From positions 599,501-663,500 of the forward strand of contig NC_092603.1 of NCBI RefSeq assembly GCF_047663525.1: 64,000 bases of DNA, read 5' to 3'. Source of the DNA: Anas platyrhynchos. Its lineage: Eukaryota; Chordata; Aves; Anseriformes; Anatidae. Under the pieces are notes generated by a model. The model was not told the DNA's origin, did not search any database, and saw only the letters and a list, made by a program, of their open reading frames with translations. This document shows, piece after piece, positions 1-64,000 of this stretch (the first letter of the stretch is position 1; every line of letters begins with the position of its first letter). A program made the position numbers and the translations under genes.

Positions 1-150
1 CCTTGCTCAGTCTGAAGTCTATTATATTCAGGAGTTCAAGTCTCTGTGTGCAGGTGAATTGTGCTATGGGGTGAATGTTCTTATTGGGGTAGGCTTCTTA
101 ATGGATTAAAGTCTGCTTAGGATAAAGCCTCCGGTGGAGTTGGACTCTAA
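1..150. other. Unassigned left edge
   Basis: I see no gene or clear repeat in these first bases. They lead into the CTATGGGGTC array. Confidence 0.4.
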
Positions 151-1400
151 TGGGTTCGACTTAATGGGTCGGCTCTAATGGGTTGGCCTCCCATTGGGTT
201 GTCAAGTCTACTATCCAGTGGTCTTATGGGGTCGACTCTATTGGGTCGGCCTCTATGGGTGAGCCTCCATTGGGGTCAGCCCCAATGGGGTCAAGACTTC
301 TAATGGGGTGGACTCTCTTGGGGTCGGTCTCCATTGGGGTTGCACCCTCTTGGGGTTTCACCTCTAATGGGGTTGGCCTCCATTAGGGGGCCGCCTCCAT
401 TGGGGTAGACTTCTATTGGGGTTGGCCTCTAATGGGGTCTAAACCTCTAATGGGGTCGGCCTCCAATGGGGTCGGCCTCTAATGGGGTCGGCCTCTTAAT
501 GGGGTCAGCCTCCATTCGGGACCCATCCCTCTATGGGGTTGAACCTCTATGGGGTTTGCACCTCTATGGGGTAGCCCATGGGTAGACCTCTATGGGGTCA
601 GCCTCCATAGGGGATTGAACCTCTATGGGGTGCAGCCTCTATGGGATCAACCTCTATGGGTGCATCCTCTATGGGGTCGGCCTCTATAGGGTCAATCCTC
701 CATCAGACCCATCCCCTATTAGGGTGCGTCCTCCATGGGTCAAGCCTTTATGAGTTAAAGCCTCCATCAGATCAACCCTCTATGGGATAAAGCTTTATCA
801 GAAACTCTCCATTAGATAATCCTCTATCAGGGTTAGGCTCTATGGGATCAACCTCTATGGATCAACCTTTATGGGATTGATCCTCTATGGGGTCATCCTC
901 TGTGGGGTCGACCCTTACCCATGGGGTGAACTCTTATGGGGCCGACCTCTATGGGGTCAACCTTTTATGGGACCGTCCCTATTAGGGTTGATCCCCTATT
1001 AGGATTGATCCTATTATGGGTGGTCTATGGGCTAATCTATTATGGGTCCTTTAATACTATGGGTAAATATTTATGGGCCGTATTATGGGTCAACGTGGGT
1101 CGGCTATAGGGGTCCGCTCTTATGGGCCGACTCTAATATGGGTCGCCTACTATGGGATCATCTCCATTAGGGTGAGTTATTATAGGGTGCATCTCTGATA
1201 TGGGTGCACCCTCTGATGGGATTAAAAAACTAGTTGAAGGCCCCTTATTGGGGTGACCTCTAATAAGATTAAAAATCTCTATTCAGGATTTAACTCTTCT
1301 AATAGGGTGAACCCTCTAATGAGGTAAAATATTATTCTGGATTTGACCTCCATTAGGATTAACTTTTCTAATGAGTCAACTCTGATGGGTTCAACCTTGT
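150..1400. repeat. CTCTAATGGGGTCGGC-type degenerate minisatellite
   Basis: A 15-20 bp unit built on CTCTATGGGGTC / CTCTAATGGGGTCGGCCT recurs dozens of times. It is tidy at 180-720 and increasingly degenerate rightwards, where ATTAGGATTGA variants dominate. It shares the CTATGGGG core with the much cleaner 15-bp array at 18.66-19.23 kb. Open frames across it are repeat artefacts. Confidence 0.85.
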
Positions 1401-1486
1401 GATGGGTGCACTCCCACTGGGGTGGTCTCTATTAATGGTCTCTCTGTGGGTGGTCTCTATTAGATTGACCTCTATGGGTCGGTGCT

Positions 1487-1650
1487 TATGGCGTGGGCAC
1501 CTGGTGCCGGCCCCATGGGCCGGCGTTGGCCTGCCGGTCTGGCGCAGATCCACCAACTGTCGCAGGCGCAGCTGGCCCGTGCCCACCTCCCCCGCCCCCA
1601 GGGTGGGCGCCCTCGGCCTGGCCCCGCACCTGGAACCTGGGGCGGAGAAG
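1487..1650 (-). other. Exon-like GC island, unidentified gene
   Basis: On the - strand a candidate acceptor (CCGCCCCAG, about 1,650) is followed by about 150 bp of non-repetitive GC-rich sequence. One frame reads VGTGQLRLRQLVDLRQTGR. A candidate donor (CACCAG|GTGCCC) lies near 1,497. The sequence just upstream in - orientation is the GGA-rich array, which would be an intron, or an acidic coding stretch if read through. I do not recognise the protein. Alternative: non-coding unique sequence between arrays. Confidence 0.3.
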
Positions 1651-1659
1651 GGGGTGGGG

Positions 1660-2895
1660 CGGCCTTCATCCTCCTCATCCTCCTCCTCCTCATCCTCCTC
1701 ATCCTCCTCCGCCTCGCCTCCACCCTCGGCCTCCCGGTCCTTGGGCTCCAGGTCCTTCTTGCAGCCTTCAGCCTCTGAGTCCCTCCTCATCCTCCTCCTC
1801 CTTGGCCTCCGGACCCCCAGCCTCCTCGGCCTCCTCCTCCTCATCCTCCTCCTCCTCATCCTCCTCCTCCTCATCCTCCTCGGCCTTCAGCCTCAGCCTT
1901 CATCCTCCAGCCCTCCTCAGCCTTCCTCCTCCTTCAGCCTTCATCCCCAGCCCTCCTCATCCTCCTCTCTCTCCCTCGGCCTCCATCCCCCTTGGCCTCC
2001 AGCCTTCATCCTCCAGCCTTTCATCCTCCGTCCTCATCCTCCTCCATCCTCCTCCTCCTTTCTCCCTCCTCCCGTCCTCTCCCTCCTCCTCTCTCCTCCC
2101 GCCCTCCTCATCTTCCTCCCTCCCTCCTCCTTCCTTCCTCCTCTCCCTCCTCATCCTCCTCCTTCCTCCCACCCTGATCTCCTCCCTCCCCCTCCTCATC
2201 CTCCTCCTCCTCCTCCTCCTCCTCCTTCCTCCCTCCCTCATCTTCCTCCCTCTCCTCCTCCTCCTTCCTCCCCATCCTTCCTCCCCTCCCCCTCCTCATC
2301 CTCCTTCCTCCTCCTCCTCCTCCTCCTCCTCCTCCTCCTCATCCTCCTCCTCCTCCCCGCCCTCATCTTCCTCCTCCCCTTCCTCCTCCTCCTCCTCCCT
2401 CCCTCCCCATCCTTCCTCCCCTCCTTCCTTCTCCTCCTCATCCTCCCTCTCGCCTCCCACCCCCTCATCTTCCTCCCTCCTCCTCCTCCTTCCTCCTCTT
2501 CCTCCCTCCTCCCTCCTCCTCCTCTCCTCCTCCTCCTCCTCCTTCCTTCCTCCTCCTTCCCTCTCCCTCCTCATCTTCCTCCCTCCCTCCTCCTCCTCCC
2601 TCCTCCTCCTCATCCTCCTCCTCCTCCTTCATCCCTCCCCCTCCTCCTCCTCCTTCATCCCTCCCTCCCTCCCTCATCTTCCTCCCCTTCCTCCTCCTCC
2701 TCCTCCTTCATCCCCTCCTCCTCCTCCTCCTCATCCTCCTCCTCCTTCTCTCCCTCCTCCTCCTCCCTCATCTTCCTCCCTCCCTCCTCCTCTCCCTCCC
2801 TCTCTTCCTCTTCCCTCCCTCATCTTCCTCCCTTCCCCACCCTCATCTTCCCTCCCTCCTCCTCCTCCTCCTCCTCCTCCTCCTCCTCCTCCTCC
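1660..2895. repeat. TCC/CTCAT polypyrimidine array
   Basis: Continuous (TCC)n-based tract with CTCAT, CCCTCCTTCC and CTTCC interruptions. It is almost purely pyrimidine on +, so it could form triplex DNA. All frames are open on both strands (Ser/Pro/Leu on +, Arg/Glu/Gly on -), which is a composition effect rather than coding evidence. Confidence 0.95.
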
Positions 2896-2904
2896 CCCCA
2901 CTCA

Positions 2905-3005
2905 CCAGGAGCTCCGGAGGCCGTTCGGCCCAGCTTCCAGCCCCTCTGGGGGTCCCCAGCACAGCCCCACCCCAGTGGTGGGGGCGCCCCCTGGTGCCGG
3001 CTAGA
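2905..3005 (-). other. Exon-like GC island with consensus donor
   Basis: On the - strand a non-repetitive GC-rich block ends in CTCCTG|GTGAGT, a full-consensus donor at about 2,900, directly followed by the GGA array. The block shares GCCGGCACCAGG with the island at 1.49-1.65 kb. This matches the exon-then-array pattern of the identified genes to the right, so a real exon is plausible. No protein family is recognised. Confidence 0.3.
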
Positions 3006-3009
3006 GCAG

Positions 3010-3290
3010 CCCCTGGGGGGTTACAGGGTCAGGGGGGGGGCACAGCGACCCCGGTGGGACCACAGGGTTATGGGGTCGGGGGGGACCCCAAGGGTTATGG
3101 GGTCGGGGGGACCCCAGGGGTTATGGGGTCAGGGGGGGTCACAGGGGTTATAGGGGTCAGGGGGACCCCAAGGGTTATGGGGTAGAGAGAACCTGGGACC
3201 ATAGAGACCCCGGGGTTATGGGATGAGGAGGTAGTGGTTATGGGGTTGGGGGGACCCCCGAAGGGTTATGGGTCTTGGGGGCACAGGGTT
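3010..3290. repeat. GGTTATGGGGTCGGGGGGACCCC minisatellite
   Basis: About ten imperfect units of 20-27 bp built on GGTTATGGGGTC and GGGGGACCCC. Each unit is a partial GC palindrome. Confidence 0.85.
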
Positions 3291-5560
3291 ATACCCCCCA
3301 AATCCCCCAATCCCCCGAACCCCCGAATCCCCAAATCCCTAAAATACCCCCGATTCCCCTATTTCCCCAATTCCCCCAAATCCCCCATTTCCCCCAAAAC
3401 TCCCCAAATCCCCGAATCCCCAAACCCCCTAAAATCCTCCAATTTCCCCAAACCCTCCAAATCCCCTCAAACCCCCAAATTCCCCAATTTCCCCAAATCC
3501 CCCAATTTCTCCAAATGCCCCAATCCCCCAAATCCCCAAATCCCCAAACCCCCAAATCCCCAAAACCCCAAATCCCCCAAATCCCCGAACCCCCAAATCC
3601 CCAAACCCCCAACCCCCAAACCCCCAATTCCCCAACCCCCAAATCCCCCACCCCCGATCCCCAATTCCCCAATTCCCCAAATCCCCCAAATCCCAAACCC
3701 CCAAATCCCCCTAATACCCCAAATCCCCAAAACCCCTAAAAATCCCCAAATCCCCCAAACCCCCAAATCCCCAAACCCCCTAAAATTCCCCAAATCCCCC
3801 AAATCCCCCAAATCCCCCAAAAACTAAAATCCCCCAAACCCCCAAAACCCCCCAAATACCCAAAACCCCTAAAATCCCCAATCCATCCAAAACCCTCCAA
3901 AATCCCCAAAACCCCAAAATCCCCTAAATACCCCAAATCCCAAAAAAACTAAATTCCCCAAATCCCCCAAAACCCCTAAAATCCCCCAAATTCCCCAAAA
4001 CCCCCAAATCCCCCAAAATCCCTAAAATCCCCAAAATCCCCCAAAATACCCCAAATCCCCCAAAAAACTCAAAATCCCCCAAAACCCCCCAATTTCTCCA
4101 AATCCCCCAAATCCCCCAAACTCCCAAAAACCCCAAAACCCCCCGATTTCCCCCAAACCTTCTCCTGCGTCGGGGCTGTAGAGGGGGTAAGGGCCCGGTC
4201 GGTGCCACGCCGCAGCCCCAAATCCCCCGAACCCCCTCAATCCCCAAATCCCCCAAATCCCCAAAACCCCTAAATCCCCAAAATCCCCAAATACCCCAAA
4301 TCCCCAAAACCCCTAAATCCCCGAATCCTTCAAATCCCCCAATTCCCCCAAATCCCAAATCCCCCGAACCCCAGAATCCCCCCTAAATCCCCCTCGATCC
4401 CCCCCAAAACCCCCTAAAACCCCCCAAATCCCCCCCGAACCCCAGATCCCGGTCCGGATCCAGAACCCCTGGAGTCCCAGATCCCAGATCCCCGAACCCC
4501 CAAATCCCCTGAATACCCCGAATCCCCAAAACCCGAAATCCCCAAATCCCCGGACCCGAAACCCCAAATCCCCAAATCCCCCAATTTCCCGAATCCCCCA
4601 AATCCCCCAAAACCCCTAAAACCCCCAATTTCCCCAAATCCCCCCAAATCCCCCCAAACCCCCCCAAATCCCCCCAAATCCCCCCAAATCCCCCAAACCT
4701 CCCAATTTCCCCAATCCCCCCAAACCCCCCCAAATCCCCCAATTTCCCCACACCCCCAAATCCCCCAAACCCCCAAATTCCCCGAACCCTAAAACCCCCA
4801 ATTTCCCCAAATCCCCAAATACCCCAAATCCCAAAAACCCCTAAAATCCCCCAAATCCCCCAAATCCCCAAATCCCCAAAATCCCCAAATTCCCAAAAAC
4901 CCCTAAAATTCCCCAAATCCCCCAAATCCCCTAACCCCCAATTGCCCAAACCCCCAATCCCCAAATCCCCCAAATCCCCCAAACCCCTAAAACCCCCAAT
5001 TTCCCCCAAACCCCCAAACCCCCAATATCCCCCAACCCCCCAATCCCCCAACCCCCCCAATTCCCCAAATTTCCCCCAAAATTCCCCCAAATCCCCCAAA
5101 TCCCCAAACCCCTAAAATCCCCCCAAATCCCCCAAATCCCCAAAACCCCCAAATCCCTGAATCCCCGAATCCCCAAAACCTAATCCCCCGAATCCCCAAA
5201 ACCCCCAAATCCCCAAAACCCCTAAACCCCGGATCCCCAAATACCCCAATATCCCAAAAAACTAAAATCCCCAAACCCCAAAACCCCCAAATACCCAAAA
5301 CCCCTAAATCCCCAAATCCATAACCCTTCTCCAAATCCCCAAAACCCCAAATCCCCTAAAATACCCAAAATCCCAAAAAACTAAAAATCCCCAAATCCCA
5401 AACCCCTCAAAATCCCCAAATCCCCAAAACCCCAAATCCCCAAAACCCTAAAATCCCCAAATCCCCAAAATACCCCAAATCCCCCAAAAAACCTAAATCC
5501 CCAAAACCCCCCAATTTCTTCCAAATCCCCAAATCCCCCAATTTCCCAAAACCCAAAACT
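3290..5560. repeat. CCCCAAATC-type array
   Basis: About 2.2 kb of 7-10 bp units (CCCCAAATC, CCCCAAAAC, CCCCAATTT, CCCCGAACC). It is interrupted once by a GC-rich non-repeat island at 4,155-4,220. C-runs on + and G-runs on - give strong i-motif/G-quadruplex potential. Confidence 0.95.
4155..4220 (-). other. Partial copy of the 5.58-kb exon-like block
   Basis: Read on -, this island starts GGGCTGCGGCGT and ends with ACAGCCC...GGTTTGGGG. It matches the 3' end of the block at 5,575-5,760 in the same orientation. It sits isolated inside the CCCCAAATC array. It is most simply a second copy of an exon 3' end carried by the array, as seen for the identified genes in this window. Confidence 0.4.
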
Positions 5561-5574
5561 CCCCAAACCTCTAT

Positions 5575-5758
5575 CAGGGCTGTGGGGGGGGGTCGGCCCA
5601 GGTCCATGCTGCCAGACGCCGCAGCCCTGCCGCTCCGGCTTCCGCCTCCTCCTGCCCGAGAAGAGGTGACGGCGCGAAGAGCCCCGGCCGGCCCCGGGGC
5701 CGCCGCAGCCCCCCCGCCCGAGGGCTGCGCCGGAAGAAGCCTGACCCAGAGAGATGGG
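5575..5758 (-). other. Exon-like GC island, unidentified gene
   Basis: Read on -, a candidate acceptor (CTCTCTGGGTCAG, about 5,745) is followed by about 170 bp of GC-rich single-copy sequence that ends at the CCCCAAATC array. One frame gives RRHLFSGRRRRKPERQGCGVW, rich in basic residues. No domain is recognised and no start or stop can be assigned. Confidence 0.3.
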
Positions 5759-5834
5759 AGGCGGGGGAGGGAGGGGAGTGGGGTGGGGAGGGAGGGGGAG
5801 GGGGGAGTAGGGTGGGGGGGGGATGGGGGGGGGG

Positions 5835-6062
5835 CTGGAGATGGGATGGATGGGGATGGAATGGAATCCGTGTGGAATGGAATCCATGGAATGGAGTGCA
5901 GTAATGGAGAGAATCCATGGAATGGGGTGGAATGGGGGGGGTTGGAATGGGGGGGTCGCGTGGGGGGGGCATTCCATGGAATGGAATCCGGAATGGAATG
6001 GAATGGAATGGAATGGTACGGAATGGAGAGGACTCGAATGGAATGGAATGCATGGGAGTGGG
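5835..6062. repeat. (GGAAT)n pentanucleotide array
   Basis: GGAATGGAATGG units with ATCCATGG and GGGGGG interruptions, the same pentamer that forms human satellites II/III. A second array of the same pentamer in opposite orientation lies at 42.75-43.24 kb. Confidence 0.9.
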
Positions 6063-7080
6063 GGGGGTCCCGTGGAGATGGGGGGGGGGGGTCCCGGGAA
6101 GGGGTCCCGTGATGTAGGGGTCCCGGGAGTGGGGGGGGTCCGGTGGGGGTGGGAGGGGTCCCGTGGAGGTGGGAAGGATCTGGAGGTGGGAGAGAGGATC
6201 CCCTGAGGGGAGAGAGAAATCCCCAATCTAACTTCCCCCCGGAAGCCCTCCCCCAGGCCTCCCAAACTATCAGTCCCCGCTGTCCATCCCGTCGACCCCG
6301 ATCCGCTCCGCCCCCAAACCCCCTTCTCCTCCCACGCAGGATCCCCCACCCCCACCCCGTCCCCCCCACCCCGTCCCCCCCACCCCATAACCCCCACCCC
6401 AACCCCGTCCCCCCCCTCCCCCATTTCCCCCCCCCGTAACCCAAATCCCCTTTTCACCCCAAATCCCCCGCACCCTATCCCCAGCACCGGTGGGGCGGCG
6501 GGGCGGCGGCCCGCAGCGGCCAGCGAGGCGGGCAACCCCAGGATCCACCCTGCGGCACACATTTGGGTCCCCATCAGCATTTTAGGGTACCCGGACCCCT
6601 GGACCCCCCGATCCTCAGTGCACCCGCCGCGCCCGGCCTGGTGGGCTGCAGCACCATTTTGGGGCTGATTTCCTTCTTTTTGGGGGCCCCGATCCCCTGT
6701 CGTCCTCGCGTTCGTTTGGTGGATCCAAGGGGATGCTTCGGAGTTGGGGGCTTAGGGTTTAGAGACGAAGTAGTCAAGGAAGGGTGTGGGAGGTGATTTT
6801 TTGTTCAAAAAATGTGTCAGAATGATTGTTCTGCAAAATATGCTGAATGGGTAGGGGTTGGGGAATAAGGGTTTTATGGATATGGTAATTTTTTTTGGTG
6901 GGAAAAGGATAATTTTGTTAAAGTGATGCAAAACAGTTTTGTAAAAGGATTAAAATGTAACAAAAGGACGGGTTTGCCCAAATCCTTTGCGAAGGATAAG
7001 GGCTGGGTGGTCGGTGCAAGACTTCCCCCAAAAGGGTTTGCAAAGGGGGTATTTGCAAAATGAGGAGTGGTGACAAAGAA
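6062..7080. other. Mostly unassigned sequence
   Basis: The left part is G-rich then C-rich simple sequence (to about 6,480). A GC-rich island at 6,480-6,580 reads on - as a short hydrophobic leader-like stretch (MCAAGWILGLPASLAAAG), which could be a signal peptide or chance. From 6,600 the sequence is single-copy with no recognised gene. Confidence 0.35.
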
Positions 7081-7705
7081 AAATGAGAAGATTTCGCAAG
7101 CCAAAGTGGGAGAAAGAAACTTCTCTTTTGAAAAAGAAGGGAGGATTTCAAGAAAAAATAGAGACTCAGGCAACATTGAGCAAAAAATAGAGATTTGAGC
7201 GAAAAATGGAGATTTAGGGCAAAAATCGGAATTTTGCACCAAAATGCGGGGTTTGCCCCAAAAACGAGAAATTAGCTCAAAAAGGGGGGATTTAATGGAA
7301 AAAAGGGCAGGTTTCTCCAAAAATAGGGAGGTTTTGCCCCGAAAAGGGGAGATTTCACCCCAAGGGGAGATTGCTCTGAAAAGGGCGGTTTCTCTAAAAA
7401 AGGGGGATTCTCTAAAAATGGAGAATTTCTCAAAAAAGACAGGCAAGGTTCTCCAAAAAAGGAGGGTTCACTGCGGATTTTGGGGAGATTACTCAAAAAT
7501 GGGGAATTTCCTTTAAAAAGGGGGAGATTTTCTCCAAAAAATGGGGACGATTTTCTCAAAAAAGGGGAGGTTTTTTCTAAAAAGAACAAGAATAACCGAA
7601 AAAGGCAATTCCTCTCCCGGAAGCGTGGTTTTTGTAGAAAAAGGGGCTGTTTCTTCCGGGAAAGAAGAGGGCTGCTTTAGAAAACAGTGAAATTTCTCTA
7701 AAAGC
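7080..7705. repeat. GGGGAGATTTCTCCAAAAA-type degenerate array
   Basis: Imperfect units of about 20-25 bp (AAAAAGGGGAGATTT, CTCCAAAAA, TTCTCTAAAAA). Open frames on both strands reflect the repeat. Confidence 0.75.
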
Positions 7706-9270
7706 AGAGGAGAATTAGAAAAAAAACCCACAGAATTGGGACATTTACTGGTTGAAAAAAAGAAGAGAAAGGGAGGATATCGCCCGGAGAGAGCCGGAAT
7801 TCTCCAGAACCCGGAACCCCACTGAGTCCCGAGGTGAGTGTCACCAGAAAGAGCGTGTTGAGAAAAAATATATCCATCTTTAAAAAAATAGCTACTTTTC
7901 CCCCAAAACCAGAAGTTTTTCCCCAAAACCACCGATTCCACCCCAAAACTGGACTCGCTCCAGCTCCGCTTCCCCCTCCCCCTGGATGCGGTTCAGGTGC
8001 CCCCTCCCCCTCCCCCCGGATGCCCCCCCTTAAATGTAAGCAGCCCCAGCAGACCCGAAACTGCAGAACTACCCCAAACTGCCCTGAGCCCTGCGGACGT
8101 CGGGCGCAGCTGCTGGCGGCGGGGAAAGTGCGCCGGGCCCCCCGGACCCCCGGAAGTCAACCATCCCGCCCCCCGAATTCGGCCCCCCAAAGCTGCGGAT
8201 CCCCAAGAGGCGAAAATCCGTAAAGTGCCCCGAATCGCCCAATCACCTCCGGGGGTAGAGAAAAGGACCCGCAGAGTGCAAGGAGAGAGAGAGAGATGTT
8301 TTGGGAAAGAAGGGTTTGGGAAGTGTTTTTGGGGGGGGTGGAGTTGGGATTTTGGTTGGGGAAGAAATGGTTTTTGGGAAAAAAGAGTTTGGGAAAAATG
8401 AGGTTTTGGGGGGCGAGAGGCGGTTGGGGGAAGAAAGGAGGTTTGGGGTCGTTGACTGAATCCCAGCCCTGGCATGCAAAGCAGGGGGGTGAAATGGTTT
8501 AAAAAGTTAGAAACCAACCTGAACCGCCACTTCACCCCAAACAGGTGTTCCCCTCTACTGTGGTGAGAGGGGCATTTTGGGGTGAAACGTTGCTATTTGG
8601 CGAACACTTGTATCTGTTGGGCCTGCGGGGCGAGTGATGTGGCTTTTGGGCGGAGGACAATGCTTGGGTTAAAGAGAAGGGTTTTAGAGTGCTCTCCGAG
8701 GGGGAGGAGTGCTGCATCCCACGCCTCGGGGGGGGGTGTTAAAAAATGGGGGGAAGAGGAAAAAAAAGCCGAAAATGCCATTTTTCCAGGAGATGTAGCG
8801 TCTTTGGCCTCAAATGTACTCCTTCGAACATTCGGGGGGCCTTTTTTTGGGGCAGGATTGCTCATTTGGACCCGAAAAGGGCCGGAATGAGGCAGCGGAG
8901 GCATTCAGATCCCGTCGGGTTTTCGAAATAATTAGGGAATATTAGAGAGATTGGGGTGAACTTCCCCCCGGGGAAGATCACGGCGATAAACAACCCCCAA
9001 AATCCTGAAGTTTTTTGGTCTCAAATTTAAAGAGCAGGGAAAATGGCATTTCTACCAACACCATCCACATCCTCTTTGAGCAGCCCTTGGGGTACTTTTC
9101 TTTTTGGTGCAAGATTGGTACCCGGAGAAGCGAATGCGGTTTTGGCTTTGTTTATGATTGCAAAAACTTTGTTGTCAGAGCACTGAGCAAGGTGCAGTGG
9201 CTCCACCTGGAGGCCACACTCCCTGGAAAAGAGGATTTCTCCTCAAAGAAACAAACAAACAAAAAAGGGA
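7705..9270. other. Unassigned single-copy sequence
   Basis: Non-repetitive apart from GTTTGGGAA-rich patches (8,290-8,450). A GC-rich stretch at 8,030-8,210 has short open frames on both strands but no recognised protein and no convincing exon boundaries. Confidence 0.4.
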
Positions 9271-12200
9271 TGCAACCCAAATTTGCAAGGATGCAACACA
9301 AAATTTGCAAGGATGCAACCCAAATTTGCAAGGATGCAACAAAGAATTGCAAGGATGCAACCCAAATTTGCAAGGATGCAACCCAAATTTTGCAAGGATG
9401 CAGCAAAAATTCAAGGATGGACCAAATTTTGCAAGGATGCAAACCCCAAATTTTGCAAGGATGCAGCGGAATTTGCAAAGATGCAACACAAAATTGCAAG
9501 GATAAACAAAATTGCAAGGATGAAACCCAAATTTGCAAGATTAGAAACAAATTTTGCAAGGATCCAAGACAAAATTACAAGGATAAAACCAAATTTGCAA
9601 GATACAAACGAATTTTGCAAGGATGTCACACAAATTTGCAAGGATGTAACACAAATTTGCAAGGATGCAACCCAAAATTTTGCAAGGATGCAACCCAATG
9701 TTGAGGTAACCCGAATTGCAAGGATGCAACCCAAATTTTGCAAGGATGCAAGACAAGAATTGCAAGGATGAGCCACGATTTTGCAAGGATGCAGACAAAA
9801 TTTGCAAGGACGCAAACGAATTTTGCAAGGATGCAACCCAGATTCCGCAAGGACGCAATTTTTAAGCGAAATTTGCAAGGATGTAACCCAAATTTTGCAA
9901 GGATGCAGAGCTTGCAAGGATGCAACACAGAATTTGCAAGGGATCAACCCAAATTTTCAAGGACGCAAAACGAATTTTGCAAGGATTGTTCAACCCAATT
10001 TTGCAAAGAATGCAAAATAAAAAAATTTGCAAGGACGCAAAATGATTTTGAGGATAGAATTTGCAAGGATGCAGCCCAAATTTTGCAAGGGATCTTCTCA
10101 ACACGGGATTTGCAAGGATGCATGATCAATTTGCGAAGAGATCCAATGCAACTTGCAGAATGCAACACTATAAAGGAGTTATCTACGCAAGGCATTTTCG
10201 ATTTGCAAGGATGCAATGCAATAATGCAAGGATGCGTGCACGAATTTTGAGGATGCAACGCCAAATTTTGCAGGGCGCGGTGAAAAAATTTGGGGCGCAA
10301 CGCGGATTTTGCAGGGACGCATGCGGGGATGCAATGCAAGTTTGCAAGGATTTGCAAGAAAGCGATGCAAGATTGCAAGGACGCACATAACGGTTTTTGC
10401 AATTAAGCCAAAGGATTTGCAAGGATGCAATCAATTGCAAGGATGCAATAAAAGCATGCACACGGACGCAACACAATACTTGCCGTGGATTTGCGAGGAT
10501 GCAGTGCAGGTTTGCAGCGATGCAGCATGGGTTTGCAAGGATGCAATGCAAATTTTCAAGCGTGCAATGCAGATTTGCAAGGATGCAACAGGAAATTGCA
10601 AGGATGCAATGCAAGTTTGCAGTGATTTGCAAGGATGCAGCGTGAATTTGCAATGATGCAGGGTGGGTTTGCAAGGAAACCACGTGGATTTGCAAGGATG
10701 CAACCCGGATTTGCAGCAGGCAACGTGAATTCAAGGTTTTGAGGATGCAATGTGGGCGTGCAAGGAGGCAGCAGGGATCTGCAAGGATCCGCTGCAGATT
10801 CACCAGGACCCAGTGGTGATTTGCAGAGGCGGATCTGCAAGGGCGGGGAGGCGACGTTGCAAGGATCCAGCGCAGATTTGCAGGGGATCTGCAAGCAAAA
10901 AGGAGCCCCCGGGAATTTGGGGGGATCCGGCACAGAGCTGCAGGGAGCCAGGGTGCAGGTGGAAGGATCCGGGGTGGATCTGCAAGGATGCAAAGGGCTT
11001 TGCAAGGATGCAATGCGGATTTGCAAGAATCCCATGCAGATTTGCAAGAATCCAATGCAGATTTGCAAGGATGCAATGTGGATCTGCAAGGATGCAAGGC
11101 GGATTTGCAAGCATCCAACGTGGATTTGCAAGAATCCAAAGCAGATCTGCACCAGCGCAATGCAGATCTGCAAGGATGCAACACGGATTTGCAAGGACGC
11201 AACATGCATCCTCAAGGATGCAATACCTGCAAGGATGCAATGTGGATTTGCAAGCATCCAACATGGATTTGCAAGGATGCAGTGTAGATTTTCAAGAATC
11301 CCATGCAGATTTGCAAGGTTGCATCATGGATCCGCAAGGATGCAATATCTGCAAGGATGCAACATGGATTTGCAAGGATGCAATGTGGATTTGCAAGAAC
11401 CCAATGCAGATTTGCAAGGTTGCAACGTGGACCTGCAAGGATCCAATGCAAATTTGCAAGGATGCAACATGGATCTACCAGGATACAATATCTGCAAGGA
11501 TGCAATGCAGATTTGCAAGAATCCCATGCAGATTTGCAAGGTCATAACGTGCATCTTCCAGGATGCAATACCTGCAAGGATGCAATGTGGATTTGCAAGG
11601 ACGCAACGTGCATTCGCAAACATACAATGCAGATTTGCAAGAATACAATGTGGATTTGCAAGGACGCAACATGGATTTGCAAGTTTGCAATGCAGATTTG
11701 CAAGCATCCCATGCAGATTTGCAAGCATCCCATGCAGATTTGCAAGGACGCAACATGCATCCTCAAGGATGCAATATCTGCAAGGATGCAACGTGGATTT
11801 GCAAGTTTGCAATGCAGATTTGCAAGCATCCCATGCAGATTTGCAAGGACACAATGTGGATTTGCAAGGATGCAATGCAGGCTCGCAAGGCTGCAACACG
11901 GATCTGCAAGGATCCAATGCAGATTTGCAAGGATGCAACGTGCATCCTCAAGGATGCAATACCTGCAAGGATGCAACATGGATTTGCAAGCATACAATGC
12001 AGATTTGCAACACTGCAACGCGGATTTGCAAGGACGCAATGCAGATTTGCAAGAATCCCATGCAGATTTGCAATGATGCAATGTGGATTTGCAAAGATGC
12101 AACATGGATTTGCAAGGATGCAATGCAGATCTGCAAGAATCCCATGCAGACTTGCAAGGATGCAACATGGATTTGCAATAATCCCATGCAGATTTGCAAC

Positions 12201-12470
12201 AACCCCATGCAGATCTGCAACAACCCCATGCAGATTTGCAAGGTTGCAACGGGGACTTGCAATAATTCAGTGCAGACTTGCAACAACCCCATGCAGTTTT
12301 GCAAGAACCCCATGCAGATTTGCAAAAAATGCAACGCGGATTTGCAATAACCCCATGCAGATTTGCAAAAAATGCAACGCAGATTTGCAATAACCCCATG
12401 CAGATTTGCAAAATTGCAACGTGGATTTGCAACCCCCCCCCCCCCTGCAAAAAAAAAACAACCACAAATG
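9270..12470. repeat. GCAAGGATGCAA minisatellite, 3.2 kb
   Basis: Units of about 20-22 bp built on TTTGCAAGGATGCAA. The left part (9.27-10.1 kb) has CCCAAATTT as linker. The right part (10.5-12.4 kb) has TGCAGA/TGTGGA linkers and longer composite units (CATCCTCAAGGATGCAATA recurs near 11.20, 11.55, 11.76 and 11.95 kb). ATTTGCAA is octamer-like in many units. Long open frames, for example LQGCNADLQ repeats, are artefacts of in-frame units. Confidence 0.95.
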
Positions 12471-12479
12471 CAGCTTTGC

Positions 12480-13140
12480 AAGGATGCAACGGGGACCTGC
12501 AAGGACCTGCAAGGATCTGCAAGGACCCAAGCCCCCCCCCACCCCCCCCCACGCTGCCCCCCTCCCCAGGGCCCCCCCAGCCCCCCCTTTTTTTTCCCAG
12601 GGGGGCCCCGTCCCCCCAGCGCCGTTTCCGGAGCTTTTGGGGCCCCGTTCGCGGCCTCGAGTTTCCGGCGGGGGCGGCAGCGCGGTGCTGGGGGGGGGGG
12701 GGGCAGCGGTTTTTGGGGGGGTTTCCTCCCCCCCCCGGGGCTGTTCCGAAAGAAATTGGGGGAAAAAAAGCAAGAAAAGGGTCCCCGGGGGGGGTCCCCA
12801 TCAAGAGGGGTGGCCTCCCGCCGTCGCACCCCCCTCTAGGGCAGCTGGGAGGCCGTGGAGGGGTTTGGGGTGAAAAAAGTGGATTTTGGGAAAAACGAGG
12901 CCAAAAATTGGCACCCAGGGGGGTGGGAATTAAGGGAAAAAAGCGTGGAAATGGGCAATTTTGGGGGAAAAAGCGGTGATAATCCTGGGGCGAACCCGAG
13001 GCTTTGCTGCCGGCGGAGCGAAAATCTCCGGAATTTGCCCCAAAATTCCCAGCTGGGTGTCCCCGGCCGGGGGTGTTTTTTTGGGGTGAATTGAGGTGTT
13101 TTTGGGACTGAGAGCGCCGGGAGGGAGCCGGGTGTCCGGT
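12480..13140. promoter_or_regulatory. Candidate CpG-rich upstream region of the + S100 copy
   Basis: C-rich tract followed by single-copy GC/CpG-rich sequence with two TTTCCGG (ETS-like) sites at about 12,625 and 12,661 and a TCCGGAA-like site near 13,027. It lies just upstream of the first candidate S100 exon, so it is a reasonable promoter interval. There is no TATA box and no direct evidence of transcription. Confidence 0.3.
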
Positions 13141-13228
13141 GTCACCCCCAGGGAGGGGACAAGTGGCCAGGAATAGCCGGGGCCACGTGGCCCCGAAATG
13201 TCCCCAGGGTGCCCTTGGGAGAGGCCTG
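13140..13228 (+). other. Candidate 5' untranslated exon of + S100 copy
   Basis: Single-copy GC-rich block ending GGCCTG|GTGAGC, a good donor at 13,229. The 31-bp array begins immediately after the donor and ends just before the acceptor of the ATG exon. That makes it a plausible first exon. Its start is not defined. Confidence 0.4.
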
Positions 13229-13955
13229 GTGAGCACTGGGAGGGCACTGGGGGGATACTGGGAGCACCGGGAGGGCACTGGGGGGATACTGGGAGGACTG
13301 GGAGGGCACTGGGGGGATACTGGGAGGACTGGGAGGGCACTGGGGGGATACTGGGAGGACTGGGAGGGTACTGGGGGGATACTGGGAGCACTGGGAGGGT
13401 ACTGAGGGGATACTGGGAGGACTGGGAGGGCACTGGGGGGATACTGGGAGCACTGGGAGGGTACTGGGGGGATACTGGGAGGACTGGGAGGGTACTGAGG
13501 GGATACTGGGAGGACTGGGAGGGCACTGGGGGGATACTGGGAGCACTGGGAGGGTACTGGGGGATACTGGGAGCACCGGGAGGGCACTGGGGGGATACTG
13601 GGAGGACTGGGAGGGTACTGGGGGGATACTGGGAGGACTGGGAGGGCACTGGGGGGATACTGGGAGGACTGGGAGGGCACTGGGGGGATACTGGGAGGAC
13701 TAGGAGGGTACTGGGGGGATACTGGGAGCACTGGGAGGGCACTGGGGGGATACTGGGAGGACTGGGAGGGTACTGGGGGGATACTGGGAGCACTGGGAGG
13801 GCACTGGGGGGATACTGGGAGGACTGGGAGGGCACTGGGGGGATACTGGGAGGACTGGGAGGGTACTGGGGGGATACTGGGAGCACTGGGAGGGCACTGG
13901 GGGATACTGGGAGGGCACTGGGGGGATACTGGGAGGACTGGGAGGCGAGGCTGGT
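13229..13955. repeat. 31-bp ACTGGGAGGGCACTGGGG array
   Basis: About 23 units of about 31 bp combining ACTGGGAGGG(C/T)ACTGGGGGGATACTGGGAG(G/CA). Units differ mainly by AGGACT versus AGCACT and CACT versus TACT. It fills the putative first intron of the + S100 copy. Confidence 0.95.
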
Positions 13956-13957
13956 GA

Positions 13958-17000
<3,043 letters not shown>

Positions 17001-17079
17001 GAGAGACCCCCCCGGGAGGGGGGGGAGTGCAGAGAGAGCGGAGCCTGGGGGGGGCCTGGAGAAGTTGGGGGGTCGTTGG

Positions 17080-18345
17080 GGGTGGCCAAGGTTGGGTTGG
17101 GTGGGGTTTGGGGTCTTGGAGAAGACAAAATTGGGGATGTTCCACCATTGGAGATGCTCAAAGTTGGGTTGGGTGGGGTTTGGGGTTTTGGAGAAGACAA
17201 AATTGGGGATGTTCCATCATTGGAGTTGGCCAAGGTTGGGTTGGGTGGGGTTTTGGGTGGGGGGGGTGATGAAATTTGGGAGGTTCCATCATTGAGATGA
17301 TCAAATTTGGGTTGGGTGGGATTTGGGGTCTTGGAGAAGACAAAATTGGGGATATTCCATCATTGGAGTTGGCCAAGGTTGGGTTGGGTGGGGTTTTGGG
17401 TGCTGGAGAAGACAAAATTGGGGATGTTCCACCATTGGAGATGATCAAAGTTGGGTTGGGTGGGATTTGGGGTGTGGGGGGTGATGGAATTTGGGAGGTT
17501 CCATCATTGGAGATCACCAAAGATGGGTTGGGTGGGGTTTTGGGTGCTGGAGAAGACAAAATTTGGGATGTTCCATCATTGGAGATGATCAAGGTTGGGT
17601 TGGATGAAGTTTTGGGTGCTGGAGAAGATGAAATTTTGGACGTCCCGTCATTGGAGATCACCAAAATTGGGTTGGGTGGGGTTTGGGGTCTTGGAGAAGA
17701 CAAAATTGGGGATGTTCCACCATTGGAGATGATCAAAGTTGGGTTGGGTGGGATTTGGGGTGTGGGGGGTGATGGAATTTGGGAGGTTCCATCATTGGAG
17801 ATCACCAAAGTTGGGTTGGGTGGGGTTTTGGGTGCTGGAGAAGACAAAATTTGGGATGTTCCATCATTGGGGTTGACCAAAATTGGGTTGGGTGGGGTTT
17901 TGGGTGGGGGGGGTGATGAAATTTGGGAGGTTCCATCATTGAGATGATCAAAGTTGGGTTGGGTGGGGTTTGGGGTCTTGGAGAAGACAAAATTGGGGAC
18001 GTCCCGTCATTGGAGGTGGCCAAGGTTGGGTTGGACGGGGTTTTGGGTGTGGGAGAAGATGAAATTGGGGCCGTCCTGTCATTGGAGATCACTAAAGTTG
18101 GGTTGGACGGGGTTTTGGGGTCTTGGAGAAGACAAAATTTGGGATGTTCCATCATTGGAGTTGGCCAAGGTTGGGTTGGATGAAGTTTAGGGTGTGGGGG
18201 GTGATGAAATTTGGGATGTCCCATCATTGGAGATGCTCAAAGTTGGGTTGGGTGGGGTTTGGGGTCTTGGAGAAGACAAAATTGGGGCCGTCCCGTCATT
18301 GGAGATGACCAAATTTGGGTTCTTCTGGTTTTGGGGTGCTGGAGG
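17080..18345. repeat. 72-bp minisatellite, + orientation
   Basis: About 17 units, mostly 72 bp, containing GTTGGGTTGGGTGGGGTTT, GGAGAAGACAAAATTGGGGA and TTCCATCATTGGAGATG. Since 72 is a multiple of 3, 24-residue repeats (core [18 protein letters not shown]) run unbroken. It starts about 80 bp after the S100 stop and is mirrored at 19.40-20.78 kb. Confidence 0.95.
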
Positions 18346-18655
18346 AGACGCAGTTGGGGCTGTCCCATCGCTGGTGTCGCGCCTGGAGCTGGGGGGGACC
18401 TGGGGGGGGGGTCGGATCCCAGCGACTCCGAGTGGCCCCCATGGGTGAGGGGTCCCCATTGTGCCCCCTCCCCATTTTGGAGGGGGGGGGACGTGTCCCC
18501 ATTTCCTCCCCGTTCCCCGTTTTGGCTTCATTTTCCCAATTTCCCCCGTTTTTCCCCCATTTTCTCCATTCCCCCGTTTTTTCCCCCATTCCCCTGTTTT
18601 TTCTTCATTCTCCCCATTTTCTCCCCATTCCCTGTTTTGGCTTAATTCTCCCAGT
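18346..18655. other. Short single-copy spacer
   Basis: Diverged end of the 72-bp array, then a CCCCATTTTC/TTTTCCCCCATT-rich tract. No gene is seen. Confidence 0.5.
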
Positions 18656-19230
18656 TCTGAACCCTGTGGGGCTGGACCCTATGGGGCAAAACCCTATGGG
18701 GCAGAACCCTATGGGGCAGGACCCTATGGGGCAAAACCCTATGGGGCAGAACCCTATGGGGCAGGACCCTATGGGGCAAAACCCTATGGGACAGAACCCT
18801 ATGGGGCAGAAACCTATGGGGCAGAACCCTATGGGACAGAACCCTATGGGGCAGGACCCTATGGGGCAGAACCCTATGGGGCAAAACCCTATGGGGCAAA
18901 ACCCTATGGGGCAGAACCCTATGGGGCAGGACCCTATGGGGCAAAACCCTATGGGGCAGAACCCTATGGGGCAGAAACCTATGGGGCAGAACCCTATGGG
19001 GCAGGACCCTATGGGACAGAACCCTATGGGGCAGAACCCTATGGGACAGAACCCTATGGGGCAAAACCCTATGGGGCAGAACCCTATGGGGCAGGACCCT
19101 ATGGGGCAGAACCCTATGGGACAGAACCCTATGGGGCAGGACCCTATGGGGCAGGACCCTATGGGACAGGACCCTATGGGGCAGGACCCTATGGGGCAGG
19201 ACCCTATGGGGCAGAACCCTATGGGGCATC
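18655..19230. repeat. 15-bp CCCTATGGGGCAGAA array
   Basis: About 38 near-perfect 15-bp units. Variation is confined almost entirely to positions after CA (GAA, GGA, AAA) and GGGGC/GGGAC. All six frames are open (PYGAE, QNPMG and HRVLP repeats). It sits at the axis between the two S100 inverted arms. Confidence 0.97.
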
Positions 19231-19235
19231 CCCCC

Positions 19236-19395
19236 ACGTGCCCCCCAGTCTCCCCCCAGGCTCCGCTCTCTCTGCACTCCCCCCTCCCGGGGGTCTCTCT
19301 TTATTGCTCGCCCCCCAGCCCCCCAGCGGCGGGGGGGCCGTCGGGGGGCAGGGGGGGCCCCGGGGGGGCGTCGGCGCCGTAGTGGCGCCCACCCA
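19236..19395 (-). pseudogene. Orphan S100 3' end, fragment A
   Basis: Read on -, it begins abruptly inside the exon 4 RHYG codons and continues through the Pro/Gly tail (7-C run), stop, AATAAA and downstream flank. It is fused upstream to the 72-bp array. The break is the same as in the fragment at 20.15-20.31 kb, so both come from one duplication unit. Confidence 0.9.
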
Positions 19396-20150
19396 ACCCA
19401 ACTTTGACCATCTCCAATGATGGAACATCCCAAATTTCATCACCTCCCATACCCAAAACTTCTTCCAACCCAATTTTGGTCAACCCCAATGATGGAACAT
19501 CCCCAATTTTGTCTTCCCCCACACCCCAAACCCCACCCAACCCAACTTTGACCATCTTCAATGACGGAACCTCCCAAATTTCATCACCTCCCATACCCAA
19601 AACCCCACCCAACCCAACCTTGGCCAACTCCAATGATGGAATATCCCCAATTTTGTCTTCTCCAAGACCCCAAAACCCCGTCCAACCCAACTTTCGTGAT
19701 CTCCAATGACGGGACGTCCCCAATTTTGTCTTCCCCCCCACCCAAAACCCCACCCAACCCAACTTTGAGCATCTCCAATGATGGAACATCCCCAATTTGT
19801 CTTCCCCCACACCCCAAAACCCCACCCAACCCAACTTTGACCATCTCCAATGACGAAACCTCCCAAATTTCATCACCCCCCCCCACCCAAAACCCCGTCC
19901 AACCCAACCTTGGCCACCTCCAATGACGGGACATCCCCAATTTTGTCTTCTCCAAGACCCCAAACCCCACCCAACCCATCTTTGGTGATCTCCAATAATG
20001 GAACCTCCCAAATTCCATCACCCCCCACACCCCAAATCCCACCCAACCCAACTTTGAGCATCTCCAATGGTGGAACATCCCAAATTTTGTCTTCTCCAAG
20101 ACCCCAAACCCCACCCAACCCAACCTTGGCCACCCCCAATGACCCCCCAA
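19395..20150. repeat. 72-bp minisatellite, - orientation, block 1
   Basis: About ten units of the same 72-bp repeat as at 17.08-18.35 kb, in reverse complement. Higher divergence between units than within the 15-bp array. Confidence 0.93.
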
Positions 20151-20312
20151 CTTCTCCAGGCCCCCCCCAGGCTCCGCTCTCTCTGCACTCCCCCCCCTCC
20201 CGGGGGTCTCTCTTTATTGCTCGCCCCCCAGCCCCCCAGTGGCGGGGGGGGGGCCGTCGGGGGGCAGAGGGGGCCCCGGGGGGGCGTCGGCGCCGTAGTG
20301 GCGCCCACCCAA
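20150..20312 (-). pseudogene. Orphan S100 3' end, fragment B
   Basis: Same content and same left break as fragment A (starts within RHYG, ends past AATAAA), with a 10-C run in the tail. Confidence 0.9.
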
Positions 20313-20780
20313 CCCAACTTTGACCATCTCCAATGACGGGACATCCCCAATTTTGTCTTCCCCCACACCCAAAACCCCACCCAACCCAACTTTGACCATC
20401 TCCAATGATGGAATATCCCCAATTTTGTCTTCTCCAAGACCCAAAACCCTGTCCAACCCAATTTTGGTGATCTCCAATTACGGGACGTCCAAAATTTCAT
20501 CTTCTCCAGCACCCAAAACTTCATCCAACCCAACCTTGGCCAACTCCAATGATGGAAAATCCCCAATTTTGTCTTCTCCAAGACCCCAAATCCCACCCAA
20601 CCCAACTTTGGTGATCTCCAATGATGGAACCTCCCAAATTCCATCACCCCCCACACCCCAAATCCCACCCAACCCAACTTTGAGCATCTCCAATGGTGGA
20701 ACATCCCAAATTTTGTCTTCTCCAAGACCCCAAACCCCACCCAACCCAACCTTGGCCACCCCCAACGACCCCCCAACTTC
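20312..20780. repeat. 72-bp minisatellite, - orientation, block 2
   Basis: About six units between orphan fragment B and the 3' end of the complete - S100 copy. Confidence 0.93.
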
Positions 20781-20841
20781 TCCAGGCCCCCCCCAGGCTC
20801 CGCTCTCTCTGCACTCCCCCCCCTCCCGGGGGGGTCTCTCT

Positions 20842-25300
<4,459 letters not shown>

Positions 25301-25308
25301 GTCCCCAC

Positions 25309-25370
25309 CTGCCCAGCCGGGTGCTGCCGCCGCCTGCTCTGAGCCCTGGCACCGCCCTGGCCCCCCCCCC
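25309..25370 (-). other. Candidate 5' untranslated exon of - S100 copy
   Basis: On -, a GCGGCGGCAGC-rich single-copy block ends GGGCAG|GTGGGG. The CTGGTCCCAG array starts straight after. The layout is analogous to 13.14-13.23 kb in the other copy. The 5' limit is unknown. Confidence 0.4.
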
Positions 25371-25374
25371 CCCC

Positions 25375-26640
25375 AGACCCCCCCCTGACCCCCCCCCAGG
25401 GTGCCGCCCATCCAGATCCCCAGAATTGGGGGGGGGGATGGGATAATTGGGAGCTCTGGAGCTGCAGAAAAAAGGGGGGGGGGAGGGCAGAAAATGGGTT
25501 AAAACCGGGCCAAAAAGGGTGCGGAGGGGGCACAGGGGGGTAAAATTAAAATTTATTATTTTTTTCCCCCCTCAAATGGGTTAAAAACTCAATTTTTGCC
25601 CTTCAAAATGAAATTTTAATAAATATGTATTTTTTTTTTGCCCGATTCTTCTTTAATTGTCACGAAATTGAGGCTGCGGGGAGATTTTGGGGTGCTGGGT
25701 TCTCCGAATTTTGGAGCCTCCCAAAATTTAACGGGGATTTTTTTTGGGGGGGTTTGGCCCAAATCCAGCTTCTGGGTGGGAAAAAAAAACCGCAGGGATG
25801 GCGATTTTATCACTTTTTGCTAATTTTATCACTTTTTGGTAATCAAGGTCTGGGAATTGGTGATTTTGGGGCGAGACCTGGAGTTTTCGGGATTTTTTTG
25901 CCCTTTTTTCCCCATTTTTACGGGAAAATGGGGTCGAGGGGGGTTTTAAGGTGGGATTTTTGGGGAGAAAAGGAAGGGGTCTAGGGGAGAACTGGGAGCA
26001 CTGGGAGGCGGAGGGCTCATACTGGAGGGACTGGGAAATGGGTAGCAACGGGTGGTGGGGATACTGGGAGGACTGGGATCCGGGAACTGGGATCTGGGCT
26101 CTGTTCCCTCCCCCCCCCCCCTCCACCTGATGAGGTTCAGAGCTCCGCAAAAACCCAATTAGCGCAATTAACTTAACGAGGCATTGTCCAGATGCCTCCC
26201 CAGTGTCCCCCGAGGGCCAGAGGAAGGTTCTGGAAGGGTCCTGAGCTCGCTGCGAGGTGGTGGGGAGAAGCCTCGGGGGAACTGGGACCCACTGGGACCC
26301 ACTGGGAGGAACTGGGATCCACTGGGAGGAACTGGGAGGGACTGGGAGATGGAAAAATGCTCCTGGAGGGACTGGGATGGCTACCGCGGCAGGGTTTTTT
26401 TGGCTGAAAACCCCTTTTTCTGCCCCAAAAATAGGTATTTAGTTAAAACTTTTGTATATTTGTCCCCTGGGGTGATTTCTTGGAAAAAAGTGAGATTTTG
26501 GGATCCCTCCCATTTTCAATTATTCCACCATAATTAGTCACCCGGTCCAATTAATTGCCCGAGGAGATTTTAAAGGACGCCGAGGGCATTAATTAAACGT
26601 CTCCTAAATCATCACGGGCAGCTGTCACAGACCCTAAAAT
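25375..26640. other. Intergenic sequence, no gene seen
   Basis: C- and T-rich tracts near 25.37-25.62 kb. A segment at about 25,900-26,080 (GGGAAAATGGGGTCGAGGGG then ACTGGGAG and GGGTAGCAAC) recurs near 27,300-27,420. Otherwise single-copy with short ACTGGGA clusters near 26.28-26.36 kb. Confidence 0.45.
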
Positions 26641-26732
26641 TACTTTTTTTACCTCTTTTTTTTTGTCCCTATTTACAGGGAAATGGGATCAAGGGGGAAG
26701 CCCCGGAAGCTCCGCCCCCCTGCTCCTGACTA

Positions 26733-26880
26733 GGCGGACCTGGTTGAGAACCGCGGCCGCGCGGCCCCGTGCGTTCAAAGGGCGCGGTCGGACCTGATTG
26801 AAGCCTGCGGCGCGGTTGATTCGGCTGCGTCCGGCCCTGGCCTATATAAAGGGGGGGGGCGGCGGCGGCGCCTTCAGTCT
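26733..26880 (+). promoter_or_regulatory. TATA-box element, copy 1
   Basis: About 140 bp: GCGGACCTGGTTGAGAACCG, a CGCGG-rich core, GGACCTGATTGAAGCC, GGTTGATTCGG, then CCTATATAAAGGGGG (TATATAAA at 26,843-26,850) and a GGCGGCGGCG run where transcription would start. Nearly identical to copy 3. No downstream product is recognised. Confidence 0.5.
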
Positions 26881-27189
26881 GAGAGCGGCGGCGTTGGGGG
26901 GTGGTCGCGTTTTTCAATGGAGCTGCTGTGATTGCGGCTTTTAGTCACTAAAATCCCTTTTTTTGTCCCCAAAATAACTTTAAAAGTAAAGCACGTGTCC
27001 GTTTACACCCAGCCCAAAGGAGGGAATAGCAATGTGGAAGGGATCCCGTGGTCGTTATGTTGGAATTAAGTGATTTTAAGGTCTGTCCCGTTCCAATCTA
27101 AGGTAATCCGTGGTAATTAGCACCCAGGTTTAATTATTCAGAGTGCTCCGGGGCTCAGCAAGTTTTTAAGTATTTTTAGGCGTTGCCTA

Positions 27190-27262
27190 GAAGTTTCTCG
27201 AATCACAGAATTTCTAGGTTGGGAGAGACCTCGAGATCATCGAGTCCAACTCCGAAGTACGG
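27190..27262 (-). mobile_element. CR1 LINE 3'-end fragment
   Basis: AATCACAGAATTTCTAGGTT, GGGAGAGACCT and GATCATCGAGTCCAACT match the conserved tail of avian/reptile CR1 read in reverse complement. Only about 70 bp remain. No ORF. Confidence 0.8.
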
Positions 27263-27584
27263 ATCCTAAAAATGTTTTTTTTTGCCTCTTTTTCCCTCTT
27301 TAGGGGAAAATGGGATCGAGGGGAAGTTCCAGGTGAGGTTGGGAGGTAGAGGCGGAGGACTGGGGGCGCTGGGATACTGGGGGGACTGGGACATGGGCAG
27401 CAACTGGTGGTGGGGGTTCAGAGGTGAGCCTGGGGTGCGGGGGGATACTGGGGAGACTGGGAGGTGGAGGCCACTCACTGAGCAGACCGAAATTCAGAAC
27501 TGGTTATAGGGGAACTGGGATCCAGAGCCGGTTACTGGGGGAACTGGGATCCAGAACCGGTTACTGGGGGAACTGGGATCCAGC

Positions 27585-27625
27585 CGGCCCTGCCCTATAT
27601 AAAGGGGGCGGCGGTGGCGCTCCTC
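27585..27625 (+). promoter_or_regulatory. TATA-box element, copy 2 (partial)
   Basis: Only the end of the element is present: GCCGGCCCTGCCCTATATAA with TATATAAA at 27,596-27,603 and a GGGGGCGGCGG run. The upstream part is replaced by CTGGGATCCAG repeats. Confidence 0.45.
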
Positions 27626-27779
27626 CTTTGCCCCTTTTTTCCTCTTTTTTTACTAAAAAATGGGATTAAGAAGGAGTTCCAGGTGAGGTCGGGGGGGTCA
27701 CTGGGGAGATTGGGGTCTAGGGGAGGGCTGGGGGGCGCTGAGACCCTGCGGGGCTCCCTCTGGTCCGGACCAGGCGGTT

Positions 27780-27935
27780 CGGGGCGGACCTGGTTGAGAA
27801 CCGCGGCCGCGCGGCCCCGTGCATTCAAAGGGCGCGGTCGGACCTGATTGAAGCCTGCGGCGCGGTTGATTCGGCCGCGTCCGGCCCTGCCCTATATAAA
27901 GGGGGCGGTGGCGGCGGCGCCCCCAGACCCGGAGC
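27780..27935 (+). promoter_or_regulatory. TATA-box element, copy 3
   Basis: Same order of blocks as copy 1, with few substitutions. TATATAAA at 27,893-27,900 is followed by GGGGGCGGTGGCGGCGGCG. Confidence 0.5.
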
Positions 27936-28159
27936 GGCCGCGGTCGGGTGCGGGGGTCCCGGGGCGGCTCCGTCCATGGGGAGGGTTTTTTTTTTTTATT
28001 GTCCGAAATTGGCTTTTTCTTCCCCCAAATTCCATCCCTAACGACAAGCGCGTGGGCGTTGACCTTCGTTTTTAAGTTAAAATTCAGTATTTTGGGTCTA
28101 GGGGGGCCTTCCGGCCTCGCCTGCTCCGCTGCCTGAGCCCTCGAGGGTAAAGAAAGGGG

Positions 28160-28850
28160 GGATTTCATTTATTTATTATTTATTTATTTATTTATTATTT
28201 ATTTATTAAACTTTTAAATATTTTTAAAAATATTTTTTATATCTCTAAATATTTTTTAAATACTTATTTTTTTAATATTTTCAAAATGTTTTTTATATTT
28301 TTAAGTATTCTTTATATTTTTAAATATTCTTTATATTTTTAATTATTCTTTATATTTTTAATTATTCTTTATATTTTAAAATATTTTTTTATATTTTTAA
28401 ATATTTTTTAAAATATTTAATTTTTTTATATTTTCAAAATGTTTTTTATATTTTTAAATTTTTATATTTTTAAGTATTTTTTATATTTTAAATATTTTTT
28501 ATATTTTTAAATATTTATATTTTCAAAAAAAATTTTATGTATTTAAATATTCTTTATATTTTTAAAATATTTTTTATATTTTTAAATGTTCTTTATATTT
28601 TTAAATGTTTTTAACATCTTTTAGTATTTTTAATATCCTTTAATATTTTTAATATCTTCTAATATTTTAAATATCTTTTATATTTTTAAACATTTTTTAT
28701 ATTTTTTAACATTTTTTATATTTTTAAACATTTTTTATATTTTCATTTTATTTTCATTATTTTTTATTTTATTTTATTTGCTATTTTATTCGTTTATTTT
28801 GTGATTTTATTTTACCGTTTTTATTTTTTTTATTGCCTTTCAAAACATTT
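28160..28850. repeat. AT-rich TTTTTATATTTTTAAATAT array
   Basis: About 700 bp of A/T only, apart from scattered single C/G. Units of about 17 bp (TATTTTTAAATATTTTT). It is the only strongly AT-rich block in the window. Confidence 0.95.
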
Positions 28851-29049
28851 CAAAGCTTTTGATGGGAGAACTGGATCCAGAGGGGGCTACTGGGAGAACT
28901 GGGATTTGCTGCTGTAACCTCATTGCCCCCCCCCATCCCATTTCACCCCCCCCAGATAAATGCCACAAATTGCTCAAAATTCCTTTATTTACACTTAAAA
29001 AACCCACCTTAAAAAATAAAAAAAAACAAAAGGGACGGGGAGTTTTGGG

Positions 29050-29620
29050 GCTGAAATTTTGGGGACTGGGGGGGGGATATTTTTTTGGGGGGGAGAATAT
29101 TTTTTTGGGGGGGGAATTTTTTTGGGGGGTGGATATTTTTTTGGGGGGTGGATATTTTTTTTGTTTTTTTTTTGGGGGGGGATATTTTTTTGGGAGGGGA
29201 TTTTTTTTGGGGGGGGGGATATTTTTTTTTTGGGGGGAGAATATTTTTTTGGGGGAGGGATTTTTTGGGGGGACATTTTTTTGGGGGGGGGATATTTTTG
29301 GGGGGGGACATTTTTTGGGGAAGGATATTTTTTTGGGGGGGGGATTTTTTTTGTGTTTTTTTTTTGGGGGGGTATTTTTTTGGGGGGGGAATATTTTTTT
29401 TGGGTGTGATTTTTTTTTGGGGGGGTGTATTTTTTGGGGGGGATATTTTTTTGGGGGGAGATAATTTTTTTCGAGGGGGGAAATATTTTTGGGGGGGGAG
29501 ATTTTTTGGGGGGGGGAGATTTTTTTTGGGGGGGGCGATATTTTTTTCTTGAGGGGGGATATTTTTTTGGGGATGGATATTTTTTTGGGGGGGCGAATAT
29601 TTTTTTGGTTTTTTTTTTTG
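29050..29620. repeat. GGGGGGATATTTTTTT array
   Basis: About 25-30 units of 15-20 bp with G runs of 6-10 and T runs of 6-9. On - it follows directly from the last recognisable GTF2H4 codons and keeps a frame open coding for PPKKYPPPKK repeats. Confidence 0.95.
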
Positions 29621-29624
29621 GGGG

Positions 29625-29751
29625 TCTGACGTCGGGGGCTGCTCCGGGGGTCACCACCATCAGCGGGGGCTCCTCGAAATCAGCACCCCCAGGGCCCGCG
29701 CCTGGTCCCCGCAGCACTTCTACTCATCTGCGACAGGAACTGTTGCAGCAC
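29625..29751 (-). CDS. GTF2H4: GTF2H4 last recognised exon
   Basis: Acceptor TTTTTGCCAG. Matches to p52 occur in three successive frames: QQFLSQ, then QARALGVLI, then FEEPPLMVVTP...DVR. The conserved basic tail after DVR is absent; the frame runs on into the GGGGGGATATTTTTTT array. Confidence 0.8.
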
Positions 29752-32700
29752 CTGGCAAAAATCAAAATAATTGGGGGGCAAAAATAAAAAAAATTGGGGG
29801 AAAAATAAAAAATTGGAAAAACAAAAAATTGGGGGGCAAAAAAATAAATAAAAAATTGGGAGGGGGGGAAAAAACAAAAAAATAAATTGGGGGGCGAAAA
29901 AATAAATAAATTGGGGGGCAAAAAAATAAAAAAAGGGGGGCAAAAAAACAATAAAATGGGGGGAATAAAAAAATAAAAAAAATGGGGGGCAAAAAAATGA
30001 AAAAAGGGGGACAAAAAAATTGGGGGGCAAAAAAATAAAAAAAGGGGGGGAAAATAAAAAAATTGGGGGGAAAAAAATAAAAAAAAGGGGGGAAAAATAA
30101 AAAAAATTGGGGGGCAAAAAATAAAAAAAGGGGGCAAAAATAAAAAATAGGGGGGCAAAAAAAATAAAAAATTGGGGGGCAAAAATAAAAAAATTGGGGG
30201 CAAAAAATAAAAAAATTGGGGGCAAAAAAAATAAAATGGGGGGCAAAAAAAAAAGGGGGGCAAAAAAAATAAATGGGGGGCAAAAAAATAAAAAAAATTG
30301 GGGGCAAAAATAAAACAATTGGGGGCAAAAAATAAAAAAAGGGGGGAGAAAATTGGGGGGAAAAAAGAAAAGGGGGGAGAAAAATTGGGGGGAAAAGGAA
30401 AAAAAGTTGGGGGGCAAAAAATAAAAAAAAGGGGGGAGAAAATGGGGGGATAAAAATTGGGGTGGGGGGAAATAAAAAAATTGGGGGGAATGGGGGTAAA
30501 AAAAATTGGGGGGCAAAATTGGGGGCAAAAAAATAAAAATGGGGGGAACAAAAAAACTGGGGGACTGGGGGGAAAACAAAAAAAATTGGGGGGCAAAACA
30601 ATAAAAAAAAAATGGGGGAAAAAAAAACAAAAAATTGGGGGGTTTGGGACCCCCGAGGATTTTGGGACCCCCCAGGATTTTGAGGACGCCCTGGAGATTT
30701 TGGGGACCCCCGAAGGCATTGGGGACACCCTTGGGGGTTGGAGACCCTTTGGGGGAGTTGGGGACCCCCTAGGATTTTGGGGACCCCCAGGATTTTGGGG
30801 ACCCCCCAGAATTTTGGGGACCCCCCGAGGGCATTGGGGACAATCCCAGGGATGTTGGAGACCCCTTGGGGGGTTTGGGGACCCCTAGGATTTTGGGGAC
30901 CCCCCAGGATTTTGAGGACCCCTGGGAACTTGTAAATCCCCTGGGGATTTTGGGGACCCCCAGAATTTTGGGACCCCCCGAAGGCATTGGGGACACCTCT
31001 GGGGGGTTGGAGACCCCTTGGGGGTTGGGGACCCCCAGGATTTTGGGACCCCCCAGGATTTTGGGGACCCCCAGGATTCTGGGAGTTCCTGGGGATTTTG
31101 GGGACCCCCAAAATTTTGGGGCCCCCCCCACCCTCGGAGAAGCGCAGTCCGGTCCGCTCCAGCTCCCAGAGGCTAATCTGGTTCGGTGATGGTGGTAATA
31201 ATTGGGGTCTTGGGGCACAAATGCTGGTGGGGTCCCCAAAACGGGGCCCCCTTTTTGGCGCTATTTGGGCCAGCCAGGACTGGCTCTGGCCATGATGGGG
31301 TGCGCCCTGGGTGCGGAGGAAGTGGATGATCTGGATGATGGGGGTTCTGAGTCCCCCCATACATCCTATGGGGACCCCCAAAACTTCAGGATCCTCTTAA
31401 GGGATCCTAATACCCCAAAAACCCCCCAAAATCCCTTGAAAACTCTCCCTGAGACCCCCCAAATCTCCTAGAGTCCCCAAATATCCCCCAAATTCCCCAT
31501 ATATCCTCGAGGACACCCAAAATCCCCCCAGGACCCCCCAAACCCCCCAAAATGCCCCCCAGGACCCCCCACCTACCTGGTCGGCCGCCATCCCATCGCC
31601 AAGCCATCTCTGCACCCCCAAGTCTCTAATAGATCCCCCAAACTCTCTAAACCCCCACAGTCCCACCCATATATCCCCAATAGGACCCCTAAACCCCCGA
31701 ACTGTCCTAGAATTCTCCAAAATCTCTCCAGGACCCCCCATCCCACCCCCGGCCATGGATCCATTTCTCCAAGACCATTTGCACCCCAAAACCCCCCAAA
31801 TACCCCCCTAAAACCCCCCAGTACCCCCATATACCCCCGATACCCCCCCAACCCCCATATACCCCCATACCTACCCAGATCCCCCAAACCCCCAAATCCC
31901 CCCACCCCACCTGGTTGGCCGCTATCCCATCTGCTTATGGCCACCTCAACCCCCAAAACCCCCCAAATCCCCCAATACCCCCCAATGCTCCCCCAAATCC
32001 CCCATATACCCCCCCAAAATCCCCCATATACCCCTACAGCACCCCAAAATCCCCCCAAAAACCCCCCAAAATTCCCCCAACCCCACCTGGTCGGCCGCTA
32101 CCTCATTGCTGATGGCCACTGCACCCAGTCTCTGAAATCCCAGTCCCCCCAAGTTTCCCCCATATACCCCCCAAACCCCCCAAAATCCCCCCCAGGCACC
32201 CCAAAAAACCCCCCAAAATCCCCCAAAATTCCCCCACCACCTGGCCGCCGCTGAATCCATTGCTGATGGCCCCAATCTACCCCAAGTCCTCCTAAATCCC
32301 CCCACAACCCCCCAAATCCCCTCAAATCCCCCCAAATCCCCATATACCCCTATAGGGCACACTCAAAAAATCCCCAAAATCCCCCAAAATTCCCCCACCC
32401 CACCTGGTTGGCCGTGATCCCATTGCTGATGGCTAACTGCACCCCAAAACCCCCCCAACCCCCAAAACCCCCCAAAACCCCCAAATACCCCCCAAATCCC
32501 CCATATACCCCTATAGGACACCCCAAAATCCCCCAAAATCCCCCATCCACCTGTCGGCCGTGATCCTATTGCCATGGCCACCTGGGATCCCCAAAACCCC
32601 CCGAATCCCCCAAAACCCCCAAAATCCCCCATATACCCCCAAGTCCCCAAATCCCCCCCAGGATCCCCAAAATCCCCCAAAACCCCCAAAATCCCCCCAA

Positions 32701-35700
32701 CCCCACCTGGTTGGCGTGATTGACTGCTGATGGCCACCTACCCAAAACCCCCCCGAAATCCCCCCATACCCCACCAAATCCCTCCATACCCGCCCAAATT
32801 CCCAGATACCCCCACGGGGATCCCAAATCCCCCCCAGACCCCCCCCAAATTCCCCCAAATCTCCCCACAGGCACCCCCCACCCCACCTGGTCGGCCGCTA
32901 ATCCCATTCCCAAAGACCATTTGCACCCCCAAAACCCCCCCAAATCCCCCAAGTCCCCCCAAGTCCCCATATACCTCCCAAATCCCCATAGACCCCCAGA
33001 GGACACCCAAAATCCCCCAAAACTCCCCCCACCCCACCTGGTCAGCCGTGATCCCATTGCTCATGGTCCGCCTGCACCCCAAACCCCCCAAAACCCCCCA
33101 AGTCCCCCCAAAATCCCCCATATACCCCCAAAGCCCCCAAAATCCCCCCCAGTACCCCCAAAATACCCCCAAATCGCCCCCAGCTCCCTGACCCCACCTG
33201 TCGGCCGCTAACTCCCCGTCTGCGATGGCCGCCTGGACGCTGTCCTCGTCCACCTGCGCCACCACCAACTCCGGGAAGCGAGAGGAGCTCCGAAAATAGG
33301 GCGATGAGGGCGATCTGCAGCTCCGTATTTATAGGGTGGGGGGCACCAAAAAACGGGTGAGAAAACCTAAAACCACGCTCTCCAGGGGTTCGGGGTTTCG
33401 GGGGTACCGGTGTAGGCGTAGATGCGGGAGCCGGTCTCCACCAAAACGAAGCCGCGGGTTCGGGGTCCGGGGGGTTCTCAGGGACCCCCCCGAGGCCAGG
33501 GCGATGGCCAGGCGGGTGGGGAGAGCGCGGCATCTGCGCTTTTTTGGGGGGAAACGGGGGCGTTAATGGGGTGGGGCGAGGAAATGGGACAGGACGAGGA
33601 AACTGGGACGAGGAAATGGGGATGGGGAAATGGGGATGGGGAAATGGGATGAGTATTGGGGTGAGGCCGGGGATAAACGGGACAAGAGTTGGGGATGGGG
33701 ACAAGGAAATGGGGACAAGGAAATAATGGGACGAGGAAACAGGGACGAGGAAATGGGGACGAGGAAAATAATGGGACAAGGAAATGGGGACAAGGAAATG
33801 GGATGGGAAATAGGGACAAGAAAAGGGATGGGACAAGGAAATGGGGACAGGGAAATGGGACAGAAATGGGGACGAGGAAATGGGGACGAGGAAATGGGGA
33901 CGAGGAAATGGGACGGAAATGGGTACGAGGAAACGGGACCAAGGAAACGGGGACGAGGAAATGGGATGGGAGGAAATAGGGACAAGGAACAGGGACAGAA
34001 ATGGGGACGAGGAAATAGGGACAAGGAAATGGGATGGGAGGAAATAGGGACAAGGAAATAGGGACAGAAATGGGGACGAGGAAAAGTGGGGAAATGGGGA
34101 CGAGGAAATGGGGACGAGGAAATGGGGATGAGGAAATGGGGACAAGATTTGGGATGGGGACAAGGAAATGGGACAAGGAAAGGATGGGGATGAGGAATGG
34201 GACGAAGGGAATGGGGACTAGATTTGGGATGGGGACAAGATTTGGATGGGGACAAGGAAAGGGATTGGGGACAAGGAAATGGGGACGGGGGAAATGGGGA
34301 CGGGGAATGGGACAGAAATGGGACGAGGAAATGGGATGGGAATGGGACGGGAAATGGGACAGAAATGGGATGGGAATGGGGACGAGGAAATGGGACGAGG
34401 AAATGGGACAGAAATGGGACGAGGAAATGGGGACGGGGAAATGGGACGAGGAAAATGGGACAGAAATGGGGACGGGGAATGGGAACAGAAATGGGACGAG
34501 GAAATGGGGACGAGGAAATGGGGACGAGGAAATGGGGACAGAAATGGGACGGGGAAATGGGCACGGGGAAATGGGGACAAGGAAATGGGGACGAGGAAAT
34601 GGGACAGAGATTTGGGATGGGGACAAGGAAATGGGGACGAGGAAATGGGACCAGATTTGGGATGGGGACAAAGATTTGGGATGGGGACAAGGAAAGGGGA
34701 ATTGGGGACGAGGAAATGGGACGGGGAAATGGGGACGGGGGAAATGGGATAAAATGGGGACGAGGAAATGGGGACGAGGAAAAGGGGATAAAATGGGACG
34801 GGGAAATGGGGACGGGAAAATGGGACGGGGAATGGGATGGGGAGGAACAGGGACAAGGAAATAGGGACGAGGAAATAGGGATAAGAAATGGGACGAGGAA
34901 ATAGGGACAAGGAAATGGGACGAGGAAATGGGGATGAGGAAATAGAATGGGATGGGGACGAGGAAATGGGGAAATGGGGACGAGGAAATGGGGACAAGGA
35001 AATGGGGACAATTGGGATGGGGACAAGGAAATGGGGCCGGGATTGGGGTCGGGATCGGAATTGGGGCCGGGATCGGGATAGGGTTGGGATCGGGTTTGGG
35101 TCGGGGTCGGGATTGGGGTCGGGATTGGGGTCGGGGTCGGGATTGGGATCGGGGTCGGGATTGGGTTGGGTCGGGATTGGGGTCGGGTCAGGATTGGGAT
35201 TGGGGTCAGGATTGGGGTCGGGATTGGGATCGGGTCAGGATTGGGGTCAGGATTGGGGTCGGGGCTGGGATTTGGGGTCGGGATTGGGATCGGGATCAGG
35301 GTCGGGATCGGGATCGGATTAGGGTCGGGATCGGGTCGGGGATTGGGGTCGGGATCGGGGTCGGGATCGGGTCGGGATCGGGGTCAGGGTCCCGGGCCCC
35401 TCCCCACCTTCCTCCTGGAACACGAGCCCGAACCCGCGCAGGTGCCGCAGGAAGGCTGAGCAGCGACTCGCCCACCCCTCCACCGAGAAGTCCTGGCGGC
35501 ACCAGTTCCTCCACTCCTAGTTCCTCCCAGTTCCACCCACCAGCCCCACACCCCCCCGACCCCCCCAGACCCACCCAGTAAGCCCCAGCCCCCCCCCAGC
35601 TCTCCAGTTTCCCCCATTCCCCCACATCCCCCCGCTCAGACTCTCCCAAACTTCACCCTAGTCCTTCCACTCTCCAATTCTCCACCTCCTTTCCTTGACT

Positions 35701-38700
35701 TCCCCACTAGTTTCCATTCTCCAGTATTCTACCTCTCCACTCTCCCTATTCTCCATTCCCCTGACTTCCCAATTCTTCCATTAAATTCTCCAATTCTCCT
35801 AATTCTCCAATTCTCCCTGAGTAGCCCCCACTAATTCTCTGAATCCCCCCAACCCCCCCCAACCCCCCATCTCCCCCATTCCCCCATAGCCCCCTACTCC
35901 CCCCAACCCCCCCAAATCCCCCCAAACCCTCCTCCCAAACCCCAAACCCCCCCCAAACCCCCCCCCAAATCCTAAATCCCCCCCAAACCCCAAATCCCCC
36001 CCTAATACCCTAATTCCCCCCAAATTCCCCCCAACTCCCCCCTACTCCCCCCAACTCCCCCCATCCCCCCAACCCCCCAAACACCCCTAATCCCCCCAAC
36101 CCCAACCCCCCAAACCCCCAAATCCCCCCCAGCACCCTACTCCCCCCCCTCCCCTCATTCCCCCCCTAAATCCCTCATCTCCCCCAAACCCCCCCAAATC
36201 CCCCCATCTCCCCCCAACCTCCTCCCCAAACCCCAAATCCCCCCCAAACCCCAAATCCCCCCCAAAAAAAACCCCAAATCCCCCCCAAACCTTCCCCAGC
36301 GTGGAGCAGCTGAGCCCCAAGAGGAACGCCAGGATCCCCACCAGGTCCATCCCGCGAGCCTTTAGGGGGGGGGGTCCCCAAAAAAATTAGGATCCCCCAA
36401 AAATCTAGGGGCCGAAAATAACAGGGGGGGGGCGGTTTTAGGGTCGGGGACCCCCCCTCACCTTTGGGAGCCCCGCAGCAATTGCAGGTCTAAATGACAG
36501 AGCTGGGGCGGGGTGTCAGGAGCAGGAATTGGGAAACCCGCATAGGTGAGACCCCATCCCAGCCTCCCCCCTCGCTGCGGGGGGGTCCCAAAATCAGGGG
36601 ATCCCTTAAATAGGGGAGGTCCCCCCTGAACGGCCCCGGGGGTTCGGGGGTGGGGGAGGTGCCAAAACCCAGCAGGAGGCTAAAATCCCACCAAAATCCA
36701 CTGAAAATCCCATTAAAACCCTATCAAAATTCCACCAAAATCCCCCAAAAATCCCAAATGCCCCCGGGACCCCCCCAATTCCCCCAAACCCCAATATCAT
36801 CCAAGTTCCTCACTTACCCCAAAAATCCCACTAAAACCCCAATAACCCCCAGGACCCCCCCAACCCCCCCCAATACCCCCCCCAAGTCCCACCCCCAACC
36901 CAAAAATGCCCCCCCCATCCCCAAAATGCCCCCCAGGGCTAGCCCAATGCCCCCAACTCCCCAATACTCCCCCCAACCCCCCCATAGCCCCACCCCAACC
37001 CCCCCAATGTCCCCCCCAAAACCCCCCATCACCCCCCCCCCAACCCCTCCCAACCCCAAAAACGCCCCCCAACCCCAAAACCGCCCCCCCCCACCCCAAA
37101 CAGCCCCCAAGGGCTCCCCCAATAACTCTTAAACTCCCCCAAATCCCCCCAAACCCTCCATAGTCCCCCAAAACCCCCTGTAGCCCCCCGAACCCCCCAA
37201 AATCCCATTAGACCCCCCCCAATACCCCCCCAACCCCCAAAATTCCCCCCCCACCCCAAAATTCCCCCATATAAAAATCTCCTTCGCTCTCCCCCAAGCG
37301 TCCAATTGCCCCCCCAAAATCCCCCCAAAACCCCCAAATCCCCCCCCAAACCCCCCTCAGCCCCCCCCCCAACCCAAAATGCCCCCCAAACCCCCAAAAT
37401 CGCCCCCCCAACCCCCAAAAATCCCCCCCATATAAAAATTTCTCTTCTGGGGGCTTCTGAGTTCCCCCAATAACCCCCAAAATCCCTCCAAAAACCCTGT
37501 AACCCGCCCAACAAAAACCCCTAAGCCCCCCCCCTAAATCCCAAAATGCCCCCCAAATCCCAAAATGCTCCCCAACCCCCAAAATCCCCCCATATAAAAA
37601 ATCCCCCCCCCTGGGCTTCCCATTTCTATACCCCCCAAAATCCCCCAAAACCCCTGTAAACCCTCCCAAAATCCCTGAGCCCCTCAAAATGCCCAAAATG
37701 CTCCAAAATCCCCAAAATCGCCCCCCTCATCCTAAATTCCCCCCCATATAAAAAATCCCCTTGGGGTCTCCCCAGTCCCCCAATCCCCCCCAAACCCTCC
37801 CCCAAATCCCCCCAGAACCCCTGTAACCCCTCCCAGAACCCCCAACCCCCCCCAAATCCCCCCAAAATGCCCCCCAGACCCCCAAATCCCCCCCACCCTA
37901 AATTCCCCCCCCCATATAAAAACATCCCCCCTTGGGTCTCCCAAACCCCCAAATGCCCCCCAAACCTCTCCAAAATCCCCCAAAACCCCTAAACCCCCCC
38001 AAAACCCCTAAACCCCTCAAATCCCCAAAATGCCCCCAAAACCCCAAAAATCCCCCCCCCAAAATGTCCCCCCACCTCTCTCTCCACCAGCCCCGCCTGC
38101 ACCAGGAGCTGCGCCAGGTCCTGGCTTGACGGCGGGCTCCTGCGGCTCCATGAAGTGCAGGATCACCTGGGGGGGCCAAAAACCCCAAAACACCCCCAAA
38201 AACACCCCAAAAACACCCAACCCCCCCCCCCAAAAAACACCCCAAAACCCCCAAAAAAACACCCCAAAAACACCCCCAAAGTCCCCCAAAAACACCCCCA
38301 AATACCCCCAAAACACCCCCCAACCCCCCAAAAACACCTCCAAAAACACCCCCAAAAACACCCCCAAAGCCCCCCAACCACCCCCAACCCCCCAATTCTC
38401 CCTCATTGCCCTCTATCTCCTCAATTATCCTCTATCCCTTCAATTACCCCCATCCTTTTCAATTATCCTCTATCCCCCCAATATCCCCCCCATTCCCCCC
38501 TCATCCCCCAACCCCCCCCAACCCCCCAACCACCCCCCACCCCCCGAATCCCCCCACTGCCCCCCACACCCCCTCACTGCCCCCCCACCCTCTCAATCAC
38601 CCCCCCCCACCCCCCCAATTGCCCCCCCCACATCCCCCCTCACTGCCCTCTACCCCCCCACCCCCCCACACCCCCCAATCACCCCCCCCTCTACCCCCTC

Positions 38701-41700
38701 AACCTCCCCCTGATCGCCCCTGACCCCCCCCATCAACCCCCTCATCCCCCCACATTTACCCCCCTAGCCCCCCCAAACCCCCCCTTACCCCCCCAAATCC
38801 CCCCCACATCCCCCAACCCCCCCACACCCCCCAATCCCCCCAACCCCCTCACCCTCCTAAATCCCCCCACTACGGCCCCCCAATCACCCCCTCATCCTCT
38901 AATCGCCCTGATCCTCTCCATCACCCCCCATCCCCCCACATTGCCCCCAATCCCCCCTTATCCCCCAAATCTCTCCAATCCCCCCACCACCCCCACCCCC
39001 CCAAATCCCCCCTTATTGCCCCCCCACCCCCCTTAATTACCCCTCCACCCCCCCAATTGCCCCCCACCCCCTCAATTACCCCCCAATTGCCCCCCTCTAC
39101 CTCCCACCGCTCCTCGGCACCATCCAGGCGGGCACTGCGCGCGCGTGCCTTGTTCGGCCCCAGCCGGCTCCCCCCTTCCCACCACGCCGCCCCCCCGCCG
39201 ACCCCCCAAAATTTTTTTTAGGGGGGGGGGGGCAAGGGGGAGAATCCCCCCCCCAGCCCCCGCATTCCCCGCCCCCCCCGCCCCGGTTCCAGCCTCTCTT
39301 AAGGGGGTTCTTTTGCCCCCCCCCCCAAAATCAGTGTCCAAATGGGGCGCCCCCTCTCCAAAATCGCCCGCTACCCCCAATTGCCCCCCTAACCCCCAAA
39401 TTGCCCCCCTGACCCCCAATTACCCCCAATTACCCCCCATCCCCCCATCCCCCCAATTGCCCCCGAGTCCCCCCAAATCTCCCCTTATCCCCCAATCCTC
39501 CCCAATTGCCCCCCAAATCCTTCAATTGCCCCCATCCCCTCAATTGCCCCCTCAGCCCCCACCCCCAACCCCCCCAAACCTCCCTCCATGCCCCCAGTCC
39601 CCCCCAACCCCCCTCTACCCCCTTTGATCACCCGCCCCCACCCCCCCACCCGCCCCCCCCACCCCTCAATCGCCCCCACCCCCCCAACCACTCCCCAACT
39701 CCCCAACCCCCCCACCCCCCCCAACCCCCCTCCATTCTCCATCCCCCCACCCCCCCCAATCCCCCCTCACCCCCCTTTATGCCCCCCCACCCCCTAATCG
39801 CCCCCCACCCCCTAATCGCCCCCCACCCCCCCCACCCCCCCAACCCCCCCAACCACCCCAAACCCCCCACATCCCCCAAATCCCCCCCACCCCCCCAACC
39901 CCCCAACCCCCCCAAATCCCCCCCTTCCCCCAACCCCCCAAACCCCCCCACATCCCCCTCACATCCCCCCAAATGACCCCCAAATCCGCCCCACACCCCC
40001 CTAATCACCCCCCAACCCCCCAAATCCCCCCTCATCCCCCCCAAATCCCTCCCTCACCCCCCCACCCCCCCAAATCCCCCCTCATGCCCCCCCACCCCCC
40101 CCAAATCACCCCCCTCCAAAATCCACCCCCCATCCCCCAACCACCTCCCCTCATCCCCCCAAATCCCCCCCTCTCCCCCCAAACCCCCCCCTCTACCCCC
40201 AAAACCCCCCCCTCACCCCCCAAATCCCCCCCCAACCCCCCCCACGCCCCTGACCCCCCAAACTACCCCCCCCCCCCCCACCCCCCACCCCCCCCAACCA
40301 CCCCCCAACCCCCCCCAAATCCCCCCCACCCCCCCAAACCCCCCCACACCCCAAATCCCCCTTTATCCCCCCTTACCCCCCCCCAAATCCCCCCAAACCC
40401 CCCCTTATGCCCCCCCACCCCCCAAATCACCCCCCCAAAATCCACCCCCCCAACCCCCTAACCACCCCCCCCAACCCCCCCAATATCCCCCCCCCAATCC
40501 CCCTTTATCCCCCTTACCCCCCTCATCCCCCCAAAACCCCCCTCACCCCCCTCATGCCCCCAACTCCTGACCACCCCCCCCACCCCCCCAACCACCCCCA
40601 AAAACTCACCCCCAGCAGCGCCACCCGCAGGTTCCGTGTTGGGAAGCGGTGCAGGGCGACCCCGGCAGCCCCCCGGCAGGGTGGGGGTGCCAGAGGCGCA
40701 GCGCCACAGCAGCTCCCTGTGGCCGCCTGTCCTGCCAGCTTGGGGCACTGAACAACTCTTGAGTATTTATAACCCCCCCTAATTCATAAGGATATTTTGT
40801 AGTATCCCCGAACCCAAATTTGTGTTGGGGTTTGCCCCCAAATCCAAGACCCCCCCAAAATCCTTAGACCCCCCCCCAAACAGATGGGGCCCCCCCCCCC
40901 AAATATTGGGACCCCCCCTAATTTTGGGACCCCCCAAATATATATATGGGACCCCCCCACCCCAGGGGGAGACCCCCCAAATGGGACACCCCCAAATATT
41001 GGGACCCCCGAATATATGGGGCCACCCTAAATATATGGGACCCCCCAAAAAATCCCACAGGGAGCCCCCAATATTGGGATGCCCCCAAATTGAGGGTACC
41101 CCCAAAATATGGGACCCCCCAAATCCCATAGGGACCCCTGAATTCCACAGGGAGCCCCCAATATTGGGGACGTCCCCAAATACCCCAAATCCCCCCAAGA
41201 CCCCAAAATCCCAGGACCCCTCAAACCCCCCCCAACCCCCCCCCAACCCCCTCAAACCCCCCCCAAACCCCCCCCCAACCCCCCCCCAGCCCCCCCAAAT
41301 CCCCCCCAACCCCCTCCAGCCCCCCCAAATCCCCCTCCACCCCCCCAGCCCCCCCAAACCCCCAAATCCCCCCCCAGCCCCCCAATTCCCCCCAACCCCC
41401 CCAAACCCCCCAAATCCCCCCAGGGCCCCCCAACCCCCCCAAATCCCCCCCCAGACCCCCTCAACCCCCCTCAATCCCCCCCAGGACCCCCCAAATCCCC
41501 CCCGCCCCCCCCCCAGGCCCCCCCCACGCACTTGCTGTGCTCCTTCTTCACCCAGGGCCCCCTACGGCCGCCTGCACCCCCCCAACCCCCTCAGACCCCC
41601 CCCCAACCCCCCCAATCCCCCCAAATCCCCCCCAGCCCCCCAAATCCCCCCCAATACCCCCCTCTACCCCCCCATCCCCCCCCAGTCCCCCAAGTCCCCC

Positions 41701-43525
41701 CCAGCCCCCCGAATTCCCCCCATTCCCCCCCAGCCCCTCAAGCCCCCCTAAATTCCCCCATTCCCCCCAGTCCCCCTCAAATCCCCCCCAGCCCCCCAAA
41801 CCCCCCAAACCCCCCCAGGACCCCCCGAACCCCCCAAATCCCCCAAATCCCCCCAGCCCCCCCAAATCCCCCCAGGACCCCCCTGAGCTCCCCCACGCAC
41901 CGCTGTGCTCCTTCTTCACCCAGAGCCCCACGGCCGCCTGGACCCCCCCCCCAACCCCCCAAATCCCCCCCACCCCCCCCCAACCCCCCCCCCACCCCCC
42001 CCACCCCCCCACACCCCCCCACACCCCCCCACCCCTCTATTCCTCCACCCCCCAATTCCTCTATTCCCCCCACCCCCCACCCCCCCACCCCCCACACCCC
42101 CCCACCCCCCCCACCCCCCCACCCCCCCACCCCCCCCAAACCCCCCCACCACCCCTCTATCCCCCCAAATCCTCTAAATCCCCCTAATCCCTCTAAATCT
42201 CTTAAACTCCCCCAACCTACCCCCCAAGTCCCCCCAAATCCCCCCTAAACCCCCCCCAAATCCCCCTGACCCCCCTCAAACCCCCCAGGCCCCCCCCAAT
42301 CCCCCCCAAATCCCCCAGCCCCCCCCCGATCCCCCAATACCCCCTGACCCCCCCCAAACCCCCCTAAACTCCCCCAATCCCTCAAACCCCTCAAACTCCC
42401 CCAGGCACCCCCCAAACCCCCCCAATTCCCCCAATTCCCCCCAGCACCCCCAACCCCCCCCAAATCCCCCAATTCTCCCCAGGCCCCCCCCCAGCCCCTC
42501 ACTTGCTGGTGCCCTCCTCCACCCCAGAGCCCCACGGCCGCTTGGGCAGGGCTGCTCCAGGAAGAGCATCCGCATCACCCCCGCCTGCGCCAGCCCCGGC
42601 AGCTCCCTGCGGACCCCCGCAAGCGTCAGGGGGGGGCACAACACCGGCAGCCCCCCTTAAGAAAAACCCGCCCCTGAAACCCTTAATGCAAAGTTTTAGG
42701 TTTTGGGGAAAAAAACCAGGTTTTATTTTTTTATTCTATTCCATTTTTTCCATTTTTTTTGATTCCATTCCATTCCATTCCATTCGGGTTGATTCCATTC
42801 CGTTCCATTCCTTTCTATTTCTTGCATTTTTTCCATTCTATTCCATTCCATTCCGTTCCATTCTGTTCCGTTCCATTTTGTGTCTCCATTCCATTCCATT
42901 CCATTCCATTCCATTTTTCCATTTCATTACATTCCATTCCATTCCATTCCATTCCATTCCATTCCATTCCATTTTTTCCATTCCATTCCATTCCATTCCA
43001 TTTCGTTTCGTTCTATTCCATTCCCTCCATTCCACTTCCACTCCGGATTTCTTCTATTTCTTTTCTTTTCTCTCCATTCCATTCCATTCCATTCCATTCC
43101 ATTCCATTCCATTTTTTCCCATTCCATTCGATTCCACTCGTGTTTCTTTCCATTCCACACCATTCCATTTCTTTGCATTCCATTCCAATTCTTTCCATTC
43201 CATTCTATTCCGTTTCCACTGCATTCCATTCCATTCTGGCCATTCCATTTGCGATTTCAATCTTTTTCATCATCATTTCAATTACTTTCATTATTTTTAT
43301 TTTTCTATTTTTAAAAGTTTTATTTTTTATTTTTTTTATTTTTTCTGTTTTTTTATTTTTTTTAGGGGTTTTTTTATTTATTTATTTTTGATGGGGGGAA
43401 TATTATTCAAGACGGCCAGGCAGGTGGCGGGTGTCCGTACAGGCGGTCCAGGACGGGGGGCTGAGCCCCCGCAGGAACTCGTGGAGGTCTGCACTGCAGC
43501 TGCTCCTGCAGCCGGGCCGCTTCAT
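29625..43525 (-). CDS. GTF2H4: TFIIH core subunit 4 (p52)
   Basis: p52 anchors and stimulates the XPB helicase within TFIIH, acting in RNA polymerase II promoter opening and nucleotide excision repair in the nucleus. Twelve exon blocks appear in family order on -: 43,525-43,409; 42,606-42,503; 40,716-40,610; 39,167-39,101; 38,166-38,076; 36,574-36,462; 36,359-36,291; 35,492-35,408; 33,539-33,408; 33,326-33,198; 31,330-31,132; 29,751-29,625. Landmarks: FLRGLSP, VMRMLFLEQ, NLRVALLG, AEERWE, RGMDLVGIL, GFGLVFQ, GFVLVET, IIHFLRT, ISLWELER and LMVVTP. Most introns have standard boundaries, but many exons need one or two frame changes to follow the p52 sequence and the C-terminal tail is missing. 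Either a decaying copy or heavy indel error. Introns are almost pure minisatellite. Confidence 0.92.
29762..30640. repeat. AAAAATTGGGGGGCAAAAATAA array
   Basis: Units of about 15-22 bp, A-rich and G-rich on +, filling GTF2H4 intron 11 next to the last exon. Confidence 0.95.
30640..31125. repeat. GGGGACCCCCAGGATTTT array
   Basis: Units of about 18-22 bp (GACCCCCCAGGATTTTGGG), with composite blocks containing GGCATTGGGGACA. It fills the intron part next to exon 11. Confidence 0.93.
31132..31330 (-). CDS. GTF2H4: GTF2H4 exon 11
   Basis: Acceptor CATCCAG and donor GAGG|GTGGGG. Starts IIHFLRT and ends SLWELERTGLRFSE, with TPIITTIT between, all matching p52. About 80 bp in the middle do not fit and may be a tiny intron or an insertion. 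At least two frame changes. Confidence 0.85.
31420..33190 (-). repeat. Array of GTF2H4 exon 10 ends with splice donors
   Basis: Units of about 150-340 bp, each with C-rich CCCCAAAATC filler plus a copy of the exon 10 3' end and donor. On -, copies of codons like AISNGITADQ followed by GTGGGG (GTAGGT in the last) occur near 33.04, 32.89, 32.71, 32.55, 32.40, 32.24, 32.09, 31.91 and 31.57 kb: nine extra copies. Several resemble the mammalian p52 sequence (IASGITAQQ) more closely than the genuine exon end does. Confidence 0.9.
33198..33326 (-). CDS. GTF2H4: GTF2H4 exon 10
   Basis: ELQIALIALFSELLS, then in another frame FPELVVAQVDEDSVQ and AIADGELAAD, ending CAG|GTGGGG. The acceptor is unclear; TATAAATACGGAG precedes the first matching codons. 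One frame change after LLS. Confidence 0.87.
33408..33539 (-). CDS. GTF2H4: GTF2H4 exon 9
   Basis: Acceptor CCAAAAAAG and donor CACCG|GTACCC. Codes for PTRLAIALASGG, then GFVLVETGSRIYAYT after a frame change in a C-rich segment. Confidence 0.87.
33560..35030. repeat. GGGGACGAGGAAAT array
   Basis: About 100 units of 13-14 bp (GGGGACAAGGAAAT, GGGACGAGGAAAT). The GGAA core recurs throughout. It fills most of GTF2H4 intron 8. Confidence 0.97.
35030..35398. repeat. GGGATTGGGGTCGG array
   Basis: Units of 6-12 bp (GGGATTGGGGTC, GGGATCGGGTC) that join the previous array and stop about 10 bp from the donor of exon 8. Confidence 0.95.
35408..35492 (-). CDS. GTF2H4: GTF2H4 exon 8
   Basis: Acceptor GCCGCCAG, donor GGAAG|GTGGGG. 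DFSVEG..., FLRHLRGFGLVFQEE. A base missing after EG and a base added before FLR shift the middle (GESLLS in the alternative frame) and restore it. Confidence 0.88.
35500..36290. repeat. C-rich intron 7 sequence
   Basis: TTCTCCATTCTCC-type pyrimidine sequence (35.5-35.82 kb), then CCCCCAAACCCCAAATCCCC repeats up to exon 7. Confidence 0.85.
36291..36359 (-). CDS. GTF2H4: GTF2H4 exon 7
   Basis: RGMDLVGILAFLLGLS...STLGK followed by GTTTGG. Close match to the p52 RGMDLVEILSFLF segment, without a frame break. Confidence 0.92.
36462..36574 (-). CDS. GTF2H4: GTF2H4 exon 6
   Basis: Acceptor CCCCGCAG, donor CAAAG|GTGAGG. TYAGF, then QFLLL (frame +1), then DTPPQL (original frame): a compensated pair of indels. 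The end DLQLLRG is diverged. Confidence 0.78.
36640..38070. repeat. CCCCAAAATC intron 5 array with 160-bp CCATATAAAAA blocks
   Basis: C-rich repeats throughout. At 37,265, 37,428, 37,588, 37,742 and 37,912 a CCCATATAAAAA plus T/C-rich segment recurs every about 160 bp, a higher-order unit. Confidence 0.9.
38076..38166 (-). CDS. GTF2H4: GTF2H4 exon 5
   Basis: Acceptor CCCCCCAG, donor AGAGAG|GTGGGG. VILHFMEPQEPAV, then QDLAQLLVQAGLVE after a one-base insertion. Confidence 0.9.
38170..39095. repeat. CCCCAAAAACACC / CCCCCAA array (intron 4)
   Basis: CCCCAAAAACAC units near exon 5, then poly-C with CAATCACC and TCATC variants. Confidence 0.9.
39101..39167 (-). CDS. GTF2H4: GTF2H4 exon 4
   Basis: RLGPNKARARSARLDGAEERWE then GTAGAG, matching the p52 LGPDKHAR...EERWE segment in a single frame. 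Poor acceptor (GGGGGGAG). Confidence 0.85.
39180..40600. repeat. CCCCCCAATTGCC / CCCCCAACCCC array (intron 3)
   Basis: Poly-C broken by CAATTG, CAAATC and CTTTATC. One single-copy GC patch at about 39,190-39,330 without recognised coding content. Confidence 0.9.
40610..40716 (-). CDS. GTF2H4: GTF2H4 exon 3
   Basis: Donor CTGGGG|GTGAGT. LRLWH, LPGG and GVALHRFPTRNLRVALLG lie in three frames in the p52 order. The 5' end is uncertain; several AG acceptors lie between 40,716 and 40,750. Confidence 0.85.
40800..41170. repeat. GGGACCCCCCAAATAT array
   Basis: Units of about 20-25 bp with CCAAATATTGGGACCCCC and CCCATAGGGA(C/G)CCCC. Each is partly self-complementary (GGG...CCC). Confidence 0.9.
41532..41576 (-). 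pseudogene. GTF2H4: GTF2H4 exon 2 3'-half, extra copy b
   Basis: VQAAVGG-PWVKKEHSK followed by donor AGCAA|GTGCGT. Only the 3' half of the exon is present and there is no acceptor. Confidence 0.85.
41901..41943 (-). pseudogene. GTF2H4: GTF2H4 exon 2 3'-half, extra copy a
   Basis: VQAAVGLWVKKEHS followed by GTGCGT. This copy keeps the p52 LWVKKEFSK segment better than the full exon at 42.5 kb does, so it may be the functional end or the older copy. Confidence 0.85.
42503..42606 (-). CDS. GTF2H4: GTF2H4 exon 2
   Basis: Acceptor GTCCGCAG, donor AGCAA|GTGAGG. ELPGLAQAGVMRMLFLEQ matches p52 well; the end after QAAVGLW is diverged and frame-shifted. Confidence 0.92.
42745..43245. repeat. (ATTCC)n pentanucleotide array
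   Basis: CCATTCCATTCC with TTTTTTCC and TTTCC interruptions. Complement of the (GGAAT)n array at 5.84 kb. Confidence 0.95.
43250..43400. other. T-rich spacer next to exon 1
   Basis: TTTTATTTTT and ATTTATTTATTT sequence abuts the last codons of GTF2H4 exon 1 with no visible splice donor. Confidence 0.6.
43409..43525 (-). CDS. GTF2H4: GTF2H4 exon 1 (start)
   Basis: ATG at 43,525-43,523, just after a poly-A run on + (43,541-43,563). Matches: LQCR, then LHEFLRGLSP, then VLDRLYGHP, then ATCLAV, each in a different frame. No GT donor where the family has one; AT-rich sequence follows at once. Confidence 0.82.
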
Positions 43526-43579
43526 CCTCGCGGCCCCCAAAAAAAAAAAAAAAAAAAAAAAAAATTGGGGGTGACCTAG

Positions 43580-44390
43580 GGGAGAAAAGATAGTGTCAGG
43601 GGGGTCCAACCCCCCATCACCCCAGCCCCCCCTTATCGCCCCCAGCACCCCCTTCAACACCCCCATACCCCCCCCAAATCCCCCCCAAGGCCTCAGATGC
43701 CCCTTTAATACCCCCCCATTACCCCAAATCCCCCCTACACCCCCAGCCCCCCTTTAATGCCCTGAGCCCCCCATTTGCCCCTGCCACCTCCCTCCACCCC
43801 CAACCCCCCCATCACCCCCAGACCCCCCCCAACCCCCAAAACCCCCACCACCCCCAAAGGCTCCAGATGCCCCCCCAGGCCCCCAACTACCCCCAGCCCC
43901 CCCCTCACCACCCCCAGACCCCCCTTTACCCCCAAGACCCCCCCACCGCCCCCATAACCCCCACCACCCCACCCCCAAACTCCTCTCAGGCCCCTCCCCA
44001 TCCAGCAGCCTCCCCACCAGAGCCCCCAGGCCCCCAGCCTCCTCTTTGCCCCCAGAACCCCCCAAACCCCCCAATCCTCCAGACCCCCTCAAGCCCCCAA
44101 ATCCTCTAGGCCCCCATTACCCCAGAGCCCCCCGCCCCCCCAGCCCCCCGATGCCCCCATAACCCCACCCCAGCCCCCCACCACCCCCAGCCCCCACCCC
44201 CCCAGGGCCCCCCATCACCCCAGACCCCCCTCTTTACCCCCTTATTGCCCCCATACCCCCCAAACCCCCCCCAACCCCCAATCCCCCAGGCCCCCCCCCA
44301 ATCCCCCAGCCCCCCTCAACCCCCCACCCCCCGACGCCCCAGCCCCCCCTTCCCCCTCCCCCCCCTCCTCTCTCACCCCCCCCTCCCCTC
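43580..44390. repeat. CCCCCAGACCCCC array
   Basis: C-rich imperfect units with CCCCCAG, ACCACCCCCA and TTTACCCCC between GTF2H4 exon 1 and the promoter interval. GTF2H4 5' untranslated sequence may lie here but I see no clear exon. Confidence 0.85.
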
Positions 44391-44394
44391 ACCT

Positions 44395-44559
44395 CGGCGC
44401 GCGCGCCCCGGCCGGCCGCCAGGCCCCGCCCCTTCGTGGCCACGCCTATCCCCAAGCCACGCCGAGCCCCAAGCCGCGCCCCATTGGCTGGGAGAGAGGG
44501 GTGTGGCTGTGTCACGCGCCCTCAGCTTCCGGTCACGCGACTTCTCGGTGGCCCCGATC
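44395..44559. promoter_or_regulatory. Shared GTF2H4/VARS2 CpG promoter
   Basis: CpG-rich single-copy sequence between the two divergent genes. It contains CGCGCGCGC, a GC box (CCCCGCCCC, about 44,425), an inverted CCAAT box (CCATTGGCTG, about 44,482) and CTTCCGGTCACG (ETS-like, about 44,526) 33 bp before the VARS2 ATG. No TATA. Typical of housekeeping bidirectional promoters. Confidence 0.65.
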
Positions 44560-44786
44560 ATGGCGGCGCCCATGGCGCCCCTGGCCCCGCGGGTGGCCGG
44601 GGTCTGGCTCGGCGGCTGCTGCTGCTCGGCGCCGGTCTTCCGCTTTCGGCGTCGGTGCTGTTCCGGTTCCGGGTGGCGATGATCCTGTTCGTCGTCCGAG
44701 CAGGCCCGGCTCCGCGGGCGGCAGCACCGGGAGGAGGCGGCGGGAGGCCAGGAGGGAGCGGGAGGAGAGGGGGCCGTGGGGAGCAG
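44560..44786 (+). CDS. VARS2: VARS2 exon 1, mitochondrial leader
   Basis: ATG at 44,560 opens [14 protein letters not shown], Arg-rich and acid-free as expected of a targeting leader, but this frame stops at 44,682. The frame that fits the family after the leader ([14 protein letters not shown]) is a different one, so an indel or missed micro-intron lies between. Donor GAGCAG|GTGGGG. Confidence 0.7.
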
Positions 44787-47700
44787 GTGGGGGGCGCTGG
44801 GGGGGCACTGGGAGGGACTGGGGAGGGACTGGGAGGGGACTGGGAGGGACTGGGGGCACTGGGAGGGGATTGGGGGCACTGGGAGGGACTGGGGAGGCAC
44901 TGGGAGGGATTGGGGGGCACTGGGAGGGGATTGGGGGGCACTGGGAGGGGATTGGGGGCACTGGGAGGGACTGGGAGGGACTGGGAGGGATTGGGGGGGT
45001 CTGGGAGGGGATTGGGGTGGGACTGGAGGGATTAGGGGGCACTGGGAGGGACTGGAGGGACTTGGAGGGGACTGGGAGGGACTGGAGGGGATTGGGAGGG
45101 ATTGGGAGGGATTGGGGGCACTGGGAGGGATTGGGGGGACTGGGAGGGGATTGGGAGGGGCTCTGAGCCATTGGGAGGGACTGGGAGGGGTATTGGGGGC
45201 ACTGGGAGGGACTGGAGGGACTTGGGGGCACTTGGAGGGTACTGGGAGGGGATTGGGAGGGACTGGGAGGGACTGGGAGGGATCTGGGAGGGACTGGGAG
45301 GGATCGGGGAGGGACTGGGGAGGGACTGGGGGGGACTGGGGAGGGGATTGGGGGGGCTGGGGAGGGACTGGGAGGGGATGGGGGAGGGGATTGGGGAGGG
45401 ATCGGGGGGAGTAGAGGGGTTGGGGGGGCACTGGGAGGGACTGGGAGGGACTGGGGAGACTGGGAGGGATTGGGAGGGACTGGGAGGGGATTGGAGGGAC
45501 TGGGAGGGATTGAAGGGGCACTGGGGGGGACTGGGAGGGATTGGGGGGGTCTGGAGGGGATCGGGAGGGACTGGAGGGGATTGGGGGCACTGGGAGGGGA
45601 TCGGGGGACTGGAGGGGACTGGGGGGCACTGGGAGGGACTGGGGGGCACTGGAGGGGATTGGGGGGCACTGGGTGGGGATTGGGGGGCACTGGGAGGGAC
45701 TGGGGGCAGTGGAGGGGACTGGGAGGGGATTAGGGGAGGACTGGGAGGGGATTGGGGGGCACTGGGGGGCACTGGGAGGGGATTGGGGGCACTGGGAGGG
45801 ACTGGGAGGGATTGGGGGGATTGGGGGCACTGGGACGGGATTGGGGGGATTGGAGGGGACTGGGGGGACTGGGAGGGACTGGGCGGGGACTGGGAGGGGT
45901 CTGGGAGAACTGGAAGGGACTGGGGGGCACTGGGAGTAACTGGGGGAACTGGGGACACTAGGAGAAGCTGGGAGGGGCACTGGGAGCGACTGGGGGGTAC
46001 TGGGAGTGACTGGGAGGAACTGGGGGGACACTGGGAGCAATGGGAGGGTACTGGGAGGAACTGGAGGACACTGGGAGCAACTGGGACAACCTGGTGAGCG
46101 TCTGGGACGCAATTTGGGGAAACATTGGGGGGCCCAGTTGGAGTTGGGAGCAGGATTGCTGGTCCCTTACTGTTGATGGTTCTACTGGTTGATGGCCTCC
46201 ATACTGGCTTGCTCATCCTAGTTTGTAGTGGTTTATCTGTTTTAAATGGTTTCTACTGGTGATACTGGTTTTAAACTGGCTCATACTGGTTTTTAGTGGC
46301 TCATAGTATCATACTGGTTTATACTGGTCCTCACCTGGCCATACTGGGCCATACTGGTTTTACTGGCTTGGTTCATAGTATTTGTACTGTGCTTACTGTT
46401 TTAAACAGTCTTGTACTGGTTACTGTTTTTACTGGTCTATACTGGTTTATACTGGTCTACTGGCTCACAGTACTGGTCTACTGGTCTATACTGGTCTGTA
46501 TGGCCTTATGCTTGGTTCTGCACTGGTCCATATCCTGGTTTCTATTGGTTTGGCTCATATGAGTTCATACTGACCTTTACTGTTTTTTTAATGGGGTCAA
46601 TCTGGTTCTACGTTTTCTTTTACTGGTGATACTGGTTTCTTCCACTGGTTTATACGGTCTACACTGGTTTACTGGTTCTTTGTTGATTTCTACTGGTCTA
46701 TTGAAATTTTATACCTAGGTTGATACCTGGTTTTTACTGGTTCTGGTTGATACTAGTTCATAGTGATCTTGACCATTTTTTAACAGTTTTTACTGGTTTA
46801 TACTGTTTTTTACTGGTCTATACTGGTTGTACTGGTTTCTACTGATTTTTACTGGTTTATACTGGTCTTACTGGTCTTGACTGGTTTTCAGCCACTCCCC
46901 GTCCCCCAAAGCCTGGCGCCCCAAACCGGTGGTGGAAGATGAGCAACCCCCTGTAACCGACGGCAAAGGGTGAGCAAAGAAAACGAACCCCAAAACCGGG
47001 GGGAACGCCCCCAAAATTGGCGGTATCGACCCCAAAAAAGGGTTGTGGGGACCCTGTGGTGACCCCAAAATTTTTTGGCCAGCCACGGGCCCTGCCCCTC
47101 CCCAGCCCCCGCCACGTGGAAGGCCGCCTGGGGGGCCTGGTGGGAACGGAGCCGCCTCCCACCCCCCCCCGCCACCCCAAAATTGGGGGGAAACCCCGAA
47201 AATGAGACCCCAAAGGGGGAAACCCCAAAAAGGAGACCCCAAAAGGGACCCCAAAAGGGGGCGGGTGCTGAGCCTGGTGCTGCCCCTGAATGTTACCGGG
47301 CGGCTCCACGTGGGGTCACGCCCGGGGGTGGCGCTGCAGGACGCCCTGGTGAGAGGTGGTTAGTTTTTGGGGTGAAAAAGGGGACTTTGGGGTTTTGGGG
47401 TTTGGGGGTGAAGGGGGGAAATGGGGGGTAATGGGGTTTTGGGGGGTTTGGGGGTGAAGGGAGGGGAATTTGGGTTCTGGGAGGGTTGGGGGGTTTGGGG
47501 TTCTGGGGATTTGGGGTTTTTGGGGGTGAAAAGAGGGATTTTGGGGTTTTGGGGTTTGGGGGTGAAGGGGGGGAAATGGGGGATAATGGGGGTTTTGGGG
47601 GGTTTGGGGTGAAAAGGGAGGGAATTGGGGTTCTGGGAGGGTTGGGGGTTTGGGGGTTCTGGGGGGATTTGGGTTTTTGGGTGGAAAAAGGGGATTTTGG

Positions 47701-50700
47701 GGTTTGGGGGTTCCCTTGGGGAGGGTAAAAAAGGGGTTTGGAGGTGGTTTTGGGGTGAAAAGGGGGGGTTTGGGGTGGTTCCCAGGTGGAAGGGGAGGGA
47801 ATTCTGTTTTGGGGGTTCTGGGGTCTGGTTTTGGGGTGAAAAAGGGGGATTTGGGGGTTCTGGGGTTGGGGTGGAGGGGGGAAGGGGGGTGAATGGGGGG
47901 GATGGGGGGATTTGGGGGGTTTTGGGGTGAAAAGGGGGGTTTGGGGGAAGGGGAGGGAATTGGGTTCTGGGAGGGTTGGGGGGATCTGGGGTTTTGGGGG
48001 AAAGGGGGTTTGGGGGTTTTTGGGGTGAAAAGGGGTTTGGGGTTTGGGGTGGATGGGGGGGGATGGGGGGTTTGGGGGGTTTTGGGGGGTTTTGGGGTGA
48101 AAAGGGGGTTTGGGGGGAAAGGGGAGGGAATTTGGGGTCCTGGGGAGGGTTGGGGGGATTTGGGGTTTTTGGGGTGAAAAGGGGATTTGGGGGGTTTTGG
48201 GGTTTGGGGGAGTTTGGGGGGCTGAAAAGGGGGGGTTGGGGTGGTTTTGGGGCGGAAGGGTTTGGGGAGCTGGGAGTTTTGGGGGAAGGGGAGGGGAATT
48301 TGGGGTTCTGGGGGGATTTGGGGTTCTGGGGGTCTTGGTTTCTGGGTGAAAAGGGGGATTCTGGGGTTTTAGGGGTTTGGGGTGGATGGGGGGAAAGGAG
48401 GGAATGGGGGGTTTTGGGGTGAAGGGGTTTGGGGGAAGAGGAAGGAATTGGGGGTTTGGGGAGGTTGGCAGGGGTTTGGGGTTCTGGGGGGATTTGGGGT
48501 TTTGGGGTGAAAAGGGGGATTTGGGGTTTTTGGGGTTTGGGGCGAAGGGGGGGTTTGGGGCTGCTTTGGGGTGAAAATGGGGGTTTGGGGTGGAAGGGAG
48601 GGAATTTGGGGTTCTGGGAGGGTTGGGGGGTTGGGGTTCTGGGGGATTTGGGTTTTTTTGGGGTGAAAAGGGGATTTGGGGTTTGGGGTTTGGGGGGAAG
48701 GGGGTAAAAAAGGGTTTGGAGTGGTTTTGGGGTGAAAAGGGGGGTTTGGGGTGGGGTTTAGGGTGGAAGGGTAGGACTGGTTTTGGGGGGTCTGGGGGAT
48801 TTTGGGGGTTTTGGGGCTAAAAAAGGGGATTTTGGGGTTTTGGGGTTTGGGGTGGATGGGGGGAAAAGGGGGTGAAGTGGGGGGTTTTGGGGGTTTTGGG
48901 GTGAAAAAAGGGGGTTTGGGGGGAAGGGGAGGAATTTTGGTTTTGGGGGGGTTTGGGGTTTTGGGGTGAAAAAAAGGGGTTTTTGGGGAAAAAAGGGGGG
49001 TTTGGGGTTTTTGGGGGATTTTTGGGGGGGGTTATGTTTTTGGGGAGGGGGTTTGGGATTTTTTGGGGGGGGATTTGTTTTTTGGGGGGTTTTGGAGGGA
49101 GTTTGTTTTTTTGGGGGGGGGTTGGGGATTTTTGGGAGGATTTGGGGTTTTTGAAGGGATTTGGGGTTTTGGGGAGGGGGTTGGGGTTTTTGGGAGGATT
49201 TGGGGTTTTTGGAGGGATTTGGGGTTTGGGGGGGTTGGGGTTTTGGGGAGGGGGTTGGGGTTTTTGGGAGGATTTAGGGTTTTTGTGGGGTTTGGGGTTT
49301 TTGGGGGGATTTGGGGTTTTTGGGGGGATTTGGGGTTTTTGGGGGGGTTTAGGGGTTTTGGGGGGGTTGGGTTTTTGGGGGGATTTGGGGTTTTTAGGGG
49401 GGGTTAGGATTTTTGGGAGGATTTGGGGTTTTTGGAGGGTTTAGGGGTTTTGGGGGGGTTGGGGTTTTTGGGGTGTTTTTTGGGATTTTTTTGGGGGGGG
49501 GTTTGGGTTTGGGGGGGGGTGTTTTTTGGGGTATTTTTGGGGTTTTTGGTTAACCCCCCGTGCAGGCGCCGCATGCAGGGCTGGGCCGTGCTCTGGCTGC
49601 CCGGCACCGACCACGCCGGCATCGCCACCCAGGTCAGTCCCAAAATGTCCCCAAATTGTCCCCAAATGTCCCCAAATGTCCCCAAAATGTCCCTAACAAC
49701 CCCCAATGTCCCCCAGTGTCCCCAAATTGTCCCCAAATGGCCCCAAAATGGCCCCAAAATGTCCCCAAAATGGCCCCAAATTGTCCCCAAGTGTCCCCAA
49801 ATTGTCCCCAAATGTCCCCAAGCCCCCCCAAATGTCCCCAATGTCCCTCCCCAGTGTCCCCCAGCCCCCCCCCAATGTCCCCAAGTGTCCCCAAGGCTCC
49901 CCAAGTGTCCCCAAATTGTCCCCAAATGTCCCCAATGTCCCCCCAAATGTCCCCAAGACCCCCCCCAATGCCCCCCAAACGTCCCCAAGGCCCCCCAAAA
50001 TGTCCCCAATGCCCCCTCCAGTGTCCCCAAGGCCCCCCCAAATGTCCCCAGTGTCCCTCCCCAGCCCCCCCCGATGTCCCCAAATGTCCCCAAAGCCCCT
50101 CCCAATGCCCCCCAAATGTCCCCAATACCCCCCCAAATGTCCCCAATGTCCCTCCCCAGTGTCCCCCAGCCCCCCCCAAAATGTCCCCAAGGCCCCTCCC
50201 CAAGCCCCCCCAAATGTCCCCAATGCCCCTCCCCAATGTCCCCAAATGTCCCCAAGCCTCCCCAAAATGTCCCCAAGGCCCCCCCAAATGTCCCCAATGT
50301 CCCTCCCCAGCCCCCCCCAATGTCCCCAATGCCCCCCAAACGTCCCCAAGGCCCCCCCAAATGTCCCAGTGTCCCTCCCCGGCCCCCCCCCCAATGTCCC
50401 CAAGTGTCCCCAGTGCCCCCCCAAATGTCCCCAAGCTCCCCCCGATGTCCCCAAGCGCCCCCCCAATGTCCCCAAATGTCCCCAAGCCCCCCCGGTGTCC
50501 CCAATCCCCCCCCAAATGTCCCCAAGTGTCCCCAACACCCCCCCCGATGTCCCCAAATGTCCCCAAGCCCCCCCAAATGTCCCCAATACCCCCCAAATGT
50601 CCCCAATACCCCCCAAATGTCCCCAATGTCCCCCAAATGTCCCCAAGGCCCCTCCCAATGCCCCCCAAATGTCCCCAATGCCCCCTCAACGTCCCCAAGG

Positions 50701-53700
50701 CCCCCCCAAATGTCCCCAACGCCCCTCCCCAGCCCCCCCCGATGTCCCCAATCCCCCCCCGATGTCCCCAAATGTCCCCAAATGTCCCCAAATGTCCCCA
50801 GGCGGCGGTGGAGCGCTGGCTGTGGCAGCAGCGGGGGCTGCGGCGCCAGGAGCTGAGCAGGGCCCAGTTCCTGACCGAGCTCTGGGACTGGAAGGAGCGG
50901 TGAGGGGGGGGGGGGGGGGGGGCGCGGGGGGGGTTGGGGACATTTTGGGGGGGCCTTGGGGACATTTGGGGACATCGGGGGGGGGCTGGGGACACTGGGA
51001 GGGGGCTGGGGGGGACATTTGGGGGACATTGGGGGGCATTGGGGGGGTCTTGGGGATATTTGGGGGGCATTGGGATATTTGGGGGGGGGTTGGGGACATT
51101 TGGGGGGCCTTGGGGACATTGGGGGGGCTTGGGGACACTTGGGGACATTTTGGGGGGCCTTGGGGACATTTGGGGACATCGGGGGGGCTTGGGGACACTT
51201 TGGGGACGCGAGGAGGGGACCCGAGAAAGGATTTGGGACCCCCCCATCAGGGAGGTGGCACCTTGGGGACCCCCCCATGGGAAAGTGACCCCGGGGGGGG
51301 GAGTGACACTTTGGGGACACTTTGGGGACACTTTGGGGACATTTTGGGGACATTTTGGGACACTTTGGCACCGTGCCACGCGGGGAGGCGCCACCTTGGG
51401 ACCCCTTTAATTGGGGAATCGACCCCTTTAGGAACCATTTGACCCCCTGGAGACCCCCACGGGGAAGGTGACCCCGGGGGGGGAGGTGACAATTTGGGGA
51501 CCCCCCCGCGACATTTTGGGGGGGGGGGAGGTGACACTTGTGTCCCCAACCCCCCAGCCACGGCGGCGCCATCCTGGAGCAGCTGCGCGCGCTGGGAGCC
51601 TCGCTGGACTGGAGCCGCTGCGCCTTCACCATGGACCCCGTAAGCACCCCCCAAACCCCCCAAATCATCCCCAAACTGTCCCCAAACCGTCCCCGAATTG
51701 TCCCCAAATTGTCCCCAAATTGTCCCTTTTTGTCCCCAGGGCTTTTCCCGGGCGGTGACCGAGGCTTTCGTGCGGCTCCACGGGGCCGGCTTGGTTCGGC
51801 GCTCGCGCCGCTTGGTCAACTGGTCGTGCGCCCTGCGCTCCGCCCTGGCCGACGTGGAGGTGACCTTTTTGTCCCCAAATTGTCCCCAAATTGTCCCCGA
51901 ATGTCACCCCCAAGGGTCCTGACGGGGTTTTGGGGTCCTCAGGTGGAGCCTCGGGTGCTCGGGGGTCCCACGGTGCTGAGCGGGCCCGGCTGGCCCCGAG
52001 CTGTCACCTTCGGGGTCCTGGTGCGCTTCGCGTACCCCGTGGAGGGGGACGATGGTGAGGGGGGGTCCCCGGTGTCACCTGGGGGTCCCCGATGTCACCT
52101 GGGGGTCCCCGATGTCACCTGGGGTCACCTGGGGGTCACCTGGGGGTCCCTTGTCCCCTTTGGGGTCCATTCGGGTTCCCTTTGGGGGGTTTTGGGGTCC
52201 TTTTGGGGTCCCAGCTCCATGCGTGTGGCCCTTTAGGGTCCCTGGGGGTCTCCTTGGGGTCCCCAATGTCCCTTGGGGGTCACCTCGGGGTCCCCAATGT
52301 CACCTTGGGGTCACCTGGGGGTCCCTTGTCTCCTTTGGGGTCCCTTTGGGGTCTTTTGGGGTCCCTTTAGGGTTGACTTTGGGTCCCTTTGGGGTTCCAG
52401 CTCCATGCATGTGTCCCTTTAGGGTCCCTGGGGGGGTCCCTGGGGGTCACTTTGGGGTCCCCAATGTCCCTTGGGTGTCACCTCAGGGTCCCCAATGTCA
52501 CCTGGGGGTCACCTGGGGGTCCCTTGTCCCTTTTGGGGTCCCTTTGGGGTCTTTTGGGGTCCCTTTAGGGTTGACTTTGGGGTCTCTTTGGGGTTCCAGC
52601 TCCATGCGTGTGGCCCTTTAGGGTCCCTGGGGGGTCTCCTTGGGGTCCCCAATGTCACCTGGGGGTCCCTAATGTCACCTGGGGGTCCCTTGTCCCTTTT
52701 GGGGTCCCTTTAGGGTCACTTTTGGGGTCCCTTTGGGGTTCCAGCTCCATGCATGTGTCCCTTTAGGGTCCCTGGGGGGGTCCCTGGGGGTCTCCTTGGG
52801 GTCCCCAATGTCACCTGGGGGTCACTTTGGGGTCCTCAGGGTCCCCTTGGGGTCACCTGGGGGTCCCTTGTCCCCTTTGGGGTCCCTTCGGGTTCCCTTT
52901 GGGGTCTCCAAATGTGCCCCTTGTCCCCAAAGTGTCCCCAAACCCATCCCCCGTCCCCAAAATGTCCCCAAACACATCCCTTGTCCCCCAAAAGTCCCAA
53001 AATGTCCCCAAATGTGTTCCAAAATGTCCCCAAACGCCCCCAAATGTGTCCCCTGTCCCCAAAATGTTCCCAAATGTGTCCCCATGTCCCCATTGTGTTC
53101 CCTGTCCCCAAAATGTCCCCAAAACGTCCCCAAAAGTGTTCCCCATCCCCAAAACGTTCCCAAAATGTCCCCAAATGCCCCCAAAATGTCCCCATGTCCC
53201 CAAATGTCCCTAAATGCCTCCAAATGCGTCCCCATGTCCCCAAATGTGTTCAATGTCCCCAAAATGTCCCCATGTCCTCAAATGTGTCCCCTGACCCCAA
53301 AATGTCCCCAAATGTCCCCAAATGCCCCCAAACGTGTCCCCATGTCCCCAAAAGTGTTCCCTGCCCTAGATGTCCCCAAACGTGTCCCCAAATGTGTCCC
53401 TGTGTCCCCAAATGTGTCCCCATGTCCCCAAATGTCCCCCAAACATCCCCAAAATATCCCCAACATGTCCCCATGTCCCCAAATGTGTTCAATGTCCCCA
53501 AATGTCCCTAAATGCCCCCAAATGTGTCCCAAAATGTCCCCAAAATGCCCCCAAAATATCCCCAAAAGTGTTCCCTGTCCCCAAAATGTCCCCAAATGCC
53601 CCAAAATGCCCCCATGTCCCCATATGTGTCCCAAAATGTCCCCAAATGTCCCCAAAACGTCCCCAAAATATCCCCAAATGTGTCCCCATGTCCCCAAATG

Positions 53701-56700
53701 TCCCCAAAATGTCCTCGAATGTCCCCAAATGCCCCCAAATGTGTCCCCATGTCCCAAACGTGTCCCCAAAACGTCCCCAAATATCCCCAACATGTCCCCA
53801 TGTCCCCAAATGTGTTCAATGTCCCCAAATGTCCCTAAATGCCCCCAAATGTGTCCCAAAATGTCCCCAAAATGCCCCCAAAATGTCCCCAAAATATCCC
53901 CAAAAGTGTTCCCTGTCCCCAAAATGTCCCCAAATGCCCCCAAATGCCCCCATGTCCCACATGTGTCCCAAAATGTCCCCAAATGTCCCCAATTGTGTCC
54001 CCATGTCCCCAAATGTGTCCCATGTCCCCAAATGTCCCCAAAACATCCCCAAAATGCCCCCAAAACGCCCCCAAATGCCCCCAAATGTCCCCAAAATGTC
54101 CCCAAAACATCCCCAAAATGCCCCCAAAACGCCCCAAATGCCCCCAAAACGTCCCCAAAATATCCCCAAATTTGTCCCCTGTCCCAAAATGTCCCCAAAA
54201 GTCCCCAAAACGCCCCCCCCCCCCAGATCTGGAGCTGCCGGTGGCCACCACCCGCCCCCGAGACCATGCTGGGGGACGCGGCCGTGGCCGTGCACCCGGG
54301 GACCCCCGCTACCAGGTGGGCGGGGCCTAAAAATGGGCGTGGTCAGGGTGGGCGGGGCTTAGGGGGGCATGGTTCAAGTGGGCGGGGCCAAATGGGGTGT
54401 GGCTTGAGTGGGCGGGGGCTGGGATTGGCTGGGGCTGCCCCAGGGGGCGGGGCTTAGGGGTTGTGGGCGGGGCTTAAATAAGGGGGCGTGGCTTAAGTGG
54501 ATGGGACCTTATGGAGGGCTGGGATTGGCTGGGGCTGCCCCAGGGGGCGGGGCTTAGAGGCAAAGGGGCGTGGCTTCGAGGTCGTGGGTGTGGTTTGACG
54601 GCAGGGGGCGTGGCTTGCGTGGGCGGGGCCTGCGTGGTCTTAAAGGGGCAATGCGTTGGGTGGGGCCCGGAGGCGTTTAATGTAATGGGGGGGGGTCTCT
54701 GGGGGGCGGGGCTTGTTTAAGGGGGCGGGGCTTGTTTAAGGGGGCGGGGCTTGAGGTGGCCACGCCCACTCCCAGCACCTCCATGGGCGCCACGTGCGGC
54801 ACCCCTTCACCGGGCGCCTGCTGCCCGTCATCGCCGACCCCAGCGTGGACCCCGAACTCGGCACCGGTACTGGGATGGACTGGGACCAGTATGGGGGGCA
54901 CTGGGACCAGTATGGGGGGCGCAGGGACCAGTATGGGGTCGGGGGGGGGCACTGGGACCAGTATGGGGGAGCTGGGACCAGTATGGTCGTGGGGGGCACT
55001 GGGACCAGTATGGGGGGGGCTGGGACCATTATAGGGGCAAGGGAGGGACTGGGACCAGTATGGGGCCAGGGGGGTACTGGGACCAGTATGGGGTCAAGGG
55101 GGGTCTGGGACCAGTATGGGGTCGGGGGGGGCAGTGGGACCAGTATGGGTTCAGGGGGGGCACTGGGACCAGTATGGGGGGGCTGGGACCAGTATGGAGG
55201 GTGCTGGGACCAGTTTAGATGGAACTGGGACCAGTTTGGGGGCAGGGGAGGGACTGGGACCAGTATGGGCTCGGGGGGATGCTGGGACCAGTATGGGGGG
55301 GACTGGGACCAGTATGGGGGGCGCTGGGACCAGTATGGGGTCGGGGGGGGCACTGGGACCAGTATGGGTTCAGGGAGGGCACTGGGACCAGTATGGGGTC
55401 GAGGGGGGGCGCTGGGACCAGTATGGGGGGGGGCTGGGACCAGTATGGGGTCGGGGGGGGCTGGGACCAGTACGGGGGGCACTGGGACCAGTATGGGGGC
55501 ACTGGGACCAGTATGGGGTGGGGCGGGGGACTGGGACCAGTATGGGGTTGGGAGGGGCTGGGACCAGTATGGGGTGGGGGGGCACTGGGACCAGTATGGG
55601 GGGCACTGGGACCAGTATGGGGGCAGGGGAGGGAATGGGACTGGACCAGTATGGGGGGCGCTGGGACCAGTATGGGGGGGCTGGGACCAGTATGGGGTCG
55701 GGGGGGGCACTGGGACCAGTATGGGGGGCGCTGGGACCAGTATGGGGGGCGCTGGGACCAGTATGGGGTGGGGCGGGGGACTGGGACCAGTATGGGGTTG
55801 GGAGGGGCTGGGACCAGTATGGAGGAGCTGGGACCAGTATGGGGTGGGGGGCGCTGGGACCAGTATGGGGGCGCTGGGACCAGTATGGGGGGGGCTGGGA
55901 CCAGTATGGGGTCGGGGGGGGGCACTGGGACCAGTATGGGGGTGGACTGGGACCAGTATGGGACTGGGATGTGGATAGGACTGGGACCAGTTTGGCTGGA
56001 GGACTGGCACCAGTACAGGGACAGAGTGTGGATGGGACTGGGACTGGGACCAGTATGAATGGAGAACTGGGACCAGTATGGGATCCTGGGGGGGGGCGAA
56101 CGGGACTGGGACCAGTATGACACCACTATGTGAATGTGACTGGGACCAGTTTAGAACCACAACTGGTCCCAGTATGTCCCCCCCCACCCCCCCAGTCCCC
56201 TCCCAGTCCACTCCAGTTCCCCCAGTCCCCCTTCAAACCACTCCCAATCGAACCAACACCTCCCAGCCCCCCCAATACCGACCCCGCCCAATTTGGGGGG
56301 GGTACTGGTGATACTGGGAGGTTACTGGTGATACTGGGAGGTTACTGGTGATACTGGGAGGGGCGGTGACCCCCCCCCGGTGTCCCCAGGGGCGGTGAAG
56401 GTGACCCCGGGCCACGGCCACCCCGACCTGGCGCTGGCGCGCGCCCACCGCCTGCCCCCCCCCCGCGGGGTCATCGGGGACGATGGCACCATGAGACCCC
56501 CGGGGGGGGGGTGGCTGCAGGTAGGGGACGTGTCCCCCCCCCCGATGTCACCTCCTGTCCCCAAAGTGTCCCAAAATGTCCCCAGGGGGTCCCCAAGGGG
56601 TCCCCTGGGGTCTCCTTGTGTCCCCCCCGTGTCCCCTGGGGCCCCCCATGTCCCCTGGGGTCCCCTTGGTGGCCCTTGGGGCCCCCCCATGTCCCCTCCT

Positions 56701-59700
56701 GTCCCCAAAGTGTCCCCAAGGGGTCCTCAAGGGGTCCCCTGGGGTCTCCTCGGGGTCCTTGGGGTCCCCTTGGTGGCCCTTGGGGCCCCCCCATGTCCCC
56801 TCCTGTCCCCAAAGTGTCCCCTGGGGTCCCCTCGTGTCCCCCCCGATGTCACCTCCTGTCCCCAAAGTGTCCCCAAAGTGTCCCCAAGGGGTCCTCAAGG
56901 GGTCCCCTGGGGTCTCCTTGGGGTCCCCTTGGTGGCCCCTGGGGTCCCCTCGTGTCCCCCCCATGTCCCCTTGGGGTCCCCTGGGGTCCCCTCCTGTCCC
57001 CTCGTGTCCCCCCCATGTCACCCTGGGGTCCCCCCCATGTCCCTTGGTGTCCCCTTGGTGTCCCCCTGGGGTCCCCCCCCATGTCCCCTCCTGTCCCCCT
57101 GGTGTCCCCTGGGGTCCCCCCCATGTCCTCTCCTGTCCCCCCCATGTCCCCTTGGGGTCTCCTCCTGTCCCTTTAGGGTCCCTTTGGTGTCCCCCCATGT
57201 CCCCTGGGGTCCCCTTGGTGTCCCCCCCATGTCCCCTGGGGTCCCCTCCTGTCCCCTGGGGTCCCCCCATGTCCCCTCCTGTCCCCCCCCATGTCCCCTT
57301 GGTGTCCCCTGGGGTCCCCTCCTGTCCCTTTAGGGTCCCCTTGGTGTCCCCTGGTGTCCCCCTGGGGTCCCCTCATGTCCCCTCCTGTCCCCAAAGGGTC
57401 CCCAAAGGGTCCCCAAAGGGTCCCCTGGGGTCCCCCCCATGTCCCCTCCTGTCCCCTGGGGTCCCCCCATGTCCCCTCCTGTCCCCCCCCATGTCCCCTT
57501 GGTGTCCCCTGGGGTCCCCTCCTGTCCCTTTAGGGTCCCCTTGGTGTCCCCTGGTGTCCCCCTGGGGTCCCCTCATGTCCCCTCCTGTCCCCAAAGGGTC
57601 CCCAAAGGGTCCCCAAAGGGTCCCCTGGGGTCCCCCCCATGTCCCCTCCTGTCCCCTGGGGTCCCCCATGTCCCCTTGGTGTCCCCTTGGGGTCCCCTCC
57701 TGTCCCCCCCATGTCCCCTGGTGTCCCCCCATGTCCCTTGGGGTCCTCTCCTGACCCCTTGGTGTCCCCCCCCATGTCCCCCTGGTGTCCCCTTGGTGTC
57801 CCCCCCTTGTCACCCTGTGTCCCCTTGGGGTCCCCTCGTGTCCCCCCCATGTCCCCTGGTGTCCCCTGGGGTCCCCCCATGTCCTCCTCCTGTCCCCCCC
57901 ATGTCCCCTCCATGTCCCCCTGGTGTCCCCCTGGTGTCCCCCCCATGTCCCTTGGGGTCCCCTCCTGACCCCTTGGTGTCCCCCCCATGTCCCCTTGGGG
58001 TCCCCTCGTGTCCCCCCCATGTCCCCTCCTGTCCCAAAATGTCCCCTTGGTGTCCCCTGGGGTCCCCCCCATGTCACCCTGGGGTCCCCCCCATGTCCCT
58101 GGGTCCCCCCCCGTGTCCCCTTGGGGTCCCCTCCTGTCCCTTTAGGGTCCCCTTGGTGTCCCCTGGGGTCCCCCTGGGGTCCCCCCATGTCCCCTGGGGT
58201 CCCCTCCTGTCCCCTCCTGTCCCCCTTGGTGTCCCCCTGGTGTCCCCTTGGTGTCCCCCCCGTGTCCCCTGGGGTCCCCCCATGTCCTCTCCTGTCCCCC
58301 CCATGTCCCCTTGGTGTCCCCTGGGGTCCCCCCCATTGTCCCCTGGGGTCCCCCCATGTCCCTTGGGGTCCCCCCCATGTCCCCTGGGGTCCCCCCCATG
58401 TCCCTTGGGGTCCCCTCCTGACCCCTTGGTGTCCCCCCCCATGTCCCCCTGGTGTCCCCTTGGTGTCCCCTTGGTGTCCCCTTGGTGTCCCCCATGTCCT
58501 CTCCTGTCCCCCCCATGTCCCCCTGGTGTCCCCTTGTGTCCCCCCCTTGTCACCCTGTGTCCCCCCATGTCCCCTTGGGGTCCCCCCATGTCCCCTCCTG
58601 TCCCCAAAGGGTCCCCAAAGGGTCCCCTGGGGTCCCCTCGTGTCCCTTTGGTGTCCCCTTGGTGTCCCCTGGGGTCCCCCCCATGTCCCCTCGTGGCCCT
58701 TGGGCCCCCCGTGTCCCCTGGGGTCCCCTCCTGTCCCCTCGTGTCCCCCCCATGTCACCCTGGGGTCCCCCCCATGTCCCCTGGGGTCCCCTCGTGTCCC
58801 CTTGGGGTCCCCCCCTGTCCCCTCCTGTCCCCCCCATGTCCCTTGGGGTCCCCTTGTGTCCCCCCCATGTCCCCTGGGTCCCCCCCCGTGTCCCCTAAGT
58901 GTCCCCCTGGTGTCCCCTGGGGTCCCCCCATGTCCCCTCGTGGCCCTTGGGCCCCCCCCCGTGTCCCCTGGGGTCCCCTCATGTCCCCCCCATGCCCCCT
59001 GGGGTCCCCTCGTGTCCCCCCATGTCCCCTTGGTGTCCCCTGGGGTCCCCCCCATGTCCCCTTGGTGTCCCCTGGTGTCCCCCCCATTGTTCCCTTGGGT
59101 CCCCCCCATGTCCCCTGGGGTCCCCTCCTGTCCCTTTAGGGTCCCCTTGGTGTCCCCCCATGTCCCCTTGGGGTCCCCTTGGGGTCCCCCCCATGTCTCT
59201 TGGGGTCCCCCCTGCCCTCTCCTGTCCCCCTTGGTGTCCCCCTGGTGTCCCCTTGGTGTCCCCCCCTTGTCACCCCTGTGTCCCCCCCATTGTCCCCTGG
59301 GGTCCCCCCATGTCCCCTCCTGTCCCCTGGGGTCCCCTCGTGTCCCCCCCATGTCACCCTGGGGTCCCCCCCATGTCCCCTGGGTCCCCCCCCGTGTCCC
59401 CTAAGTGTCCCCCTGGTGTCCCCTGGTGTCCCCCCATGTCCCTTGGGTCCCCTCCTGTCCCTTTGGGGTCCCCTCGTGTCCCCCCCATGTCCCCTGGGGT
59501 CCCCCATGTCCCCTCGTGTCCCCCCCATGTCCCCTCCTGTCCCCAAAGTGTCCCCAAAAGGGTCCCCAAAGGGTCCCCTGGGGTCCCCTCCTGTCCCTTG
59601 GGGTCCCCCCCATGCCCCCCTGGGGTCCCCCCATGTCCCCTCCTGTCCCCAAGATGTCCCCAAGGGGTCCCCTGGTGTCCCCTCGTGTCCCCCCCATGTC

Positions 59701-62700
59701 ACCCTGGGGTCCCCCCCATGTCCCCTGGGGTCCCCTCCTGTCCCTTTGGGGTCCCCTTGTGTCCCTTTAGGGTCCCCTTGGTGTCCCCTGGTGTCCCCCT
59801 GGGGTCCCCCCCATGTCCCTTGGGGTCCCCCCCATGACCCCTGGGGTCCCCTCCTGTCCCCTTGGGGTCCCCTCTGTGTCCCCTCCTGTCCCTTTGTGTC
59901 CCCCCATGTCCCCTGGGGTCCCCCTGGGGTCCCCTCCTGTCCCTTTAGGGTCCCCTTGGTGTCCCCCCCATGTCCCCTGGGTCCCCCCCCGTGTCCCCTA
60001 AGTGTCCCCCTGGTGTCCCTGGGGTCCCTTTGGGGTCCCCTCATGTCCCCCCCATGTCCCCTGGGGTCCCCCCCATGTCCCTTTGGTGTCCCCTTGTGGC
60101 CCCTGGGGTCCCCTCGTGTCCCCCCCATGTCCCCTGGGGTCCCCTTGGTGTCCCCCCCATGTCCCCTGGGTCCCCCCCCGTGTCCCCTAAGTGTCCCCCT
60201 GGTGTCCCCTTGGGGTCCCCTCCTGTCCCCTGGGGTCCCCCCATGCCCCCCCATGCCCCCTCCTGTCCCCCCCATGTCCCTTGGGGTCCCCTGGGGTCCC
60301 CCCCTTGTCACCCTGTGTCCCCCCCATGTCCCCTTGGGGTCCCCCCATGTCCCTCGTGTCCCCCCCATGTCCCCTCCTGTCCCCAAAGTGTCCCCAAAAT
60401 GTCCCCAAGGGGTCCCCTGGTGTCCCCCCCATGTCCCCTGCGTCCCCCCCATGTCCCCTTGGGGTCCCCCCATGTCCCCTCCTGTCCCCAAAATGTCCCC
60501 AAGGGGTCCCCTGGGGTCCCCCCCATGTCTCTTGGGGTCCCCCCCTGTCCCCTCCTGTCCCCCCCATGTCACCCTGGGGTCCCCCCCATGTCCCCTCCTG
60601 TCCCCAAAATGTCCCCAAGGGGTCCCTGGGGTCCCCTCCTGTCCCTTTAGGGTCCCCTTGGTGTCCCCCCATGTCCCCTTGGGGTCCCCTCCTGTCCCTT
60701 TGGGGTCCCCTTGGTGTCCCCTGGGGTCCCCTCATGTCCCCTCCTGTCCCCCCCATGTCCCCTGGGGTCCCCTCGTGTCCCTTTAGGGTCCCCTTGGTGT
60801 CCCCTCGTGTCCCCCCCATGTCCCCTTGGTGTCCCCTGGGGTCCCCTCCTGTCCCCTCGTGTCCCCCCCATGTCACCCTGGGGTCCCCCCCATGTCCCCT
60901 AAGTGTCCCTTTGGGGTCCCCTTGGTGTCCCCTGGGGTCCCCTCATGTCCCCTCCTGTCCCCAAAATGTCCCCAAGGGGTCCCCTGGGGTCTCCTCCTGT
61001 CCCTTTAGGGTCCCCTTGGTGTCCCCTGGGGTCCCCCTGGGGTCCCCCCCATGTCCCCTGGGGTCCCCCCGTGTCCCCCCATGCCCCCCCCCCCGATGTC
61101 CCCAATGTCCCCCAACGTCCCCAGGGCGCCCACCGCTTCGACGCCCGCGAGCGCCTGGTGGCGGCGCTGGCCATGCGGGGGCTGTTTCGGGGCTGCCAGG
61201 ACCACCCCATGACCCTCCCCCTCTGCAGGTAACCCCCCAAAAAAAAAACCCCAAAAACCCCAAATCCCCCCCCCAACGTCCCCAACCCCTTTTTTTGGGG
61301 ACACCGAGGTCACCTCGATGTCCCCAAAGCCGCTCGGGGGACGTGGTGGAATTCCTGCTCAAGAGCCAGTGGTTCCTGCGGTGCCGGGAGATGGCGCAGC
61401 GAGCCCGAGAGGTGACATCGATTTTGGGGTGAAAAATCCCAAAATTGGGGCCGGAACAACCCCGTAAAGGTTTTGGTGTCACCTCCCCCCACCAGGCGGT
61501 GGACGTCCGGGAGCCTGAAGCTCGTCCCCAAATTCCACGAGAAGAATTGGAAGACCTGGATGGATAACGCGGGGTGAGGGGGACCCCAAATCCCCCAAAA
61601 TGACCCCAAATCCACCAACGTGACCCCAAATCCCCCAAGTGGCCCCAAATCCCCCCCAAGTGACCCTAAATCCCTCCAAATGACCCCAAATCCCCCCCAA
61701 GTGACCCCAAATCCCCCCAAGTGACCCCAAATCCCCCCCCAAGGGACCCCAAATCCCCCCCAAGTGACCCCAAATCCCCCCAAGTGACCCCAAATCCCCC
61801 CAAAGTGACCCCAAATCCCCCAAGTGACCCCAAATCCCCCCCCAAGTGACCCTAAATCCCCCCAAGTGACCCCAAATCCCCCTAAGTGACCCCAAATCCC
61901 CCCCAAGTGACCCCAAATCCTCCCAAGTGACCCTAAATCCCTCCAAATGACCCCAAATCCCCCCCCAAGTGACCCCAAATCCCCCCCAAGTGACCCTAAA
62001 TCCCCCCAAGTGACCCTAAAGCCCCCCAAATGACCCCAAATCCCCCCAAGTGACCCCAAATCCCCTCAAATGACCCCAAATCCCCCCAAGTGACCCCAAA
62101 TCCCCCCAAGTTACCCCAAATCCCCCAAAATGACCCCAAATCCCCCCAAGTGACCCCAAATCCCCCCCAAGTGACCCTAAAGCCCCCAAATGACCCCAAA
62201 GCCCCCCAAGTGACCCCAAATCCCCCCCAAGTGACCCCCAAATCCCCCCCCAAGTGACCCTAAATCCCCCCCCAAGTGACCCTAAAGCCCCCCAAATGAC
62301 CCCAAATCCCCCCAAGTGACCCTAAATCCCTTCAAATGACCCCAAATCCCCCACCATGTGACCCCAAATCCCCTCAAATGACCCCAAATCCCCCCCCAAG
62401 TGACCCCAAATCCTCCCAAAATGACCCCAAATCCCCCAAGTGACCCTAAATCCCCCCCAAATGACCCTAAATCCCCCCCAAGTGACCCCAAATCCCCCCA
62501 AGTGACCCTAAAGCCCCCCCGGGGGGGCCCTAAAGCCCCTAGGGGGTCCCCAAATTCCTCTCGATGCCCCCAAATCCACTTGGGGGGGTCTCCAAAATCC
62601 CCATGGGTTCCCCCAAATCACCCCAAATGCCCCCAAATCCTCCTGGAGGGGTCCCTAAATCCCCATTGGTGACCCCAAATCACCCCAAATGCCCCCAAAT

Positions 62701-63334
62701 CCACTTGGGGGGGTCCCCAAATCCCCCTGGGTGCCCCTAAATCCTTCTGGGTGCCCCCAAATCCCCCTGAGGGGTCCCCAAAATTCCCCCGGGTACCCCC
62801 AAATCCCCCCGGTGGGTCCCTAAATCACCCCAAATGCCCCCAAATCCCCCTGGGGGGTCCCCAAAATCTCCCCGGGTGCCCCAAAATCCCCCCAGAGGGG
62901 TCCCCAAATCTCCCTGGGTGCCCCCAAACCCCCCCCCAAATGACCCAAAACCCCCCCGGGAGGGTCCCCAAATCCCCCCAAATGGCCCCAAATCCCCCTG
63001 GCTGCCCCCAACCCCCCCCAAATTCCCCCAAATCCCTCCAAGGGGGGGTCCCCAAATCCTCCCTGACCCCCCCCCCCAAATTTTGGCAGGGACTGGTGCC
63101 TCTCGCGGCAGCTCTGGTGGGGCCACCAGGTACCGGCGTACCGGGTGGGGGCTCCCCCCCCCGAAAACGACGAGGACCCCCCCGAAAACGAGGACCCCCC
63201 CGAAAACGGGGACCCCCCCGAAAATGGGGACCCCCCCGAGGGGCTCTGGGTCGTGGGGCGCGACGAGGACGAAGCCCGAGCCGCCGCCGCCCGCGCCTGC
63301 CGCTGCCCCCCCGCCGAAATCCAGCTGCACCGAG
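44560..63334 (+). CDS. VARS2: Valine-tRNA ligase, mitochondrial (5' part; continues beyond window)
   Basis: Charges mitochondrial tRNA-Val. Class I synthetase with a CP1 editing domain. Exons: 44,560-44,786; 46,892-46,969; 47,083-47,165; 47,256-47,348; 49,566-49,632; 50,802-50,899; 51,558-51,639; 51,740-51,859; 51,943-52,054; 54,227-54,315; 54,776-54,866; 56,390-56,520; 61,125-61,228; 61,330-61,411; 61,496-61,573; 63,090-63,334. Landmarks: [96 protein letters not shown] and [16 protein letters not shown] and WVVGR with EAR favour VARS2 over cytosolic VARS1. Indels affect the HIGH region, the TTRPETML region and exon 15. The KMSKS half lies beyond the window. Each intron is a private minisatellite. 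Confidence 0.92.
44787..46115. repeat. GGGAGGGACTGG array (VARS2 intron 1)
   Basis: 10-13 bp units (CTGGGAGGGA, CTGGGGGGCA, TTGGGAGGGG). Begins at the exon 1 donor. Same family as 23.72-24.11 kb. Confidence 0.96.
46150..46885. repeat. TACTGGTTTATACTGGTC array
   Basis: Degenerate 9-11 bp units (TACTGGTT, TATACTGGTC) that run into the exon 2 acceptor; the pyrimidine-rich tract TTTTCAG follows directly. Confidence 0.92.
46892..46969 (+). CDS. VARS2: VARS2 exon 2
   Basis: Acceptor TTTTCAG, donor [22 protein letters not shown] matches the VARS2 segment KAWRPKELV. Confidence 0.7.
47083..47165 (+). CDS. VARS2: VARS2 exon 3 (probable)
   Basis: Acceptor [25 protein letters not shown] aligns with the family YVEAAWYPWWVREGF segment. 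No donor is visible; CACCCCCCCCC follows. End approximate. Confidence 0.6.
47256..47348 (+). CDS. VARS2: VARS2 exon 4, HIGH-region
   Basis: NVTGRLHVG then [11 protein letters not shown] and GTGAGA. The family has [20 protein letters not shown]. An extra G after CACGTGGG turns the HIGH histidine codon into Ser, and the frame recovers four codons later. Acceptor weak (CCCCAAAAG). Confidence 0.8.
47360..49555. repeat. GGGGTTTGGGG array (VARS2 intron 4)
   Basis: 2.2 kb of GGGGTTTTGGGG, GGTGAAAAGGGG and GGGATTTGGGG units. Strong G-quadruplex potential on the non-template strand. Confidence 0.96.
49566..49632 (+). CDS. VARS2: VARS2 exon 5
   Basis: [22 protein letters not shown]; the [10 protein letters not shown] segment lies in the Rossmann active site. 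Donor CAG|GTCAGT. The acceptor phase does not match the exon 4 donor as drawn. Confidence 0.93.
49633..50800. repeat. CCCCAAATGTCCCC array (VARS2 intron 5)
   Basis: CCCCAAATGT, CCCCAATGT and CCCCAAGG units of 8-12 bp beginning at the donor and running to the acceptor. Confidence 0.96.
50802..50899 (+). CDS. VARS2: VARS2 exon 6
   Basis: [20 protein letters not shown] through WDWKER, in one frame. Donor GAGCG|GTGAGG, phase 2, fits exon 7. Confidence 0.93.
50905..51550. repeat. GGGGACATTTGGGGG array (VARS2 intron 6)
   Basis: GGGGACATT, GGGGGCCTTGGGGACATT units to about 51.21 kb, then looser GGGGACAC, GGTGACCCC sequence up to exon 7. Confidence 0.9.
51558..51639 (+). CDS. VARS2: VARS2 exon 7
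   Basis: [20 protein letters not shown]...FTMDP, a near-exact family match. Donor CCCC|GTAAGC, phase 0. Confidence 0.95.
51740..51859 (+). CDS. VARS2: VARS2 exon 8
   Basis: [18 protein letters not shown] then [16 protein letters not shown]. The 100-bp intron before it is CCCCAAATTGTCCCC repeats. Confidence 0.95.
51943..52054 (+). CDS. VARS2: VARS2 exon 9
   Basis: VEPRVLGG..., [20 protein letters not shown]. Start of the CP1 editing region. Donor GATG|GTGAGG, phase 1. Confidence 0.93.
52055..52900. repeat. GGGGTCACCTGGGGGTCC array with higher-order blocks
   Basis: Short GGGGTCCC/GGTCACCT units. A longer block with CAGCTCCATGC(G/A)TGTG(G/T)CCCTTTAG recurs at 52,212, 52,399, 52,598 and 52,741. 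Confidence 0.92.
52905..54215. repeat. CCCCAAAATGTCCCC array
   Basis: CCCCAAAATGT, CCCCAAATGTGT and CCCCATGT units filling the rest of VARS2 intron 9. Confidence 0.96.
54227..54315 (+). CDS. VARS2: VARS2 exon 10, editing-site region
   Basis: [10 protein letters not shown], then one extra C puts [14 protein letters not shown] in the +1 frame; a lost base returns the frame for DPRYQ at the donor. Exon ends keep the right phase (1 in, 0 out). Confidence 0.9.
54316..54770. repeat. GGGCGGGGCTT GC-box array
   Basis: About 20 GGGCGGGGC / GGGGCGTGGCTT units of 14-20 bp filling VARS2 intron 10. Each is a near-consensus SP/KLF binding site. Confidence 0.88.
54776..54866 (+). CDS. VARS2: VARS2 exon 11
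   Basis: [20 protein letters not shown]...ELGTG. Donor ACCG|GTACTG, phase 1. The following array is built on the same ACTGGG that forms this donor. Confidence 0.94.
54867..56150. repeat. CTGGGACCAGTATGGGG array (VARS2 intron 11)
   Basis: 17-30 bp units of CTGGGACCAGTATGGGG with GTCGGGGGGG or GGGCG linkers. Starts at the exon 11 donor. Confidence 0.97.
56390..56520 (+). CDS. VARS2: VARS2 exon 12
   Basis: [20 protein letters not shown], then IGDDGTM and WLQ. Conserved editing-domain segment. Phases 1 in, 0 out, consistent with neighbours. Confidence 0.94.
56521..61115. repeat. GTCCCCTGGGGTCCCCCCCAT array (VARS2 intron 12), 4.6 kb
   Basis: The longest array of the window. Units are GGGGTCCCC, CTTGGTGTCCCC, CATGTCCCCT and CAAAGTGTCCCC in longer composite orders. 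Each GGGGTCCCC is a palindrome-like GC block. Confidence 0.96.
61125..61228 (+). CDS. VARS2: VARS2 exon 13
   Basis: [20 protein letters not shown], then [14 protein letters not shown]. Donor GCAG|GTAACC, phase 2. Confidence 0.95.
61330..61411 (+). CDS. VARS2: VARS2 exon 14
   Basis: [20 protein letters not shown], then EMAQRARE. Donor GAG|GTGACA, phase 0. Conserved class I segment. Confidence 0.95.
61496..61573 (+). CDS. VARS2: VARS2 exon 15, with uncompensated frameshift
   Basis: Enters phase 0 as AVD, but the family continuation ([20 protein letters not shown]) is one base out of frame, so one extra base lies in GGACGTCCGG. The exit phase fits exon 16 in the shifted frame. Confidence 0.9.
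61574..62560. repeat. AAATCCCCCCAAGTGACCCC array (VARS2 intron 15)
   Basis: 20-bp units, about 50 copies, starting at the donor GTGAGGGGGACCCCAAATCC. GTGACC in each unit resembles a weak 5' splice site. Confidence 0.96.
62560..63065. repeat. GGGGGGTCCCCAAATCCCCC array
   Basis: Composite units of 25-45 bp in the 3' part of VARS2 intron 15 (CCCCAAATCC, GGGGGTCCCC, GGGTGCCCC). Confidence 0.93.
63090..63334 (+). CDS. VARS2: VARS2 exon 16, with internal coding repeat
   Basis: [20 protein letters not shown], then five PPEN(D/G)D-like units, then [20 protein letters not shown]...IQLHRG. [12 protein letters not shown] is a family signature. Phases 2 in, 1 out. The acidic Pro-Glu-Asn block is an in-frame insertion where VARS2 normally has a short acidic loop. 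Confidence 0.95.
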
Positions 63335-64000
63335 GTGAAGCCCCCCCCCCAAAATCACCCCCCCAGCACCCCAAAACCCACCCCAGCACCCCAATTCCCC
63401 CCCCAGCACCCCAAAAGTGCCCCCCAGTATCCCAATTCCCTCCCCACCTCCCCAAAATGACCCCCCCAGCACCCCAAAAGTGCCCCCCAGCACCCCAATT
63501 TCCCCCCACCTCCCCAAAAGTGCCCCCAGTACCCCAAAAGTGCCCCCCAGTACCCAAATTCCCCCCCAACACCCCAAACCCCCCCTCCCAATTCCCCCCC
63601 AGCCCCCCCAATAACACCCCTAACACCCCCAAAACCCCCCCAGCCCCCCAATTTCCCCCCCAGCACCCCAAAAGTGCCCCCCAGTACCCCAATTCCCCCC
63701 CCAGCACCCCAAAAGTGCCCCCCAGCACCCTAATTTTACCCCCCCTCCCCAAAATCAACCCCCAGCACCCCAAAAATACCCCCCAGCACCCCAATTCCCC
63801 CCCCACCTCCCCAAAAGTGCCCCCCAGTACCCCAAAAATGCCCCCCAGCACCCCAATTCCCCCCCCAGCACCCCAAAAATGCCCCCCAGCACCCTAATTT
63901 TACCCCCCCCTCCCCAAAATCAACCCCCAGCACCCCAAAAATACCCCCCAGCACCCCAATTCCCCCCCACCTCCCCAAAAGTGCCCCCCAGTACCCCAAA
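63335..64000. repeat. CCCCAGCACCCCAAAAGTGCC array (VARS2 intron 16)
   Basis: 20-27 bp units (CAGCACCCCAA, AAAGTGCCCCCCAGTACCCC) continuing to the window edge. Confidence 0.95.

Follow-up and report, generated by a model that had tools for sequence, protein, structure and literature searches.

A protein-coding gene of the duck, Anas platyrhynchos, contains within one of its introns ten imperfect tandem copies of the end of the preceding exon, which run through the exon border into the start of the intron, nine of them retaining a GT donor. The gene is GTF2H4, which encodes the p52 subunit of TFIIH, and the array is very probably a case of exon stuttering, a form of exon-border repetition already described in the chicken. 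That the unit is repeated, that it arose locally and that it resembles both the exon end and p52 are direct observations; how the DNA was rearranged, and that the array serves no dedicated function, are our inferences.

The gene lies on the minus strand, at about 43.5 to 29.6 kb of the window, the term used here for the whole stretch of 64,000 nucleotides that was analyzed (contig NC_092603.1, positions 599,501 to 663,500). Its earlier assignment to GTF2H4 is borne out by tblastn and by a frameshift-tolerant alignment in which human p52 aligns exon by exon. PDB chains named GTF2H4 and TFB2 are matched by a composite peptide made up of sequence from the source exon, the consensus of the copies and the exon that follows; since this peptide was designed to look like p52, its match carries no independent weight. 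A Pfam scan of two of the three minus-strand frames of 27-42 kb gave no match, and a PDB search of the third gave only noise. Pfam Tfb2 found no match over the whole genome, an uninformative result, 14 control genomes being equally silent.

Organization and Local Origin of the Array

The source of the array is the exon at 33198..33320 (minus strand), which corresponds to about residues 321-363 of p52 and was placed both by the frameshift-tolerant alignment to human p52 and by tblastn. Its last base is 33198, and its final ∼40-41 nt, with the donor, are what the copies have diverged from. The host intron (31331..33197, minus strand), delimited by the p52 alignment, is 1867 nt long and 48.7% G on the sense strand; the next exon (31281..31330, minus strand; IIHFLRT...), placed in the same way, has the acceptor ACCCCCATCATCCAG. 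The copies occupy 31577..33078 (minus strand) with a period of 147-180 bp, and their last bases are at 33038, 32887, 32707, 32551, 32404, 32241, 32087, 31911, 31749, and 31577. The original prediction, which was made from the sequence alone, was right that the array exists and gave the position of the exon end and its donor correctly, but spoke of nine further copies; the intron holds ten, that at 31749 having been missed.

The same prediction described the repeated piece as the exon end plus donor, and both are indeed included, but in a whole-unit alignment the unit also extends ∼115 bp into the G-rich intron, a part that is likewise alignable between units, and has a mean length of ∼162 bp (147-180). 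TRF gives periods of 161 and 151 for parts of the array, and the ten copies, each with an exon part of ∼40 nt, span ∼1.66 kb. The source segment lies no more than 1 base from the exon border, and its copies run through the junction into the intron. The filler between exon-like segments had been called C-rich, which is correct for the plus strand, but on the sense (minus) strand it is G-rich; all 26 G4-type motifs of the host intron are on the sense strand. Many units start with GTGCAG or a similar sequence, where the source exon has GTCCAG, and the sequence upstream of these GTGCAG starts is G-rich. A reading in which GTGCAG is the acceptor of a 33-nt mini-exon is unlikely, there being no pyrimidine tract ahead of it. 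As predicted, no copies of the acceptor side of the source exon were found, and the start of the next exon (31330) has none in the host intron.

Although the G-rich filler resembles many places on several other contigs, the exon-derived part of the unit is strictly local, both in a search with the consensus core and among the matches listed for a longer probe. Allowing up to 3 mismatches, a search of the 1.26-Gb genome with a 22-base consensus core gave 11 sites (1 for a reversed control pattern); only two of these had 2 mismatches or fewer, and both are inside the array. Among the matches listed for an exon-plus-intron probe, those reaching more than 1 base into the exon were confined to the GTF2H4 locus.

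The array is known from one assembly. Its surroundings are filled with tandem repeats, and the GC content there ranges from 0.31 to 0.72 in 2-kb steps. Genome size, contig number and this repeat content suggest that the contig may be a dot chromosome. Another minisatellite (33592-35041; a 39-bp period among others, by TRF) fills an upstream GTF2H4 intron, and the exon-side scan described below detected no exon-end copies in it. Farther away in the window, a large inverted duplication that itself contains tandem repeats occupies 13237-24960, and each of its arms carries an intact 63-residue EF-hand-like frame (16769-16957 on the plus strand and 20885-21073 on the minus strand). These frames we take to be S100-like; the Pfam EF-hand matches for the frame at 16769-16957 are below the curated cut-offs.

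How Closely the Copies Match the Exon End and p52

The similarity of the array to the exon end is above chance. Seven overlapping 60-base segments of the intron score at least 24 against the last 42 nt of the exon, whereas 200 dinucleotide shuffles subjected to the same test gave on average 0.01 such segments and never more than 2, and all eight control 42-nt stretches from other exon parts gave none. Individually, four of the ten copies (32887, 32551, 32087, and 31911) score at least 24 against the exon end, the best shuffle in this series reaching 24 and the maximum in a second run (60 shuffles) being 26; the remaining six score 10 to 20 and are not individually above shuffles. In a forced global alignment of the exonic part, mean ungapped identity is 41% between exon and copies and 57% among the copies. 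The published screen for stuttering uses blastn-short with a match of at least 20 nt and a bit score of at least 42.1, which is a screening threshold and not a biological definition. A BLAST screen of exon against intron in the style of Hron et al. returned no match of at least 20 nt, and the best bit score for the source exon, 24.3, is not above that of its own shuffles (95% level, 24.3; maximum, 30.2).

The exon sides of the gene were scanned in 26 tests, 13 on the donor side and 13 on the acceptor side. Among the donor-side tests, only the exon ending at 33198 is above shuffles in both count and score, and none of the 13 acceptor-side tests is above shuffles; the exon starting at about 39202 gave 7 segments scoring at least 24 on its acceptor side, but the shuffle average there was 22.

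The copies also match the protein. Translated in the phase of the donor, the consensus of all ten is VQVAISNGITADQ at each of three gap settings, although a first copy alignment gave GWKWAISNGITADQ instead, so the initial residues depend on the alignment. The former peptide is identical to residues 351-363 of human p52 at 9 of 13 positions, with a score of 41; nucleotide shuffles reached at most 22 against this segment (18000 shuffles) and 33 anywhere in p52 (2000 shuffles). The exon end itself is p52-like at 7 of the 13 positions. The prediction that several copies read AISNGITANQ or ADQ was generous: AISNGITANQ is found in one copy (32404) and SNGITADQ in one (33038), but the others match only partially.

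A Second Stuttered Exon End

The same gene contains a second, smaller set of copies. A probe at 41940, which was above shuffles on score only, scored 60 at a place about 350 bp farther on (shuffle maximum, 25), and inspection of this signal led to the exon at 42503..42606 (minus strand; LEQP..AAVGLW..., donor GTGAGG), the end of which has two copies in the next intron. The first (41901..41945, minus strand) reads VQAAVGLWVKKEHS, and the second (41532..41575, minus strand) reads QAAVG in one frame and WVKKEHS in another; both have the donor GTGCGTGG. The two are 92.7% identical over 41 nt and read WVKKEHS, close to the human WVKKEFS, whereas the exon itself needs three frames and ends VEEGTS where the copies read VKKEHS. 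The best BLAST bit score for this exon is 38.2, which is above its own shuffles (30.2) but below the 42.1 cut-off. A GTGCAG/GTCCAG junction with a GCGGCC-like stretch after it marks the beginning of both stuttered sets (33068-33080 and 41566-41590, minus strand).

State of the GTF2H4 Locus

In both sets the copies appear nearer to human p52 than the exon does, which is odd for a conserved exon and points to consensus errors or to decay of this copy of the gene. The number of frameshifts needed to align p52 to the locus (29604-43502, minus strand) is 22 when the penalty is lenient and falls to 11, 5, and 4 as it is made stricter, with loss of the last exon under the stricter penalties; no stops are encountered. 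By comparison, six tubulin loci of the same genome, one of them shortened by a masked stretch, took no frameshifts over 2,389 aligned residues. From these alignments the locus is either poorly polished or decaying, and we favor poor polishing, because p52 is essential and in-frame stops are absent.

The alternative of a decaying pseudogene, in which the functional GTF2H4 would be elsewhere and the array would be a relic, is improbable, although of the rival readings it fares best and is compatible with stuttering. It would account for the frameshifts, for the lower similarity of the exon end than of the copy consensus to p52, and for the three frames and altered ending of the second exon. On the other hand, besides lacking in-frame stops, the gene lies near two valyl-tRNA synthetase-like exons (plus strand, about 49.6 and 51.6 kb) with a clean frame and splice-like flanks. 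We presume these to belong to VARS2, from the GTF2H4-VARS2 neighborhood of the human genome; within the stretches scanned they have no copies at a score of at least 30.

That poor polishing of G-rich sequence has inflated the copy number or the divergence of the array, so that it is an artifact of assembly, is more doubtful still. The frameshifts without stops, set against the clean tubulin loci, speak for this reading, but the ten copies differ from one another and are variably spaced, unlike one stretch assembled repeatedly, and their consensus keeps the p52 reading frame.

Donor Sites and Possible Effects on Splicing

Each copy had been credited with a GTGGGG or GTAGGT donor of its own. This is correct for seven, six with CAG|GTGGGG and one with CAG|GTAGGT, but one copy has CAG|GTGGAT, one has CAG|GTGGTG, and that at 31749 is without GT. 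When the 117 GT sites of the junction and intron were ranked with a frequency matrix, the true donor and seven of the copies took the top eight places. The copies are candidate spare 5′ splice sites, and what their sequences indicate is a potential for competition. The true exon end (33198) is probably the one used in most splicing events; runs of G after a donor, such as follow the true one here, are expected to favor it. If splicing leaked to a later donor, the result would be a lengthened exon. Read in phase 0, the extensions to all ten copies contain one stop or more, but in the frame that gives the p52-like assembled exon end the extensions to the first two copies are open, so a poisoning effect on the transcript is not certain.

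The retained GT dinucleotides, the ranking of the donors and the phase-0 stops might suggest a functional cassette of decoy donors, regulated use of which would lower or alter the output of p52, but the open extensions to the first two copies, a donor-proximal part that is not reliably more conserved than the rest (permutation p of 0.21, 0.22, and 0.03 at three gap settings), and the treatment of the published class as an instability (Hron et al. 2026, PMC12954441) make such a cassette the least credible of the alternatives. It is similarly improbable that the array is maintained as a store of decoy 5′ splice sites, which would tune p52/TFIIH output through lengthened exons in a manner dependent on repeat number, its copies preserving an older exon end than the exon itself.

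Relation to Known Systems and Probable Origin

The original prediction held that no described satellite class has an exon-donor junction as its unit, which is incorrect, since both exon stuttering in the chicken (PMC12954441) and a human CBS VNTR (PMC2630376) precede the present case. Hron et al. (2026, PMC12954441) describe stuttering in 236 introns of 115 genes in connection with the chicken dot chromosomes, on which 190 of the 236 introns lie; imperfect tandem copies of one side of an exon, together with the splice donor (or acceptor) found there, run through the adjacent intron. The exon part is 20-187 bp (median 36), the copies number 1-44 (median 4), and the span is 112-23,555 bp (median 1,751). 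The GTF2H4 array is within all three ranges, near the medians in length of the exon part and span and above the median in copy number, but its copies are more diverged and it fails the BLAST cut-off, as does the second set (24.3 and 38.2 versus 42.1 bits). The main text of Hron et al. does not name GTF2H4 (PMC12954441), and no literature was found on GTF2H4 with chicken and microchromosome.

The human CBS VNTR, c.1444_1467+7 with 16-21 units of 31 bp (PMC2630376), is similar in that, by its notation, the unit crosses the exon end and donor, so that donors would be multiplied. It differs in its uniform units (by notation, 24 exonic and 7 intronic nucleotides), in being polymorphic in people and in lacking a long G-rich filler; the GTF2H4 unit, at about 162 bp (147-180), is neither short nor uniform. 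A proposed route of intron gain, tandem duplication of exon segments containing AGGT (PMC4974935), also gives tandem copies of exon sequence with splice signals, but there a new intron arises within coding sequence, whereas in GTF2H4 an intron that was already there becomes longer, and the units seem to bring in no acceptor preceded by a pyrimidine tract. The GTF2H4 array is a further example of known exon stuttering, and no new repeat class is established.

As to its origin, a segment composed of the last ∼41 nt of the exon, the donor and the adjoining ∼115 bp of G-rich intron would have been tandemly multiplied inside the intron, and the units would then have diverged. The multiplication may have occurred by slippage, unequal exchange or gene conversion at the G-rich, G4-prone DNA of what is probably an avian microchromosome. 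Hron et al. speculate similarly about the chicken, invoking either meiotic gene conversion or difficulties that GC-rich, G4-prone DNA poses for replication or repair (PMC12954441). A stepwise recent duplication was rejected, copies farther apart in the array being no less similar than close ones (Spearman 0.06, p 0.67). The array is most likely a by-product of local repeat expansion that left spare donors behind, because its exon part, copy number and span fit published stuttering and because the 26 G4-type motifs are all on one strand.

The present case adds a core transcription and DNA-repair gene to the hosts of stuttering, unless GTF2H4 is in the supplementary list of Hron et al. That it is too diverged for the published screen suggests that the class is undercounted, and the array offers a natural setting in which to test how donors of nearly the same sequence are selected by the splicing machinery.
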